This document shows, one piece after another, positions 1 to 64,000 of a DNA stretch of 64,000 nt. Each line of letters starts with the position of its first letter. Positions within the stretch are counted from its first letter, which is position 1. Source of the stretch: Pseudoalteromonas luteoviolacea. Lineage in GTDB: Bacteria > Pseudomonadota > Gammaproteobacteria > Enterobacterales > Alteromonadaceae. The stretch spans positions 124,001-188,000 of the forward strand of contig NZ_JAGJEH010000005.1 of NCBI RefSeq assembly GCF_018100925.1, written 5' to 3'. The notes under the pieces were generated by a model. That model saw only the letters and a program-made list of their open reading frames with translations, was not told where the DNA came from and made no database searches. Both the position numbers and the translations under genes were made by a program.

Positions 1-1271
1 GGGTTGCCAGAAAAGCCGGTGTGAAAGTGCTACGCTTCTCAATAGGCTTTGGTAAGCCTCTTGTCACTTGGTACGACAAGCTCGGCACAGAATACGCCAT
101 TTCAATGATCCCCTTAGGGGGCTATGTTAGAATGTTGGACTCCCGCGTGGATGATGTGGCAGAACACGACCGCACGCGCACCTTAGACAGTAAGTCTGTC
201 TATGCCAGAATGGCGGTTGCAGCCGCTGGACCACTGGCTAATTTCCTATTTGCAATATTTGCGTTAGCAATAATGTATATCATCGGCGTACAGAATATAA
301 AGCCTGTGGTAGGTACCATTGTACCAAACTCAATTGCCTATCAAGCGGGCGTGCAATCGGGAGATATCATAAAGCGTATTGGAGACGAAGAGGTCACCTC
401 TTGGCAAGATGTAAACTTTGCTGTGATATCAAGCCTGGGTGAACAACGCCTAGATATTAAGGTGACAGATAAACAAGGCCAAATAGCGATAAGAACACTC
501 AATGTCGATGGTTGGAAGTTAGATGAGCGGGATGTCGCGCCGTTGACTTCAATCGGTATAACGCCATATCGGCCTGATATTACAACAGAGTTAGCACTGG
601 TAGCTGAAAACTCTGCTGCTCAAAAAGCGGGCGTGCAAGTAGGCGATGTGATTGTATCGTTTAACCAAGAGCAAATTTCTAGCTGGTCACAATTTGTCGA
701 GTTAGTTCAGTTATCACCCAACAAACAAAGTGTGCTCACTGTACTGAGAGACAAACAGACAGTGACGTTGAATATTACACCTGATGCTCGCGAAACTTCA
801 CCGGGGACATCCATTGGGTATTTAGGGGTCGTGCCTAGACAGAAAAGTTGGCCTTCTGGATACATTGAGACTAGACAGTATGGTGTGTTCGATAGTATCG
901 TGCTTGGCGTTCAGAAAACCTATGCCCTGACAATGCTGAGCTTCGATATGATTGGCAATCTGATCACAGGTCAAGTCTCTGTGAAAAATATCAGTGGGCC
1001 TGTTGGAATTGCAGTAGGGGCTGGTGACAGTGTTAGTTATGGATTAGTTGCCTTTTTGAGCTTTTTAGCTCTTATCAGCGTCAACTTAGGGGTTTTTAAC
1101 CTTTTACCACTGCCGATGTTGGATGGTGGACATTTGATGTATTACTTAATTGAACTAATTCGAAAAAAACCGGTCTCTGAAAAGACACAAGAGTTAGGTT
1201 ATAAGCTGGGAGCAATGATGTTGCTGGCACTGACCTGTTTTGCACTGTTTAATGATGTATCGAGGCTCTAG
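1..1271 (+). CDS. rseP: RseP site-2 zinc protease, 5' truncated by window
   Basis: Inner-membrane intramembrane metalloprotease that cleaves RseA to release sigma-E and also clears signal peptides. The reading frame is open from base 3, so the gene starts upstream of the window; the GTG at 21 is internal. The first visible residues (VARKAGVKVLRFSIGFGKPL) align with the segment that follows the HExxH zinc motif, which is therefore outside the window. Two PDZ-like repeats (around residues 90-160 and 185-260 of the visible part) and the third zinc-ligand motif LPLPMLDGGHL near residue 370 are present. It lies 72 bp before bamA, the usual order in this operon. Confidence 0.95.
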   Translation, partial: VARKAGVKVLRFSIGFGKPLVTWYDKLGTEYAISMIPLGGYVRMLDSRVDDVAEHDRTRTLDSKSVYARMAVAAAGPLANFLFAIFALAIMYIIGVQNIKPVVGTIVPNSIAYQAGVQSGDIIKRIGDEEVTSWQDVNFAVISSLGEQRLDIKVTDKQGQIAIRTLNVDGWKLDERDVAPLTSIGITPYRPDITTELALVAENSAAQKAGVQVGDVIVSFNQEQISSWSQFVELVQLSPNKQSVLTVLRDKQTVTLNITPDARETSPGTSIGYLGVVPRQKSWPSGYIETRQYGVFDSIVLGVQKTYALTMLSFDMIGNLITGQVSVKNISGPVGIAVGAGDSVSYGLVAFLSFLALISVNLGVFNLLPLPMLDGGHLMYYLIELIRKKPVSEKTQELGYKLGAMMLLALTCFALFNDVSRL

Positions 1272-1343
1272 GCTCTTAGAATAAGGGCGGTAGCGCACGT
1301 GGCGCGTAGTTCGCCGTAAGCTGTAAAGGATAAAGATAACAAA

Positions 1344-3815
1344 ATGCCTATAAAAAAACATTTAGCTGTAACGAGTTTACTTGGCGCTAGTTTTGCTGCT
1401 CTAGGGCAAAACTCCTTTATCGTAGAAGATTTAAAAGTTGAAGGGTTACAACGTGTTGCACTGGGTGCAGCCTTGACTCATATTCCAATTAACGTTGGTG
1501 ATGAAGTTGATAACTATACGGTTTCAAAAACCATTAAGGCGCTGTTTTCATCAGGGCATTTCGACGATATTTCTGCTTACCGTGATGGTAATCAAATTGT
1601 TTTCAAGGTGAAAGAGCGTCCAACCATCGCTTCAATTGAATTTGATGGCAACAAAGACATAAAAGATGAACAGCTGCAGGAAAGTTTGGATGGTAAAGAC
1701 ATTCGAACAGGCGAAACACTAGATAGAACGGTTATCGATGGGATCGAAAAAGGCCTTATCGAGTTCTTCCATAGTATTGGTAAATACAATGCAAAAATGG
1801 AAGTAAGCATCATCGAATTGCCACGTAACCGAGTTAAGCTCAAGTTTGAGTTTGATGAAGGGGACGCAGCTTCTGTACGCCAGATTAACCTTGTTGGTAA
1901 TGAGCTATTTTCTGACGAGCAATTATTGCGTCTAGTTGAATCTCAACAAGATTTACCTTGGTGGAAGTTCTTGTCTAGCGATCGTTATCAAAAACAAACT
2001 ATCGAAGGTGATTTGGAGAAGATCCGTAGTTACTATTTAGATAGAGGCTATTTGAGATTTAACATCGACTCTACACAAGTCTCTGTCAGTCCAGAGCGTG
2101 AGTCTGTATACGTGACAGCAAACATCTCAGAAGGCGAAAAGTACACAGTTAAAGGGTTTGACTTTATCGGTGATTTACTTGGTCGTGAAGAGTTGATTGA
2201 AAGTGTCATACCACTAAAATCTGGTGAGCTTTATAACGGTTCATTGGTTACTTCATCGGAAGAGTTCATCAAGAGTTACTTAGCGCGCTTTGGTTATGCC
2301 AATGCGGAAGTACGTACTATCCCAGATATCGATGATGAAAACAAAGAAGTGCATTTAACCTTATCCGTGGATCCGGGCAAGCGTGTTTATGTTCGTCGTA
2401 TTCTTGTCAATGGTAACCAAAGTACAGCTGATCACGTTGTTCGAAGAGAGATGACACAACTTGAAGGTGCTTGGCTATCTAATCAAAGCCTTGAACGTTC
2501 TAAGTTACAAATCCAACGTTTGCCGTACATGGAAACCGTGGACTTTGAAGTTAAACCGATTCCAGGTGTAGACGATCAAGTAGATGTAGATTTTAACGTT
2601 AAAGAACAGCCTGCTGGAAGTTTCCAAGCAGGTGTTGCGTATGGCTCTTACGCGGGCTTACAGTTTAATGTCGGTGTGAGTGAATCAAACTTCTTAGGCT
2701 CTGGCGACCAAGTTGCTTTTAACGTAAATACGTCTAAGGCATCAACACGCTACAGCGTATCGTATACAGACCCGTATTTCACGCCAGATGGTATTTCTCA
2801 AGGTAGCAGTGTCTTTTTCAGTAAATTTGACGGTTCTGAGATTGGCCTGATCGATTACGACTCTCGTAGTTACGGTATTGGTACGCATTTTGGTATTCCA
2901 ATTAACCCGGTTAACCGTTTGAACTTTAGTTTCCGTTGGGTTGAAGAAGAACTTGACCGTATCGCTGACTATGAACAGACGCGCGTTCTTAGGCTAACTT
3001 TCCAAGATCCAAATGACCCAGATGGTGGTTATGATTTCACTAAATATGAGTTAGGTATTGGTTGGTCACGTATTACAGTAAACCGTGGTATGTTCCCAAC
3101 AGATGGCTCTCGTCAAAACGCCAACTTTAATATTACGACGCCGAACTCAGATTTAAATTACTTTAAGCTAAGTTACGATTCGCGTTTTTATTGGCCAGTA
3201 AGTAATGATCACCGCTGGGTATTCTCAACTAGAGCATCATTGGCATATGGTAATGGCTACGGTTCGGAGAATGGCTTTGACCAAGTTCTTCCGTTCCAAG
3301 AGTTCTATCGTATCACTGAGATGGAATTGAGAGGTTTTGAGCGAAATACGATATTACCACTCGCAGTACAACGTAGACCTCAGTCTATTATAGGTACTCC
3401 ACTTCCAGATGGCTCAAATAGTAATGTTATTGGGGGTGATCCAGCGTTCGATCAATTGATTACTGCTGGACGTATTGGTGGTAATGCCAAAGCCGTATTT
3501 GGTGCAGAAATGATTGTGCCTACACCGTTTCTAGATGAAGAAAACACAAGTTCTGTGAGAACGAGTTTCTTTGTCGATGCAGCAAACGTTTGGGATACTG
3601 AGTTTGACGTAGACCGCTACGCAAACCTACCAGAGCATCAATATAATCAACTATCAGATTTCTCTGACCCGAGCCGCTTTAGGGTTTCAACCGGTATGTC
3701 TATTCAATGGATCTCACCGATGGGACCAATGTTAATTAGTTTTGCGTATCCACTGAAGAAAGAAGAAGATGATGATACTAAGAACATCAGCTTCAACATC
3801 AGTAATACATTCTAA
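1344..3815 (+). CDS. bamA: BamA outer-membrane protein assembly factor
   Basis: Essential central subunit of the BAM complex, which inserts beta-barrel proteins into the outer membrane. The 823-residue length is normal. A short signal peptide (MPIKKHLAVTSLLGASFAAL) is followed by five POTRA repeats to about residue 425 and then a C-terminal 16-strand barrel. The last residue is phenylalanine (NISNTF), the usual outer-membrane barrel terminus. It follows rseP and precedes skp by 11 bases, so it is probably co-transcribed with both. No anomalies were seen. Confidence 0.97.
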   Translation: MPIKKHLAVTSLLGASFAALGQNSFIVEDLKVEGLQRVALGAALTHIPINVGDEVDNYTVSKTIKALFSSGHFDDISAYRDGNQIVFKVKERPTIASIEFDGNKDIKDEQLQESLDGKDIRTGETLDRTVIDGIEKGLIEFFHSIGKYNAKMEVSIIELPRNRVKLKFEFDEGDAASVRQINLVGNELFSDEQLLRLVESQQDLPWWKFLSSDRYQKQTIEGDLEKIRSYYLDRGYLRFNIDSTQVSVSPERESVYVTANISEGEKYTVKGFDFIGDLLGREELIESVIPLKSGELYNGSLVTSSEEFIKSYLARFGYANAEVRTIPDIDDENKEVHLTLSVDPGKRVYVRRILVNGNQSTADHVVRREMTQLEGAWLSNQSLERSKLQIQRLPYMETVDFEVKPIPGVDDQVDVDFNVKEQPAGSFQAGVAYGSYAGLQFNVGVSESNFLGSGDQVAFNVNTSKASTRYSVSYTDPYFTPDGISQGSSVFFSKFDGSEIGLIDYDSRSYGIGTHFGIPINPVNRLNFSFRWVEEELDRIADYEQTRVLRLTFQDPNDPDGGYDFTKYELGIGWSRITVNRGMFPTDGSRQNANFNITTPNSDLNYFKLSYDSRFYWPVSNDHRWVFSTRASLAYGNGYGSENGFDQVLPFQEFYRITEMELRGFERNTILPLAVQRRPQSIIGTPLPDGSNSNVIGGDPAFDQLITAGRIGGNAKAVFGAEMIVPTPFLDEENTSSVRTSFFVDAANVWDTEFDVDRYANLPEHQYNQLSDFSDPSRFRVSTGMSIQWISPMGPMLISFAYPLKKEEDDDTKNISFNISNTF

Positions 3816-3826
3816 GGAGTTTAATT

Positions 3827-4345
3827 GTGAAAAAGATGTTTAAAACCTCTGCTATGGGTATTTTAGCAGCGTTATTAATGGGTAATTCAATCAATGCATT
3901 TGCACATAAAGTGGGCATTGTTGATATGCAGACTGTTTACTCGCAGTTGCCACAAATGGCTAAAATTGAACAAACTTTGAAAAGTGAATTCTCAGAGCGT
4001 CGCCAAGAACTTGAAAAACTACAAGGTGACATCCGTTTTGAAGCTGAAAAGTTTAAGCGTGAAAGCGCGACAATGAGTGAAGAACAAAAAACAGCATTAC
4101 GTGACAAAATTCAAGGCATGCAAAAAACACTTGCTGAGAAGGGTCGCCCGCTTGAGCAAGAAATTAAGCAGCGCCAAAACCAAGAGTTAGCAAAAATACA
4201 AAAACTGATCCTAGATGCAATTGAAAATGTTGCTAAAAAAGGAAAGTTTGACGAAGTTAGACTAAAAGAAACGACAATCTACTTCAACCCTGATAAAGTT
4301 AGCGATCTGTCGGATGATATTGTTGAAGCAGTTAGCAAAAAGTAA
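3827..4345 (+). CDS. skp: Skp/OmpH periplasmic chaperone
   Basis: Trimeric periplasmic chaperone that carries unfolded outer-membrane proteins to BamA. The protein has 172 residues with a signal peptide ending at NAFA, then HKVGIVDMQTV, the conserved start of the OmpH family. A long Lys/Glu-rich coiled coil follows (about residues 45-135). The start is GTG with a strong AAGGAG ribosome site in the bamA-skp gap. The stop codon overlaps the lpxD start (TAATG), implying translational coupling. Confidence 0.95.
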   Translation: MKKMFKTSAMGILAALLMGNSINAFAHKVGIVDMQTVYSQLPQMAKIEQTLKSEFSERRQELEKLQGDIRFEAEKFKRESATMSEEQKTALRDKIQGMQKTLAEKGRPLEQEIKQRQNQELAKIQKLILDAIENVAKKGKFDEVRLKETTIYFNPDKVSDLSDDIVEAVSKK

Positions 4346-5385
4346 TGACTAAACACTACACGTTGTCGCAACTGGCTGATCATTTAGGTGCAACCCTTGA
4401 TGGGAATGCGGATCAGCCAATTGTAAAAATTGCCACTTTACTAAATGCGAAAGATCAAGACATCGCATTTTTGGCAAATAAAAAATACCGCAGCCAGCTT
4501 GAATCAACACAAGCTGGCGCTGTGATTTTATCAGCGGAAGATGCGGCTTATTTTTCGGGTAACAAACTGATTTGTGATAACCCATATGTGGCCTACGCAA
4601 AACTTGCGCAATATATGGATACAACGCCTAGCGCGGCGAGTTCAATACACAGCAGTGCCGTGATAGACGAAAGTGCCTCTTTGGGCAACAATGTTAAAAT
4701 TGCCGCGAATGCGGTGATTGAAGCTGGTGCTGTGATTGGTGATGATGTTGAAATTGGCGCTGGCAGTTTTATTGGAAAGCATGCACGTATTGGTGCTGGA
4801 ACGAAGCTGTGGGCCAACGTAACAATTTACCATGAAGTAGAAATTGGTGAACATTGTTTGTTTCAATCAGGCAGTGTGATTGGCAGTGACGGCTTTGGTT
4901 ACGCTAATGAATCAGGTGAGTGGGTCAAAATTCCACAGATTGGTACTGTGATCGTTGGTGATCGCGTTGAAGTCGGTGCATGTACTTCAATTGACCGAGG
5001 GGCAATTGACAATACAATCATTCACGATAACGTCATTCTCGACAATCAAATTCAAATCGCACATAACGTTGAAATAGGTTATGGCACTGCAATAGCTGGT
5101 TGTACGGTACTTGCCGGAAGCGTAAAAATCGGAAAGTACTGCCAAATTGGCGGCATGGTAGCTATTAATGGTCACAACGAGGTGTGTGATGGCGTTGTGA
5201 TTACTGGTATGAGTATGGTTACTAAAGGCATCACAAAGCCTGGAGTGTACTCGTCAGGTATGCCACATACCACCAACAAAGAGTGGCGCAAGAGTATTGC
5301 CCATTTGCGTAATCTTTCTGATTTTAAAGCGCGCATTAAAGCTCTCGAGAATCTTACCGAGCAGTTACAACATACGGATAAATAA
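4345..5385 (+). CDS. lpxD: LpxD UDP-3-O-acylglucosamine N-acyltransferase
   Basis: Third step of lipid A synthesis: transfers a 3-hydroxyacyl chain from ACP to the 2-amino group of UDP-3-O-acylglucosamine. The 346 residues comprise the N-terminal uridine-binding domain (about 1-100), a left-handed beta helix of hexapeptide repeats (about 105-310) and a C-terminal helical tail. The catalytic histidine lies in the [11 protein letters not shown] segment (about residues 235-245). The ATG overlaps the skp stop codon. Confidence 0.96.
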
Positions 5386-5396
5386 AAGGTACTATT

Positions 5397-5849
5397 TTGG
5401 CCAACGAATTAAACAGCTTTGATATTCAAGAAATCTTGAAGTTACTTCCTCATCGTTACCCTATGCTATTAGTGGATAAGGTTGTCGATCATAAGCCCGG
5501 AGAGTATTTACACGCAGTAAAAAATGTGACGGCAAATGAGCCAATCTTTACCGGACACTTTCCTGATCAACCGATTTTCCCAGGTGTAATGATCTTAGAA
5601 GCACTTGCTCAGGCAACAGGTCTACTCGGTTTTAAGACGGTCGAGAACCGCAGTGATAATGAGCTATACTTATTTGCAGCCATTGACAACGCTAGATTTA
5701 AGCAGCCAGTTGTTCCTGGTGATACGATGCATTTACACGTACAATTTGTTAAAGAGCGCCGCAACATCTGGAAGTTTTCAGCTGAAGCGAAAGTTGATGG
5801 CAATGTTGTATGTAGTGCTGAAATTATGTGTGCTAGAAGAGAGTTTTAA
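5397..5849 (+). CDS. fabZ: FabZ 3-hydroxyacyl-ACP dehydratase
   Basis: Dehydrates 3-hydroxyacyl-ACP in fatty acid synthesis and competes with LpxA/LpxD for 3-hydroxyacyl-ACP, so placing it between them makes metabolic sense. It is a 150-residue hot-dog fold with the active-site motif [20 protein letters not shown]; His and Glu are both present. Translation appears to begin at TTG (position 5397), 11 bases after the lpxD stop, which may moderate its expression. lpxA begins 2 bases after its stop. Confidence 0.95.
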
Positions 5850-5851
5850 GC

Positions 5852-6622
5852 GTGATCCATCCTACTGCAATTATTGAGCCTGGCGCTAAATTAGGAAACA
5901 ATGTCTCGGTTGGACCTTACAGTTATATTGGTAATGATGTCGTTATCGGTGACGACTGTAAAATAGAATCGCATGTAGTGATTAAAGGCCCAAGTGAGAT
6001 AGGTTCAGGAAACCATATTTTCCAATTCGCTTCGGTAGGCGAAGCCTGTCAAGATAAAAAGTACAAGGATGAACCAACCAAATTGATTATTGGTGACAAC
6101 AATGTGATCAGAGAGTGTGCAACGATCCACCGTGGCACTATCCAAGATCAAGGTGTGACCATCATTGGTAGTAACAACTTATTCATGGCGTATACCCATG
6201 TAGCACATGATGCTGTCATCGGTAGTAACGTAATTTTTGCGAATAACGCAAGTGTTGCTGGTCATGTTCATATTGGCGATTGGGTTATTCTAGCGGGTAA
6301 TTCTGGTGTACACCAATTCTGTAAAGTGGGCGCTCACGCCTTTGTTGGTATGTACTCAGGGGTTAATCAAGATGTCCCGCCTTTTGTAACGACCACAGGC
6401 ACACCAGCAAGACCAGTTGCTATCAACACTGAAGGCTTAAAACGAAGAGGGTTTGAGCCTGACGAAGTAATGGCAACGCGCAGAGCATACAAAACTTTGT
6501 TCCGCAAAGGACTTAAATTGGATGAAGCTGTCGCAGCATTACAAGATGAGGCAAAGCAATTCCCAGCAGTGCAACAAATGATAGACTTTATTGCGACATC
6601 AGAACGCGGATTAGTTCGCTAA
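5852..6622 (+). CDS. lpxA: LpxA UDP-GlcNAc acyltransferase
   Basis: First step of lipid A synthesis: moves a 3-hydroxyacyl group from ACP to the 3-OH of UDP-GlcNAc. The 256 residues match the family. A left-handed beta helix of hexapeptides occupies residues 1-190, the catalytic histidine is in the YTHVAHDAVIG segment, and a helical C-terminal domain follows. The start is GTG, 2 bases after fabZ. It is followed by a hairpin plus T-run before lpxB. Confidence 0.96.
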   Translation: MIHPTAIIEPGAKLGNNVSVGPYSYIGNDVVIGDDCKIESHVVIKGPSEIGSGNHIFQFASVGEACQDKKYKDEPTKLIIGDNNVIRECATIHRGTIQDQGVTIIGSNNLFMAYTHVAHDAVIGSNVIFANNASVAGHVHIGDWVILAGNSGVHQFCKVGAHAFVGMYSGVNQDVPPFVTTTGTPARPVAINTEGLKRRGFEPDEVMATRRAYKTLFRKGLKLDEAVAALQDEAKQFPAVQQMIDFIATSERGLVR

Positions 6623-6688
6623 TCCAAGCATGCTCTTTGTCGCCTTATTGTAATTTATCAGATAACAAAGAGCTGGTTCTGATATAAT

Positions 6689-6716
6689 AACGCCATACTT
6701 AGTATGGCGTTTTTTA
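6689..6716 (+). terminator. Intrinsic terminator-like hairpin between lpxA and lpxB
   Basis: AACGCCATAC (6689-6698), loop TTA, GTATGGCGTT (6702-6711), then a T-run. The 10-bp perfect stem and T-run are typical of a Rho-independent terminator, although the genes on both sides belong to one pathway. It may attenuate lpxB-rnhB-dnaE, or lpxB may have its own promoter just upstream. Confidence 0.75.
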
Positions 6717-6734
6717 TTTTCTAGAAGAACAAAA

Positions 6735-7889
6735 ATGGCAAACGAAAAATTAATCACTGTCGGTATCGTCGCAGGCGAGTTATCTGGCGATATTCTTGGC
6801 GCAGGCCTGATCAAGGCATTAAAAAAGCGCTTTCCTAATGCTCAATTTGTAGGTATCGCAGGCCCCAAAATGCAGGCGGAAGGCTGTCAAAGCTTATTTG
6901 ATATGGAAGAGCTGGCTGTTATGGGGCTTGTGGAAGTTCTCGGGCGCCTTCCTAGGTTACTTAAGATCCGCAAAGAGCTGGTAAATTACTTTATCGACAA
7001 TCCACCAGATGTGTTTATTGGCGTTGATGCACCTGATTTTAACCTTCGTGTTGAGAAGCCACTCAAAGCAGCTGGCATTAAAACCGTTCAATACGTGAGC
7101 CCATCAGTGTGGGCTTGGCGTCCAAAGCGTATCCATACTATTGCAGAGGCAACAAATCTGGTTCTATCGTTACTTCCATTTGAAAAAGCATTTTATGACA
7201 AATACGAAGTGCCGTGTACATTTGTAGGTCATACATTAGCAGATGAAATTCCACTTGAATCAGATACACGGGCTGCAAGGCAAGAAATCGGGTTAGATGA
7301 GTCAGACACTGTGCTGGCGTTGCTGCCGGGGAGCCGAGGCTCAGAAGTTGGGCTACTGAGTGAGACCTATTTACTGACAGCAAAACAGTTGGTAGATAAA
7401 ATTCCAGACTTAAAAATTGTCGTTCCTTTGGTCAATGAAAAGCGTCAAAAACAATTTTCCCAGATACTGAATAAAGTCGCGCCAGAGCTGAGACCTATCT
7501 TATTAGATGGTAAGTCTTCATTGGCTATGAGCGCAGCAGATGCGGTGTTGTTGGCGTCGGGTACGGCTACCCTAGAAGCCATGCTGTATAAAAAGCCAAT
7601 GGTGGTTGGCTATCGCCTAAAAACCCTAAGCTACAAGATATTTAGCACATTCTTCACGTTTAACATTAAACACTTTTCACTGCCTAACTTGTTGGCTGAT
7701 GCGCCGCTTGTTGCTGAGTTTTTACAAGATGATTGTAACCCTGATGCGCTAACAGATGCGCTGTTGCCGTTACTAAGAGGGGATAACTCAGCCTTGATAG
7801 AGCGCTTTTATAAAATACATAAAGACATTCGTTTGAATGCCAGTGAACAGGCAGCGGTTGCTGTTGCGGAGGTTATAGATGCAGATTGA
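6735..7889 (+). CDS. lpxB: LpxB lipid A disaccharide synthase
   Basis: GT-B glycosyltransferase (family GT19) that joins 2,3-diacylglucosamine 1-phosphate to UDP-2,3-diacylglucosamine to make the lipid A disaccharide. The 384-residue length is normal. The N-terminal motif [14 protein letters not shown] and the central [10 protein letters not shown] motif are conserved, as is the segment with [19 protein letters not shown] near residue 280-300. The ATG follows the lpxA terminator hairpin by about 20 bases. The 3' end overlaps rnhB by 11 bases. Confidence 0.95.
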
Positions 7890-8472
7890 GCGTCCAGAAG
7901 TTAATCATATTGCAGGTGTAGACGAAGTAGGGCGTGGTCCTCTTGTTGGTGATGTGGTGACTGCCGCAGTTATTTTAGATCCGTCCAAACCAATTGAAGG
8001 GCTAACAGACTCTAAAAAACTCTCTGAAAAGAAACGCAATGCGCTTGCTGAGGAAATCAAAGAAAAGGCACTGTGTTACTGTATTGCCCGTGCAACTGTC
8101 GAAGAGATTGATGAGCTGAATATTTTACACGCCACCATGTTGGCGATGAAACGTGCAGTAGAAGGTTTAAAAATCCCTGCTGAGTTTGTATTTGTAGATG
8201 GCAATCGCCTACCTGATATCTCAGTCCCTGCACAAGCTGTGGTCAAAGGGGATAGCTTAGTAGCCGAGATCAGTGCCGCGTCTATTTTGGCTAAAGTGAC
8301 ACGTGATAACGAAATGATTGAACTAGATGCGCAATATCCAGAGTTCGGTTTTGCTGGTCACAAAGGCTATCCGACCAAAGCGCATTTTGCAGCACTGGCT
8401 GAGCATGGTGTTACGCCGCATCATCGAAAAAGCTTTAAGCCTGTACAGCGCATCCTAGCGGAGCAGTCGTAA
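7879..8472 (+). CDS. rnhB: Ribonuclease HII
   Basis: Endonuclease that nicks RNA in RNA-DNA hybrids and removes misincorporated ribonucleotides. It has 197 residues with the type-2 RNase H signature [14 protein letters not shown] near residue 15-27 (Asp-Glu pair plus GRGP) and further acidic residues in [10 protein letters not shown]. The start lies inside the lpxB 3' end (11-base overlap), and dnaE begins 2 bases after the stop. Confidence 0.95.
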
Positions 8473-8474
8473 TC

Positions 8475-11400
8475 ATGCCAACGCCTAATTTTGTACATTT
8501 ACGCGTACACAGCGATTTTTCTATGGTAGATGGCTTGGCTAAAACCAAGCCGATTGTGGCTCGAGCCCAAGAGCTTGAAATGCCAGCCTTTGCAATTACG
8601 GACCAAATGAACTTATGTGGTTTGGTACGTTTTTATGGTGGAGCTCATGGCGCAGGGATCAAGCCAATGGTTGGCGCAGATCTTTGGCTTAAAAGTGATG
8701 AGTTCCCTGAAGAACCTTGCCGGATAGTGGTTTTAGCAAAAAACAATGAAGGTTATAAAAACCTGACATTGCTGATTTCAGAAGCCTTTTTGCGTGGTCA
8801 TGTGTTTCATCGCCCAGTCGTCGACAAAGCGTGGTTGGCACAATATAAAGAGGGGTTGATCCTTCTCTCTGGTGCGAAAGATGGCGATGTCGGAAAGGCG
8901 TTGCTCAAAGGCAACCCGCAGCTTGTAGCAGACACGCTCGCATTCTATGAAGAACACTTTGCAGATCATTATTATTTGGAGCTTCATCGTACTGAACGTG
9001 AGCAAGAAGAAGAGTATTTGCACGCCGCTGTTGCTTTGGCAACTGAGCGAAACCTACCTGTTGTAGCAACTAATGAAGTGGTCTTCTTGCATGAAGAAGA
9101 CTTTGAAGCGCACGAGATCCGCGTTGCTATTCACGATGGTTACACCCTAGAAGATAAAAACAGACCTAAACGCTTCTCTAAGGAACAATATCTAAAAACG
9201 CCAGAGCAAATGGCTGAACTGTTCAGTGATATTCCCGAAGCCCTTGAGAATACAGTTGAGATCGCCAAGCGTTGTAATGTGACGGTACAACTAGGCACAT
9301 ACTTTCTACCAGACTATCCAACTGGCGATTTAAAAATTGACGACTTCTTGGTTAAGGTGTCAGAGGATGGCCTTGAAGAGCGTTTACAGTTTTTATTCCC
9401 TGACGAAGAAGACCGCAAAGTTAAGCGTGTCGAATATGACGATCGTCTCAGAATTGAGCTAGATGTAATCAACCAAATGGGATTCCCAGGTTACTTCTTG
9501 ATCGTAATGGAGTTCATCCAGTGGAGTAAAGATAACAATATACCTGTTGGTCCTGGTCGAGGATCGGGTGCAGGTTCACTGGTTGCTTATGCACTCAAAA
9601 TCACAGATCTTGACCCACTTGAGTTCGACTTACTATTCGAACGATTCTTGAACCCCGAGCGTGTATCAATGCCGGACTTTGACGTTGACTTCTGTATGGA
9701 TAGACGAGATGAGGTAATCGATCATGTTGCCAAACTATACGGGCGTCAAGCGGTATCACAGATCATCACATTTGGTACCATGGCGGCCAAAGCCGTAATT
9801 CGAGATGTAGGTCGAGTACTCGGACATCCTTACGGCTTTGTCGATCGTATTTCAAAGTTAGTACCGGGCGATCCGGGTATGACACTTGCCAAAGCTTTTG
9901 AAGTCGAACCAAGGCTGCCAGAAGCTTATGATGGCGATGATGAGGTTAAAGAGTTAATCGATAAATGCCGCATCCTAGAAGGCTGTACTCGTAACGCAGG
10001 TAAACACGCAGGTGGTGTTGTTATCTCGCCAACCAGTATTACTGACTTTGCCGCACTTTATTGTGACGAAGAGGGTAAATTCCCTGTTACGCAATTCGAT
10101 AAAAACGACGTAGAGACTGCCGGTCTGGTTAAGTTTGACTTCCTTGGTCTAAGAACCCTGACGATCTTACAATGGGCGTTGGACATGGCCAATGAGCGCT
10201 TGGCGCGTGAAGGAAAATCATTTGTCGATATAAATGCCATCCCACTTGACGACCATGCCAGCTTTGAAGTGTTACTCAGAGCCGAAACAACCGCCGTTTT
10301 CCAGCTAGAATCGCGTGGTATGAAAGATCTTATTCGCCGTCTAAAGCCGGACTGCTTTGAGGATATGATCGCACTGGTTGCACTTTTCCGTCCAGGCCCT
10401 CTGCAATCGGGGATGGTAGATAACTTTATCGACCGTAAGCACGGTCGAGAAGAAATATCATTTCCAGATGCACAATATCAACATGAGAGCTTGGCTCCAA
10501 TTCTAGAGCCAACCTACGGGATCATCCTGTATCAGGAACAGGTAATGCAGATCGCGCAGGTATTAGCGGGCTATAGCCTCGGCGGCGCTGACTTATTACG
10601 TCGTGCGATGGGTAAGAAAAAACCTGAGGAAATGGCAAAGCAGCGTTCAACCTTTGAAGAGGGATCAATAAATAACGGTGTTGACGGCGAACTTGCAATG
10701 AAGATCTTCGATCTTGTAGAAAAGTTCGCGGGCTACGGCTTTAACAAATCTCACTCGGCTGCCTATGCGCTTGTTTCTTATCAAACGCTATGGATGAAAA
10801 CCCACTTCCCCGCAGAGTTCATGGCCGCTGTTATGTCGGCAGATATGGATAATACCGATAAAATCGTCACCTTGGTTGATGAATGTGAAAATATGAAATT
10901 GACCTTGTTGCCACCTGATGTAAATGCAGGTGTGTACAAGTTTGCCGTTAATCTACAAGGGGAAATTGTTTACGGTATTGGTGCTATAAAAGGGGTTGGA
11001 GAAGGCCCTGTAGAGGCCATACTGGAAGCGCGTGAACAAGGCGGTGAGTTTAAAGACCTATTTGATTTCTGTGCACGTGTTGATCTGAAACGATTGAACC
11101 GTCGTGTAATTGAAAAGCTTATTTATGCGGGCGCACTAGATAAGCTTGGTCCAGAGAAAAAGCAAGGCGGCCGTGCCACATTATTGGCAAGCTTAAAAGA
11201 CGCTATGAAGTCCGCTGAGCAGCACCACAAAGCAGAGCAACTTGGTCAGTCTGACTTATTTGGATTGCTCGCCGTTGAACCAGATGAAGTGGCACAGGCA
11301 TTTGTACATGCACCGCCGCTGAGTGACAACGAATGGCTACATGGTGAAAAAGAGACCCTTGGGTTATATCTGACCGGTCATCCAATTAATCAGTACCGCA

Positions 11401-11966
11401 AAGAATTAAAGCATTATACTTCAGGTAAGTTAGTGGATTTGCAGCCTACTAATAGGGATATGCAATCGACTGCTGCAGGACTTGTCATTAACGCCCGGAC
11501 GTTAATAAACAAAAAGGGTAATCGCTGGGGATTGATCACGTTAGATGATAAGAGTGCGCGTATTGATGTCCGCTTCTTCCCTGAGCAGTTTGAAATGTAC
11601 GAAGAGTTGCTACAGGTCAATCAAGTATTGGTGATCACCGGTCAAGTGAGCTTTGATAATTTCTCTGGGGGGATAACCATGACCGCTAGAGACGTGAATA
11701 CCATTGCTCAAGCGAGAGAAAAGCGCATCAATGCACTTAAAATGACGCTCAGCATGACGCAAATTGACGCCGACTTTGGTGAAAATTTAAAACGTGTACT
11801 AGAGCCATATAAGTTTGGTACGTGCCAAGTGATTATAGAATACCATCGACCCGATGCGACGGCTGATTTGACGTTAGGTACACAGTGGTGTGTGACCCCC
11901 AGTGATGAGTTGATCCGAGCGTTGAAAAAGCTCACTGGGCAAGAAGTTGAATTGATCTTCGATTAA
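8475..11966 (+). CDS. dnaE: DNA polymerase III alpha subunit
   Basis: Catalytic subunit of the replicative polymerase. The 1163 residues match enterobacterial DnaE. Visible domains are the N-terminal PHP domain ([15 protein letters not shown]), the C-family palm with catalytic aspartates in PDFDVDF (about residues 400-406) and in FDFLGLRTL (about 555), the fingers, a tandem HhH region and a C-terminal OB fold (about 980-1080). It is the last gene of the lpxB-rnhB-dnaE run and ends at a strong bidirectional terminator. Confidence 0.97.
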
Positions 11967-11987
11967 TTCAGCTCAAAAGCGAGATAC

Positions 11988-12023
11988 AAAAAAGGCCACC
12001 AAGTGATACTTGGTGGCCTTTTT
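11988..12023. terminator. Bidirectional terminator between dnaE and accA
   Basis: AAGGCCACCAAGT and ACTTGGTGGCCTT form a 13-bp perfect stem around a 3-base loop, with A-tracts on the left and T-tracts on the right. It can terminate dnaE on the plus strand and accA on the minus strand. Confidence 0.9.
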
Positions 12024-12037
12024 AATTTGTGTTCTAT

Positions 12038-12997
12038 TTAGTTACAGTAACCAAATGACATTAAGCGCTGATATCTTTGCTCTAGCATTTCTTCTTGGCT
12101 TAGCTTAGAAACCGCATCAAGATCTTTTAGGATCTGTGCTTTTAGGTTTCTCGCCGCAGTATCGTAATCGCGGTGTGCGCCACCTAGCGGCTCAGATACG
12201 ATTTCATCGATAAGGTTATTGTCTTTAATACGCTGTGCAGAAACACCCATGGCTTCAGCTGCAAGCGGTGCTTTTTCTGCGCTTTTCCAAAGGATTGATG
12301 CACAACCTTCAGGTGTGATTACAGAGTATGTGCTGTAACGTAACATGTTTACTCGGTCACCGACACCAATGGCAAGTGCACCACCAGAACCACCTTCACC
12401 GATAACACTACAGATTGTAGGTACTTTTAATGCAGCCATCACTTTTAAGTTCATTGCGATAGCTTCACTTTGACCACGCTCTTCTGCACCGATACCCGGG
12501 TATGCACCCTGTGTATCAATTAATGTGATAACAGGCATTTTAAAACGCTCTGCCATTTCCATTAAACGCTTTGCTTTACGGTAACCTTCTGGACGTGGCA
12601 TACCGAAATTACGTTTGATTTTCTCTGCTGTGTCGCGGCCTTTTTCCTGTGCGATAACCATAACAGGCTTGCCGTCCAATCGTGCTGTACCACCAATGAT
12701 CGCAGGATCGTTTGCAAATGCACGGTCACCTGCAAACTCGTCAAATTCTGTAAACATGCGCTTGATGTAATCGCTTGCGTGAGGGCGCATTGGGTGGCGA
12801 GCAAGTTGTAGTAGCTGCCATGGGTTTAGTTCTGAGTAAATTTTTTCAGTAAGCTGAACGCTTTTTTCCTTTAGCTTGCTGATTTCTTCTTCCAGACTTA
12901 GGTCCAAAGAACCTGAGCGACTAACAGCTTGTAGCTCTTTAATTTTTTGCTCTAATTCAGCTACTGGAAGTTCAAATTCTAGATAATTTAAGCTCAT
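12038..12997 (-). CDS. accA: Acetyl-CoA carboxylase carboxyltransferase subunit alpha
   Basis: Alpha subunit of the carboxyltransferase half of acetyl-CoA carboxylase, which commits acetyl-CoA to fatty acid synthesis with AccD. The 319 residues match the family. An N-terminal helical hairpin (about 1-60) is followed by the crotonase-like carboxyltransferase fold, with the conserved [15 protein letters not shown] segment near residue 205. It is convergent with dnaE, a common arrangement in gammaproteobacteria. Confidence 0.96.
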
Positions 12998-13663
12998 TTT
13001 CTAACCTATCTGATAATTTTTTAAAGTTTGTCTCGGTTTTATGTAGAGAGTACAGATTCAAAATGCCGTGACTCAGTTATTTTTCAGCATAATATTCAGC
13101 ATAGTCTAATGTGCTAAATGGAGCTTAAACTAAGTGTTAGTATCGCTTATTTAAGTCAGTTTTTGCAGAAGATAGCGTATTTTAGCTACATTTACCTTCT
13201 TCATTTTTTAACTGTTTTTCCTTCGTGAAGGCGAGTTCTCTGTCATCACATACAATTTTATGCACATTATACTGCCCCGAGCTGCATCTTGAAAACAGAC
13301 CAGCAAGATAATGCGACTTTTTAAACATAAGTAGGGATTTACCTAGATTTTAGCACTGATGTCAATTAATTTCGGGTTTGTTTTATCGATGTAAATATTG
13401 AAAATACCTTTTACAATAAATCAATGTCAGTTCACAGCAATTGGTAAAATTGTTTTTTTGTATAATTAAGTTGCTGTGGCGTTTAAAGCCTAGCCTATTT
13501 GAGAAACAAAATTATATATCTCTGAGAGAATAATATTACTTAAACCAAGGGCAGGTTTTGAACAAGCGCTGATCTGGCGCACAATAAAGTAGCTGTCATC
13601 GTATATCGCATTGCAATTTAGGGAGGATCAGGTATAACGCACGGGATTGTTAGAGGAAATAGT
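12998..13663. other. 666-bp intergenic region between accA and tilS
   Basis: AT-rich divergent promoter region. I see no convincing ORF or RNA. A TATAAT hexamer at 13461-13466 could be a plus-strand -10 box, but no good -35 matches it. An AGAGGAAA ribosome site lies just upstream of the tilS ATG. Confidence 0.4.
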
Positions 13664-14986
13664 ATGGAATCGACCAACGTTTATAAAAAGTTTGTCACCG
13701 CGCTTGAGCAGCAAAATCATAATCGCACACAGCAGCGGCTATGTGTTGCGTTATCCGGCGGGGTTGATTCTGTGGTACTACTACATTTATGCCATCAATA
13801 TGCCAAGTTAAAAGGAACGGTCAAACTTGAAGCCATCTATGTTAATCATGGTTTATCTGACAATGCTTTGATGTGGCAGCAGTTTTGTACACAGTTATGC
13901 GCACAGCTGGCAGTTCCCTTTCGTGCAGTTAGTGTAGATATACAAACTAAATCTCGTACCAGCTTGGAAGCGCAAGCAAGGGATGCGCGTTATTTAGCAC
14001 TGGATACGCATGCCAGTAAAGACGCAACTTTAGTACTTGGACAACATGCTGACGATCAAATTGAAACGTTATTAATTCGCCTCAAACGTGGCTCTGGCTT
14101 ACAAGGGCTAGGAGCTATGCGAGCAAAAACGCAGCTAGCTAGCGGTCGGTATTGTATTAGGCCTTTGCTGGATATAGAGAGAAAAGATATCGAAGCGTTT
14201 GCTCAAACCTTTTCATTGACACACATTGAAGATGAATCAAACCACAGCGACGTATTTGACAGGAACTTTTTACGCAATCAAGTGATCCCACTTTTAAAAT
14301 CTCGTTTTAGTGGCTTTGTGCCTAGTGTTTTGAGGTCAATATCGATATTGCAAGCGCAGCAAGCTTTGATCGATGAGATCGCCCAAAGCGACTTAGAATC
14401 ATGTAGCGACAAAAAGCAGCTTGATATCGCACGATTAACAGGGTTGTCAGCACTAAGGCAAAGTAATGCTGTTCGAGCTTGGTTTGCCAAACAAGGTATC
14501 AGCATGCCGTCTCAAAAGCAGTTGGCACAAATTCTTGACCAAGCGATTAACGGACGAGAGGACGCACAAGTGAATATCCTGCTGCGTTCTGGGTCAGTTA
14601 AACGCTACAACGCTTTGCTGTATTGGGTACCAAAAAATCACATTGAGTTGGCCGACATTGAGAATATTAGCCTAACCGCTGAGATGAAATTGGCTGATGG
14701 GCGTACATTGCTTACGATTTCCAGTGAGGGTGTGAGAGCGCCGCTAGCAACAGAGTCTGTGACCATTCGCTTCGGGCGCACAAACGAAAAAATAAAGCCA
14801 TTTGGCAAACCCGGTCGTAACTCCGTAAAACATTGGTTGAAAGAAGCTAAAGTGCCCAGTTGGGAGCGCACGCAAATACCCATGGTTTATTACAATGATA
14901 CGCTCGTTGCGGTAGCTGGTTATTTTATTAACTCAGATTATGCCGAAAAGTCGGGCATTAATTGGCAGATCCAAGATGCAGAATAA
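13664..14986 (+). CDS. tilS: tRNA(Ile)-lysidine synthetase
   Basis: Converts C34 of the CAU-anticodon isoleucine tRNA to lysidine so that it reads AUA. It has 440 residues. The N-terminal PP-loop ATPase motif LSGGVDSVVLLHL lies near residue 28-40, a central TilS substrate-binding domain is around 250-320, and a C-terminal domain with KPFGKPGRNSVKHWLKEAKV is near 380. The downstream small membrane-protein gene starts inside its 3' end. Confidence 0.94.
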   Translation: MESTNVYKKFVTALEQQNHNRTQQRLCVALSGGVDSVVLLHLCHQYAKLKGTVKLEAIYVNHGLSDNALMWQQFCTQLCAQLAVPFRAVSVDIQTKSRTSLEAQARDARYLALDTHASKDATLVLGQHADDQIETLLIRLKRGSGLQGLGAMRAKTQLASGRYCIRPLLDIERKDIEAFAQTFSLTHIEDESNHSDVFDRNFLRNQVIPLLKSRFSGFVPSVLRSISILQAQQALIDEIAQSDLESCSDKKQLDIARLTGLSALRQSNAVRAWFAKQGISMPSQKQLAQILDQAINGREDAQVNILLRSGSVKRYNALLYWVPKNHIELADIENISLTAEMKLADGRTLLTISSEGVRAPLATESVTIRFGRTNEKIKPFGKPGRNSVKHWLKEAKVPSWERTQIPMVYYNDTLVAVAGYFINSDYAEKSGINWQIQDAE

Positions 14987-15317
14987 CAAACAAATTGGCC
15001 AGTCTCTGGCAAATAAGGCACCCATTGTTGTCATTACATGTGTGGCGATTTTTATATTATTGTCGCTCTGCTCACCACTAAATTGGCTAAATCTCTTGTT
15101 ATCACTTGGTGTCGGGTCGCTGTCTGCCGGGCTTTTGTTAGCGTATTGGCATGGTAAGGGCGGAAGTTACTTTATTTTAGGCCTGTTAGCACCTATGTTG
15201 TCTATCGTATTAAGCGAGCTTCCCGATTTTTGGTCGTTGGGTTGGGTGATAAGTGGATTTTTCTGTGGTTTTGCCATGTTCCTTTGGCTATTTAAACTGC
15301 TATCTAGTCAGCGTTAA
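14976..15317 (+). CDS. Small four-helix inner-membrane protein
   Basis: A 113-residue protein of unknown function, predicted to have four membrane segments (roughly residues 15-35, 38-58, 63-80 and 87-108) and little soluble sequence. I chose the ATG at 14976, which overlaps the tilS end by 11 bases, because the earlier in-frame ATG at 14940 would add a charged leader and a longer overlap. It may be translationally coupled to tilS. No catalytic motif is visible. Confidence 0.6.
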   Translation: MQNNKQIGQSLANKAPIVVITCVAIFILLSLCSPLNWLNLLLSLGVGSLSAGLLLAYWHGKGGSYFILGLLAPMLSIVLSELPDFWSLGWVISGFFCGFAMFLWLFKLLSSQR

Positions 15318-15359
15318 GGGAGGTACTTACCAATTAGGGGATGGTAAGTACCGAACATG

Positions 15360-16256
15360 CTAGACCGCCCGTGCGCAATTTCTGCCTGCTTGTTTCGCTT
15401 TGTATAAACCACTGTCTGCTCGGGCAAAGATTTCATTTGAACAATCTTGACTCGACGCCAGTGTAAAACCAATACTGGTGGTAACTTGGTGTTTAGCCAA
15501 TAGGCTATTATTGTTGACACGTTGCATGATGCGTTCAGCAATGACTTTATTGGTTGTAAATGCAGGATCGTCAATTAAAATCGCAAACTCATCTCCGCCA
15601 AACCTGAATACGGCATCAGTTGCTCGAATACTTGACGTTAAGATGTTGGCAAAGCCAATGAGTACTTCATCACCTTTTTTGTGGCCATATTCATCGTTCA
15701 CTTGTTTAAAGTTATCTAGGTCTAGCAGCATCAAGCTAAAATTACGGTGTTGTCGGCGACTACGCTCAAGCTTGGTGTCCAGGTACTCATTAAACTGGCT
15801 GCGATTATATAGCCCGGTCAGTGTGTCTTTCGTTGCTAGTTGCAACACTCGGTGGTACATCAAGGCATTTCTCAATGGATAGAGCAGACAGGCATGCAGC
15901 TGCATTAAGCGTGCGCGTATCGTGCCACTGAGGCTGTATTTGCTAAAATACACTAGTTGCCCTAAGTGCTGACCGTCTAGGTCTAGATCAAATGTATAAG
16001 GTTTAAGCTGGTTGTCACCTTGTTGAGTTTGAAACAGTCCTTGATTGGAATGAAACTGCAGCCCTGCAAGATCAGTTATGCGCTTAACGTAGGAAGCAAA
16101 GATATCTAAAATACCATTGACCTCTAGCGTTGTTTGCAGCTTTTCAACGAGCACATTGGGTTGTTCAGGCGCCTGCGATACGTACTGCTCGGTGGCGAAC
16201 GGAACATAATCACCGCGCGTAGGCGTTCGTTGTGCCAAAATATGGACATTTTCCAT
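15360..16256 (-). CDS. GGDEF diguanylate cyclase
   Basis: Cytoplasmic protein predicted to make cyclic di-GMP from two GTP. The C-terminal half is a GGDEF domain with the intact active-site motif FGGDEF (about residues 219-224) preceded by RATD, a candidate inhibitory I-site (RxxD five residues upstream). The N-terminal ~125 residues carry no recognised motif and may be a degenerate GAF-like sensor. No membrane segments are visible. It is convergent with the small membrane protein upstream. Confidence 0.88.
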   Translation of the reverse strand: MENVHILAQRTPTRGDYVPFATEQYVSQAPEQPNVLVEKLQTTLEVNGILDIFASYVKRITDLAGLQFHSNQGLFQTQQGDNQLKPYTFDLDLDGQHLGQLVYFSKYSLSGTIRARLMQLHACLLYPLRNALMYHRVLQLATKDTLTGLYNRSQFNEYLDTKLERSRRQHRNFSLMLLDLDNFKQVNDEYGHKKGDEVLIGFANILTSSIRATDAVFRFGGDEFAILIDDPAFTTNKVIAERIMQRVNNNSLLAKHQVTTSIGFTLASSQDCSNEIFARADSGLYKAKQAGRNCARAV

Positions 16257-16452
16257 CTGGTAATTCCCCTAATTACAACATTCCCGAACATATAAGCGAG
16301 TTTCGTGCCAAAAAATTAAACTGGCTGAAAAACAGTTGGTTGCTATAGTTAAATTGTATGAAAAATAATCCAAAACAATTCTTTGACACTTAGGGGGCAG
16401 TTTGCAGCAAAATTTTGCCGGGCTTTTTTCCGATAAAATCATCGCCGGGCTC

Positions 16453-18450
16453 ATGAACGCCGTACATGGTCATTTTGCCGATGTTGTCGCTCTTCTTTTA
16501 TGTGCGGTAATTTTGGTTTGGTCATTTAAAAGGGTAGGGCTGCCGCCGATCTTAGCCTATTTACTCACTGGTTTGGTCGCCGCAGGTTATGGCTTGATAG
16601 ATAACAGCCATGAGATCCATTTAATCGCGGAAGTGGGAATTGTTTTTTTATTGTTCAGTTTAGGTTTGGAATTTTCTATCCCGAAGCTAATGGCCATGCG
16701 CAGTGTGGTATTTGGCTTAGGTAGTGCACAGGTCTTGCTGTCTATCTTAATTGGAACATCGCTGGTTTCGTTATTTGGCTTTAGTGGCTCTGAATCCCTC
16801 ATGATTGCCTGCATTGTTTCGCTATCCTCAACAGCTGTCGTCGTAAAAATCATGAAAGAAAGCGGTATGTTGAATATGCGTAAAGGCCAGCTTGCAATAG
16901 GGGTTTTACTGTTTCAAGACATTGCAGTAGTGCCTATGCTGATTATCTTTCCGCTCATGGCGAGTACTGACAATCAAGTTTTAGTTGGCGCGCTGGTCTT
17001 AGCTTTGGCTAAGGGCGCTTTTGTGTGTTTACTACTATGGGCAATTGGTAAGTGGATACTACCTAAAGTATTCAATGAAGTTGCGCTGGCTAGGACCGAT
17101 GAACTGTTTGTTTTAACGACGCTCGTGGTCGCTTTATGTGCTGGAGCGCTTACTTATGCATTTGGATTATCAATGGCTCTGGGGGCATTTTTGGCAGGTA
17201 TGATGCTCGGAGAGAGCCAATACCGGCATCAGCTTGAAGCAGAAATAAGACCATTTAGAGATATTTTGATGGGGCTGTTTTTCGTGACCGTCGGCATGCA
17301 ATTAGATGTGGCTTATGTGATAACAGCATTTGGCTATATTGTGGCGGCACTTGCTGCGTTGTTGTTGGCTAAAGTAACCATTATTTATTTTAGCGCTCAG
17401 TTGATGGGGGAGAGGAAAAGAGATGCCCTGGCATCCGGTGTGATGCTTTGGCAAATGGGGGAGTTTGGTTTTGTGTTGGTTGCCCTAGCAGGACAGCATA
17501 ATTTACTAACCCCAGATACTGCCTCATTTTTGATTGCACTGGGTGTTTTATCTATGGCTCTTACCCCGTATTTAATTGGAGAAATAGAGCGGCTACTTAA
17601 ATTGTTCAAATTAGATGGTGAACATAAATCTGATTTTTCTTATGCTGGATTTAAAGAAAACACAGTGAAAGATCATGTGGTGATCTTTGGTTATGCCCGG
17701 GTTGGCCAAACCATCGCGCGATTTTTAAAACCAGAAGCAATCCCTTATATTGCCATTGAGCGCAATCCAATTATTGTACAAGAAGCACAAACCGCGGGAG
17801 AGCCTGTTATATTTGGCCATGCGGGACAAAAGGCCATTTTAAAATCGGCTTGTGTCAATAAAGCGCGGTTGGTGATTGTGACCATGGATGACTTTGAGCA
17901 AAGCCAAATCGTGATAGATGCTTTGAAGCACTACGCCCCTGAAGTAAAAATCTTGGTAAGAATGCAAGATGACACCCATTTGGAGGACTTAAAGCAACTG
18001 GGTGTGACAGAAGTGGTTCCGGAGTCTTTGGAGGCAAGTCTCATGCTGGTTTCTCATGTACTTTATATGTCAGGGGTGCCGATGCGTCGAATATTTAAGC
18101 GGGTGAGTAAAGAGCGGCAGAATCGCTATGAATACCTCCATGGCTTTTTTACTGGCAGCCCGGATGAAATGAACGAGTATGGGAACAATCACTCTAGCTT
18201 TGTGACTGATAGATTAGAGTATTTGCATGCGGTTGCGCTGCCCGAAGACGCTTATGCAGTGGATAAAACCATATCAGAGCTACAACTCGTTAGACATAAA
18301 GTAGTGGTTAAGGCGCTCAGGCGTGACGGTATTGAAATTTCCATGCCTGATGAAGATATTTTGCTGCAATCGAGCGATGTGCTATTGCTTAAAGGCAAAC
18401 CTCGGCGGGTAGAGCGGGCTGAGCAGTTTATTCTAGACGGTTTGCCTTAA
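16453..18450 (+). CDS. CPA2-family cation:proton antiporter with RCK domain (Kef type)
   Basis: Predicted monovalent cation/proton antiporter of the CPA2 family. The N-terminal ~390 residues hold 12 or so membrane helices of the Na+/H+ exchanger fold (for example LAYLLTGLVAAGYG and the GVLLFQDIAVVPML motif). From residue ~407 a TrkA-N/RCK domain starts with HVVIFGYARVGQTIARFL, a Rossmann nucleotide-binding loop, followed by a TrkA-C-like end. I chose the ATG at 16453; an upstream TTG at 16402 would add 17 non-hydrophobic residues. Its stop overlaps the convergent patatin gene by 4 bases. Kef-like regulation by glutathione adducts is not shown by the sequence. Confidence 0.88.
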   Translation: MNAVHGHFADVVALLLCAVILVWSFKRVGLPPILAYLLTGLVAAGYGLIDNSHEIHLIAEVGIVFLLFSLGLEFSIPKLMAMRSVVFGLGSAQVLLSILIGTSLVSLFGFSGSESLMIACIVSLSSTAVVVKIMKESGMLNMRKGQLAIGVLLFQDIAVVPMLIIFPLMASTDNQVLVGALVLALAKGAFVCLLLWAIGKWILPKVFNEVALARTDELFVLTTLVVALCAGALTYAFGLSMALGAFLAGMMLGESQYRHQLEAEIRPFRDILMGLFFVTVGMQLDVAYVITAFGYIVAALAALLLAKVTIIYFSAQLMGERKRDALASGVMLWQMGEFGFVLVALAGQHNLLTPDTASFLIALGVLSMALTPYLIGEIERLLKLFKLDGEHKSDFSYAGFKENTVKDHVVIFGYARVGQTIARFLKPEAIPYIAIERNPIIVQEAQTAGEPVIFGHAGQKAILKSACVNKARLVIVTMDDFEQSQIVIDALKHYAPEVKILVRMQDDTHLEDLKQLGVTEVVPESLEASLMLVSHVLYMSGVPMRRIFKRVSKERQNRYEYLHGFFTGSPDEMNEYGNNHSSFVTDRLEYLHAVALPEDAYAVDKTISELQLVRHKVVVKALRRDGIEISMPDEDILLQSSDVLLLKGKPRRVERAEQFILDGLP

Positions 18451-19592
18451 TCTAACTCTAAAAATGCTTTAATTTCGTCCAACCGCTCGAGCCCGTCTTG
18501 ATACCCGATATTAATGAGCTCTTGGGTATAGCTTTTTTCAAACAACAAGTAACTGGTTAAACTCGATTGAGAGTGCTTTTTCACACCAATGGTTCTCAGT
18601 AGGAGTTTCACTGCAATGGGCAGGTCGTCGTAAAAATCGATCGCCAGTTCATTGAAGTTATGTGATGGATTGACAATAAGTGTATCAACGCGTTTTAACT
18701 CTTTATGTTTATCTCTGGCTGGCAGCAAGCTGAGTGTGCGATTGACTCGTTCAAGTCGCTCTAAATCCGACTGTAAAGTATCGCTGAAAATACTATCTAA
18801 CAAGTGGCCTGCGACCACGGACATACCCGGGAAATGAGGCTCATAGCCTAGGGGCTGTTGTACTTTTGGTTGTTCAACACCAATGATGAATATTTTGCTG
18901 GCACCTAGGTGTATTGATGGGCTCAAAGGCGAGAGCTGGTGGATTGAGCCGTCGCCATAATAGTTATGTTTGACTCTAACACTTGGAAACACCATGGGAA
19001 TGGCGCTAGAAGCCATAAGGTGATCAATATTCAACTGCGTTTGAATGCCTTCGCGTTTAGCGCGCTGCCATGGCTTGGCTTCTTTTGACTGAAAAAATGC
19101 CACCGATTTTCCACTTGAGTAACTCGATACGGTCACTGATAAAGCATCAATAAAACCACGTTGAATATTTCGGTCAATTCTCGCTAAATCAAGCACCTCT
19201 TCTAGCAAGACGCGTAACGGGGTGTTATCGAGCAAACTGGCTGGGGGGTGGTTTAAGTAATCAGCTTGAAAACTGCGCATAACGTTATTAAATAAGTGTC
19301 CGAATGCGCCGAGCAATGTACTTTTATACACCATGTTGGTATGAAAATTTTTCCAGATCCATTCAATTTTTCGAATGGCGAGGTGCATGTTAGAGGAGTA
19401 GCACGCAAGGCCGGTGGAGTTGATAGCCCCGGCAGATGTCCCATTGATAATTTTAAATGGTAGGGGGGCACTTCTGGGTAAACTCAGCGCAATGGCCTTG
19501 AGTACACCCACTTGATATGCCGCTCTCGCTCCACCACCGGTAAGTAACAACGCGATATGCGGCTTGCCAATTTTACACTGTACTTTTTTCAT
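18447..19592 (-). CDS. Patatin-like phospholipase
   Basis: Predicted serine lipid acyl hydrolase. The glycine-rich oxyanion hole (LLTGGGARAAYQVGVL, about residue 15-30), the nucleophile elbow GTSAG (about residue 50) and the dyad Asp in YYGDGSIHQ (about residue 212) are all present, so it should be catalytically competent. There is no signal peptide. I chose the ATG at 19592, which has an AAGGAA ribosome site; an upstream in-frame ATG at 19637 has none. The gene is convergent with the Kef-type antiporter. Confidence 0.87.
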   Translation of the reverse strand: MKKVQCKIGKPHIALLLTGGGARAAYQVGVLKAIALSLPRSAPLPFKIINGTSAGAINSTGLACYSSNMHLAIRKIEWIWKNFHTNMVYKSTLLGAFGHLFNNVMRSFQADYLNHPPASLLDNTPLRVLLEEVLDLARIDRNIQRGFIDALSVTVSSYSSGKSVAFFQSKEAKPWQRAKREGIQTQLNIDHLMASSAIPMVFPSVRVKHNYYGDGSIHQLSPLSPSIHLGASKIFIIGVEQPKVQQPLGYEPHFPGMSVVAGHLLDSIFSDTLQSDLERLERVNRTLSLLPARDKHKELKRVDTLIVNPSHNFNELAIDFYDDLPIAVKLLLRTIGVKKHSQSSLTSYLLFEKSYTQELINIGYQDGLERLDEIKAFLELD

Positions 19593-19953
19593 ATTTGTTC
19601 CTTCGAAGTAGGGTGTAAGTTGCAACGATAAAAACAAGTCGCTTTCTTATACTATAATCAATTGATGACGAATGTATATTTTACATCTCTTATAAATATC
19701 AGCCTGTTACGTAATTTTGACAAATATTAAGTGGTAAAAAAGTGTCATGATTATGTGGTTTATTGTCGATTTGGTGCTTGTTTGCGCGGGTGTTCATGTA
19801 ATTGTCAGCAAATCGGTGCGAGTTTGAGATAAACTCTCGTTAATGCGCGTTGACGCAGATGAGATATCTTTTAGTTTGTGTTTTAATTACAAGGTGCCGC
19901 TGAGGTAAATGCCTTAGCTGCCGAGTTTTTTAAGCGAATTTTACGGAGCCTCC
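19593..19953. other. Divergent intergenic region upstream of patatin and DUF3014 genes
   Basis: A 361-bp AT-rich region that must hold the two divergent promoters. No ORF, RNA or clear palindrome was seen. A GGAG ribosome site precedes the DUF3014 ATG. Confidence 0.35.
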
Positions 19954-20868
19954 ATGTCAGAGCACAGTTCAGCAGAACCAAGGACAAATAAAAAGCCTTC
20001 TAACAGTCAATTACTTCTTGCGGCAATCGCAGTGGTTGCCTTGATCATTGTGGCTGTATTTGTATTAGCGAACAAAGATAGTAAGCCCGCAGAAAATACA
20101 AAATTTCGACAGGATGTCGTCGTGCCTGAAGAAACCCCTAAAACCGTTGTGAATACAGCGCGTCAAGAAGCTGAGCAAAATAAGTCAGCTGAGGTTGCAC
20201 CAAGTGTTGAGCCAGAACCCGTTGATGAAGAGCCAACGGTTTCTCAAGTGACTGAACCTGAGCCAAGACCTCAAGAGCCAGTTGAACCTGTGCTACCAAG
20301 TTTAGATGACAGTGACAATAGTGTGCGTGACACAGTTGCAAACTACTTGAGCAAACAGGCGATGGAGCTGCTGGTAACAGAAGATATGGTTAGGCGCAGT
20401 GTGGTATTTATTGACAACTTAGCGCAAGGTAAAGTAGCTAAAAAACATTACCCTGTGAGTAAACCAGCCGATAACTTTATGGTCATTGAAGATGACTTAA
20501 TTATCACTGATCCGAATAGCTTTGAGCGCTACACGCCTTATGTAAATATGTTGAACTCAATGAGCACAGCGCAACTTGTGCGTTTATATGAGCAGTATAA
20601 GCCGCTTATCAATGAAGCTTATGAAGAGATTGGCTACAACGGTGGTGAATTCGATTATACCTTACAAGAGGCACTGGGCGAGTTACTTGAAACGCCTATT
20701 CCAGAGTCAAACTTGCCGCTTATTCAAGAGTCAGTGACCTATAAGTATGCTTACGCAGAGTGGGAACAGTTGTCTGATGCACAGAAACTATTCTTGCGTA
20801 TGGGCCCTGAAAATATGAAAAAAGCCAAAAAGCGCCTACAAGCTTTTCAGCGTGCATTGGCTAACTAG
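19954..20868 (+). CDS. DUF3014 domain membrane-anchored periplasmic protein
   Basis: A 304-residue protein with a short cytoplasmic Ser/Lys-rich tail, one membrane helix at residues ~22-44, a Pro/Glu/Val-rich linker (about 60-125), then a globular domain. Segments such as VTEDMVRRSVVFIDNLAQG and the helical C-terminus with LFLRMGPENMKKAKKRLQAF match what I know of the DUF3014 family. Function unknown. A terminator hairpin follows, so it is probably a single-gene transcript. Confidence 0.82.
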   Translation: MSEHSSAEPRTNKKPSNSQLLLAAIAVVALIIVAVFVLANKDSKPAENTKFRQDVVVPEETPKTVVNTARQEAEQNKSAEVAPSVEPEPVDEEPTVSQVTEPEPRPQEPVEPVLPSLDDSDNSVRDTVANYLSKQAMELLVTEDMVRRSVVFIDNLAQGKVAKKHYPVSKPADNFMVIEDDLIITDPNSFERYTPYVNMLNSMSTAQLVRLYEQYKPLINEAYEEIGYNGGEFDYTLQEALGELLETPIPESNLPLIQESVTYKYAYAEWEQLSDAQKLFLRMGPENMKKAKKRLQAFQRALAN

Positions 20869-20892
20869 TACAAATTTAATACTTAAATAATC

Positions 20893-20942
20893 AAAAGCTT
20901 GCTTACTTGCTTAAACAAACAGCAAACGAGCAAGCTTTTTTA
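20893..20942 (+). terminator. Intrinsic terminator after the DUF3014 gene
   Basis: AAAAGCTTGCT (20893-20903) pairs with AGCAAGCTTTT (20929-20939) across a 25-base loop, followed by T residues. Confidence 0.7.
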
Positions 20943-21006
20943 GTTTTCGCTTGCATCCCAGTAAGAAAATCGCCATAATTCAACCCGCGCCAAACAAGGC
21001 CCTCAA

Positions 21007-21121
21007 TGGTAGTCTTATTGGTCCTCTCGCAACAATAGTTCGTGAACCTGGTCAGGTCCGGAAGGAAGCAGCCACAGCGGATGACTTGTGTGCCGGGATG
21101 TGGCTGGTAAGACTACCACCC
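21007..21121 (+). ncRNA. ffs: 4.5S RNA of the signal recognition particle
   Basis: About 115 nt. The highly conserved domain IV core is present: GGTCAGGTCCGGAAGGAAGC, followed by GTGTGCCGGGATG. The outer stem closes between GGTAGTCTTA at the 5' end and TAAGACTACC at the 3' end. The RNA binds Ffh to form the bacterial SRP. The gene is intact, and the mobile element starts about 15 bp past its 3' end, so its 3' flank is the likely attachment site. Confidence 0.95.
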
Positions 21122-21135
21122 AAATTTCCTCATTT

Positions 21136-21438
21136 GTTGTTTGAAGTGTAAGTCTTATTAATAGTACTCAAAACTATACTAAAACATACTAATTCCCTTA
21201 TAAATCCAATTAAAAACTAGATCTCAGTTCATTAGATCAATAGCACTTCATATACTAATCTACTAAAACTCATCCGTACTAATTGGTTTAGTTACCGTGT
21301 TAGTCAAAGTTCTTGCGCAAGTTAAAACAGATAATTCAGGCTTATTGATTGAAGTACCTGTGTTGCTTAGTGAATATGGGGTATTTGATCCCTTACTTGA
21401 TTACGTTATAAGCCAGTTGCACATCAAAAGTTTGCCAT
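21136..21438 (+). repeat. 303-bp direct repeat, copy 1: left end of the GMT element
   Basis: This block matches 27874-28176 without indels (constant offset of 6738), with roughly a dozen substitutions. It covers the element's left end, its promoter region and the first 47 or so codons of gmtY. Identity starts abruptly 15 bp after ffs and ends at the codon for Pro47, so it defines the left boundary and shows that a second copy of the element end exists. Confidence 0.93.
21177..21282 (+). promoter_or_regulatory. Five TACTAA hexamers upstream of gmtY
   Basis: TACTAA occurs at 21177, 21187, 21253, 21261 and 21277, all on the plus strand, between the element's left end and the gmtY start. All five are kept in the second copy at 27.9-28.0 kb. 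Candidate binding sites for the element's recombinases, or promoter elements; this is inference from repetition and position. Confidence 0.4.
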
Positions 21439-22766
21439 GGATGAACCGCATTACGTTTGCTTGCCAACTGTTACTTGAGTACATGGAAGCCAACACAGGG
21501 CTATTTTCAGACGCCAGTAAGTTATTTCAATCATTTGTTATGCGTTTATCATTGGGTACCATTAGCCCAGAGGGGAATGATCCATCGGGTTTATATTGGT
21601 TACCTCGCTCTACTGCAAACGTAAATCAACTTTTATCTGCGCTAAATGGTTTAACGGATTGGCTCGCCAATAACAGAAATACAACTAGCTTAAACCCGTT
21701 TGAACAAGCCAGCTCTCATCAAGAACGCCTTAACTATGCTGCATGGTACAAACGTAACCAGTATAACTTTTTGGGCCATATCAAAAGTAACCCATTACCT
21801 AGTGTACTTAAAAGCGTGCGCAAGGTACGTGGTAAAAAGGATGTGCTCAAGGTTGATGGGGATGCTATTTCATTTCCAGAAAAACTCTTTAAACCCTTTT
21901 TTATTCAAGGCTTGGGCAAAGCCAGAGATAAACGCGTGGCATTGCGTGATCAGCTTATCGTGTTGCTGATGCATGGTACCGGTGTACGAGAAAGTGATGC
22001 TTTGCACCTTTGGGTGGATGATGTGTTTTACGACCCAGAAAACCCAAGCGGTGTGATAGTACGTTTGTATCATCCTGAAGATGGCAGAGCTCCAAATAAT
22101 TGGACTGGCCGCAAACGACAAAAAACACGCGCAGCGTATTTGGCTGAGAAATTTAACTTAATTCCTCGTAACCGCATGACGGGTACCGCCCGAGTTGGCT
22201 GGAAAACCAAAGTGGTTGATGAAGACGAAAACTACATTCAACTGCACTGGTTTCCTGCCTTTTACGGTGAGTTATTTGCCAAGTTGTGGCAGCAATACTT
22301 ACTGTATTTGTTGCCGTTACCAAGAATGTACCCGTATGCATTTGTGTCGTTTTCACAAGCTCACGAAGGCCAATCACTCACCCTAAACGCGTTTAACCAA
22401 AGTTATAAAGCGGCCATGGCCCGTATCAACCTTGTCGTGTCAAAACCTGAAGGACGAACCCCACATGCCCACCGTCATGCTTATGGCAGGCGTATGTCGA
22501 GCGCGGGCATTGATCCACGACTGATCAAAAAGGCACTTCACCATGCTTCGTTATTATCGCAAGCGGTTTACACCCAGCCAAGCATTAAAGACGTGACAAT
22601 GGCATGTGAAAGAGCGTCAAAAAACCTTGATGGCCAACACTATGCCGAGTTTAAAGAAGACGTCAGCATGAGCTGGCAAAGCGTGATGGAATCAGGCTTT
22701 CAAGATATTGACCCTGATGGGTTATTTAGCGGTAAATACCCCAAATTAAGGAGGTATAAACCATGA
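21297..22766 (+). CDS. gmtY: Gamma-mobile-trio tyrosine recombinase GmtY
   Basis: A 489-residue tyrosine recombinase, first of three overlapping genes of a gamma-mobile-trio (GMT) element. The catalytic domain shows the box I arginine in HGTGVRESDAL (about residue 230), the box II HAHRHAYGRR segment (about 388-397), ALHHASLLSQ, and the nucleophile tyrosine in AVYTQP (about 424). The N-terminal ~170 residues would be the core-binding domain. The start is GTG at 21297; the homologous truncated copy has ATG at the same place, which supports this start. The stop overlaps the gmtZ start as ATGA. Confidence 0.87.
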   Translation: MLVKVLAQVKTDNSGLLIEVPVLLSEYGVFDPLLDYVISQLHIKSLPWMNRITFACQLLLEYMEANTGLFSDASKLFQSFVMRLSLGTISPEGNDPSGLYWLPRSTANVNQLLSALNGLTDWLANNRNTTSLNPFEQASSHQERLNYAAWYKRNQYNFLGHIKSNPLPSVLKSVRKVRGKKDVLKVDGDAISFPEKLFKPFFIQGLGKARDKRVALRDQLIVLLMHGTGVRESDALHLWVDDVFYDPENPSGVIVRLYHPEDGRAPNNWTGRKRQKTRAAYLAEKFNLIPRNRMTGTARVGWKTKVVDEDENYIQLHWFPAFYGELFAKLWQQYLLYLLPLPRMYPYAFVSFSQAHEGQSLTLNAFNQSYKAAMARINLVVSKPEGRTPHAHRHAYGRRMSSAGIDPRLIKKALHHASLLSQAVYTQPSIKDVTMACERASKNLDGQHYAEFKEDVSMSWQSVMESGFQDIDPDGLFSGKYPKLRRYKP

Positions 22767-24751
22767 AAACACAGGATTATGAGTTTAATTGGTTTATCAA
22801 GAAAAACGGCTCAGGCTGGGAGACATGGCGGGAGCTGGCCTCAACTTGGCTTGAATAAAAGCAATACGGCATTGATCATTCACGCGCCGCAATCGCTCGC
22901 TTTTTAGATGAATACCTGGTACCGCGATTTATTACCGATCCCATTGAGCTATTTACACTGGCAGATCAAGACTACAGCAAATTTCTTATGCCGTTTGAGC
23001 TGAATGAAGGGTATCGTGTTAGGCAAAACAACGATGTATGCCGCTTTATTGATTGGATTATTCATACCTACTACTCAGAGCCAGATGACAATGGCGACCC
23101 TGTGCCACTATTTCAAAACCCTTTTGAAAAAGAGCAAAACCCTGTAAGACGACAGGAAACTGTCTACAACGCTTTACCCTACGCCTATATAAAGCAATTG
23201 CGCAGCATATTATGCCCCGCGCCTCGAGGTCACTTTAAGCAATGGCAGTGGGCCATCGACTACAGTGAGATCTTCTTTACTAATGCTCGTTTTTTAAAAG
23301 ACTGGATTTTAGTTGATAAGTCGGTGATAGACAAAGCGGACCCTGATTGTGTTTGGCAGAAACACACGCTAGATAAACAGCGGCAAATAAGAATAGATGG
23401 TGCACTGAGAACCTTAGAGAAAGGTGACAGCATTTACTTAATTTGGTCGCCTGTTCGTGCCATGGCTTTATATCTTAAGTTGCAGTTACCTTTACGAACC
23501 TTTCAAGTGCGAATGCTGGACTCGGGCGAGGCAGATACATGGCGTTACAGCAATGGCGAGTGGCAAATGAATACGGAACATCATTTTGCTGAAGGCAGCG
23601 ATAAGCGCCCATGGCAAAAAGGGGTATTCCACCGCATTATTACGCCAGATATTGGTGATGTGATGACGGGTATGTACATAAACACAAATAAAACCGCAGA
23701 TAGAAACAAAGACGAAATAACTCGGGGATACGTGATCCCGTGGCAACACGAAGAGGTGTTGTATTGGTTAGAAAAGCTCAGAAACTGGCAAGAAAAGTAC
23801 AACCCAATCAGTAAACCTACCTCTATTTACGACTTAGATTACAAGCACTTTGGTAGCACTAAAACCAAAATTCAGCGCAGTGAAATTGGTGATATTTGCT
23901 TTTTGTTTCGCAATGCCGCAGCGTATCGCAAGCGCGAACGTTGTATGCCAATTACTGACGGCTACGTTAATGCACTTTGGGTGGCTTTGCTTGCCCAACT
24001 CGAGGACGATGTGGCAAAAAAAGAGCACACTTTAAGAGATGGTGCCAAAGTGCATTTTGTTGACCCTAAAAATGCCAAAAGGCCGCTATTTCCTTCGCAT
24101 GCATTACGCGTTTCTTTGATTACTTGCTACGCCATTGAGGGGGAAATACCCACACCAATATTGTCAAAGCTGTTGGTTGGCCACAGTCGTTTGATCATGA
24201 CTTTGCACTACACCAAACTCACGCCTGTGATGATGGCCAAGAAAATGCGTGAGGCTGAAGGCAAAATAATTGACAAAGAAGACGATAGCTTGCAGTCATT
24301 CTTGGCCAATAAATCCATTGAAGAAATCGGCTTGCAAGCCGCGTTTAAAGGCATTGAATCGCTACAAACCGCATTGAGAGTGCGCAACCCAGCTGGGTGG
24401 CAAGAAAAGTCGATAGGCATTTGTTTAGCAGGAGGTAACACTTCACCCTTGGTTGAACATGCCTCTATTGCTGGGTGCTGGAATGGCGGCGATAAACTAA
24501 AAAAAGCGAATCGAAACCAAGCCGATTTACACACGCCAGTCCCCCATGGGATTGAGAACTGTATTCGCTGCCGCTGGTTTATTACCAGCATTCGATACAT
24601 TCAATCGCTCACAGCTCATTTTAACAACTTAAGCTACCATGCCACAGAAGCCGCTAAAATTGCTGCGGAACTAGAGGGCGAGCAAGCGAGCTTATTGGAT
24701 GAAGAATACTTTTGCGAGGTAAATGGCACCCCATTTAACAACTGGTGCTAA
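22763..24751 (+). pseudogene. gmtZ: GmtZ integrase gene interrupted by an early in-frame stop
   Basis: Second gene of the trio. Translation from the ATG at 22763, which overlaps the gmtY stop, gives MKTQDYEFNWFIKKNGSG and continues to codon 31. A TAA at 22856-22858 interrupts it, and the same frame then stays open to 24751. The open part from the first internal ATG (22988) codes for 587 residues. It includes a tyrosine recombinase C-terminal half: SHALRVSLITCYAIEGE near full-length residue 445, LLVGHSRLI, and LHYTK with the candidate nucleophile near 482. A Cys pair (CIRCRW) lies near the C-terminus. A single C-to-T change in a CAA codon would explain the stop. Internal initiation could still give a partial protein. 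Confidence 0.82.
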
Positions 24752-25302
24752 ACGGCCAGCTCAGAACTATCGCTCGGCGTGAATTGCCAACCAAGCTAAC
24801 CTTTAAACCACTCTGTAACGTTAAAAAGCCAAAAGCTGAAACTACGGAAGATGTTACATCCAAAAAAGAAATGCAGCGTCGCTACAAATATGTGCAAGGT
24901 GCAATTGAACAAAACGTTCCAGCCTATACAGAGAAATGGTTAACCCCGTTTATTACTCAAAAGGCGGCGGAGATAAACGACAGCAGCCCACCGTCATGGC
25001 GTACGCTAGCCCATTGGAACAAAGCCTTTGTGGAAAGCGGCTGGGATAAACACGCACTGATGCCAAGGCATAAAGCCAAAGGCAACCGGACCAAGCAATT
25101 ACCTAAAGAAGTGCATGACCTAATTGATGAGGTGATCAATGAATACCTTCGCACGCATACGGTGGTGAGGTATCAAAAGGTGTATGAGCAATTTCTGGAA
25201 AAGCTTGATACGCTTCATGCCGAAAGGAAGGGGGAAGATTTAAGTGCATTCAAACCATGCAGTTATAGGTGGATAGTGAATAGGCTTCAAAATGGAAAAT
25301 AG
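24745..25302 (+). CDS. gmtX: Gamma-mobile-trio protein GmtX
   Basis: Third gene of the trio, 185 residues, GTG start overlapping the gmtZ end by 7 bases. The central part (PPSWRTLAHWNKAFVESGWD, then a basic stretch HKAKGNRTKQLP, then a helical segment) resembles the N-terminal helix-turn-helix region of Mu/TnsB-type transposases, so DNA binding is likely. No DDE or tyrosine recombinase active site is present. Its 3' end overlaps the first cargo gene by 11 bases, which ties cargo expression to the trio operon. Confidence 0.78.
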   Translation: MLNGQLRTIARRELPTKLTFKPLCNVKKPKAETTEDVTSKKEMQRRYKYVQGAIEQNVPAYTEKWLTPFITQKAAEINDSSPPSWRTLAHWNKAFVESGWDKHALMPRHKAKGNRTKQLPKEVHDLIDEVINEYLRTHTVVRYQKVYEQFLEKLDTLHAERKGEDLSAFKPCSYRWIVNRLQNGK

Positions 25303-26218
25303 TGAATCAATTAGATACTCAATAGGTAAGCAAACTTTATTTAAAGAGGCTATTGTAGCCTTTCATCCAGAGATTGGAGGCGAATATTTTTCTAACAATC
25401 CACACGAAAAAATGTTTAACAAATACATAGGAAATGCCGCTGGTTCTCGTTTGTATGGTTATATCTTGCTGGATTTCAGACTAAGTAGCGACTGGGAGTT
25501 ACCAGGAGGTATAGTAATAGAGCGTTCGATTGTGATTAACCATGGAGTTGATGACGGAGCTGGGCAGGAGTGTATGCAGTCTTTCGTGTCAACAGTGCTC
25601 TTACCAGATTGGGTGACTGCCTATAACCGTCAATTGTTTTTACAGGGGTTGGCTGCGGTTGTTTCGTTTACTACAGCTAGGTCCGCCTACGCACAAGGTA
25701 GCTCATTTGAAAGCATAATTGCCGATAAGCTAGTTCCTATTGAGCAGTTTGTTGAAGAAAATCGCCAAGGTAGTTTTGCAGATATAGAGGGAATCAAAAT
25801 TGTTATCAAAACCGACAAAGGAGATATTTGGGGCCGTTTCTGGAAGTTTCGTCCCATAGATGAAACAACGCACCCTGTTTTTTCTTCCCATCTGTCGATT
25901 CAAATAGATAATACAAATGACCAATTTCTAGTGGTAAAACTTGATAAGAATTATAACTTTATCGATATACCTCATACACCATTTTATAATCCGTCTACAG
26001 ATGAAGTTTTGGTCTTTCAAATTAATAAGTTTCGCCAGCTTGCGGCATTTGGCCCAGTGGCGGTATTAGGCCGTAGCTCTGTCTTTAAGATACACGAAGA
26101 TGTGCTGGCTGAATGGAATACTCGATTATCAAATGTAATCTCAAATTTATGGAAGCTCCCATATAAATCGAGCGCGAAAGCTTTTGACTACAAAAGTGTA
26201 TGCAAACTATACGAATGA
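25292..26218 (+). CDS. GMT cargo gene, N-terminal ORF of a coupled or split HEPN-like pair
   Basis: A 308-residue protein with no recognised catalytic motif and no signal peptide or membrane helix. The ATG lies 11 bases inside gmtX. The C-terminal segment (KAFDYKSVCKLYE) stops at TGA 26216-26218, overlapping an ATG at 26215. Adding one A at this junction would fuse it to the next ORF as KLYEMIQLACHNYDEDFDLS, a sequence typical of helix one of a HEPN-like domain. It is therefore either the first gene of an ATGA-coupled pair or the N-terminal part of a frameshifted ~515-residue protein. Its position in the usual GMT cargo slot suggests a defence or conflict role (inference). Confidence 0.65.
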   Translation: MENSESIRYSIGKQTLFKEAIVAFHPEIGGEYFSNNPHEKMFNKYIGNAAGSRLYGYILLDFRLSSDWELPGGIVIERSIVINHGVDDGAGQECMQSFVSTVLLPDWVTAYNRQLFLQGLAAVVSFTTARSAYAQGSSFESIIADKLVPIEQFVEENRQGSFADIEGIKIVIKTDKGDIWGRFWKFRPIDETTHPVFSSHLSIQIDNTNDQFLVVKLDKNYNFIDIPHTPFYNPSTDEVLVFQINKFRQLAAFGPVAVLGRSSVFKIHEDVLAEWNTRLSNVISNLWKLPYKSSAKAFDYKSVCKLYE

Positions 26219-26835
26219 TTCAGTTAGCATGTCATAACTATGACGAAGATTTCGACTTATCATTTTCTATGCTAGTTTCTGCTATTGAAAGTGTTGCGCA
26301 AATTGCCATGCCAGAACCTGAGAAGCATGAACTTCACAATGTATGGAAAAAATCTACGAAGAATGATCCTGATCTTAAAGCGCTTTTCCAGTACTACTGC
26401 GACTTACGGGTTCATGATAAACGTTTGAAAGAGCGTTTTGCTAGTTTCGTGTTTAAATATTTTCCAACTGAGAAGTGGTGGGACCTCTACGATGATGGCA
26501 TTCTTATGCATGGATTTAACTCACCTTATAATGAGGCCACAGAGTTAAGTAGAAAGCACTCTGAATTTAGACCTAACCATTTTACTCCAGAACAATTAAA
26601 AGGCATTGTTAAAGAAACATATAATTACAGATCTAAATTTGTTCATAGAGGAGAATCAACACCGCATCGAAATCCAAAATTAGGCTCGTGGCAACGTTTT
26701 TTTGAAGAGCTAAGAAATGTGGGGGAGTACGGTTCATTTTCAACCAAAAGGTATTTAATAAGCAGAGAACTTATGCTTGAAATAGCGATCAAGTCGATAA
26801 GTAATTACTTAGCTGAACAGTCTGAATCTTCGTAA
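26215..26835 (+). CDS. HEPN-like C-terminal ORF of the GMT cargo
   Basis: About 206 residues from the ATG at 26215. The all-helical sequence with LSFSMLVSAIESVAQIA near the start and TYNYRSKFVHRGE near residue 140 resembles the two core helices of HEPN-like domains, where a conserved R-x-H-type segment (here RSKFVHRG) sits in the second helix. This suggests a possible RNase or RNA-binding domain, as in many phage-defence proteins. The assignment is from visual similarity only. See the upstream ORF for the alternative that both are one frameshifted gene. Confidence 0.6.
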   Translation: MIQLACHNYDEDFDLSFSMLVSAIESVAQIAMPEPEKHELHNVWKKSTKNDPDLKALFQYYCDLRVHDKRLKERFASFVFKYFPTEKWWDLYDDGILMHGFNSPYNEATELSRKHSEFRPNHFTPEQLKGIVKETYNYRSKFVHRGESTPHRNPKLGSWQRFFEELRNVGEYGSFSTKRYLISRELMLEIAIKSISNYLAEQSESS

Positions 26836-27106
26836 GTTGTATATAAGGAAAATGACGAGGTATTGCCTTTTAATAAATTGGCGTTTAACTACACAGCAAG
26901 ACTAAATACTTGACTCAGATGCTCTCACTTTGCTGCAGAAGTAATTTTCTACAATAGGTTTGAGCAGCCGTTTCCATCGATTTTATATTTACTTCCAATG
27001 AATTAAAGCGCAATGTAGTATAAATACTGTTATTTGGTAGCCCAGTATTGTTACTAACTATGTTTAGCCTGTAAAGCGGGCCTAATTTTATCTTTTAGGA
27101 GTAATA
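26836..27106. other. Gap between GMT cargo genes
   Basis: AT-rich 271-bp spacer. No ORF with credible coding signal. A TTTTAGGAG sequence just before 27107 serves as a ribosome site for the next gene. Confidence 0.3.
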
Positions 27107-27727
27107 TTGTTTAATCCGAAATACACAGTAAAGCTTGGAGAGAAAGAAGAAGTTATCGGTGTAGACTTTTTGCAAGCATATGCGGCTAAATACAAATTGG
27201 ACAGATATGCTAACGGAAGATTCAGCTGGTTTTTTGTTTTACAAATGTTCATGTATCACAAAATGTTTGATATAGAACCATATATGATCGTAGATGCAAT
27301 AAAAGAGCTAGAAGGATGCACAGAAGTAAATCTTATAAAAAAAGAAACTCAGTTTAAGAGAAAGCCACTGAAAGGGTTATGGCATAAACACTACTTTTCC
27401 GCACGCTTTCTAATGAAAAATATAGTAGTTCACCATGGTCAAAGTGGTATTAAAAGGCTCATTGCAAAGCACTGGGATGGTAAGAGCGAAATCTCGGATG
27501 AGCAGCTTTCAAACATCATAGATGACTTTGGAATAAATGCATTTCAAGAAAGGTCAAATAAAGGTAATCTGACAGGAGAGTGGATAGTTTTTGCAAAATA
27601 CAATGATGAGAATTATTACCTATCTCTAGGAGAACACTCTGGGTGTGATCGAAAACTGTACGAAATGATCGTTTCAACCTGTACTCCTCAATTTAAGTTT
27701 TTGAGTACAATATTGGAACAGAGCTGA
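27107..27727 (+). CDS. Orphan GMT cargo protein
   Basis: A 206-residue soluble protein that I do not recognise. It is preceded by AGGAG and appears to start at TTG (27107), as no in-frame ATG precedes the body of the protein. The sequence has a charged helical N-terminal half and a beta-rich C-terminal part (GEWIVFAKYNDENYYLSLGE). It is the last gene before the second copy of the element end, so it belongs to the first GMT element. Given its position, a defence or anti-host role is possible, but nothing in the sequence shows it. Confidence 0.55.
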   Translation: MFNPKYTVKLGEKEEVIGVDFLQAYAAKYKLDRYANGRFSWFFVLQMFMYHKMFDIEPYMIVDAIKELEGCTEVNLIKKETQFKRKPLKGLWHKHYFSARFLMKNIVVHHGQSGIKRLIAKHWDGKSEISDEQLSNIIDDFGINAFQERSNKGNLTGEWIVFAKYNDENYYLSLGEHSGCDRKLYEMIVSTCTPQFKFLSTILEQS

Positions 27728-27873
27728 CAAAAGTTTTCGGGACCCGCAATTGATAACCAAAAGACAGTGTTTTTTAATTACTAGGCCCTTACTAAATTAT
27801 CTTTATGTTCTAATAGGTATTTATTAGGCTGGTACACTTTCCACTATAAATTTGTATGTCGCTATAAACTCCA

Positions 27874-28176
27874 GTTGTTTGAAGTGTAAGTCTTATTAAT
27901 AGTACTCAAAACTATACTAAAACATACTAATTCCCTTATAAATCCAATTAAAAACTAGATCTCAGTTCATTAGATCAATAGTACTTCATATACTAATCTA
28001 CTAAAACTCATCCGTACTAATTCGTATAGTTACCATGTTAGTCAAAGTTCTTGCGCAAGTTAAAACAGATAATTCAGGCTTATTGATTGAAGTACCTGTG
28101 TTGCTTAGCGAATATGGTGTATTTGAGCCCTTACTTGATTACGTTATAAGCCAGTCGCACATTAAAAGTTTGCCAT
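27874..28176 (+). repeat. 303-bp direct repeat, copy 2: left end of a second, truncated GMT element
   Basis: Matches 21136-21438 base for base without indels, at about 96% identity. It includes all five TACTAA hexamers and the start of gmtY. Its left edge marks the probable right boundary of the first element; its right edge is where the second element was cut. Confidence 0.93.
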
Positions 28177-28196
28177 CAATGATTTCTGTTATCTAG
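28035..28196 (+). pseudogene. gmtY: Truncated gmtY remnant
   Basis: ATG at 28035 starts MLVKVLAQVKTDNSG and follows gmtY for about 47 codons with few changes (for example Asp to Glu in GVFEPLL). It then diverges abruptly to SMISVI and stops at TAG 28194-28196. It is the 5' stub of a second recombinase gene. Confidence 0.9.
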
Positions 28197-28199
28197 CCT

Positions 28200-28470
28200 A
28201 GGTAATATGGATAGTACTTTTAGCATATCTTTGCGTAGTCATGTGCCTTGGAACATGAGTAAAGAAGAGCTCCCATTTTGAACAATTTGCTTTTGCATAT
28301 TTATATTGTTGGGTGTTTTCCAGATATCACTGTTATATGAAAGTTGACGCGTTTTTACCATTTATGATTTGGTGACACCTATTTAAGTTATGGTTGATAG
28401 TAATAGAGTGTGTGTATGAGTAGCCGTTGTTATGCGGCGGCGAGTACGCTATTGTTATGCGACATTTTTC
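28200..28470 (+). repeat. Diverged repeat block, copy 1 (related to 35150-35400)
   Basis: Shares ordered similarity with 35150-35400: TTTTAGCATATCT near the start, ATATCACTGTTAT in the middle, and GTTGTTATGCG near the end, with many substitutions between. Both copies lie directly upstream of a cassette-type ORF. It could be a degenerate attC, a cassette promoter or a MITE remnant. Confidence 0.5.
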
Positions 28471-28503
28471 GTTGATAAAAATGTCAGCTATTGAGGGAGT
28501 CAA

Positions 28504-28983
28504 ATGAAGTATAAAGTAGTACCTGTAAGATCGGATTTTTTAGATAAAGTTAGAAATGTAGGTATAGACGATCAAAACCAACCTGTAGAAGTATTGGAAG
28601 CTAAAGGTGGTGAACCATGCCGAGATGTGCTTCGTGGCGCTAAGGCTGGTGAAGAACTAATATTGGCCAGTTATTGTCCTTTCACTAAAACAGGCCCGTA
28701 TAAAGAGTATGGTCCCATTTTTGTGTTGGCAAACTCGAAGAGTCAGGAGTTTGATGTTAACAAACTGCCATTGCCAAATGGATCAGCAACCGATTATTTA
28801 GGTCACACATTTGTATTAAAAGCATACTGTGAAAACGAGCGTATATTAGACGCGAAATTGACATCACCAGAACACGCAGAGTCAGACCTTGAAGAGTTTT
28901 TAACCAATGATAAGGTAAGCTTTGTAATTGCAAGATATGCTGCTTATGGTTGTTACAGTTTTAGAGTTGAACGTGTGGCATAG
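28504..28983 (+). CDS. DUF1203 domain protein
   Basis: A 159-residue cytoplasmic protein. GGEPCRDVLRGAKAGEELIL followed by PFTKTGPYKEYGPIFV is characteristic of DUF1203, a family of unknown function often seen in small genomic cassettes. A GAGGGAG ribosome site precedes the ATG. The stop codon falls at the left edge of a dyad-bounded attC-like spacer (28982-29085), as expected for an integron gene cassette. Confidence 0.78.
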   Translation: MKYKVVPVRSDFLDKVRNVGIDDQNQPVEVLEAKGGEPCRDVLRGAKAGEELILASYCPFTKTGPYKEYGPIFVLANSKSQEFDVNKLPLPNGSATDYLGHTFVLKAYCENERILDAKLTSPEHAESDLEEFLTNDKVSFVIARYAAYGCYSFRVERVA

Positions 28984-29085
28984 CTAACAAGTTGATAATT
29001 GGCAAAATTTACTGTGTCGCTTTATGCATTGTGTTTCACGCGCAAAAACTACCCAGAGAAAACTCCAATTATCAAGGCGTTAGCT
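28982..29085 (+). repeat. attC-like recombination site
   Basis: Ends are AGCTAAC (28982-28988) and GTTAGCT (29079-29085), perfect complements. Just inside them TTGATAATTGG (28992-29002) pairs with CCAATTATCAA (29065-29075). Length, end motifs and inner arms match the attC layout (R''-L''...L'-R'). It sits exactly between two plus-strand orphan ORFs. Confidence 0.68.
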
Positions 29086-29098
29086 GTCCAATAGAATC

Positions 29099-29503
29099 AT
29101 GGATACGAAATCTAAATTTACTCAAACAGTCCAATTAAAAACAAATGATGATCGAACCACTTTAAAGTTAAGTGAATTTGAACTTCTAGGCAGTAGCTTC
29201 AAATGCTTTGTTACTTTAAGCTCTAGAGGCTTTGGGTTTCATGGTACTGTTTACTTTGACAATCCAAAGAAGTTTCTCAGTGATATTGAGATTATGAATT
29301 CCACAATGAAAGGTTCTGCTGAGTTGAAAGAGGATTATAACGATCACTTCCTTAAATTTGAGCTTAATCACTTAGGGCATTTAATTGTCAGTGCTTGTTT
29401 CGTAGAGTACAGTGAACATTCTCAAAATTTGGCTGTAGAGTTTAAAACGGACCAAACTTGTTTGCCTTCATTTCTCGAAGAACTCAAATTAGTCTTGGTG
29501 TAA
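29099..29503 (+). CDS. Cassette ORF, WapI/immunity-like small protein
   Basis: A 134-residue soluble, beta-rich protein. The C-terminal stretch AVEFKTDQTCLPSFLEELK resembles the end of small proteins annotated as WapI-family immunity proteins, though I cannot confirm this. The ATG lies 14 bases after the preceding attC-like site, and the stop is followed at once by the next one. No promoter is visible, so expression would depend on upstream reading. Confidence 0.5.
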   Translation: MDTKSKFTQTVQLKTNDDRTTLKLSEFELLGSSFKCFVTLSSRGFGFHGTVYFDNPKKFLSDIEIMNSTMKGSAELKEDYNDHFLKFELNHLGHLIVSACFVEYSEHSQNLAVEFKTDQTCLPSFLEELKLVLV

Positions 29504-29507
29504 CAGC

Positions 29508-29610
29508 AGCTAACAAACGCTTAAGCTAAAGGGCTAAAAACAGCAGGCTTGTGCTCCGCGTCGCTCATTTTAGCCTGTAATTTTGCGCTGTTTACGGCAA
29601 GCGCTAGGCA
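29508..29610 (+). repeat. attC-like site with degenerate 3' core
   Basis: Starts GCTAACAAACGCTTAAG (29509 on) and ends AAGCGCTAGGC. The expected GTTAGGC core is GCTAGGC, one base different. Its interior (CAGCAGGCTTGTGCT and TTTAGCCTGT) is shared with the spacer at 38382-38483, so the two are homologous. Confidence 0.6.
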
Positions 29611-29622
29611 TCAAGAGGCAGC

Positions 29623-30029
29623 ATGGAAGTAATTGAACAATTTTGTAGTGAACATGTAAAACAAGTTCATATGTTGTACCAACAGGTATGGAGGGGAAAA
29701 CTCGTACATTAGCTGACACAATAGACTGTGTATCTGGTTCACAGGTTTGTGTTGGTATCGTAGGTGACCAAGGTGAACTAGTCGGTTTTGCACGTGTCTT
29801 GAGTGACTTTATCTATAAAGCTGTTATTTTTGATGTCATTGCAGCTCCGGAAGAACGCGGGAACGGCCTTGGAATTAAGCTAATGGAGTTGATAAAACAT
29901 CATCCTAAACTGAGCAAGATTCGTCATTTTGAGCTCTATTGCTTGCCTGATATGGAACCATTTTATGAGAAGCTTGGTTTTACCTCAGAGGTGGGCGGAA
30001 TACGTTTGTTGAGATGTGAAAATGCCTAA
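29623..30029 (+). pseudogene. GNAT-family N-acetyltransferase, frameshifted
   Basis: The ATG at 29623 gives MEVIEQFCSEHVKQVHMLYQ and reaches a stop after VWRGKLVH. Restoring one A in the A-run at about 29697 joins it to the open frame GKTRTLADTIDCV, which runs to 30029. The joined product of about 135 residues is a compact GNAT domain: VGFARVLSDFIYKAVIFDVI, then the acetyl-CoA loop EERGNGLGIKLME, and FYEKLGFT at the end. The ORF from the internal ATG at 29688 lacks the N-terminal strand and helix. Confidence 0.72.
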
Positions 30030-30146
30030 TAAACTGTTCATGCGGACAGCGAACAGTCGGCGATTTTGGTTTGATTTGAGCTCAGTGATTATGGTGGCTC
30101 TGTTTGGGATTAGCAGTAGTTAGCTGTTACTTAACAAGGTATTAAG
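30025..30146 (+). repeat. VCR-like attC site
   Basis: About 122 bp starting GCCTAATAAACTGTTC and ending TATTAAGC. The interior (GGACAGCGAACAGTCGGCG, then TGGTTTGATTTGAGC, then AGCAGTAGTTAGC) has the length and layout of the long attC repeats of Vibrio superintegrons. The outer motifs CCTAATA and TATTAAG are near-complements. Confidence 0.6.
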
Positions 30147-30152
30147 CCTCTT

Positions 30153-30766
30153 ATGAATATCGGGTATTACGAAAAATTTGAGAAAGAATTAGAAGCCGGG
30201 CTAAAGAAACAAGCAGCAGCTTCAGTGAAACTTTTTGTTGAGTCATTTAACGGAGAGGAAGAGGTTCTCAACTGGGTATGGTCGTATTTACCTAACCTTG
30301 AAAAAACAGACATAGCTGTATCCGCTACGAAATATTCATGAACCTCGTTTATCCTACTTTGAAAAGAGGTTTTGAGGTTGGAGATTACGATTCAACTTTG
30401 TGGCTTGGTAAGCTTATTCAAAATATTTATCAAACCAAAGGCTTATTTGAAGAACTTGGCTCTCTGGTTGAAATGGATTTTTATAAAAGGTGTCACGAAA
30501 TAGATCCCGAAAATAATCAAGGAAATGGCCTACTACTTGGCAGTCTTTTAAACTGGTTTTCATATTGTGAACATGAATGGCCAGCTGGTATTTTATACGG
30601 TAATGATGGCGCAAGTATTGAGCAATGCGAAGAGATAAGAAATGAAGTAAAGTTTGCTTTATCGCTTGTGACTGAGCAAGCGGACATAGACTTTATTGAA
30701 CAGTTTTTAGAAAAACTAGTTCAGTATGAAACGAGACTTAGTAAGGCCTTAAAGTCAGACTCGTAA
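30153..30766 (+). pseudogene. Frameshifted cassette gene of unknown function
   Basis: Two overlapping frames form one gene. 30153-30341 encodes MNIGYYEKFEKELEAGLKKQ and onward to LPNLEK; the rest lies in 30338-30766. Adding one A to the A6 run near 30303 gives LPNLEKNRHSCIRYEIFMNL and continues to KALKSDS, a protein of about 204 residues. It is acidic, helical and soluble, and I do not recognise it. An unrelated hydrolase remnant at 39007-39180 ends in the same KALKSDS codons, which suggests recombination between cassette ends. Confidence 0.6.
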
Positions 30767-30837
30767 CAGTTGACTCGATTCCGCTTAGCTTCATATTTTA
30801 GCCAACAATTACTCACTACTTTAGGCGGTGTTATCCA
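30764..30837 (+). repeat. attC-like site after the frameshifted cassette
   Basis: TAACAGTTGACTCG at the left, then TTTTAGCCAACAATTACTC and CTTTAGGCGGTGTTATCC at the right. The 3' part resembles the CCTTAGGCGGGCGTTA end of Vibrio attC sites. A similar arrangement follows the hydrolase remnant at 39181-39240. Confidence 0.5.
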
Positions 30838-31308
30838 TACAAAAGAAAAGTGCCTGTCCTATTTGCTCAATCGATTTCTAAGATCTTTTAAAAAGTTGCT
30901 TTTTTGATTGTATTAAAACCAGTTGTCAACATTCAAAAATGCCTCAAACTAATAAGGCAGAGTTAATTTTACCATTATTTTATAAACAACACGCTTTATG
31001 GTTGCGTTTGATTTTTAAATAAACAAATAAATGTAATACTTTTTAGCTTAAAAAGTGTGGGGCATTTTATATGGTGAATTAATGCAACCAAATTTAGTTG
31101 CGAAGAATAGTTTTAAGAAAAAATCAATAGGTGTATACTCCTATTGTTAGTTTTCTATTTATTGAACTAGGTTCCTTTTAATAGTTGTGTGCGGTTTTAA
31201 ATTGCAAGGCTGCTTGAAGGACTGGTTTTAGCTACTTTAAAATACTTAAAATAGCCATAAGTTTTATTTTAATCTAGATCTCAAAAGCCATCATTGGTAA
31301 TAATTAAC
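30838..31308. other. Gene-free stretch with a REP-like motif
   Basis: 471 bp, AT-rich. At 30841-30865 it holds a 25-bp sequence with the core AAGTGCCTGTCCTATTTG that recurs at 32483-32507. The rest shows no ORF or hairpin that I trust. Confidence 0.5.
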
Positions 31309-31803
31309 ATGAATATAAGAATATTATTATTTCTATCTATCGTAACTTTCGTAATTACAGGTTGTTCCAGTTCAAGAGTTACAGCATCTCTTAGCCCGGA
31401 AATTCCAGAGGCGTCATATACAGGAAAGGGAACAAATGCAGGGCCGATGTTGGTTGGCTCTCTTGGTGCTGTGGGGGTTGGTGTAGGTATAGCAATAGAT
31501 AAGGGTATAGCTAAAGACTTTGACAAACAGATTGAAATACATAAAGCCAAATATATTAAAAATATTTCTGTTCTACTAAAAGGTTACTTTCCAAACGCCG
31601 AAAGTTTTAGCTTGTCACGGCTTGAGTTCACTGCTGTACGAAACGATGAAAACTTGGTGAACACGAGCTTGGTTATTAAAGTGGAAGAAAACAGTGCCAT
31701 TGATTTTGTATCTATTGAACTAGAAATAATCAAGTTCGATGATTTAAAAACGTCAGATGCTTTCTGGCAACACCTCGAAAAAAAACTAAAAAAAGGACTG
31801 TAA
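31309..31803 (+). CDS. Putative lipoprotein with glycine-rich membrane segment
   Basis: 164 residues from the ATG at 31309; an upstream in-frame GTG lacks support. The signal peptide ends in the lipobox VITGC (mature Cys about residue 19). A Gly/Val-rich hydrophobic stretch, PMLVGSLGAVGVGVGIAI, follows at about 46-63 and may be a membrane hairpin, then a soluble alpha/beta domain. Unknown function. The next secreted-protein gene starts 1 base after the stop, so the two form an operon and may act together at the cell envelope. Confidence 0.62.
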   Translation: MNIRILLFLSIVTFVITGCSSSRVTASLSPEIPEASYTGKGTNAGPMLVGSLGAVGVGVGIAIDKGIAKDFDKQIEIHKAKYIKNISVLLKGYFPNAESFSLSRLEFTAVRNDENLVNTSLVIKVEENSAIDFVSIELEIIKFDDLKTSDAFWQHLEKKLKKGL

Positions 31804-31804
31804 T

Positions 31805-32137
31805 ATGAAAACAACTCTCTTTATTGGATTACTCATTGGGGCTATTTCTTTTGGCACCAAAGCGAGTACATGGGCCAATGCATCTGGAAAAATCAGTAAT
31901 ATTCAAGTATGGGCCAATGGTAGTGATCCATATGGAGTCTGGGTTACTTTAGAGAGTGGCTCCGTAACGCCAAGTGGTTGTAGTCTGACTTATTATTTGC
32001 AACATAACGCTTCAAACAAAGATATCGTTTATAGCGGTTTACTTACATCAAAGGTGTCTGGCGGTAACGTTACTATCCAAACAGATAGAAGTAAGAATGC
32101 GACGGGTTTGTGTCGAATTCATAAAGTTCTTTTTTAG
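31805..32137 (+). CDS. Small secreted protein
   Basis: 110 residues with a signal peptide cleaved near TKAS (about residue 20), leaving a mature domain of ~90 residues. It is beta-rich with two cysteines (PSGCSLTY and GLCRIHK) that could form a disulfide in the periplasm. It is immediately downstream of the lipoprotein gene. I do not recognise the family. Confidence 0.6.
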   Translation: MKTTLFIGLLIGAISFGTKASTWANASGKISNIQVWANGSDPYGVWVTLESGSVTPSGCSLTYYLQHNASNKDIVYSGLLTSKVSGGNVTIQTDRSKNATGLCRIHKVLF

Positions 32138-32278
32138 AGCAATAAATATTTAAGATTTAGGTAGACACGATATAGAAAGTAATTTGGCACCATTTAGGGC
32201 TGGCACAAATTTATTGCTTAAGTCGTGCTATTTTACTTCAGTTTAAATATCTAGCTTGAGTTGAATAGGAATGATAAG

Positions 32279-32304
32279 AGCACGGTGTATACGCCGTGCT
32301 TTTT
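32279..32304 (+). terminator. Intrinsic terminator
   Basis: AGCACGG (32279-32285) pairs with CCGTGCT (32294-32300) and is followed by a T-run. It is placed downstream of the small secreted-protein gene. Confidence 0.7.
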
Positions 32305-32609
32305 GTGTGGACAGGGTAAGTAAACAGGTAAAAACTTTGACCGCAGACGGACATAGATTAGTAGAGCGAATGAAGCTGCCAAGCAGTGTATTTGCGAGAC
32401 AACGAGATGATATCTAGGTGGTATAAGTTTTACAGAGGGAGTCCAATCATTGATAGACATCTTAACGGTGAAACTTTTGGCAAAAAGAAAAGTGCCTGTC
32501 CTATTTGTTATCAGGAGCGTCAATTAATTAGGTGCTTTTCATCTAAACTCACATAAATATTTTTTGTTTGCTATCAGCACAGCTTTGGAAACTGCTCATA
32601 CAAGTGTAT
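32305..32609. other. Gene-free stretch with second REP-like motif
   Basis: Contains the second copy (32483-32507) of the 25-bp motif found at 30841-30865. No credible ORF was seen. The downstream esterase gene points toward this region. Confidence 0.45.
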
Positions 32610-33827
32610 TCAAAATAATTGTGTTAACCAATCTTTCAATTCATAGTAGGCACAGAGCATTGGCGATTTTGGCCATAATTCCTCAGAGTTGCAGTCAAAA
32701 ACTTTGAAACTAAAATCTTCTCTGGACAAACTGGTAGGTGGCTTAAAATAGCCTTTATTGTTACCAAGGTGATGCTCAAAGAAACCTGTGCTCAGGTTGG
32801 CCACATCAACAATCGCTTTGAACTTATTATCTCTTTGCAGTGTTGATTGCGGTTGTTGAATCATCTCTTTGAAGACGACAAAGTCGGTGAAAGACAAGTG
32901 ATTGAGGTCTTCAAAAATGGCAACATAGCCTTTGTTTTTCACGTTCAGAAAAACTTCGCTGAAGTATTCTTCGTAGGCGTGCACATACATAAAAGGCTGT
33001 TTAATAATAAGCCCTTTTCTATTGAAAATTGTACCGTCAAGGTTAATGATGGCATCGACTTTGTCTGACAGTGCTGCGCTATGAAAAGCTGCTGCACCAC
33101 CATAAGAGTGACCGATAATCCCGACTTTTTCGGAGATCTTGTTGTAAAAAACACTCTCTGGTTTTTGGCTATGTTGCTGTAAGTGTTCAATAACAAAGAG
33201 CTGATCTGCGGTCCACATTGCCAGGTCAATTCCTAGGTTATCCTGAGGCAACTCTATGGTCAGCTTGGTCTCAGAGTCAGGGGGAGCGTAGTGAGACGAA
33301 CCAAAAGTATGGTTAATAGAAGCGACTAGAAAACCTCTACTGGCAATATACGAAGCCGTGATGACAAACAGTTCCGGGTTGAGATAGTACCCATGCGATA
33401 AAATGATAAGGGGTAAAGCCCCCAAAGAGTCATCTATTTCGGCTCCTTCAGCGATGTTCCAATTTAAGGGCTTTAACTTTTCTATTGCTGGTGGCGCTAT
33501 TACTTCATCGAAAATAAGCTGGTTAACCCTTGCAAACTTGTCCGGCAAAGCCGCTAGCTTAGTTTCCTTATTATCGACTACAGCGGGATAAAAAAACCTA
33601 ACTCCCAGCTGTCTGGGGCCCAAATCAATCGTTCTATGGTCGTTGCGACTGTGATCTTCTAGGTGAACAACAAAGCTCCCAACTGGCTGCTTTAAAGGTA
33701 ATGATATCGTCTGCTGGTGGATACACAGATTATTTCCTGTTTCAGACTCACAGCTTTGCACCTTGCTGGTTGCTAGGAAAAAAACAATTGCCACAGAGAG
33801 TAATTTCGCTAGGCGTTCAGGATTCAT
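32610..33827 (-). CDS. Secreted alpha/beta hydrolase, PAF-acetylhydrolase-like
   Basis: 405 residues. An N-terminal signal peptide (about 1-25, ending KVQS) sends it to the periplasm or outside. The fold is alpha/beta hydrolase: PLIILSHGYYLNPELF forms the oxyanion region, VGIIGHSYGGAAAFHSA carries the nucleophile Ser, INLDGTIFN the Asp, and EDLNHLSFTDF the His, matching the catalytic triad pattern of plasma PAF-acetylhydrolase-like lipases. The substrate is unknown, probably a short-chain phospholipid or ester. It is the only reverse-strand gene inside the plus-strand cassette-like array. Confidence 0.8.
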   Translation of the reverse strand: MNPERLAKLLSVAIVFFLATSKVQSCESETGNNLCIHQQTISLPLKQPVGSFVVHLEDHSRNDHRTIDLGPRQLGVRFFYPAVVDNKETKLAALPDKFARVNQLIFDEVIAPPAIEKLKPLNWNIAEGAEIDDSLGALPLIILSHGYYLNPELFVITASYIASRGFLVASINHTFGSSHYAPPDSETKLTIELPQDNLGIDLAMWTADQLFVIEHLQQHSQKPESVFYNKISEKVGIIGHSYGGAAAFHSAALSDKVDAIINLDGTIFNRKGLIIKQPFMYVHAYEEYFSEVFLNVKNKGYVAIFEDLNHLSFTDFVVFKEMIQQPQSTLQRDNKFKAIVDVANLSTGFFEHHLGNNKGYFKPPTSLSREDFSFKVFDCNSEELWPKSPMLCAYYELKDWLTQLF

Positions 33828-33964
33828 TATTTATTCCAATGTTTTGTTTGTGATTGATAGTGCGGCTCAGTAATTCCCCATTTTCCATAATGAGTGTTTG
33901 TTCAGAAAGGTCGCAATACCTGTCACCATACTACCTCATTACTAATTTATTTTGTTGTTTTTAA

Positions 33965-34330
33965 GGTAATTTATCTTTTTGGAGGAAGTACGAACTCGAA
34001 AAGGTAGAAATCGAAAGTTGGCTAATAAACGGAGTAAATTATCGAGCTTATACTGGTGATTTTGGAACAAGATCTCCCGAAGGTGTCGAAGCATCAATTC
34101 CAGAAACGCCTTTTGAGTCTTTAGAAAAATCAACTAAAAATGGAGCGCTAGATTCAGAAATACCTTGGTTTAGAGTTTTCTTCGAGCGTGTATCTGGTGA
34201 ATTTTCCTTAGAAGCTCTATAAGAAAATGAGGTTTGGGAAAAAGGGACTTCAATGCTAAGCGCAGAACTTTGGGAAAAATCAGAGGGCTATTATAGTGTT
34301 TGTAACTTTATTATACTGCGCAAAGCATAA
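33965..34330 (+). pseudogene. Truncated cassette gene with internal stop
   Basis: Open frame without a start codon (it begins just after a TAA at 33962-33964): WRKYELEKVEIESWLINGVN through to FSLEAL, then TAA at 34220-34222. The same frame then continues with ENEVWEKGTSMLSAELWEKS and ends at 34330. The conserved coding character across the stop indicates a decayed gene missing its 5' end. Product unknown. Confidence 0.55.
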
Positions 34331-34434
34331 CAAAAATCTGCACGCTTACACATATTGATGCGCTTTTCTATGTGTATGTCGCTACGCTCCAACTATATAC
34401 AAAAACGCTCTCCGCAGTATCAGTAGGTGAGCTA
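34331..34434 (+). other. Weak attC-like spacer
   Basis: Begins at GCATAACAAAAATCTGC just after the decayed gene and ends at GGTGAGCTAGGTG before the next ORF. Position and size fit a cassette junction, but the core motifs are poor. Confidence 0.3.
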
Positions 34435-34453
34435 GGTGTTTAATGTAAGTGCT

Positions 34454-34936
34454 ATGAATACGATAATTCAACATATTGAAACATATTGGACAAAAAAATC
34501 CCGTGGACACCCTAAAGCAACGCTAAGAAACGCAGTGCCAGAAGTCTTTCCAATAGAAAATGTACCAGAAACTCAAGGTGTATTATTAATCGAAGTTAAG
34601 CACTCTGAATATAGCAACTTTCATAACCCCTCTGTTTCACGTTTTCGAGCCATAAATGAAAATCAGCAACGACAATTGGGATTTGAGTTTGAAGAGTTAG
34701 GTGGTGAATTGTTAGTGTCAATGTGGAGTAGTAGTGGACATTTGAAAAGAGTTGGTATCTTAAAAGCAAATTCATGGCTCAAGATAATTACAAATGAACG
34801 TACTTCATTAGAGTATACTTGGGCTTATTATAAGCATGTATATAACATTTATTATGGTAATGCATGCAATATCGGCAATGTACTTACCTCTCAGCAACCG
34901 AATACAGTATTAAACCTGGAAAATAACCTATGGTAG
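34454..34936 (+). CDS. Cassette ORF of unknown function
   Basis: 160 residues from the ATG at 34454 (MNTIIQHIETYWTKKSRG); an upstream GTG at 34436 is possible but has no better ribosome site. It is a soluble mixed alpha/beta protein with no recognised motif. The N-terminal helix followed by a Pro-rich segment (PEVFPIENVPETQG) and the C-terminal Asn-rich tail are the only landmarks. It lies between two cassette-like spacers. Confidence 0.5.
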   Translation: MNTIIQHIETYWTKKSRGHPKATLRNAVPEVFPIENVPETQGVLLIEVKHSEYSNFHNPSVSRFRAINENQQRQLGFEFEELGGELLVSMWSSSGHLKRVGILKANSWLKIITNERTSLEYTWAYYKHVYNIYYGNACNIGNVLTSQQPNTVLNLENNLW

Positions 34937-34955
34937 TTTAATCTTCGATATTATT

Positions 34956-35141
34956 GTGTGGCTAGTAGTACCTTGTTTCGTTGGCATAATGTGGAAGAGA
35001 CGACGAAAAAAGGTAAGTAAAACAGCTAACACATATGAACCGTCTCCCGTCAAGAAAATCTATGGAGTCGTGTCTTGCAATGAGCAGGCTTTGCACAATT
35101 CAAAGCATGCCCCCGCGATTTCTATTATCCAGTACATGTAG
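34956..35141 (+). CDS. Possible small membrane protein
   Basis: 61 codons from GTG: one hydrophobic helix (WLVVPCFVGIMW) followed by a strongly basic stretch (KRRRKKVSK), the topology of a small single-pass inner-membrane protein. There is no clear ribosome site, and it may be a fragment. Confidence 0.25.
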   Translation: MWLVVPCFVGIMWKRRRKKVSKTANTYEPSPVKKIYGVVSCNEQALHNSKHAPAISIIQYM

Positions 35142-35149
35142 CATGAGAT

Positions 35150-35400
35150 GGTCTTTTTAGCATATCTCTACTTATACATATACGCTTGGGTCATGGATAA
35201 AAATCGTGATTCCATAGTAAGTTACATTTTATTTCATGTATATACATTGCTTAGTGTTTGTTAAATATCACTGTTATGCGACAATTGACGTACTTTGCCC
35301 CTTTCTAACTTGATGACGTCTGTTTAAGTTATTGAGGGGTAATAAAGTGTGTGTCTGAATAGCTGTTGTTATGCGACGTTTATCGTAGATAAAAATGTTG
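35150..35400 (+). repeat. Diverged repeat block, copy 2 (related to 28200-28470)
   Basis: Same ordered landmarks as copy 1: TTTTAGCATATCT, AATATCACTGTTATGCGAC, GTTTAAGTTAT and GCTGTTGTTATGCGACG. It lies upstream of a cassette-type ORF at 35445, as copy 1 lies upstream of 28504. Confidence 0.5.
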
Positions 35401-35444
35401 TGTTTTCAGTCAAGTTTCGAGTTTATACAAATAGGTAAGTTGGT

Positions 35445-35960
35445 TTGTCAGTTGTTAGTCTCTCATGGAATAAAAAAATTTCTCTTACCTCTGACACTTT
35501 AGAGGGCTTCAAAGAGTTAAAGGGAGACTTGTGGGAGTACTTAGTTAAAGATACGAATAATACCTATAGAGTGTTCCGAAGCTTTTTTGACAATAAGTAC
35601 TACGTTTATGAATTGATAGAACCCAAAGGTGAGTCTTTGATAGCCAAGCTTCATTGCAATGGTGACTTTGAAACATACTTAAACAAAAAGACGATTAAAG
35701 ATTTTGTATGGTTTGGTAGCCAATATAGCAATCTAGCTGAAGGTAAATTGAAAATAGACAACTACAGCAAAATTTATTTAAACGATGAATTAGTAGCTGC
35801 TATCGGTGGAGAAAATAGAATTAGTTGGCTTTGTAAGACCATTTTACATGGTCGTGAAATTCGCTATCGAAAATGGAGTGGAATTAAATACAATTCCTTT
35901 CGGATTAATGAGAGGTTAGCCTTATCGCTAGCAGTGTCGTTTATGGCTAATTTGGACTAA
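35445..35960 (+). CDS. Cassette ORF of unknown function
   Basis: 171 residues, apparently from TTG at 35445, since no in-frame ATG precedes the conserved-looking body. It is a soluble beta-rich protein with many aromatic residues (RVFRSFFDNKYYVYELIEPK) and no motif I recognise. It ends 19 bases before a GCGTTAGGT sequence (35979-35987) that looks like the 3' core of an attC site. Confidence 0.5.
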   Translation: MSVVSLSWNKKISLTSDTLEGFKELKGDLWEYLVKDTNNTYRVFRSFFDNKYYVYELIEPKGESLIAKLHCNGDFETYLNKKTIKDFVWFGSQYSNLAEGKLKIDNYSKIYLNDELVAAIGGENRISWLCKTILHGREIRYRKWSGIKYNSFRINERLALSLAVSFMANLD

Positions 35961-35987
35961 AAAATACCTTTGCTTACGGCGTTAGGT
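35961..35987 (+). repeat. Truncated attC-like 3' end
   Basis: Only the right half is visible: TGCTTACGGCGTTAGGT, ending with the GTTAGGT core. It sits between the 171-residue ORF and a decayed secreted-protein gene. Confidence 0.45.
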
Positions 35988-35992
35988 ACCTA

Positions 35993-36338
35993 GTGAAATT
36001 ATCAATTTTCTTCACTTTGCTCTTATCCATGAATGTGAGTGCGCGCTGGTTGTTCACACATTAACAATGCAGCAGGCATGTACGATTTCTTTTTTACTAC
36101 AGTTTTCGAGCAAAAAAGTGGTTCTGAAGAATTTGGTTTCAAAGAACTAGAAAAAGCAGAGAAAGACTTAGCATGTTAATGTCTGCTAAAATCTGCAGAA
36201 TTAGGAGAATGTAGCGCTATTCACACTCTAAGCTCTTTTCATCGATATTCAATTGGACAGTCCTATTTTGGCTTTCAACCAGATAGTGCTATCGCGAACA
36301 AGTTGGATAAAAGAAAGCTATCAGCATGTGGTACCTAA
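35993..36338 (+). pseudogene. Decayed secreted Sel1-like gene
   Basis: GTG at 35993 starts a clean signal peptide (MKLSIFFTLLLSMNVSA), but the frame stops after RWLFTH. A later frame reads FGFKELEKAEKDLAC, a stop, then CLLKSAELGECSAIH and IGQSYFGFQPDSAIANKLD. The AELG...A.. spacing resembles a Sel1-type helical repeat. At least one frameshift and one stop are needed, so it is a pseudogene. Confidence 0.5.
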
Positions 36339-36412
36339 CAACTGCGCTCAAAACCATGTTGGTTCACCATTACAGCCAACATGGTTTTGCGCGTTTAGCG
36401 CAAAAGTTAGTT
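36333..36412 (+). repeat. attC-like site with long perfect inner arms
   Basis: ACCTAAC at 36333-36339 and GTTAGTT at 36406-36412 form the ends. Inside, CAAAACCATGTTGG (36349-36362) pairs perfectly with CCAACATGGTTTTG (36376-36389). It overlaps the end of the decayed Sel1-like gene and precedes the next ribosome site. Confidence 0.6.
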
Positions 36413-36444
36413 TTAAGATCAATATTTGAGAATTAGGAGTGCTA

Positions 36445-36927
36445 GTGAAGAAATTAGTTTGTTGTTTAGCTGTTGCGCTTATTGTTGGTTGTTCATCTAC
36501 TTCACGTATGATCGACAGTAATATAGATGTTGCAGAATTAAATAATGGAACAGAGCTTTCTCAATCAAAAGTAACAGTTTATCTAAACAATGAAGGTACT
36601 GATAGAGCTTCTGTTCGTTTTGAAACTCGATATAAATCAGAACCAAACCGAGTTCACCGGTTGTATATATTTGATGAAGACGTACCTGCATTAAAGTCAT
36701 TGCTAACTAAAGTGCTGAAAGATGAGCTGACAGTTAAAGATATGTTGGAGCCTGTCAACTTTGGTCGTGATAAAGGGGTATTCGGGCAAACTAAAGCTGG
36801 GGATAAAGAGTATGTAAGGATCAATACAGTAGAAGGTTCTTACTTGTTTCCAGAATCATCAATTCCGAATTTAATTAATGTGCTTAATCAACTAGAAGAC
36901 GCGGCAAAACTTAAAACTAACAAGTAA
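36445..36927 (+). CDS. Putative lipoprotein, cassette-borne
   Basis: 160 residues from GTG at 36445, five bases after AGGAG; the GTG at 36439 overlaps the ribosome site and is unlikely. The signal peptide VKKLVCCLAVALIVGCSSTS contains the lipobox IVGC. The mature part is alpha/beta with no recognised motif. The stop overlaps the start of the next attC-like spacer, as in a gene cassette. Confidence 0.6.
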   Translation: MKKLVCCLAVALIVGCSSTSRMIDSNIDVAELNNGTELSQSKVTVYLNNEGTDRASVRFETRYKSEPNRVHRLYIFDEDVPALKSLLTKVLKDELTVKDMLEPVNFGRDKGVFGQTKAGDKEYVRINTVEGSYLFPESSIPNLINVLNQLEDAAKLKTNK

Positions 36928-36992
36928 ATTATGTTCGTTCAACATGTTGGTCAGGGACGCAGCAAGCTGCGCCCCACATTTAAGCGTTAGGT
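36916..36992 (+). repeat. attC-like site
   Basis: Left end ACTAACAAG inside the last codons of the lipoprotein gene, right end GCGTTAGGT at 36984-36992. The interior holds a small hairpin (GCAGCAAGCTGC). The total of 77 bp is within the attC range. Confidence 0.6.
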
Positions 36993-37000
36993 AACACAGA

Positions 37001-37455
37001 ATGACCATCAATTTTTTTAACTAATCCATTTGAGCCAGCACGCCCTGATGTTGCTGGTTGCGAGTATATAACTCTATTTCTATTTGACCCTGCTGGTAAT
37101 CTAGTTGATTCGGAAATTGAAGAGCTTGATCCGAGAGGCACTTACTCTGAGGGTGATGCAAATAAAAAAATAATGAAAAATTGGAAAAATAGGAGATGTA
37201 ACTTTCTAGCGTATTGAGGTTAAACTATTTTCAATAGATCACAAGAGAACAAACATTGGGCTAATTACCTGAGAGCCTGAAGAAGGCTGTGATGTTTGGG
37301 ATGTTGAACTTTTATCTGGTAATTACATGGTGTTTTTCGAACCGAGGGATAGTGGATACTATCGTATAACAAGAAAAATTAAAAATTGTGGACAAAAAGC
37401 AGTTGGCTTTGTTCGCACCTCACAAATTTTAGCCAACTATTTTATTGCCCCTTGA
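37001..37455 (+). pseudogene. Decayed cassette gene
   Basis: Starts at ATG 37001, nine bases after an attC core. Coding sense is split over frames: PFEPARPDVAGCEYITLFLF and onward through LVDSEIEELDPRGTYSEGDA, then a shift to SIDHKRTNIG and EEGCDVWDVELLSGNYMVFF, ending ANYFIAP at 37455. Several indels or stops are needed. Function unknown. Confidence 0.5.
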
Positions 37456-37477
37456 CGAGGCGTTACAAGGAGGAAGC

Positions 37478-38002
37478 TTGCGCACATTCTATATCGCATT
37501 AATGTTTTTTAGTTATTTCAGTGAGGCGCAAGAACCAGCTCCACTCGCTTCATGCTTGTCTTATGAAATAAGTAGAATTGATAAAGACATCGGGAAGTTT
37601 GTATTGCAGAACGTATTTGCTCCGCAACTATTTGAGAACTTGGATAAGCGTTTTCCTGAACAAGATATTGATTGGTCGGCTTGGACTACGAGTGTAGATG
37701 AATATAAAGGTGAAGATGGCAAAGAAAAAACGAAACTCAAAGGCTGTTTTGACATCACCGAAATTCATGACAACAATGAGTTGATTTCTTCAATCATGCG
37801 AGTTTCCATGACTCGATTTCAAGCAGCCATGAAGTTTTATTCAAAGCCAAGCACTGAACAAATTCCGAAAAATAAAATAGAGTCAATGCTTGATGGTTAT
37901 GAAAACTTGCTTAAGAACCCAAAAGTTAAACAAGCAATGAAAGACGAGTTGGAACATAACAATCAAGTTCAAGCGACGCCAAACAAAGGCCCGGCTGGTT
38001 AG
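37478..38002 (+). CDS. Secreted cassette protein of unknown function
   Basis: 174 residues. I chose TTG at 37478 because AAGGAGG lies four bases upstream and the first residues then form a signal peptide (LRTFYIALMFFSYFSEAQ); a TTG at 37445 lacks this. Just upstream, CTTGACGAGGCGTTACAAGG resembles an attC 3' end. The mature protein has two spaced cysteines (ASCLSYE and LKGCFDI) and a Gln/Asn-rich tail. Not recognised. Confidence 0.55.
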   Translation: MRTFYIALMFFSYFSEAQEPAPLASCLSYEISRIDKDIGKFVLQNVFAPQLFENLDKRFPEQDIDWSAWTTSVDEYKGEDGKEKTKLKGCFDITEIHDNNELISSIMRVSMTRFQAAMKFYSKPSTEQIPKNKIESMLDGYENLLKNPKVKQAMKDELEHNNQVQATPNKGPAG

Positions 38003-38028
38003 GGCGCTCTGTGCTAGTGAGGTTATTG

Positions 38029-38379
38029 ATGAATCAGCTTATTAAGATAACCGTGGCTATCCCTTTTATTGCCATTGCTTTTTATCATCTGTATTTTTTT
38101 ATTAAACCAAGTGTTACTGTCATAAATGAATCAGATAACGCTATCACAGAGGCCATTGTTCGTTTGCCTGAGAGTCGTTTGAATTTTGGCTCTATTGGAC
38201 GCAAGCAAGAAAACACCATTTACCATTCACTCTCTCAAAATGATGGTAGTTATAATTATTCATTTAAAATTGACGGCAAAACAATCACTGGAAGTTGTGG
38301 TTATTTAACAAACAATGAATTCAATAAACGGTTTATGATTACAGTTAGTAAACGTAACAGGATAAGTTGTAGCCAATAA
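38029..38379 (+). CDS. Membrane-anchored cassette protein
   Basis: 116 residues from the ATG at 38029. One N-terminal hydrophobic helix (ITVAIPFIAIAFYHLYFFI, about 6-24) anchors a small periplasmic beta-rich domain with two cysteines (GSCGYL and ISCSQ). It ends just before an attC-like spacer. Family unknown. Confidence 0.5.
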   Translation: MNQLIKITVAIPFIAIAFYHLYFFIKPSVTVINESDNAITEAIVRLPESRLNFGSIGRKQENTIYHSLSQNDGSYNYSFKIDGKTITGSCGYLTNNEFNKRFMITVSKRNRISCSQ

Positions 38380-38381
38380 AC

Positions 38382-38483
38382 ACATAACAAGTTAATTAAA
38401 CAATGGGCGTAATACAGCAGGCTTGTGCTTATTCTTTGCTTAGTTTAGCCTGTCACTTTTCTCAATTTATTAATACGTTAAAC
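38382..38483 (+). repeat. attC-like site, homologous to 29508-29610
   Basis: Starts ACATAACAAGTTAATTAAAC and ends TTATTAATACGTTAAAC; the two ends are largely complementary (GTTAATTAA with TTATTAATAC). The interior CAGCAGGCTTGTGCT and TTTAGCCTGT is the same as in the site at 29508-29610. Confidence 0.6.
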
Positions 38484-38491
38484 AATAAATC

Positions 38492-39004
38492 ATGAGTCTG
38501 TTTATAAAGTGTAGAGTTGCCATTGATAACTTTACGGCAAATATCAACGAATCGGCCTTAGCTATTTTAGCTCGAGTTAACTGGCTATATGTCCGGCTGC
38601 TATTTATTACCATAGGCGTAGCTCCGCAGTTCTTTGTTACTTCTGATGCTGTACCAGAAACTCTGTCGTTGACGTGGCAGTTCCTTCCCGTAGTATTACT
38701 TTTTAGTATTGTCGGTCTGCTGTTTATAATTGGTCTTCAAGCGTTCAATCCAATGTCAGCAAAGGTTTGGCTACTTCCAGCTTGGAAACACAATCCATTT
38801 GATTTAAAGCAGCCTCTTCAGTTCTTTCATTTTGGGGGCTGGTTCACGCTCGTTGGTTCTTTGCCTGGTTTCTTATTTGCGCTAATGAGTGAGAATGAGG
38901 AGGGTATGCTCATAGCGGCTATGCAGGCCTCTTTTGGACTTGGTATACTTATTGGTTTGAGGTTATCCGCCTTAATTTACCATCGGAAATTCACCAATGC
39001 CTAG
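38492..39004 (+). CDS. Small multi-pass membrane protein, cassette-borne
   Basis: 170 residues with about four hydrophobic segments (roughly 32-48, 64-86, 112-130 and 138-160). ATG at 38492, nine bases after the attC-like core. Not recognised as a known family. Hydrophobic proteins of this size are common among integron cassettes. Confidence 0.5.
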   Translation: MSLFIKCRVAIDNFTANINESALAILARVNWLYVRLLFITIGVAPQFFVTSDAVPETLSLTWQFLPVVLLFSIVGLLFIIGLQAFNPMSAKVWLLPAWKHNPFDLKQPLQFFHFGGWFTLVGSLPGFLFALMSENEEGMLIAAMQASFGLGILIGLRLSALIYHRKFTNA

Positions 39005-39006
39005 CA

Positions 39007-39180
39007 ATGCAAACCAATTCGCTAGTCAGTTGGCTTGCCATTTACCCAAAGAAAAAGATGGGTATCTTCATCGTAACAAACTTCGCAGGTAGAAATACTC
39101 AACCATAGTTAGAAGCAATTGTAGATAAGATTATTGATTACTTAACGGCATACAACAAAGCCTTAAAGTCGGATTCGTAA
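39007..39180 (+). pseudogene. C-terminal remnant of a serine hydrolase
   Basis: Reads LVSWLAIYPKKKMGIFIVTN and FAGRNTQP, then TAG (39106-39108), then LEAIVDKIIDYLTAYNKALK to a stop at 39180. The IGIFIVTNFAG-type strand followed by a terminal helix resembles the C-terminal end of beta-lactamase-like serine hydrolases. The last codons (KALKSDS) match those of the frameshifted gene ending at 30766. Confidence 0.5.
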
Positions 39181-39405
39181 CCGTAGGCTCAGCTGCGCTT
39201 TGCTACAAATTTTAGATAACAATTATTCACCCCTTAAGGTGGACGTGAGCAGCTTCTGAGGTCATATCTTGAAAAGTGAATACTTTGCACAATTTAAGAC
39301 CTGATCTCATGATTTTGCTGACAGAAAAATCACTTGCTAAAACGCCAAAAACATATTTGACCGTGACTTGAAAAGTGCTATCAGCTTTAAATAGCCTGAA
39401 TTACT
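39181..39405. other. Right edge of the cassette-like array
   Basis: The first 60 bp (TTTTAGATAACAATTATTC and CCCCTTAAGGTGGACGT) resemble the attC-like spacer at 30764-30837. The remainder to 39405 shows no ORF or repeat. After this point gene content changes to the methionine locus. Confidence 0.4.
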
Positions 39406-40188
39406 CTACGCTTCTAGCTTTTCGTCTCGAGGTGAAAATTCAAAAACGTCTGAATAGCAATTTCGCTCTTGTAAGCCTAAAGAGTTGAGCTGGTCAATCG
39501 TGCCATAAACCATTTTTGATGAGCCACACAAGTAAGTATGTGTATCCGTAAGATCAGAATAGTCTTGTTGTATGACTTCGTAGAGAAAGCCTGTTCTTCC
39601 TGTCCAACCCGACTGAGCCGACTCTAAAATCGTATTGAAACTCAGGTTTTTATGTGCAATTGCCCAATCATGAAACTGTTCCAAAAGGAAAAAGTCATCG
39701 CTATGACGATTGGACCAGTAAATGTTGATATTCGCATCAGGGTTTCGATGCAAAATCTCTTCAGTTATACACTTAATCTTGGATATGCCAGAGCCCGCTG
39801 CGACAAACAAATGAGGTTGCTCAAGATTGGTTTGTAAAAATGCTTTTCCCATTGCAAGCATGATAGTAACTGGCTGATTATTTGCTTTGGCAGCAAACAA
39901 ACAGTCGACAACTTTACCTGAAAAGTCACTGGTAACTTGAATAATCAAGCAGGTTTTATTCGGTTTATCAGCATCTAAACGGCTGGAAATTGTGTATGAA
40001 AGCCACAATGGTTTACCATCATGGTTAACATCAAGTTTGAGCTTCAAATATTGCCCTGACTTATAGTCCAATACGGTTCCCTCAGGGGCTAACAGCTCAA
40101 TTTGGAAGGTATGTTTATTCAGTGACTCGATCTTGGTTACAAAAACGTCATAATGTGCAACAAGGGGCGTTTTAGCTTCATTTTTCAT
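39406..40188 (-). CDS. Ferredoxin-reductase-type flavin oxidoreductase
   Basis: 260 residues of the FNR superfamily. The N-terminal beta barrel has the FAD-binding SYTISS motif and YKSGQYLKLKL, and the C-terminal half has the NAD(P)-binding start HLFVAAGSGISKIK and YLCGSSKMVYG near the end. No [2Fe-2S] cluster domain is fused, so it is closest to Fre/LuxG-type NAD(P)H:flavin reductases. It is divergent from the MetR-like gene. Such reductases accompany MesD/MesX methionine synthases in other bacteria, so a role in supplying electrons to that system is plausible. Confidence 0.78.
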   Translation of the reverse strand: MKNEAKTPLVAHYDVFVTKIESLNKHTFQIELLAPEGTVLDYKSGQYLKLKLDVNHDGKPLWLSYTISSRLDADKPNKTCLIIQVTSDFSGKVVDCLFAAKANNQPVTIMLAMGKAFLQTNLEQPHLFVAAGSGISKIKCITEEILHRNPDANINIYWSNRHSDDFFLLEQFHDWAIAHKNLSFNTILESAQSGWTGRTGFLYEVIQQDYSDLTDTHTYLCGSSKMVYGTIDQLNSLGLQERNCYSDVFEFSPRDEKLEA

Positions 40189-40305
40189 TTTCTAAACTTA
40201 CATTTAATCGTATGGATTATTTAATTGGCGCTAGTTTAGATGAGTTTATTGATGAGAGATAATGATATATTATAAACAATCTATTAATTTTACTCATAAC
40301 TAAAA

Positions 40306-41214
40306 ATGTTAGAACGTATCCACCTTCGTATCATTCATGCTGTCCATCAGCAAGGCTCTCTTACTGCCGCAGCAAAAGAGCTCTGTGTAACACAATCGGC
40401 ATTAAGTCATACAATACGTAAACTGGAAGACAATCTCGGTACTGCAGTTTGGGTACGTGACGGAAGAAGTTTAAGGCTAACACAAGCAGGCCATTATCTA
40501 CTTAATATCGCAAACCGTGCGCTTCCGCTATTGAGCGGTGCTGAAGAAAGGTTAAAACAAATCGCCATGGGCGAGCGCGGCACACTTAGGATCGGGATGG
40601 AATGCCACCCTTGCTACCAATGGCTATTAAAGGTGGTATCGCCTTTTTTAGAAACCTGGCCGGGTGTAGACGTAGATGTTAAACAAAAATTTCAATTTGG
40701 TGGAGTAGGCGCTCTGTTAGATTACGAAATAGACCTGCTGGTAACACCTGATCCCTATTTTAAAAGTGGTCTGGTCTTTGAGCCAGTATTCGATTATGAG
40801 CAAGTGCTCGTCGTCCCTAAAGATCATGAATTAACAGCTCAAAAATTTGCCAAGGCAGAAGATCTTAGAAACCAAGTGCTATTTACCTATCCGGTTTCAA
40901 AAGATCGCCTTGATATTTACACGCAGTTCCTCAATCCAGATCAAGTGATCCCTAAACAACATAAAACCGTTGAAACCACTGACATCATGTTACAAATGGT
41001 CGCGTGTGGTCGAGGTGTCGCAGCATTACCACGCTGGTTGGCAGAAGAGTACAGTGTAAAATTACCATTATCTGTTGTGCGTTTAGGTAAAAATGGCATC
41101 GCGAAACAAATTTATTTAGGTACTCGCGAAGGTGATAGTAATATTGATTACCTCGGAGCTTTTATCAAAATGGCGCACGGTTATAAACACCCTATGGCTA
41201 TAGGCGCGGAGTAA
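40306..41214 (+). CDS. metR: MetR-like LysR-family regulator
   Basis: 302 residues. N-terminal winged helix-turn-helix (LRIIHAVHQQGSLTAAAKEL, then TQSALSHTIRKLE) and a periplasmic-binding-type effector domain. The sequence LRIGMECHPCYQWLL matches the effector-domain start of MetR, the homocysteine-sensing activator of methionine genes. It is divergent from the flavin reductase with a 117-bp shared promoter region, and mesXD lies about 3.7 kb downstream, so it probably regulates both. Confidence 0.8.
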   Translation: MLERIHLRIIHAVHQQGSLTAAAKELCVTQSALSHTIRKLEDNLGTAVWVRDGRSLRLTQAGHYLLNIANRALPLLSGAEERLKQIAMGERGTLRIGMECHPCYQWLLKVVSPFLETWPGVDVDVKQKFQFGGVGALLDYEIDLLVTPDPYFKSGLVFEPVFDYEQVLVVPKDHELTAQKFAKAEDLRNQVLFTYPVSKDRLDIYTQFLNPDQVIPKQHKTVETTDIMLQMVACGRGVAALPRWLAEEYSVKLPLSVVRLGKNGIAKQIYLGTREGDSNIDYLGAFIKMAHGYKHPMAIGAE

Positions 41215-41327
41215 ATCAACAGCCATTAGCATTTCCTAATGGCTATAACTACCTATTATTACATTCTTGTTGCGAGCCAAATCGCGGTAAAAAGATGAGT
41301 GTAATGTTGGCCTAAAAGTAAATAAAC

Positions 41328-41358
41328 ATGACATAAATGGAGTGTCCATATTTATCAT
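41328..41358. repeat. Palindromic repeat, copy 1
   Basis: ATGACATAAATGGAGTG followed by TCCATATTTATCAT: an imperfect dyad centred on GTG, sharing the core ATGGAGTGTCCATAT with 43555-43589. It lies between metR and the ABC permease gene. Confidence 0.6.
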
Positions 41359-41426
41359 CCCAATAGAAATTTATATGCCCCCTGTTCATGACAAGGTGTA
41401 TTGAAAGTATGACAACACCAACGGAC

Positions 41427-42164
41427 TTACTGAAGGCTATTATATTTTTTGGTTGCTAACCAAGCACATGGTAAGGTGAAAGCCATTACTCCAATCACAT
41501 GCCAGCTCAATTCAAAACCTTGATGTAAAGATAAAATACTCAGTCCCAATTGCGAAAGATGATAATTCGGTAACAACCATGCTAAGAGCTGTAATACCTC
41601 GGGAAACAGGGCGATCGGCAACCACAAACCTGACAACATTGAGATGGGTAAATACACTAAGTTCACCAGCGCGGGTGCGGTTTTTGCTGAGAAGCTCAAC
41701 CCCATACATAAACCCAACATACAAAATGGAATTGTGCTAAAAACAGCCAGAAAATATAGCAGCATCCATTGCTGAAAAGCCATATTTACACCAGCAAGCA
41801 CAACAGCTAAGCAGCTTAACAACACAAATATCAAGGACGAAAACACAATAGCGGTAAAGGTTTTCCCTAATAGATACTGGCTGGCAGGCATTGGCGATAA
41901 CTGCTTGAGTGTCAGAAGACCATTTTCTCGCTCGGTCGCAACATTCACACCGAAATTAAATAAAGCAGGGCCAATCACGCCAAAAATTATGTAATTGATC
42001 AACAAGTAGCTGCTTGTTGTGGGATCGCCCATCGTCACACCAAAAAATAAATAAAACGCACATGGAAAAGCGAGGACTGGGATTACAAACCCTAAGCTCC
42101 TAAATACATTTTTTAAGTCACACCATGCTTCTTGACGTAAGCTGTATAGGGGGATGTTCATCAT
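41427..42164 (-). CDS. ABC-2 type transporter permease
   Basis: 245 residues with six hydrophobic segments, typical of ABC-2 family export permeases. The segment ATERENGLLTLKQLSPMPASQ between helices 2 and 3 and the LPISMLSGLWLPIALFPE loop are characteristic. Its start overlaps the end of the ATPase gene by 4 bases, so the two are translated together. The substrate is unknown; related pairs export drugs or lipids. Confidence 0.82.
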   Translation of the reverse strand: MMNIPLYSLRQEAWCDLKNVFRSLGFVIPVLAFPCAFYLFFGVTMGDPTTSSYLLINYIIFGVIGPALFNFGVNVATERENGLLTLKQLSPMPASQYLLGKTFTAIVFSSLIFVLLSCLAVVLAGVNMAFQQWMLLYFLAVFSTIPFCMLGLCMGLSFSAKTAPALVNLVYLPISMLSGLWLPIALFPEVLQLLAWLLPNYHLSQLGLSILSLHQGFELSWHVIGVMAFTLPCAWLATKKYNSLQ

Positions 42165-43057
42165 GCCGCTTGCTCCTGCTTGTTTAAAGTCATAAATGTC
42201 TGCTCTAATGAACTGGGTTTAACACTCAGTTGCTGACATTCCAACCCAGCATTAAACGCGGCTTTTAATAACTCATTTGGGGCCGAGCACCGCGTTTTAG
42301 CTATGCCCTCATCTAGCTGCCAACGCCACTTATTGAGCTGTTTTTGTATAGACTCTAGACTATCGTTATAACGAAAGCTCACTTCACTCACCTGCATGCT
42401 TTGACTAAGCTCAGCGGCACTCCCTTGCGCTACAATATGACCTTTACTTAAAATAAATAGCTCATCACTTAAAGCTTCTGCTTCTTCCATATAGTGTGTG
42501 GTGAGTAAAACTGTTTTTCCTTGAGTTTTAAGCGCACCAATGGTTTGCCACATCTGTTTGCGTGCACTTACATCCATCGCTAGACTTGGCTCATCTAAAA
42601 ACACAATTTCAGGATTGCCAATAATTGCGATGGCAAATAGTAGTCGCTGCTTTAATCCGCCAGACAATTGGTTAAATGCCTTGTCACGATGCTGATTTAA
42701 GTCACACAAACGCAGCGCTTTAGCAATCGTTAACGGGGCACTATGATAGCTGGCAAATAAGGTTAGTTGCTCCTCTACGGTTAAACTGCCAGGTAAGCTG
42801 CCTACTTGTAACATAGCGCCCACTTTCGCTTTCGCTTGCACAGATCCAGCTTGCATATTTAAGATATTTATCTTGCCTGCTGTGGGTTTTAAGCGGCCTA
42901 ACAAAAGATTTATTAATGTAGTTTTACCAGCTCCATTAGCGCCTAATATGCCGTACACTTTGCCTTTCTCTAAGGTAAATGAAAGCTCATTTAGCACCGT
43001 TTTACTTCCGTAGCTGTGGCATAGCCCCTCTACGGTAATGGCAGCGTGTTCAGTCAT
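42161..43057 (-). CDS. ABC transporter ATP-binding protein
   Basis: 298 residues with all nucleotide-binding motifs: Walker A GANGAGKTTLIN, signature LSGGLKQRLLF, Walker B EIVFLDEPS and the H-loop LLTTHYMEEAE. The C-terminal ~80 residues are the accessory domain seen in DrrA/CcmA-like ABC-2 exporters. Forms an exporter with the overlapping permease. The operon is inserted between metR and the methionine synthase genes and is read in the opposite direction. Confidence 0.85.
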   Translation of the reverse strand: MTEHAAITVEGLCHSYGSKTVLNELSFTLEKGKVYGILGANGAGKTTLINLLLGRLKPTAGKINILNMQAGSVQAKAKVGAMLQVGSLPGSLTVEEQLTLFASYHSAPLTIAKALRLCDLNQHRDKAFNQLSGGLKQRLLFAIAIIGNPEIVFLDEPSLAMDVSARKQMWQTIGALKTQGKTVLLTTHYMEEAEALSDELFILSKGHIVAQGSAAELSQSMQVSEVSFRYNDSLESIQKQLNKWRWQLDEGIAKTRCSAPNELLKAAFNAGLECQQLSVKPSSLEQTFMTLNKQEQAA

Positions 43058-43377
43058 AGTCTATACCCTCATCATGGTTGCTTTCGCATACTTTTTATTG
43101 TCTCTTTAGGAGCCGATATGTTTACTTCTATAAGCGTCTTTTGGCATTGCATTAAGCTATATCCCATTGCCTGTGCTCCCCAAATAAATACTTCCATCTA
43201 TCCTCTGCCATGCTGTCATTTTGTTGGCAAGGTGAGTATGGCAATGTATTTGCTTTGGGATTAGTGAGCTTTGTCATTGATTTTTATGACAAGTGTCATA
43301 TTGAGGTAAGAAATAAACATGACTCCTATCTCAATTTGTTGTAAACACATAAAGTTAAAACGACGAAAAAAATTTAG

Positions 43378-43420
43378 AAAACACCCAATCTAAAGCCCTA
43401 GTACAAATGCTGGGGCTTTT
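43378..43420 (+). repeat. Terminator-like direct repeat, copy 1
   Basis: ACACCCAATCTAAAGCCC, then TAGTACAAATGCT, then GGGGCTTTTTT: an AAAGCCC/GGGCTTT hairpin with a T-run. It is almost identical (one substitution) to 44353-44395. Confidence 0.75.
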
Positions 43421-43554
43421 TTGTATTTGGCCGCATGTCGCTGATATTTTGGTCACGCCTATTTGACTTTTGTGACCGTATCTTTCGACTTTCTGGTCCA
43501 AGTGAAGTGCTATATACAAATATATAGCGGTGTATACGACCAACTAGAAAATAA

Positions 43555-43589
43555 AGATGACATATATGGAGTGTCCATATGTGTCATCT
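43555..43589. repeat. Palindromic repeat, copy 2
   Basis: AGATGACATATATGGAGTG followed by TCCATATGTGTCATCT: a near-perfect 35-bp dyad with one mismatched pair. Partner at 41328-41358. Similar CCCAATAGA sequences follow both copies, so the repeated unit is longer than the palindrome. Confidence 0.65.
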
Positions 43590-43690
43590 CAAAATTGTTC
43601 GCCTACCATACCGCATGTCAGGAGCCCCAATAGAGTTTTTGGACCTACTCAAGTAGAATTATTTACAGTTCCAATAACTGGATTATAGTT

Positions 43691-44341
43691 ATGAATGAAA
43701 ATAAAACTAAACAAGAACTTGCCGAGATAGAGGCTGTGTTAAAAGCATTTGGTTTAAAAAGAGTTCTAAATGAAAAAGGCCACCGAGTTTTTAGTTTACA
43801 TGGTGCAGGGAACATATCGATTGCTGTTGATCTTAATTGGGATAAATATGGAGATACGCCGTTAGTTTCTATAGGTATCGTAGATAATGACGTCGCACAG
43901 GCAATGAATATTCTTACAGGCATTCCAATAAAACTTGTGCAAAATCGATTGTCTTTTGGGATCGCCTGTCAAGCCTCATCCATTAATGAAGGTAAATTTG
44001 GTGTTACTGAAGATTTGCAAGAAACCATAACACGGCTTAAGTCTTGGTTAACTTATATTAAGAGCAATAGTGAGAGTATAGTTAACGACTATATTCATTC
44101 TGTAGAGCTCTATAAATTGCCAACATTTTTCACTGATTGCGTCTTATCATTTGGAGATCGTGATACATATTGGCTCATAGCGGATTTATATTTAATTAGC
44201 TTAAAAAAGAAAATCGCTAACAATACTCTAACTGCGCCTTCTTTTGAAGATACGCTTCATTCGGCTAAAGAAAATGGCTATGACATAGAGTCAAATTATG
44301 AATTAGGCTTAATTAAGAGTTTTGTTTGCAAGAATATTTAA
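43691..44341 (+). CDS. Orphan protein between duplicated terminator repeats
   Basis: 216 residues, soluble, no signal peptide. The N-terminal third has a helix (KQELAEIEAVLKAFGLKRVL) and a beta segment (ISIAVDLNWDKYG), the rest is mainly helical. I do not recognise a family. It stands alone between two near-identical terminator-like repeats 975 bp apart, which suggests that it arrived as a unit. It was placed with no orthologous link to the methionine genes. Confidence 0.55.
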   Translation: MNENKTKQELAEIEAVLKAFGLKRVLNEKGHRVFSLHGAGNISIAVDLNWDKYGDTPLVSIGIVDNDVAQAMNILTGIPIKLVQNRLSFGIACQASSINEGKFGVTEDLQETITRLKSWLTYIKSNSESIVNDYIHSVELYKLPTFFTDCVLSFGDRDTYWLIADLYLISLKKKIANNTLTAPSFEDTLHSAKENGYDIESNYELGLIKSFVCKNI

Positions 44342-44352
44342 GGTAAACATAT

Positions 44353-44395
44353 AAAAACACCCAATCTAAAGCCCTAGTACACATGCTGGGGCTTT
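44353..44395 (+). terminator. Terminator-like direct repeat, copy 2
   Basis: Near-identical to 43378-43420 (AAAGCCC and GGGGCTTT arms), directly after the orphan gene that ends at 44341. The T-run is interrupted here (TTTCACTTTTG). Confidence 0.65.
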
Positions 44396-44484
44396 CACTT
44401 TTGTTATTTGAGCAATATTTTTTTGCGAAAATAATAATTCTAAAACGTATGTTTTCTCGTCTTTGTTGATTGCACAAACCCATG

Positions 44485-44564
44485 TGTTTTTTGGTCCATC
44501 ATTCGTAATTGTGGTCCACAAAAAATAGAGTTGTGCTCCACAAATATAGAGTGGTGGTCCAAAA
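44485..44564 (+). promoter_or_regulatory. Array of four GGTCC-type dyads at about two-turn spacing
   Basis: TTTTTGGTCCATC, TTGTGGTCCACAA (44509-44521, a perfect dyad about a central T), TTGTGCTCCACAA (44531-44543) and TGGTGGTCCAAAA. Centres are at 44495, 44515, 44537 and 44558, so spacings are 20, 22 and 21 bp. This looks like a cooperative operator array for an unknown regulator. Confidence 0.5.
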
Positions 44565-44842
44565 CCTATGTAATTGCATTAGAGAAATGATATATGACCT
44601 AAACGCGGCGCTCGTTGTACTGCATATTTTGCCGTGGGCTTGGAGCGCAGCCCTTCACGTAGTAAAACAGCTTTTCAGTGATAACACGCTGTTTCGAACG
44701 ATTGCAAATATACTTAAAAAGCCAACGGCTTTGTTCATAAAACTGTAGCACTAAACACAGAATTAATTACCACCCAAGCTCGTCGCTTACTGCGATTAAC
44801 AATTCCTGCGTATTTACGTATTCGCTCCGTTCACATAATACC

Positions 44843-44857
44843 ATGAGCAAAACTCAT
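44843..44857 (+). promoter_or_regulatory. Candidate MetR box upstream of mesX
   Basis: ATGAGCAAAACTCAT is a perfect dyad (TGAG-N5-CTCA). The MetR consensus is TGAA-N5-TTCA, so the spacing agrees and one base per arm differs. It lies 106 bp before the mesX start, a usual distance for LysR-type activation. Confidence 0.4.
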
Positions 44858-44962
44858 AGGTTCATAAAATTAAATCAATATTAATCATGGGTTATTCATC
44901 ATAGAATCGCTTCATTACTTTTAAGGCCAGATTTAATTTTAAGCTAGGGACACCACAATATT

Positions 44963-45949
44963 ATGAGCAGCGATTTCACCTATTCCATTAAGACCATTCG
45001 ATTTGATGAGCACTATTCACCTTCAAACGATACGCGCCTTACTACAAACTTTGCTAATTTGGCGCGTGGTGAAGTACGTCAGGAAAACCTGCGTAAAGCA
45101 ATTAACATGATCAATAACTGTTTTAATAGTCTGGCAAATTGGGATAACCCAAACAAAGACCGCTACGCTGTTGAAATTGATATTGTGCATGTAGACATTG
45201 ATGTTGAAGGCAATGGTGAAACCTTCCCGACTATCGAAGTTTTAAAAACATACATCGTTGATCACCATACGAACAGACGTATCGAAGGTATTGTGGGTAA
45301 CAATTTCTCATCGTATGTACGCGATTACGATTTTAGCGTGCTACTGCGTAAACATAATGAAGGAAAAGATCAGTTTTCTGTGCCAGATAACTATGGTGAA
45401 TTGCACGGTAAAATGTTTCAAGATTTCATTAATTCAAGTGCTTACAAAGAAAACTTTAGTAAGCCGCCTGTCATTTGTTTAAGTGTATCAGACAACAAAA
45501 CCTATCATCGTACAAGTAATACACACCCGATTTTAGGTGTTGAATACACGCCGAATGAATCATCACTGACAGAGCAGTATTTCAAAACAATGGGCATGGA
45601 AGTTCGTTACTTTATGCCTGAAAACAGTGTTGCTCCGTATGCATTCTTTTTCTTCGGTGATCTGTTAAACGATTACAGCACATTGGAGCTGATCAGTACG
45701 CTGAGCACCATGGAAACGTTCCAAAAAATTTATCGCCCAGAGATTTATAACGCGAACTCTACCGCTGGTGAAACTTATAAGCCAAGCCTGAAAAACTTAG
45801 ATTGCTCTTTAACGCAAGTGGTTTATGACCGAGAGGAGCGCGCTCGCCTTGCAATTGAACAAGGCAAGTGGTGCGAAGATAACTTTATTCAGCGACACCA
45901 ATCAACGCTGGAAAAATGGGCCGCTAACTTTGTTCAGCCGTCATTCTGA
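44963..45949 (+). CDS. mesX: DUF1852 protein MesX, partner of the MesD methionine synthase
   Basis: 328 residues, soluble. The sequence (for example TIRFDEHYSPSNDTRLTTNF near the start and RYFMPENSVAPYAFFFFGD in the middle) fits DUF1852. Genes of this family sit next to a core-MetE methionine synthase, and MesX is reported to be needed with MesD for folate- and cobalamin-independent methionine synthesis. Here mesD follows after 24 bases. The biochemical step is not known from the sequence. Confidence 0.82.
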   Translation: MSSDFTYSIKTIRFDEHYSPSNDTRLTTNFANLARGEVRQENLRKAINMINNCFNSLANWDNPNKDRYAVEIDIVHVDIDVEGNGETFPTIEVLKTYIVDHHTNRRIEGIVGNNFSSYVRDYDFSVLLRKHNEGKDQFSVPDNYGELHGKMFQDFINSSAYKENFSKPPVICLSVSDNKTYHRTSNTHPILGVEYTPNESSLTEQYFKTMGMEVRYFMPENSVAPYAFFFFGDLLNDYSTLELISTLSTMETFQKIYRPEIYNANSTAGETYKPSLKNLDCSLTQVVYDREERARLAIEQGKWCEDNFIQRHQSTLEKWAANFVQPSF

Positions 45950-45973
45950 TTTTAAGGTATAGATGCATTAATT

Positions 45974-47002
45974 ATGAAAAAACTATTCCCAACCTCTACC
46001 GCAGGAAGTCTGCCAAAACCATCTTGGTTAGCACAACCTGAACAGCTTTGGTCACCTTGGAAACTAGAAGGTGAAGAACTGATTGCCGGCAAAAAAGACG
46101 CACTGAGAGTAACATTACAAGAACAAGACAGTGCGGGTATTGAAATTGTGAGTGACGGTGAGCAAACACGCCAGCACTTCGTCACCACGTTTATCGAAAA
46201 CTTAAGCGGTGTTGATTTTGAAAATAAGAAAACGGTTCGAATTCGTGACCGCTACGACGCCAGTGTGCCGGGCATTATTGGCCCAGTAAGCCGCCAAAAG
46301 CCGGTGTTTGTTGATGATGCAAAATTTTTACGCTCGCAAACACAGCAGCCAATCAAATGGGCGTTACCTGGGCCGATGACCATGGTAGATACGCTTTATG
46401 ATGATTATTATCAAGACCGTAAAACTCTGGCATTCGAATTTGCTAAAGCATTGAATGAAGAAGCAAAAGAGCTTGAAGCAGCTGGCGTTAATATCATTCA
46501 ATTTGATGAACCTGCGTTCAATGTGTTCCTTGATGAAGTGAACGAGTGGGGTATAGAAGCCCTTGAAATCGCAACCCAAGGGCTTAAGTGCGAAACCGCT
46601 GTACATATTTGCTATGGCTATGGCATCAAAGCAAATACCGATTGGAAGAAAACATTGGGCAATGAGTGGCGTCACTATGAAAAAACCTTTCCAGCTATCC
46701 AACGCTCTAACATCGACATTATTTCTTTAGAATGTCATAACGGGCGAGTGCCTTTAGAAGTTCTGAAATTGCTTAAAGGCAAGAAAGTGATGGTAGGTGC
46801 TATTGATGTAGCTACCAATGACATTGAAACGCCAGAAGAAGTCGCCGACACTATTCGCGAAGCACTTAAATATGTCGATGCCGACAAGCTCTACCCAAGT
46901 ACAAACTGCGGTATGGCACCGCTATCACGAGAAGTAGCGAGAGGCAAATTGCAGGCTTTAGCAGCAGGGGCTGAAATAGTAAGAAAAGAGCTCTCTGCAT
47001 AA
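45974..47002 (+). CDS. mesD: Core-MetE type methionine synthase MesD
   Basis: 342 residues, only the C-terminal catalytic half of MetE, without the N-terminal domain that helps bind methyl-folate. Zinc ligands are visible: His and Cys in AVHICYGYG, Glu in ISLECHNGR and Cys in STNCGMAPLSR. This fits the MesD family, which methylates homocysteine from a donor other than folate. It forms an operon with mesX. The MetR-like regulator and a flavin reductase gene lie nearby, so homocysteine-responsive control is likely. Confidence 0.85.
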   Translation: MKKLFPTSTAGSLPKPSWLAQPEQLWSPWKLEGEELIAGKKDALRVTLQEQDSAGIEIVSDGEQTRQHFVTTFIENLSGVDFENKKTVRIRDRYDASVPGIIGPVSRQKPVFVDDAKFLRSQTQQPIKWALPGPMTMVDTLYDDYYQDRKTLAFEFAKALNEEAKELEAAGVNIIQFDEPAFNVFLDEVNEWGIEALEIATQGLKCETAVHICYGYGIKANTDWKKTLGNEWRHYEKTFPAIQRSNIDIISLECHNGRVPLEVLKLLKGKKVMVGAIDVATNDIETPEEVADTIREALKYVDADKLYPSTNCGMAPLSREVARGKLQALAAGAEIVRKELSA

Positions 47003-47090
47003 TTTCTTCGTTTGTCTTTTACATAACCAACAAGTGGGTTTTCCGTTTGTTGGTTTTATTTATTTCATTTAAACGTTGTTGATTCACACT

Positions 47091-47915
47091 ATGATAGAGT
47101 TTTTAAGCAATAATACTTCAACACTTATCGCGCTGATTGCAACTGGTGCATTTGCGGGGATTTTGGCAGGTTTGTTGGGGGTAGGCGGCGGTATTGTGAT
47201 AGTGCCGGTGCTATTTTTTGTTTTTCAGAGCTTTGGCGTATCGCCTGAGTCGGCCATGGTCATCGCCACCGCGACTTCGTTAGCGACAATTATTCCAACC
47301 TCCATCAGCTCAATTCGCTCGCACAATCAAAAAGGTAATGTAGATTTTGACCTTTTAAAGCGCTGGGCTGTGTTTATATTTATTGGCGTTTTGGCAGGAA
47401 GTTGGCTGGTAACTCGCATCAACGGCGCTTGGTTGACAGGGCTATTTGGTGTGATCGCTACCTTATCAGCCCTGAATATGATGTTTCGAACAGGCAAGTC
47501 AGCTTTATTTCAATCACTACCCGGTAAAGCCGGACAAGCAACAATGAGTACCTCAATCGGGTTTTTCAGCTCAATGGTGGGTATTGGTGGCGGTACTATT
47601 TCTGTTCCATTACTTACGCTTTGTAACTACCCAGCTCACAAAGCTGTGGGTACAGCCGCTGCCATTGGATTAATTATCTCTTTGCCAGGTGCCGCGACTA
47701 TGCTCATTTTAGGTCAGTCACCAGCTGATGCTCCTGTGGGCACGTTCGGACTTGTGAACCTAGTTGCATTTCTATGTATTGTGCCTTTAACCGTGTTATT
47801 TGCGCCAGTTGGCGCATCACTCGCAGCTAAATTAGACGCAACAAAGCTCAAGAAAGTATTTTCTATCGTATTGCTTATTACAGGCATGCGTATGCTAATA
47901 CAATTATTTTTGTAG
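47091..47915 (+). CDS. TauE/SafE family (TSUP) membrane permease
   Basis: 274 residues from the ATG at 47091; a TTG at 47076 is less likely. About eight membrane helices in two repeats, each with the family glycine motif: LGVGGGIVIVP near residue 30 and VGIGGGTISVP near residue 163. Members move sulfite, sulfonates or other organosulfur anions. It is 88 bp after mesD on the same strand, which suggests a link with sulfur metabolism, but the substrate is not shown. Confidence 0.82.
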   Translation: MIEFLSNNTSTLIALIATGAFAGILAGLLGVGGGIVIVPVLFFVFQSFGVSPESAMVIATATSLATIIPTSISSIRSHNQKGNVDFDLLKRWAVFIFIGVLAGSWLVTRINGAWLTGLFGVIATLSALNMMFRTGKSALFQSLPGKAGQATMSTSIGFFSSMVGIGGGTISVPLLTLCNYPAHKAVGTAAAIGLIISLPGAATMLILGQSPADAPVGTFGLVNLVAFLCIVPLTVLFAPVGASLAAKLDATKLKKVFSIVLLITGMRMLIQLFL

Positions 47916-48484
47916 GGCTGAACAAGCGCAGACATTAACCTGCAAAAATGTGAAAAAGTAAATGTAAGCGGGCGCTGGAAGTATTTGGCTCAAAGCTGAA
48001 AGTGATTTAATCACTACTGCATACTGCAAGATCTGACTCTTTCACTATTAGGTTTTTGCCATAGGTCAGCCACTTGGAAAGTGGCTGACCTATTGTTAAG
48101 CCTCAAAATAATCAGTCAGCCTTTCAATATCAAAATCCTCTCGATACAGGCTTACTCCTTTATTTTCTGTAAAAGCAGTTTGTTTTCAATGACTTGCTGT
48201 TTTATGATGATGTGTTTAAGCATGCTAAAACTCTAATTCAATTCATTCAACTGAACTTAATAAACTCCCTTAAAAGTTGCCAGTGAAACCCTGATCTTTT
48301 GTGGCAATTTCCCGATTGATAAGTGCTCCTTTCAGTTTAGGCATTATTTGTGCAACTTCACTACACATGAATATATACATTCACCTCTAATTGAACGTTT
48401 GTATTTAATTTAATCACCTGAATTTATTGACTAAATATTTTTCGAATGTGCTGTAAACACAACCAAAACTGGGAGTATTACGAT
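47916..48484. other. Intergenic region with a perfect 15-bp hairpin
   Basis: 569 bp without a credible ORF. Its main feature is the hairpin at 48061-48093. An AT-rich stretch precedes the next gene's start. Confidence 0.4.
48061..48093. repeat. Perfect hairpin
   Basis: ATAGGTCAGCCACTT (48061-48075), loop GGA, AAGTGGCTGACCTAT (48079-48093). All 15 pairs match. No T-run follows on either strand, so it is not a standard terminator. Confidence 0.7.
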
Positions 48485-49684
48485 ATGAAATTATCTCTTT
48501 TTGCAATGTCCACGCTTTTTGCTTCGCAAACTGCAATAGCGGACAATTTAGTTACAAACGGCTCTTTCGAACAGGATGTCGTTAATTCTAAATGGAAATT
48601 ACTCAGTACAGTAACCGGGTGGCAACGTGAAGGGGCGAGGTTTGAAATTCAAACGTCACGCCTCGGTATCATTACCGCTCAAGATGGCAATCAATATATT
48701 GAGCTTGATTCGACTGCTAATCACAGCGTATTTCAAACTGTAGCAACAGAAGCTGGGAAAACCTATGAAGTGTCCTTTTACTACTCACCGCGTGTTACTG
48801 GGAACAACCAGACAAATAAAGTTGATGTTAAGTGGAATGGCACGACGGTTTTAAATTTAAACGCAGCGCAAAGGGGATGGCAATCTTTCACCTTGTCTGT
48901 AGAGGCGGATTCAAGTAGTTCAGAGATCCGTTTTACTGGGACTGGCACAAACGATAGTCTAGGAGGCTTTATTGACGACGTAGTCGTATCAGAAAAGCAG
49001 GCGTGCCACACGGGTATTTTTGGGATTAATAACTATGGCTCGTTTGAGACGGGTTATGTCTATAAGTTTAATATAGAGACAAAGACTTTCAGTGTCGTAG
49101 CTGGGGCTCAAAATACTGCGTCAAACATTGCGAGTCACAATGGTAAGCTTTATTTCATGGAACAGCTTGATTCTGGCAGCAAGGCTTCAAAACTTTGGTC
49201 ACTAGATCTAGAAACCGGTGCTCAAGTCGCTGAGACGGATGCGAAATCCTGGCCAATTTATCGTTCTGCAGTAACAGCCAATGGGCAAACTTTGCGCGCC
49301 ACCAGTAAAACGTATATGTATGATTACAATCTTCGAACTGGCGAAAAAACCGTGTTAGGTAAGATGCGTTACTCAGGAGACTCCTTCTCACACGGCGACA
49401 TTGCATATTCTGCTGATAACAACACACTTTATGTGTTAACGGGTAAATCCTTATATACAATCGATGAGAGTTCAATGGCATTAACCTTGATCGGTCATCA
49501 TGGTATTAACTGGGCGTCTGGTTTAGCAATTTCTGATGATGGTTTATTTTATGTCTCTGGAAGAGTCTCAGGTGAAAACGCGAAAATTTATACCGTTAAT
49601 CCTCAAACAGCAGTGTCTACATATGTTATGGACGCACCAGAGCATATTAATGATCTAACTTTCGTCGATAATTACTGTAATTAA
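48485..49684 (+). CDS. Secreted DUF642-like protein with beta-propeller-like C-terminus
   Basis: 399 residues from the ATG at 48485 (MKLSLFAMSTLFASQTAIA, a clean signal peptide); an upstream frame start at 48446 would bury it. The first domain (about 20-165) begins NLVTNGSFEQDV and has a jelly-roll pattern ending SLGGFIDDVVVSEK, as in DUF642/CBM-like galactose-binding folds. The second half has repeated beta strands (LYVLTGKSLYTIDESSMAL) like a propeller. Probably binds carbohydrate outside the cell; no enzyme motif is seen. Confidence 0.68.
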   Translation: MKLSLFAMSTLFASQTAIADNLVTNGSFEQDVVNSKWKLLSTVTGWQREGARFEIQTSRLGIITAQDGNQYIELDSTANHSVFQTVATEAGKTYEVSFYYSPRVTGNNQTNKVDVKWNGTTVLNLNAAQRGWQSFTLSVEADSSSSEIRFTGTGTNDSLGGFIDDVVVSEKQACHTGIFGINNYGSFETGYVYKFNIETKTFSVVAGAQNTASNIASHNGKLYFMEQLDSGSKASKLWSLDLETGAQVAETDAKSWPIYRSAVTANGQTLRATSKTYMYDYNLRTGEKTVLGKMRYSGDSFSHGDIAYSADNNTLYVLTGKSLYTIDESSMALTLIGHHGINWASGLAISDDGLFYVSGRVSGENAKIYTVNPQTAVSTYVMDAPEHINDLTFVDNYCN

Positions 49685-50259
49685 GTTGTGTCGATAAAAA
49701 AATGGCTAGGGATATTGGCTATTTTTATGGCACTTTGATGGTTTTATATAGTTATCGCTTTTAAGCTACGTTAATTTTAATACAGCCCATGTGGCCTTGA
49801 AGTAGCACATAGGTGCTCTCAAGGTTACTCAGAACGATAAATATCTAACCACATTTGTGACATGTCACGTACTTGCGAGAGTGATTCAAGCAACTATAAA
49901 GCTAAATTACCCTTCGATAGCAGTTATAAAGGTTTATGCCAAGACATGATTCAAATCTACAATAAATATACTGAAGGAGAAACGGTTAAGTAGCTTTTGG
50001 ATATAGGGTAATAACTTCTATGGCTCAAGCGCAGGCTTTGATTGAAGTAAGCCGTCAATTCACTTTGACAGGGTATATACTCGGTGGCCTTTTTTGCGAA
50101 GTGAAAAAGCTCTCGTGATTTAAATTGTTGAGTTTTACAGCACAAAAATTTAAGATCTCACTCAATAAAAATGATCATATTGAACACGTGTTTAACAAAT
50201 AGATTGGTTATCTCTCAAGTTGAGCTATGTGTCCAATATTGCTAGTGGAGTGTATTTTT
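49685..50259. other. Intergenic region
   Basis: 575 bp. A 43-codon frame (49862-49993) reads MSRTCESDSSNYKAKL and could be the tail of a lost gene; I see no ribosome site for it. Otherwise nothing supportable. Confidence 0.3.
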
Positions 50260-50808
50260 GTGAAAAAAGTTTGTTTGATTGCAGCGGTTTCAGTGCTGTC
50301 TGGCTGTGCCGTAAACCCTTATCTTCAGCCAATGGTCGATGGACCAAGTGCCAAGCTGCGTTTAGCTTCTGTGCCAAGTAACAATAACTTTGTTGCGGTG
50401 CCTTCATCAGAAAGCTGTATTTCAACAGATTTTAAACCTGGTGCGCATATAGCGACACTGGGCGTTAAAGCTAATTTGGTTCGCAGCTTAAGTCGTCTAG
50501 ATATGCCTGCATATGACGAAAAACTAGGTGATTCACATCAAAATGAAGTTTATATTCCTGCACAAAAGCCTTTCTCTTTCCAATTCAATGGCGTCGGAAT
50601 ATCAGGGTTCACACCAGGTCAAACTGATTCCGGTGGAGCGCTTTATTCTTGGTGCCGTAAAATCATTACCTTTACACCGATAGAAAATGCCAACTACGAG
50701 GCATTATATGATTATATAGAACTCCCAAATGGCAAAGAGACTTGCGGTGTAAAACTCTTTGAAATAGTTGAGGATGCACAAAGGGAGTACAAAAAGGTTG
50801 AAGTGTGA
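50260..50808 (+). CDS. Putative lipoprotein
   Basis: 182 residues from GTG at 50260, which gives VKKVCLIAAVSVLSGC, a lipoprotein signal with lipobox LSGC; the ATG at 50227 would place 11 hydrophobic residues before it. The mature protein is beta-rich with a Gly/Ser-rich centre (FTPGQTDSGGALYSWCRK) and three cysteines. It is likely anchored in the outer membrane. Family not recognised. Confidence 0.62.
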   Translation: MKKVCLIAAVSVLSGCAVNPYLQPMVDGPSAKLRLASVPSNNNFVAVPSSESCISTDFKPGAHIATLGVKANLVRSLSRLDMPAYDEKLGDSHQNEVYIPAQKPFSFQFNGVGISGFTPGQTDSGGALYSWCRKIITFTPIENANYEALYDYIELPNGKETCGVKLFEIVEDAQREYKKVEV

Positions 50809-50938
50809 GATTACAAGGTAGTAGAAAACTACTGTAAGTAAACGCAATGAGGTTTTATCGGCCTCATCAATTAAAATGGGTTTGTTTTCGTATTCAAACC
50901 CATATGATTGTTATCACAAAAAGTGATTTTAGCGATTA

Positions 50939-50965
50939 TTAGCTGCTTTTTAGCAGCTAATTTTA
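50939..50965. terminator. Hairpin with flanking T-rich sequence
   Basis: TTAGCTGC (50939-50946), loop TTTTTA, GCAGCTAA (50953-50960), then TTTT. It lies between the convergent lipoprotein and the 50993-51775 gene, so it may end both. Confidence 0.65.
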
Positions 50966-50992
50966 AACGCGGTTAGTAGCTTTCGCTTGTTT

Positions 50993-51775
50993 TTAATACA
51001 GGTGCTTTAGTTCAGTTGGCACTTGAGCTGTGATATTTGCAATACGCTCTGCTTTTGCGTCTATACCAACAAATGTGGTTGTGTCATTTCCTGGCACACA
51101 CAAGGTGGTAGTAATTGGGCCAGTAGTTTGGTTTGCCTCGGTAAAGTTAACACGAGCAATACTGGATGACGTGGTGTTAAGCACTGCCAAATTGATACAT
51201 CCTGCCATCATAGGAAATTTTACGCCATCTTGGCTTGTACTAGCAGGGACACGTGCAATCTCAAACCCTGCATTGTTAGCATTTTTAGTTGTTTGTAAGC
51301 TAGCTCTACCATAATTACTAATTTGAAGTGAAGAGCGGCCATATACATTAAGCGTAGAGGTTGGCTTGTCATTATTTATATAGTAGAAGTGAACATTACT
51401 AGATGGAATTAAAATAGTAGAGCTGGTTTCTTTTGGATTGACATACATCCAGTTAGAGATCTGCTGAATGGAGCCGTTAATCGAGGCTCTGCCCCAGTGA
51501 ATATTCGATAGAGTCACAGCTCCGTTCATATTTTCAATGGTACAAGAGTCTTGATGATATACAATAATGCATCGGCCACCATTAGTCTGGTATTGGTAGT
51601 CCAATAGAATGTCAAAAGAAAATGGATTCTGCCCCGCAATAGGCATAGGTACTGAATGCGTAGTGCCATCAGTCGTTGCTGCTAATTTAAACGTTATATC
51701 TTGCTTTGCATTTGCGTTAATACTTAAAACAGCACTTGCCAAAGTTAAACTAATTAGGGCCTTCTTTATTTTCAT
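50993..51775 (-). CDS. Secreted protein of unknown function
   Basis: 260 residues from the ATG at 51775 (MKIKKALISLTLASAVLSIN), whose signal peptide ends at NANA; a longer frame starting at 51859 lacks a ribosome site. The mature protein is rich in Ser, Thr and Asn and in beta strands, with four or five cysteines (GGRCIIVYHQDSC, AGCINLA, TTLCVPG). It looks like a periplasmic or surface beta-sandwich protein, but no family is recognised. Confidence 0.6.
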   Translation of the reverse strand: MKIKKALISLTLASAVLSINANAKQDITFKLAATTDGTTHSVPMPIAGQNPFSFDILLDYQYQTNGGRCIIVYHQDSCTIENMNGAVTLSNIHWGRASINGSIQQISNWMYVNPKETSSTILIPSSNVHFYYINNDKPTSTLNVYGRSSLQISNYGRASLQTTKNANNAGFEIARVPASTSQDGVKFPMMAGCINLAVLNTTSSSIARVNFTEANQTTGPITTTLCVPGNDTTTFVGIDAKAERIANITAQVPTELKHLY

Positions 51776-52657
51776 CTTTTTATCCTTAACGTATTTGAAA
51801 CTATTAATAATTGAGCGAGAGAGGGAACAAAAAACAGTTGTGTACGGTTGCTCTCTCAAGTGTTTGGAAGAGCAAGTAATACATCCAAGTTCTCTTTTTT
51901 GGAAACAAGATGTTATGTTTTACACATGTTTATTTCAAGTTAAAGTTTTGTGTTGGGCTGAGTTGAAATAGTGGATAGACCTGTTGAATCATTGACTATC
52001 TAGTTGGCCTAGTCATTTTCTTATTCAATTTACTATTTCTGGAAATTCTCTAGCATAACTCTGCAAGCGCGGAGTTGGATTCAAAGGCACCTACTTTCCT
52101 TAGCATCAGACGTGTTTAAGTAGAGCTGTGTTAGAAATACAGCTGGATGTCATGTGTTTTGTTTCTTTCACTATGAGGATATGCCGATTTGATCCCATTT
52201 TTGATTCAACAGATGAGTAAAAAAGCGCTTTCTAAACTTATTGCAAGTTACAGGTATGGAAATACAATGGATTTTTCATCAATAAATAGATATTAGGCTA
52301 ATTTGTAACGATTCAATTTCAGTACAGAACGTGAGAGGCTCTACTCATCCGCAATGGTGCTAACAGGGATTTTACCTTCAGGGGCATTATAGACAGGTTA
52401 AAAATATAAATACCATTTCCATTAATTTATCATGTCAATTATTTTATAATTTGGTAGTAAATATAAAATGATTAATATTTTTTATATAATTTTAAGGTGT
52501 AGGTTGATAAGGTTTTTATTTTGGTTTTGTGTTGGGTTTTAATGGTGGTTTCTATGGGTTTTATATTTGTGTGGAATTTATATTTTAAATGTAATTTAAT
52601 TGTTTGGTGTGGGTTTTTGAACCAAATTTAAATTAAAAAATAAGGTTGTTAGAATAA
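51776..52657. other. Long AT-rich gene-free region
   Basis: 882 bp, very T-rich between about 52400 and 52650. No credible ORF on either strand. A short minus-strand frame near 52345-52400 (VYNAPEGKIPVSTIADE) could be the tail of a lost gene. Confidence 0.35.
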
Positions 52658-54301
52658 ATGTCTAAAAATAAGACGAAAAAACACAATTACAGGATGATAA
52701 TTTCGAAAGATCGCGTAGAAAAATAATGTATGCATTGCCTGCATTAGGCGGTGCGGCGATTTTGGCTTCGACAAAATCAAAAGCTTCTGGAACAGATATT
52801 AGTGCACATACGGTTACGTCTTCTCTTGGCACTCAGTTTTCAACAGTTCCTAGGCCTTTACATGAAAGGTTTACTGATAGAGTTTATGCAAAAGATTTTG
52901 GTGCAACCTATTGGCACCAAGATATGTCTGCTAGTTCTAATATTGAAGGACTAAATGCTGCGTTCGAGTTTGCTAATCAAGAAAGCCACAATGGTGAAAG
53001 AAAAGTTGTTGATTGCGGCCCTTCAAGAATATCTGTAAATAAAAGTTCATCAGCACCGGGCGTTGTTGATTTTCAAACATTAAAGTGGCCGAACAATACA
53101 ACGTTTAATTACACTGGCCCTTCGGGTGAAAATGTACTGTTTTTGAATCATTTTAGTGGCCCTTATGGAGAATATACAGAGGGTGTTCCTGTCAATGAGT
53201 TAAATATCACAGCCCCTTATCATCCTGCGCTAATTTTAAACGTTAAAACGAAAAAGTCTTTTGGTGGGATAGCACAAAAAGCGCATACCGTAGGAGAGGC
53301 CAATAATTCGGTCACAACAGAATCATCAACAATAGGATTTAGAATTGATGACGATAATGTTTGGCAATGGATCGTAAATGGCGATCGGTTATTCCGCAAG
53401 AATTTATGGAGTGAAAGTAAAGGGCTGCTAATTAACCGTTTTGTTATGAGTGGCGACACGGGTGATGTTGGGATACAAAGGGGAAACCCACAGTTTCCAA
53501 TGGATATTGCGGGTGGTATGCGAGTAGTATCAACTGATCAACATGGCCCTGAGTTTAATCAGTATGATAATGTGAATCGTTTTGAGTCACCTGAAGTTGT
53601 TTTAGAAAAAAATATAAAAGGAGTCAGTACAGGCGTAAAGCTCAGTACAGACCCTAAAGGTTTCGACCTTGCATAGAGCTTCCGAAGGCGATGCCTATTT
53701 GTCCTTAAATAAAGGCTTTTTCTATATCGTGAATTCGTATTCACCAAACTGGCAAGGGGCTGCACTAAAACTCGGACACAATTCTCAAACTCAGCGTTCG
53801 ATAAATGTTTCAGGAACTATTAATACTCAGGGTCGAGATTATGCTGAATATATGTTTAAAAACGCATCCTGCGGCGAGATCTTAAAAGGCGATGTATGTG
53901 GCATTGATAATAAAGGGTTACTGACTGATAAGTGGAATGAAGCAATTTCGTTTGTGATAAAGTCGACCAATCCATCATTTGTGGGCGGAGATGATTGGCA
54001 CGAAAAGGTATTAAAACCGATATCTGAGCAGGCTACTGAGCAAGAACGTGAATCATACTTAAAGCGTCTGCAAGAAGAGCGTAAAAAGGTTGATAGAATA
54101 GCTTTCAGTGGACAGGTACCTGTAAATATTATTGACGCCGAGGTGGGCGCTTATTTGGTACCAGTAGAGCGCAATGGAAAAATTGGCGTTATCGCAAAGA
54201 GTAAATCAGATTTATCTATGACTGAGTACATGGACAGTGTTGGAAAAGTTATTGCTATTGGAGATGATGGCAGAACAATAGCCCTTGTTAAGGTTTGCTA
54301 G
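52658..54301 (+). pseudogene. Tat-leader protein with Peptidase_G2-like C-terminus, twice frameshifted
   Basis: Three frames make one gene. ATG at 52658 reads MSKNKTKK. Restoring one A in the A6 run at 52676-52681 joins it to DDNFERSRRKIMYALPALGG, a twin-arginine signal peptide with a hydrophobic core ending KASG. The frame then runs to 53676. A second shift (one base too many near 53661) is needed to reach HRASEGDAYLSLNKGFFYIV in the frame that runs to 54301. The C-terminal part, with GRDYAEYMFKN, GDVCGIDNKG and RIAFSGQVPVNI, resembles the Peptidase_G2/intramolecular chaperone end of phage tail-fibre-like proteins. Full length would be about 545 residues. Confidence 0.55.
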
Positions 54302-54313
54302 AATAGAAATTAC

Positions 54314-54347
54314 GGCCTTCGACATGTGAATTTATACTGTGAAGGCC
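54314..54347 (+). terminator. Hairpin after the Tat-leader gene
   Basis: GGCCTTC (54314-54320) pairs with GAAGGCC (54341-54347) across a 20-base loop. No clear T-run follows. Confidence 0.4.
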
Positions 54348-54565
54348 TATCACGCCTGTGTTAGGTGGTTTTGATAAAGTGCTCAAAGTACGTCATCTAT
54401 CCGCGTTTTTAAACTTGGCAAAGTCCACTCCCTCTCTACTCTATTTTTGTAGCCGAACTATTTTGATTTGTTTATTTGGGGCCCAGAGAGTAATACCGCT
54501 AATCATTGTTTTTCGCAGCACGAATGCTCGCAGGTTTGTTTGACATTATGGTCAATGGCTGGGGT

Positions 54566-54896
54566 ATGAGTATAAAAAAACTTACTGTACTGTTTATTGC
54601 CTTTAGCCATTGCTGGTTGCGCTGCCCCTTATAAACCTAACGGAGTAGTAGGTGGATATGATGACTGGAAACTGGGAGAGGGCTTATATTGAGTCGCATT
54701 TTATGGGAGCGGACATGGGAACAAAGAGCAGGTTAGTAATTATTGGCACAGAAGGGCCTCTGAACGCTGTCAAGGTAAATACGAAGTGCATAAAACAGCG
54801 AGCACTATTGGGAACAGTGGCAAACTACCTCCTTTGCTATCCGTTTATAAAGATGCTGAACTTATAATACAAACCGGGAGAATTAAGTGTATTTAG
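54566..54896 (+). pseudogene. Decayed lipoprotein gene (CC0125/CC1285-like)
   Basis: ATG at 54566 reads MSIKKLTVLFIAF. One base too many near 54600 shifts it out of the frame LAIAGCAAPYKPNGVVGGYD, which has a lipobox (IAGC) and the GGYDDWKLGEG segment of small CC0125/CC1285-type lipoproteins. An in-frame TGA (54690-54692) follows LGEGLY, and the frame continues VAFYGSGHGNKEQVSNYWHR to a stop at 54896. Two lesions, so not functional. Confidence 0.6.
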
Positions 54897-54943
54897 TGAC
54901 TTATCAAAATAATTAAGTAGACCGAAAAGATTATGTCGTTTCT

Positions 54944-55387
54944 TTGCTCAGTCTAACAAGCCCAAAAAGCTTGCGTACGTCTTTGCAAAAATCATCTATT
55001 TTTACAGGTCCAGCTGGTGGAGGCTCCTCCACTTATGCGCAAGATGGCAATGTCGTTTATTACGATGTGAGGTTTAATAAGTCGTTATGTAATTTGTCTT
55101 CCAGCGCAGTAGAGTGGGGCAAAAAAATATCATTAACTTTCCATCAGGTACAACAGAGCTTAAGTTTGCTTGAAAAGTATTAAGTGAGAGTGAAAAGCAG
55201 GCTAAAAGCTTTGTTACTTAGTTCGAGTGATTATGCTGCTTTAATTTGTGGCGGAGATCCCTCACATAAAGACCACACAAAACGCGAGGGCACATGTAAA
55301 AATGCCAGAAGCGACCTGAAATGGAACGGGAACTGGACCAATATTAATACGACAGCTGGCTCTATTTGCGGTTGTGAAGTTGAGTAA
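54944..55387 (+). pseudogene. Decayed secreted gene with MVL-lectin-like C-terminus
   Basis: Two open frames, 54944-55183 (with GPAGGGSSTYAQDGNVVYYD) and 55184-55387, look like pieces of one gene. The C-terminal piece ends EGTCKNARSDLKWNGNWTNI and TTAGSICGCEVE, a WNGxW...CGC pattern seen in cyanobacterial mannan-binding (MVL-type) lectin repeats. No start codon or signal peptide is intact. Confidence 0.4.
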
Positions 55388-55438
55388 GCTCAATAACGGT
55401 ATGTATTTTTTATCAATATGAGCAGGTTGAGCCTAAAC

Positions 55439-55461
55439 GAAAGCCCGCCAACCGGGCTTTC
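55439..55461. terminator. Bidirectional hairpin 3' of the chitinase gene
   Basis: GAAAGCCCG (55439-55447) and CGGGCTTTC (55453-55461) form a 9-bp perfect stem with a 5-base loop, a few bases after the chitinase stop on the minus strand. Confidence 0.75.
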
Positions 55462-55472
55462 AATTTGATATG

Positions 55473-56933
55473 CTAATTACATGCACTAATAAACTGCCAT
55501 ACTTGCCAACGACCAGAGTACTGAGCAGGATGTTGGTTGTTTGAATACCACTTAGCTTCATATAAACGATTGTCGATGTGTACCTGATCGCCTTTGCGAT
55601 AGACATCTTCCGCGCGCCAATTTGCAATGCCCCTACATGCACCAACGCCGTCGCCCGGGTTCGAATTACCTAACCATTGATTGCCAATACCATAGTTCAT
55701 CGCGCTAAGAATATCGCCATTGTCCTGAGCGTACTCCCACGCAAATATGCCGCCTAGATTAGTGTTTAAAACATACTGGGCTTTTTTAATCACGCTGCTC
55801 GGGTGATCAAACCCAACAAAGGCGGTGTCACTTTCTCTCCAAGCGTAGTGGCAGTCGCAGTCTGCATCGTAACGAATGGTAAAGCCATTGATCCCTTGAC
55901 CATTTTGGCCGATAACTTCATCAACAATACGTCGATATGTGCCAACACCTTCTTCATCCCACGGTTGCACAGCTTTCGGAAATAACCCAGACGCTTGTCC
56001 TCCAATAGGCGTACCAGAAGCACTTAGGCTAACACCATCAAAACCACGTGCATATTTGGCGACTCCCACAACCAGTTTATTGGCTGGGACGCTCTTGTTA
56101 AGCAGGTTTTGTACGCCTTGCATTACGCCATGTGACGCTGCCATGTTCGCGCTGTGCGCATCCAATGAAGTGTGATGCCCTATATTGTTTCTAGACCATC
56201 CACCAAAAAAGTCATATGTCATCAAAAAGATATAATCAAGATAAGGCGCAGCGCGTTCATAATCTATATTTCTAACGTTATTGGCGTGTGTCCCTATGGC
56301 ACTTGTGATCGAGTACTTTCTGCCAAGCTCAGCTTCTAACACATCAAACGCAGCTCTTAAATCTTGCATCAGATCAGCATAGTGGCCGCCTTCCTCAGGT
56401 GTGTTGGGCCATTCCCAATCGATATCAATGCCGTCAAAAGCACGGTGCGTACGTAAGTAGTTAACGACCGATTGGACAAATACTTGTCTTGCTTGTGGAT
56501 CTTTAGCCATGGGTGGAAACGTGTCTGAACCGCCCCAGCCACCGACCGAAGGAAGGATTTTCAGGTGTGGGTACTTTTGCTTTAGTTGCAAAAATTTAGA
56601 CGCAAACTGTTTGTCTATTGTGGTGTCGTCCTCGGCGAGGACATAATCGGGTTTGTTGGCACACACTGTGGCGTCATTGGGGAGCTCTCCTGGCCCACAA
56701 GCTCGCAAAAAGGCGTATAAAATATGGGTCAAGTTATCACCTGGCACATCATCAATGGAATTTGGGTCTGACCAATTTGCGATATATGTGCCAACAACTT
56801 TATTACTCGTTTGTTTAAACTGCTGGTGTGTGCCAGTAAACTCTTGATACTGTTCTTGCGCCCAAGAGGATTGGGTTGCTGACATCAACATAAGGCCAAA
56901 CAAGCCCATGCTATTCAATTTATATACTTTCAT
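55473..56933 (-). CDS. Secreted GH18 chitinase with C-terminal chitin-binding domain
   Basis: 486 residues from the ATG at 56933, which has AAGGGA upstream and starts a signal peptide ending SSWAQ (about residue 22). The GH18 TIM barrel follows, with the catalytic signature FDGIDIDWEWP (about residues 164-174; the last Glu is the acid) and LPSVGGWGGSDTFPP earlier. A CBM5/12 domain closes the protein (WRAEDVYRKGDQVHIDNRLY and YEAKWYSNNQHP, about 440-480). It degrades chitin outside the cell, a common trait of marine Pseudoalteromonas. Confidence 0.93.
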   Translation of the reverse strand: MKVYKLNSMGLFGLMLMSATQSSWAQEQYQEFTGTHQQFKQTSNKVVGTYIANWSDPNSIDDVPGDNLTHILYAFLRACGPGELPNDATVCANKPDYVLAEDDTTIDKQFASKFLQLKQKYPHLKILPSVGGWGGSDTFPPMAKDPQARQVFVQSVVNYLRTHRAFDGIDIDWEWPNTPEEGGHYADLMQDLRAAFDVLEAELGRKYSITSAIGTHANNVRNIDYERAAPYLDYIFLMTYDFFGGWSRNNIGHHTSLDAHSANMAASHGVMQGVQNLLNKSVPANKLVVGVAKYARGFDGVSLSASGTPIGGQASGLFPKAVQPWDEEGVGTYRRIVDEVIGQNGQGINGFTIRYDADCDCHYAWRESDTAFVGFDHPSSVIKKAQYVLNTNLGGIFAWEYAQDNGDILSAMNYGIGNQWLGNSNPGDGVGACRGIANWRAEDVYRKGDQVHIDNRLYEAKWYSNNQHPAQYSGRWQVWQFISACN

Positions 56934-57348
56934 AAGTATCCCTTTACATGTTTTGTCTTGGCAGGTGGCACTACCGTAAACGCCATCTACCGAATAATTA
57001 CGGATCAATAACGCTGACATTAACTGCTCCTAGATCAGCTTTTTGAGGATATTTTATACAATTCGATTTGCCAAGTTGGACTATGGTCGAATAATTTATT
57101 TAAAAAGGGAACTAATCCACTTGATGAGGAGGTTGTCGTTTGATGAGATTTTTGTGTCTAAATAGCGGCCGTAGGAAGTGGTTTTGAAATCTAAAGGCAG
57201 TGTGAAGATGGGTTGACTAAGTGCTTACATTTATTTTGGTTTAATAGGTCGAGCGCGTTAAGAGCTCTGTATCAACAATTTCAGGTGATAAGATACTGAG
57301 TGATTTTATAGCTGCCGACAACGCGGCAGCAAATAATAATAAAAGGTG
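56934..57348. other. Intergenic region between chitinase and the orphan helical gene
   Basis: 415 bp holding the chitinase promoter. GCTGCCG (57311-57317) and CGGCAGC (57324-57330) form a short hairpin just after the orphan gene's stop on the minus strand, a possible terminator. Nothing else seen. Confidence 0.4.
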
Positions 57349-58248
57349 TCAATTCACTACACCAATTTTCTTTGCAAGTTGTTTGTACCCTTTGATGGTC
57401 TCCTTCACAAATTGTGTCACCGCACTGAGCGAAGCACTCGGAGTTAGGTCTTTCAATGAGGCCAAATCAACTAACTCTTCAACCTTGGCTTCATCTTTGC
57501 TGTAATACAACTGTTCGATTAAATGACCTTCCCCTTTTCCCTGTAAATGTTTCGCGCTGGCTACTTTCATCGAAGTCGCATAGGGATGAAGGTCAACTAG
57601 CATTTGTCCAAGGGCGATTTTATTTAAATAATTCTCGAGACTATCAGCATTCGGCACATTGACATAATTGCTTGCAACTTCGCTATAAAAAGCTTGATAG
57701 TCTGAATTACCCATGGCAGCTGCTAATCCTGTATCGATATGGGGGTCATATAGCGCGCCCAGATCAGCCACTTTCAGCTTGGTAATGTTATTCATGATGG
57801 CGGTTCTTCTGAGACACACGCCCAATATTCTAGCGACGGTATGCGGGCCCTGCATACCACTGACAACGTCAAAAGAATACCGCGTTCTAGTTCGTTTGCT
57901 TTTTATTCTCAGTAGCAATTCATTGACCGCGCCTGCTGCATCCAAAGCTCCGGCTTTGAACAATTTACCAATTTCCTGGCAGTCTTTACTGTAGTCATTG
58001 GCACTGCCACCCCCTTTTTTGGTAAAAGAGAGCGCTTCTTGCAGGGAAAACAGTCGTTGGTTTAACACCGCAGCTCTGCCTGCATCTGGATCGCTGCGAG
58101 TTAGGCTTTGCCCTGGACTTTTCTTGGCATACAAGGCGCTGAGTTCATCACATGTGGCGTTGATGGATTCTTTAATTTCAGTAATGGCTAGAGTATCGTC
58201 GAGTTCATCAGGTAATTTGTAATGGTCGTAAAGTTTGGTCGATTCCAT
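57349..58248 (-). CDS. Orphan helical protein divergent from the NRPS gene
   Basis: 299 residues, soluble, mostly helical, no signal peptide or membrane segment. Features are an N-terminal acidic region (KLPDELDDTLAITEIKESIN), a Gly-rich patch KKGGGSANDYSKDCQ near residue 78, a basic stretch RIKSKRTRTRYSFDV near 113, and a repeat-free helical C-terminus. I do not recognise a family. It is read away from the 1190-residue synthase gene, with a shared upstream region of 423 bp. Confidence 0.6.
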   Translation of the reverse strand: MESTKLYDHYKLPDELDDTLAITEIKESINATCDELSALYAKKSPGQSLTRSDPDAGRAAVLNQRLFSLQEALSFTKKGGGSANDYSKDCQEIGKLFKAGALDAAGAVNELLLRIKSKRTRTRYSFDVVSGMQGPHTVARILGVCLRRTAIMNNITKLKVADLGALYDPHIDTGLAAAMGNSDYQAFYSEVASNYVNVPNADSLENYLNKIALGQMLVDLHPYATSMKVASAKHLQGKGEGHLIEQLYYSKDEAKVEELVDLASLKDLTPSASLSAVTQFVKETIKGYKQLAKKIGVVN

Positions 58249-58671
58249 GTCATATTCTCGTAAACTAAGAGACGGAACATTGTATTTTGCTCATGATGAT
58301 TGAGACTCGGGGAAATGGACGAAAGGATCGCGGTGCTATACGCCATTACTATTTGCGCCAGTTGCTAATTTTAATTGGTGACAACAATTCAAAACTCCAC
58401 ACTGGTTGGAGTCTCAAGCGCAAAGTCGAAATCTCTGTTTTGGGTAATAACACCACAACGCTTTATGAATCCTAATAATCACTAAATTTTTCTGACTTTT
58501 TTGGCTGTTGTTTAATGATTCTCTGTGATTACAAAAAATTAAGCAGAATTAAGTACATATATTAGAAACACCCAATTAACTTAAACGTATTTTACCTACC
58601 TTTCTGATACCTTTTATACCGTGTTTAAGAATAATTAAATCCATAACAAAAACCATAGAAGGAAACGTAAA
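58249..58671. other. Divergent upstream region of the synthase gene
   Basis: 423 bp. The last 150 bp are AT-rich and end in GAAGGAAACG, a ribosome site for the gene at 58672. A 62-codon frame (58287-58475) has no ribosome site and looks spurious. Confidence 0.4.
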
Positions 58672-61600
58672 ATGCACAAGGTTAATAACAATGTAGCTGA
58701 TCATATTGTAAGTGATGAGCATGAAACGATTTATGCCCTTATTAAGCGGCAATCACAGCAGGCCCCAGACAGTATCGCAATTATTGATGGGATTGAAGAA
58801 ATCACCTATACACAACTCATGTCAGCTGCTGGGACAATTGCAGCGACCATTGAAGCCCGGAACATACCGCAGACCTCTCTTATTGCTGTGTGCATGTCGA
58901 GAAAGTGGCAATTAATTGCTGCAATGATTGGCATACACAAGGCCGGCTGTGCATACATCCCACTTGATCCAAGCTATCCAAAAAGCCGTGTGGAGTATAT
59001 GTTGTCTCACTCGAAGGCACAGGCTGCTATTGTCGACAGCAGTGATACGGCTGCCCTTTGTGCAAATGTGGAAACCTGCATTAGTCTGAGTTCGCTTGAT
59101 TTATTCCAACGTAGTGCTGAATCCAATCATTGGCCAAAATACAATGATTTGGCCTACGTTATTTACACCTCGGGTTCTACAGGAAACCCTAAGGGGGTGG
59201 CAGTTGAACATCAAAACCTCGTGGCTATGAGCCATGCTTTAAGTCATTTGTTCGGACCGCAGGAGTTAGAAGGGGTATTGGCTGCAGCGTCAGTGTGTTT
59301 TGATACATCCGTGATGGAGACTCTAGGCACCTTGTCTTTGGGCGGCACAGTTATTCTTGCCCAAAATGCGCTCGCGCTTACATCATTGCCTCATGCAAAT
59401 AAAGTTAAAGCCTGTGTTATGGTGCCCTCATCGATGCAGGCAATACTCAATAGCGGGTCATTGCCAGAAAATATCGAATGTGTGGTATTTGGTGGAGAAG
59501 CGCTTAAATCTGCACTGGTTGATAAAGTGCACAATCTCAGCCCAAGGCCACGTGTGGTCAATGCCTATGGTCCCACTGAAGACACCATATTTTCAACGTT
59601 AAAAGACATTGCAGTGGGCGCAAAAACGATCCCAATAGGTCGACCAGTTGGCAACTCGGTCGCATACATATTGGATGACGCACTTCAGCCCGTCGGTCAG
59701 GGAGTGGCAGGGGAACTTTGTCTTGGCGGTGATAAGTTGGCAAGAGGATATTTAAATGATGACGAACAAACGCGCGCTCGTTTTGTTGAAGTACAAGTCG
59801 ATGAACACACACCCAAGCAGAGGCTCTACAAAACCGGTGATTTATGCTGTTGGAATGATGACGGAGACATTGAGTTTTTAGGGAGAATAGATCAACAGGT
59901 AAAGATCCGTGGGTTCAGAATTGAGTTGGGTGAAATAGAATCAAAGATCGAGTCACTACCATTTATTCGCGCAGCCGCCGTGAGCGCTGTAGAGAGTGAT
60001 TCAGGGCAAAAGTCACTCGTAGCATATTTGGTAGAGCAACAAGGTGCGCCTAGCCATGAGGATTTAAAGTCGTTGCTTTTAGCGCAGTTACCGAGTTACA
60101 TGGTGCCGCAACTTTATATGTCTTTGGACGCACTTCCACTGTTACCCAATGACAAGTTAGATCGCAGTAAGCTACCCGATTTGGCCGAAGTAAGACGCGC
60201 AAGTCAAACTCACCAATTAGTTCAAAGCAAACACCTTAATCATGCGCAATTCTCCGAGACGATTTCTCTTATTCAACAATCGGTTGCAGCATTATTGGGT
60301 GTCACGGATCTGACTTTGGTGAATCAGGATAACAGCTTTGAAAGTTTAGGGGTTGACTCGTTGAGTCTGATGGAGCTTGCAAGCAGAATAAACAGCGCGC
60401 TTGGCTCATCTTTGACTCCTGCCATCATTTTAACTTTTCCAACCCCCGCATTGCTTGCAAATCATTTATTGGCTGGTCATTCGCAAGCGCGGTTGAATGC
60501 AAATGAGGCTACACATGATGTAGAAACATTAAGCCAATTTCAAACCTTATTGCAATCCAGCCACCCGACATTCGGCTGTGCAAGTGTGCAAGCCTGGAGT
60601 ATTGACGATAAAAGCGTGTTAGTTGAAGCGATATTAAGCATGGTCAACCAGTTACGACGGAACCCCTATGGCAAGGTGCTACACACGGGCAGCGCGTCTA
60701 GGGGTCTGATAGGTGACAGTTACAATGATGAACAGCAAGAATCCATAATTTGGTCCACTAACCTATATTTTGGATTTAATCGTGACCCGCATGTTATCGC
60801 GCAAGCAACTGATGCACTACAAACTTATGGCACAGGTATGGGGATATCGGCAGCTGCCACAGGCATGACAGGACAACATGTCGAGTTCGAAAAAGAGTTT
60901 GCCAAACTCGTTGGCAAAGACTGTGCTTGCCTTTTTCCAACAGGTTATACGGCAAATCTGGGCGCAATTTCTGGGATCCTTGGACCAAATGATGTTGTTG
61001 TGATCGACCAGCTTTGTCATGCCTCTATTGTTGACGGTGCTAGATTGAGTGGTGCAACTATTCGCACGTTTAAACACAATGACAAAGCCGACCTTGCAAG
61101 CGTTTTGGCACAGGAGCAATCTCCATATCGCACTACTTTAGTCGTATTAGAGAGTGTGTACAGCATGGGAGAGGGCATCGCACCAGTTGCAGAGATAGTA
61201 ACAACCGCAAAGCAATATGGTGCGCTTGTTTTGGTAGATGAAGCCCACTCTTTTGGCTTCTACGGCGAGCGAGGTGCTGGCGTTTGTGCGCAACAGGGAG
61301 TTAGCGATCAGGTCGACTTTATTATGACGACTTTAAGTAAGGCGATGGGGAGTATTGGGGGAGTTATCGCAGCTAGTGAAAAGCATGTAAACCTGCTTAA
61401 ATCGGCGTCGAGAGCTTATATCTTTCAAGCATCTATTAGCCCAGCGGATATTGCCGCCGCGCTGGCGTCACTGCGTATTCTACAGAGTGACGATGCAATG
61501 AGGGCGCAGCTTTGGGATCGTACACGTTATATGCGCAATAAATTCAAGCAAGCAGGTTTTGATCTTGGTACAGGCGATGGGCCAATAGTGACGCCTCACT

Positions 61601-62244
61601 TTGGAGACAAAGACAAGTTATATGCCATAGTTCAAAGTTTGTATCAACGAGGTGTGCAAACCTTGGCGGTAACTTATCCCATTGTTGAAAAAGGGCGTGG
61701 GCGTTTGCGGTTTATTTGCTCGGCATCACATACCTATGAGGATATTGATTATACAGTTAATGCGCTCATCGAAGCTGAGCAGGAAGTCAATGCGTATTTT
61801 GCTCAGCTTTCACAAAGTAGCAGTTATACAGCGGTAGAGGAGTTTGCTATCGCATCACCTAATTTTAAACGCTGGTTAGATGGATTCGTCCGTTATCTCA
61901 GGGCTTACCTACGGAGCAATACAAAGCAGCCTGAGTTAGCCGTTTCTATATGCCTTAACTCAAATGACCCCGCAGTTACTCTGGTGATAAAAAATGATCA
62001 AGTGGATATTCAGTGTGGTCAAAAGAGCAATTTAGCATGTTGTGAGTTGTATATCACAAGCCTACAGACTCTAGAGGCGCTAATCACGGGTAATGTGCAG
62101 GCTTTACTTGAAGCTGTGTGTCAAAGTGGCTGTACTTTGAAAGGGCAGACAGAAGCGTTTATATGGTTTATGGCAAGGTTTATTGAGCAAAGTAGTAACC
62201 GCGCAAGTACTCACCAAAATCGCGAAGTAGCAGAGCTTATTTAG
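58672..62244 (+). CDS. Hybrid NRPS: adenylation, carrier, alpha-oxoamine synthase, SCP2-like domain
   Basis: 1190 residues. Domain 1 (about 15-510) is an amino-acid adenylation domain: A3 TSGSTGNPKG near 164, FDTS with the amine-binding Asp near 211, A5 NAYGPTED near 296, A7 YKTGDLC near 386, A8 KIRGFRIELGE near 410, and A10 NDKLDRSKL near 493 with its Lys. Domain 2 is a carrier with LGVDSLSL (Ser about 561). Domain 3 (about 650-1040) is a PLP alpha-oxoamine synthase of the BioF/CqsA type: FPTGYTANLGAI, LVDEAHSFGFYGERG and TLSKAMGSIGG with the PLP Lys near 889. The last ~120 residues resemble an SCP2 sterol-carrier fold. No condensation or thioesterase domain is present. Predicted to make an aminoketone by decarboxylative condensation; the product is unknown. 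Confidence 0.85.
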   Translation: MHKVNNNVADHIVSDEHETIYALIKRQSQQAPDSIAIIDGIEEITYTQLMSAAGTIAATIEARNIPQTSLIAVCMSRKWQLIAAMIGIHKAGCAYIPLDPSYPKSRVEYMLSHSKAQAAIVDSSDTAALCANVETCISLSSLDLFQRSAESNHWPKYNDLAYVIYTSGSTGNPKGVAVEHQNLVAMSHALSHLFGPQELEGVLAAASVCFDTSVMETLGTLSLGGTVILAQNALALTSLPHANKVKACVMVPSSMQAILNSGSLPENIECVVFGGEALKSALVDKVHNLSPRPRVVNAYGPTEDTIFSTLKDIAVGAKTIPIGRPVGNSVAYILDDALQPVGQGVAGELCLGGDKLARGYLNDDEQTRARFVEVQVDEHTPKQRLYKTGDLCCWNDDGDIEFLGRIDQQVKIRGFRIELGEIESKIESLPFIRAAAVSAVESDSGQKSLVAYLVEQQGAPSHEDLKSLLLAQLPSYMVPQLYMSLDALPLLPNDKLDRSKLPDLAEVRRASQTHQLVQSKHLNHAQFSETISLIQQSVAALLGVTDLTLVNQDNSFESLGVDSLSLMELASRINSALGSSLTPAIILTFPTPALLANHLLAGHSQARLNANEATHDVETLSQFQTLLQSSHPTFGCASVQAWSIDDKSVLVEAILSMVNQLRRNPYGKVLHTGSASRGLIGDSYNDEQQESIIWSTNLYFGFNRDPHVIAQATDALQTYGTGMGISAAATGMTGQHVEFEKEFAKLVGKDCACLFPTGYTANLGAISGILGPNDVVVIDQLCHASIVDGARLSGATIRTFKHNDKADLASVLAQEQSPYRTTLVVLESVYSMGEGIAPVAEIVTTAKQYGALVLVDEAHSFGFYGERGAGVCAQQGVSDQVDFIMTTLSKAMGSIGGVIAASEKHVNLLKSASRAYIFQASISPADIAAALASLRILQSDDAMRAQLWDRTRYMRNKFKQAGFDLGTGDGPIVTPHFGDKDKLYAIVQSLYQRGVQTLAVTYPIVEKGRGRLRFICSASHTYEDIDYTVNALIEAEQEVNAYFAQLSQSSSYTAVEEFAIASPNFKRWLDGFVRYLRAYLRSNTKQPELAVSICLNSNDPAVTLVIKNDQVDIQCGQKSNLACCELYITSLQTLEALITGNVQALLEAVCQSGCTLKGQTEAFIWFMARFIEQSSNRASTHQNREVAELI

Positions 62245-62561
62245 TTAATTTTCGATTCGATAAATGGGTCAAGTGGTGTGCTTTCTTGGCCCGCGTTTAC
62301 ACGCAGTAAGTTATACTTACCTGTAAATGACATATCCGACTTATCATTGCTGATTTGATTTATTGCATGCTATGGAGCTGATATCTCGCTATTTTCTCAA
62401 GCTATTGTTCATTAAAATAGCGGCTCCAATTCCAAAAGTAGTTTAAAAATCGTGTATACCTTGGTCGTAAAGTGGTAATTTGCGCTTGTTCATGGCAGAT
62501 TGTTAGCCACTATTTTTTGCACTGATGATACGAGTGCGCGTTGTAAAAAGAAGAGGTCGTA
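62245..62561. other. Intergenic region after the synthase gene
   Basis: 317 bp. No clear terminator or ORF. A GAAGAGG ribosome site precedes the next gene. Confidence 0.3.
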
Positions 62562-62855
62562 GTGAAAGTTAGTTTAATATTGTCGTTAATCTTGATTTTA
62601 TGCTCATGTGCTAGTTCAAGCAATAAGCAACAGGAAGCGATAGGGAATGGCTATGTTATTTTGTCTTTTGATATTAATGAGCAGGGCCAAACTGAAAATA
62701 TTGAGGTCGTAGAATCTAGTCACGAGGGGTTTTTTGATAATGAAGCAATAAACTCTCTAAAAAAGTGGAAGTACAGGCCTAAATTGGTAAATGGCGTACC
62801 AACTAAAAAAGAAAATCAAAAAGTTCAGCTCGAATTTGAAATAAAAAAAGATTAA
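62562..62855 (+). CDS. TonB C-terminal domain lipoprotein
   Basis: 97 residues from GTG at 62562. The signal peptide VKVSLILSLILILCSCASSS has a lipobox-like CSC. The rest is a stand-alone TonB C-terminal domain: GNGYVILSFDINEQGQTENI, VVESSHEGFFDNEAINSLKK and WKYRPKLVNGVPTKK, the usual order in the energy-transducer TonB family. It lacks the membrane anchor and Pro-rich spacer of true TonB, so it is probably an outer-membrane or periplasmic protein. Confidence 0.8.
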   Translation: MKVSLILSLILILCSCASSSNKQQEAIGNGYVILSFDINEQGQTENIEVVESSHEGFFDNEAINSLKKWKYRPKLVNGVPTKKENQKVQLEFEIKKD

Positions 62856-63206
62856 AAGTGTAAATGCACTAGCTTGTTCAGTTTAAGTGAGAATAAACCA
62901 GTGCATCGCTCTTGTTGGCTTTGATTTATATAATTTAATCCATACAGTGCAGGAGCTGCGCCAAAAATATGGAAGTAGCTTTTGCAAATTTTAAGCGAAC
63001 CATGCTCATATAAACAGTATGCTGACTTATTAACCCACCTTTCATATTGCCTATTTTCAGAGCTCTAAAATACCTCTCTTATTTCGAGTAAAGTAATCGA
63101 AATCGCATCATTCTCCCCGAGTTATCCGTAGCTCAGCTGTGTACGCTAGCTAGTATCAAATGAAATACAAACCGTTAGGGTAAACTACAGAGAAGGTGCA
63201 TTTATC
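62856..63206. other. Intergenic region before the last gene
   Basis: 351 bp. No ORF or strong hairpin. An AGAAGG ribosome site (63191-63196) lies before the ATG at 63207. Confidence 0.35.
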
Positions 63207-64000
63207 ATGGCTTTTAACACAAGTTGTTCAATATTGGGGACTGGCGATTCCAGCAGGGATGTAGAGCGTGAGGCTGACGTCATTTTTACCGCCGCGTTTA
63301 TTGGTATGGTGAATTACCAAAATGAAAAAAAAGGGGGGCTGACGTGGCGAGTTGATATGGAGCCAAATACCGACCCTGTAAGTACAAAAATGCCCGATCG
63401 CGAAGCCAGAACCAAAGACGACAGGGCATCTATGAAAAGGTTAAATGACATATGCTCTAAAGTAAACCACTTGGTAAGAAGCTATGCAAAGAAGGATGTC
63501 GGTGGTGTTTCTTGGGGGTTAACACCTTCTTTTGACCGTGGTGGGATGATTTATGCGGGTTGTACTGCTGGGATTGAATACTCGAAAGTGGACCCCAATT
63601 ATGCCAAGGTTGCATATAAGTATCTCACTGCATCACAAAAAAGCTCACAAGACGGCGAGCGAAAGGATGAAATGTATATTGGGCGTGGTGCCTACTGTGG
63701 CCTAGTAGTTGATGATGATGGGAATGCCGTTTCTGCTATGAGCACGATATGTACAGCTCTAAATGAAGATACTATAGATGTAGGGAATCGCTGGAAGCCA
63801 AATAAAGAAGCTGAGGTGCGAAAATCTCAATATAATAACAAAACAGATACCTGGGGAGTCATTGGAAACGAAGAGTTGCAGGAAACATTGCGTGAGCAAG
63901 GCATGCGCTTTTATCCAAGTGATCAAGATTTAAATTCAGACAATGATATTGTCGGTTATACACATGGGATGATCCGCTGTATTTATGAGACCGAAAGAAT
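63207..64000 (+). CDS. Unrecognised protein, 3' truncated by window end
   Basis: 264 codons are open to the window end with no stop. It begins MAFNTSCSILGTGDSSRDVE with a good ribosome site. No signal peptide or membrane helix. Sequence is Asp/Lys-rich and mixed alpha/beta, with GGVSWGLTPSFDRGGMIYAG near residue 95 and GRGAYCGLVVDDDGNAVS near residue 155. I do not recognise it. Its end lies outside the window, so domain content is incomplete. Confidence 0.6.
   Translation, partial: MAFNTSCSILGTGDSSRDVEREADVIFTAAFIGMVNYQNEKKGGLTWRVDMEPNTDPVSTKMPDREARTKDDRASMKRLNDICSKVNHLVRSYAKKDVGGVSWGLTPSFDRGGMIYAGCTAGIEYSKVDPNYAKVAYKYLTASQKSSQDGERKDEMYIGRGAYCGLVVDDDGNAVSAMSTICTALNEDTIDVGNRWKPNKEAEVRKSQYNNKTDTWGVIGNEELQETLREQGMRFYPSDQDLNSDNDIVGYTHGMIRCIYETER

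Follow-up and report, generated by a model that had tools for sequence, protein, structure and literature searches.

A conserved single-chain adenylation, carrier, alpha-oxoamine synthase and predicted SCP2-like protein of Pseudoalteromonas, a possible diaminoketone synthase

Like the gene described here, CqsA is a stand-alone gene for an alpha-oxoamine synthase (AOS) with a small-molecule product; it is not known to have an adenylation (A) or a carrier (T) domain. In PigH-type ACP-ACP-AOS proteins of prodiginine and tambjamine clusters, carrier domains are fused directly to the AOS, and the acyl group is supplied by a separate polyketide synthase. Three further systems resemble our protein. 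SgaAB pairs an assembly-line enzyme, a polyketide synthase, with a serine-using AOS, but comprises two proteins, handles a polyketide chain and yields sphingolipids (PMC12134224). In the AcpR/AasR/serine palmitoyltransferase system, described from alpha-, beta- and gamma-Proteobacteria, the AOS can draw its acyl group from a carrier protein of its own that is charged by a specific ligase; the system consists of three separate proteins working on fatty acids, and no SCP2-like tail is mentioned for it (PMC9386255). In BioWF of Corynebacterium amycolatum, an acid-activating enzyme and an AOS are naturally fused and work as a single chain that makes aminoketones, but the activating part is a BioW-type ligase for pimelate and fatty acids, and the di-domain protein has no carrier or tail (PMC9544090).

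We analysed a window of 64,000 nucleotides from a genome of the P. luteoviolacea group. An open reading frame on the + strand begins with ATG and encodes 1190 residues arranged as adenylation domain, carrier, PLP-dependent AOS and SCP2-like tail, preceded by a recurring upstream stretch:

58672..62244, + strand: whole gene, A-T-AOS-SCP2-like, 1190 aa (Pfam, NCBIfam and member alignment)
58585..58622, + strand: upstream stretch, possible promoter region, with TCTGATACCTTT recurring in relatives
58729..60171, + strand: adenylation domain, residues about 20-500 (Pfam, NCBIfam)
60268..60468, + strand: carrier (T) domain, residues 533-599 (PP-binding, Pfam)
60469..60726, + strand: linker, residues 600-685, with 30-94% identity to the window across the other 22 members
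60727..61791, + strand: alpha-oxoamine synthase domain, residues 686-1040 (Pfam, NCBIfam, alignments)
61792..62205, + strand: SCP2-like tail, residues 1041-1178 (AlphaFold2 model, fold matches, conservation)

The initial annotation had reported a single frame with exactly these coordinates, and the Pfam and NCBIfam profiles agree with its order of A, T and AOS domains lacking a condensation or release domain. None of the ten Pfam families that matched the frame at E up to 0.1 is a condensation, thioesterase or reductase family. The protein does have the amino-acid adenylation domain and the carrier with attachment serine of a nonribosomal peptide synthetase (NRPS) module (TIGR01733, PF00550); since it has no condensation domain, it is NRPS-like rather than an NRPS module. 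Its size is estimated at roughly 130 kDa. The predicted model of the full-length protein had a pLDDT of 36.6 and was left out of the argument.

In the adenylation domain, Pfam places AMP-binding at residues 25-361 (249.9 bits) and AMP-binding_C at residues 421-494. The amino-acid adenylation model TIGR01733 scored 390.9 bits, above its cut-off of 317.4, whereas the acyl-CoA ligase models among 25 of the 131 NCBIfam matches scored 199.4 bits or less, under their own cut-offs. Asp211 is kept in all 23 members of the family, and Lys495 is invariant in five aligned sequences; we take these to correspond to the two pocket residues that do not vary among A domains activating amino acids (GrsA positions). 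The pocket code, which we read off by presuming the motif spacing of GrsA, is D-T-M-M-V-G-A-I/V-F-K in the P. luteoviolacea group and D-P-M-A/G-(I,V,L)-G-V-V-F-K in most members of a second clade, from which L094 deviates; the final Lys of these codes was checked in five sequences. To our eye the pocket resembles codes for hydrophobic amino acids. Six pocket-code strings had no match in a library of open-licence papers, and hence we name no specific amino acid as the substrate.

The carrier domain matched PP-binding (PF00550) with 50.6 bits against a cut-off of 20.8. Its predicted phosphopantetheine site, Ser563 (codon 60358-60360), lies within a G-[VIL]-D-S-L motif in 23/23 members, and the host genome encodes two proteins of the phosphopantetheinyl transferase family PF01648. 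This G-x-D-S-L motif looks ACP-like, and the A pocket contains Met or small residues and has an unmatched code. Moreover, the AOS enzymes in the papers compared use acyl groups without an alpha-amine. The A domain might thus load an aryl, beta-amino or branched acid that lacks an alpha-amino group, which would give a mono-aminoketone as with PigH, serine palmitoyltransferase and CqsA. We consider this quite unlikely, because an Asp occupies the presumed alpha-amine-binding place in all 23 members and because TIGR01733, and none of the acyl-CoA ligase models among those 25 matches, exceeded its cut-off.

The AOS domain was recognized by Aminotran_1_2 (PF00155) at residues 692-1032 (165.4 bits). 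It is a fold-type I PLP domain with a predicted catalytic lysine, Lys890 (codon 61339-61341), the PLP-holding His and Asp expected of the family, and the key residues His783, Asp856, His859 and Arg1013. The TLSK, HASIVDG and DEAHS motifs are present in 23/23 members. All AOS models among the 25 of 131 NCBIfam matches remained under their own equivalog cut-offs: serine palmitoyltransferase (NF047599) with 325.1 of 500 bits, BioF (8-amino-7-oxononanoate synthase; TIGR00858) with 322 of 426.45 bits, and the CqsA autoinducer synthase (NF005526) with 204.2 of 428 bits. The comparison with CqsA made in the initial annotation is therefore not upheld at the level of the AOS domain, whose best sequence matches among solved structures are serine palmitoyltransferases.

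By alignment, the amino-acid gate position of the AOS domain is Ser726, and serine is also found at this position in serine palmitoyltransferase and AONS (PMC11906848). Carboxylate recognition in the serine palmitoyltransferase of S. paucimobilis is assigned to R378 and R390 (PMC11906848). Arg1013 aligns with R390, is invariant in five aligned sequences and would thus be the carboxylate-binding arginine typical of the family. The counterpart of R378 is Thr1001, and 3a2b likewise has no Arg there. Furthermore, the gate residue is followed by Ala727, where the aligned serine palmitoyltransferases and KBL-like proteins have Arg. With Ala727 and Thr1001 in place of Arg, the set of substrates may differ.

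In the tree, the AOS domains of the family form one clade, and their sister group consists of two plasmid-borne AOS proteins. Together they join a group that we take to be serine-palmitoyltransferase-like (support 97/79, not starred); this group also contains L080, which adjoins genes for a fatty acyl-AMP ligase and an ACP. The nearest AOS relatives found by blastp were L078 and L079, on plasmids of Rhizobium rhizoryzae and Photobacterium damselae (44% and 39% identity). They share S-A at the gate motif, where other aligned AOS have S-R, V-R and similar pairs, but they are stand-alone frames of 428 and 440 aa without an adenylation or carrier gene annotated nearby. The AOS of L097, a homologue that we take to be of the PigH ACP-ACP-AOS type and that sits in a gene cluster, is found elsewhere in the tree.

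Our proposal is that the protein is a one-chain, carrier-tethered alpha-oxoamine synthase that converts two amino acids into an alpha,alpha'-diaminoketone, and we regard it as about equally likely to be right or wrong. Judging from its motifs, the A domain would convert an alpha-amino acid, probably a hydrophobic one, into an aminoacyl-AMP and transfer the aminoacyl group to the phosphopantetheine of Ser563. On the AOS domain, a second, free amino acid, most likely Ser, Ala or Gly, would form a quinonoid with PLP. Given that the motifs of the AOS are intact, and by the known chemistry of such enzymes, this quinonoid would attack the aminoacyl thioester with loss of CO2, which would free the carrier and release the diaminoketone. 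The released ketone may act unchanged, or may cyclise or oxidise spontaneously; that the product is a signal, a pyrazine or a pyrroline is a guess. This reading draws on the domain layout, on the A-domain Asp, the carrier Ser and the Lys, His and Asp motifs of the AOS, all kept in the 23 members, on the kinship with serine palmitoyltransferases and the shared serine at the gate, on the carrier-fed precedents and BioWF, on the PF01648 proteins, on the lack of a common neighbour and on the fold matches of the tail.

The roles of the two amino acids are constrained by the AOS mechanism, which requires the free amino acid as a PLP aldimine (PMC11906848). Since it is the free amino acid that an AOS decarboxylates and joins to a thioester, the T-bound amino acid would be the acyl donor, so that no acyl-CoA partner is necessary and the expected product is a diaminoketone instead of a simple aminoketone. 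Hence, amino-acid loading and PLP-dependent decarboxylative condensation, as first annotated, are consistent with the A and AOS motifs, while the idea that the loaded amino acid loses CO2, the simple aminoketone and the acyl-CoA partner suggested by the tail are not retained. The converse scheme, in which the AOS takes an external acyl-CoA and decarboxylates the T-bound amino acid, drew on that interpretation of the tail. It is highly improbable, because the carboxyl group of a T-bound amino acid is tied up in the thioester and is not free to leave as CO2.

Of 108 Pseudoalteromonas genomes, 23 have a homologue (a partial frame in one case), and one genome of another family has one too; none was detected in the remaining genera sampled across the family, order, class and phylum. 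The same layout is shared by the window and 22 full-length relatives. Over ten pairs, dN/dS was 0.02-0.13 for the AOS domain, 0.08-0.17 for the A domain and 0.19-0.56 for the tail. The layout kept in 23 members and the low dN/dS indicate that the fusion is not a matter of chance; the gene is a conserved stand-alone gene under purifying selection. A plasmid search for the full layout matched 712 records, but none contained a single region covering 80% of the query; among the seven matches inspected, of 20 listed, were AOS genes standing alone, a cluster of the prodiginine type, a polyketide synthase and one record that is unannotated there. Within the searches made, no homologue belonging to a pathway with a known product was met.

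Seven of the nine P. luteoviolacea-group members, whose loci represent at least four different gene neighbourhoods, have an exact copy of TCTGATACCTTT upstream of the gene; it was not found upstream in the more distant members L023 and L081. The stretch 58585..58622 (+) is possibly the promoter region of the gene. When the host genome of the window was searched with the locus of one relative, the two flanks of that locus matched different contigs, and hence no simple empty site was seen at this locus.

The host genome contains many NRPS-type adenylation domains over several contigs, which would suit a protein that feeds its aminoketone into a larger pathway, with the other genes lying elsewhere and their enzymes acting in trans. 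We judge such a role unlikely, although less so than the loading of a non-amino acid. No neighbouring gene family is common to more than eight of the 23 loci, and these eight form one syntenic group, in line with the original suggestion that the protein acts alone. Moreover, the gene occurs in the single genome of another family while 39 further genomes of that family lack it (E 1e-150), which fits a self-contained gene. With a probability that we place just under even, the protein is a stand-alone, aminoacyl-carrier-dependent oxoamine synthase that forms a C-C bond between two amino acids instead of a peptide bond, the clade-variable A domain setting one half of the product and the strongly conserved AOS the other.

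The SCP2-like C-terminus proposed at the outset is borne out by predicted structure. The AlphaFold2 model of residues 1041-1178, built from five sequences, had a mean pLDDT of 74.7, with the first 16 residues below 50; the remaining four models scored 63.8-50.8. It comprises helices within residues 1053-1082, four strands, two helices, a short strand and a helix. The best 33 Foldseek matches are SCP2, SCP2-like or UbiJ-SCP2 proteins or alkylsulfatase-type hydrolases, with a best E of 8.9e-4 as the sole value below 0.001. VIA-align gave Z up to 9.7 (118 aligned, rmsd 3.1), where a best Z of 7-8 commonly arises by chance. The alkylsulfatase-type hydrolases, which presumably carry an SCP2-like domain, align to the tail through their C-terminal part.

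Sequence profiles were much less responsive. PF02036 (SCP2) had no match in the window's tail, did not detect it in a whole-genome search with E up to 10, and matched two of the 23 members with a best E of 0.027; the unrelated family PF14611 also matched two of the tails, at a lower E of 0.0022. A PDB profile search with the tail returned no SCP2 (top match a tautomerase, E 0.65), and hhalign found no match between the tail profile and the host genome's own PF02036 protein, which we take to be UbiJ. With moderate confidence, we conclude that the tail has an SCP2 fold according to its predicted model, though it is nearly invisible to PF02036, whose cut-off it does not reach.

Speculatively, the tail may hold a hydrophobic substrate or product, or present it to the membrane or a partner. 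It is also the fastest-changing part of the protein, with 21-70% identity to the window across 22 members against 68-97% for the AOS domain, and could instead be a passive element for oligomerisation or stability that binds no ligand. This has a substantial chance of being correct, though below even: dN/dS of the tail is below 1 in all ten pairs, seven positions are invariant across 23 tails (Gly1158, Glu1161 and Trp1165 among them), and the family whose fold is predicted here binds ligands, with alkylsulfatase-type enzymes matching through their C-terminal part.

We found no description of the A-T-AOS-SCP2-like combination in searches of a library of open-licence papers; the separate parts are already known. 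If our proposal is true, aminoacyl thioesters would serve as substrates for a PLP-dependent C-C bond-forming enzyme within one protein, and the tail would be a case of an assembly-line enzyme that has taken up a lipid-carrier fold. Diaminoketones, and the heterocycles that arise from them, would then be accessible by a compact route. A single protein that makes a small molecule by linking two amino acids with a C-C bond would be an unusual route, and roughly one in five of the Pseudoalteromonas genomes searched would carry this self-contained small-molecule gene.

The gene under study is one uninterrupted reading frame:

58672-62244, forward strand: window gene, ORF of 1190 residues

It encodes, in order, an amino-acid-type adenylation (A) domain, its C-terminal subdomain, a carrier (T) domain and a class I/II PLP domain (Pfam, NCBIfam), and Pfam revealed no condensation or release domain in the protein. 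Among the NCBIfam models of alpha-oxoamine synthases (AOS), the PLP domain scored 325.1 bits against serine palmitoyltransferase, 322 against BioF, 315.7 against glycine C-acetyltransferase and 204.2 against the CqsA type. Within the best 25 of 131 matches it reached the cut-off of none of these four models, and hence it represents an AOS outside those subfamilies. The closest named relative in the single-sequence collection scan was from P. luteoviolacea NCIMB 1944 (90% identity).

In all 23 members the A-pocket Asp, the T serine (in G-[VIL]-D-S-L) and three AOS motifs (HASIVDG, DEAHSFG, TLSK) are retained. Amino-acid entry into ThAOS is governed by the position of Val79, which is Ser in serine palmitoyltransferase and AONS (PMC11906848); its aligned counterpart in the window protein is Ser726. 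The residue following this gate is Arg in the aligned serine palmitoyltransferases and KBL-like proteins, but Ala in the window protein, and one of the two carboxylate-recognition Arg residues is replaced by Thr1001 in the alignment.

In AOS catalysis, as outlined in PMC11906848, a PLP-bound amino acid attacks a thioester to form a beta-keto acid, from which CO2 is then lost. Since only a free carboxylate can be lost in this way, the acyl donor would be the amino acid on T; a free, PLP-bound amino acid would attack it with loss of CO2, and two amino acids would thus yield an alpha,alpha'-diaminoketone. This mechanism is likely for the window protein. Carrier-dependent AOS reactions (PMC9386255), ligase-AOS fusions (PMC9544090) and PKS-AOS pairs making sphingolipids (PMC12134224) are known. 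The organism's own genome encodes two PF01648 proteins. The query matched 56 times in this genome, a total that takes in the window gene itself along with some hits of AOS or ligase type. Many NRPS-type adenylation domains lie on contigs C5, C7, C23 and others of this genome. Between the two main clades of the family the A pocket varies and the AOS much less so, which suggests a product whose first half is variable and whose second half is constant.

The tail (residues 1041-1178) had no Pfam match in the window protein, and a profile search with it did not find SCP2 among PDB sequences. PF02036 matched 2 of 23 tails (best E 0.027), as did the unrelated family PF14611 (best E 0.0022). AlphaFold2 predictions from five sequences gave one model with a pLDDT of 74.7 and four of 50.8-63.8. 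The top Foldseek match of the tail model was SCP2 (E 8.9e-4, the sole row below 0.001), and the best 33 rows were SCP2 proteins, UbiJ-SCP2 or alkylsulfatase-type hydrolases, which we take to bear an SCP2-like domain. VIA-align gave Z 9.7 over 118 aligned residues at 3.1 A, with Z >= 8 for 16 of 997 chains and the leading rows consistently of one fold; models that lack a clear match often still reach a top Z of 7-8. The SCP2-like C-terminus proposed in the initial annotation, to be abandoned if its structure proved otherwise, is therefore upheld by the predicted model. The tail may serve as a ligand holder, a membrane presenter or a structural element.

In Pseudoalteromonas, the tail was matched in 25 of the 108 genomes. 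G437 and G455 were rejected as members (weak matches, E > 0.002, without a long frame), leaving 23 genomes in the genus, the window's own included; the member in G441 is a frame of only 467 residues. In samples limited to the two or three top-scoring candidates of each genome, 7 of 395 genomes of the family matched at E 1e-150, every one in the genus, 1 of 369 of the class at E 1e-110 (the own genome), and 2 of 398 of the phylum at E 1e-105 (the own genome and one with A-T matches without AOS). In the order sample, scored in the same way but at a looser limit, 26 of 394 genomes passed. Carrier, AOS and tail were matched only in the own genome, in G433 of the same genus and in G783 of another family; the other rows start past the carrier and stop no later than residue 533 of the query's 658, and thus lack the tail. 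None of 712 matching plasmid records covered 80% of the T-AOS-tail query; beyond the phylum, coverage comprised plasmids and the single-sequence collection scan. The G783 gene (L081, 7986-11663) is the sole member found outside Pseudoalteromonas, present in 1 of 40 genomes searched in its family; its absence from the other 39 points to horizontal transfer.

Identity of the 22 other members to the window protein was 68-97% for the AOS, 44-91% for A and 21-70% for the tail. Across ten chosen pairs, dN/dS was 0.02-0.13, 0.08-0.17 and 0.19-0.56, respectively; some dS values approached or exceeded 1, and the tail is short. Third-position identity along the gene was mosaic in some pairs: between loci L027 and L084 it was 44-75% over A but 95-100% over the tail, in the 3' part of the gene, so intragenic recombination is likely. 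The family formed a single clade (100/100) in a tree built from 41 AOS domains after removal of 12 near-duplicate reference rows. Its sister comprised two plasmid-borne AOS proteins, L078 and L079 (100/98), followed by a group that we assigned as serine-palmitoyltransferase-like (97/79); the long branches at these joins make the sister groups less sure than the family clade. At L080, a gene of the serine-palmitoyltransferase-like group lies next to genes for a fatty acyl-AMP ligase and an ACP. The L078 gene (7851-9137) stands alone on a 54-kb Rhizobium rhizoryzae plasmid that also encodes a lysozyme and a holin, both of phage type, and a ParA-family protein; that of L079 sits on a conjugative plasmid of Photobacterium damselae.

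Neighbours were clustered for 23 full-length members (the window, 21 others of the genus and G783; G441 was left out), using up to five ORFs per side, fewer at stretch ends; the window has two downstream. The window gene is adjoined by a GH18 chitinase, a small TonB_C protein (Pfam) and a 299-residue protein. Features of this flank and elsewhere in the window were:

57349-58248, reverse strand: 299-residue protein, no match in Pfam, PHROGs or PADLOC
52726-53676 and 53669-54301, forward strand: two overlapping frames, the second matching phrog_34132
44963-47915, forward strand: MesX oxygenase, cobalamin-independent methionine-synthase-type protein and TauE/SafE exporter in succession

Frame 53669-54301 matches positions 549-631 of the 794-residue phrog_34132 phage-protein family (E 3.2e-43), and the two frames may therefore be a single gene broken by a frameshift. 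The neighbour families with the widest sharing occurred at 8 of 23 loci, identical for the three largest; these 8 form one syntenic group, and the remaining loci differ. The shared neighbours examined look like ordinary genes, presumably a formyltetrahydrofolate-deformylase-like protein, a LysR-like regulator and a glycosyltransferase-like protein. The family stands alone, without a partner gene common to these neighbourhoods. In the P. luteoviolacea group, TCTGATACCTTT lies upstream of the start, exact in 7 of 9 and retained despite differing surroundings.

We found no prior description of the window protein in the literature searched. The A-T-AOS-SCP2-like gene is real, conserved and stand-alone; its parts are known, and their combination appears to be new.
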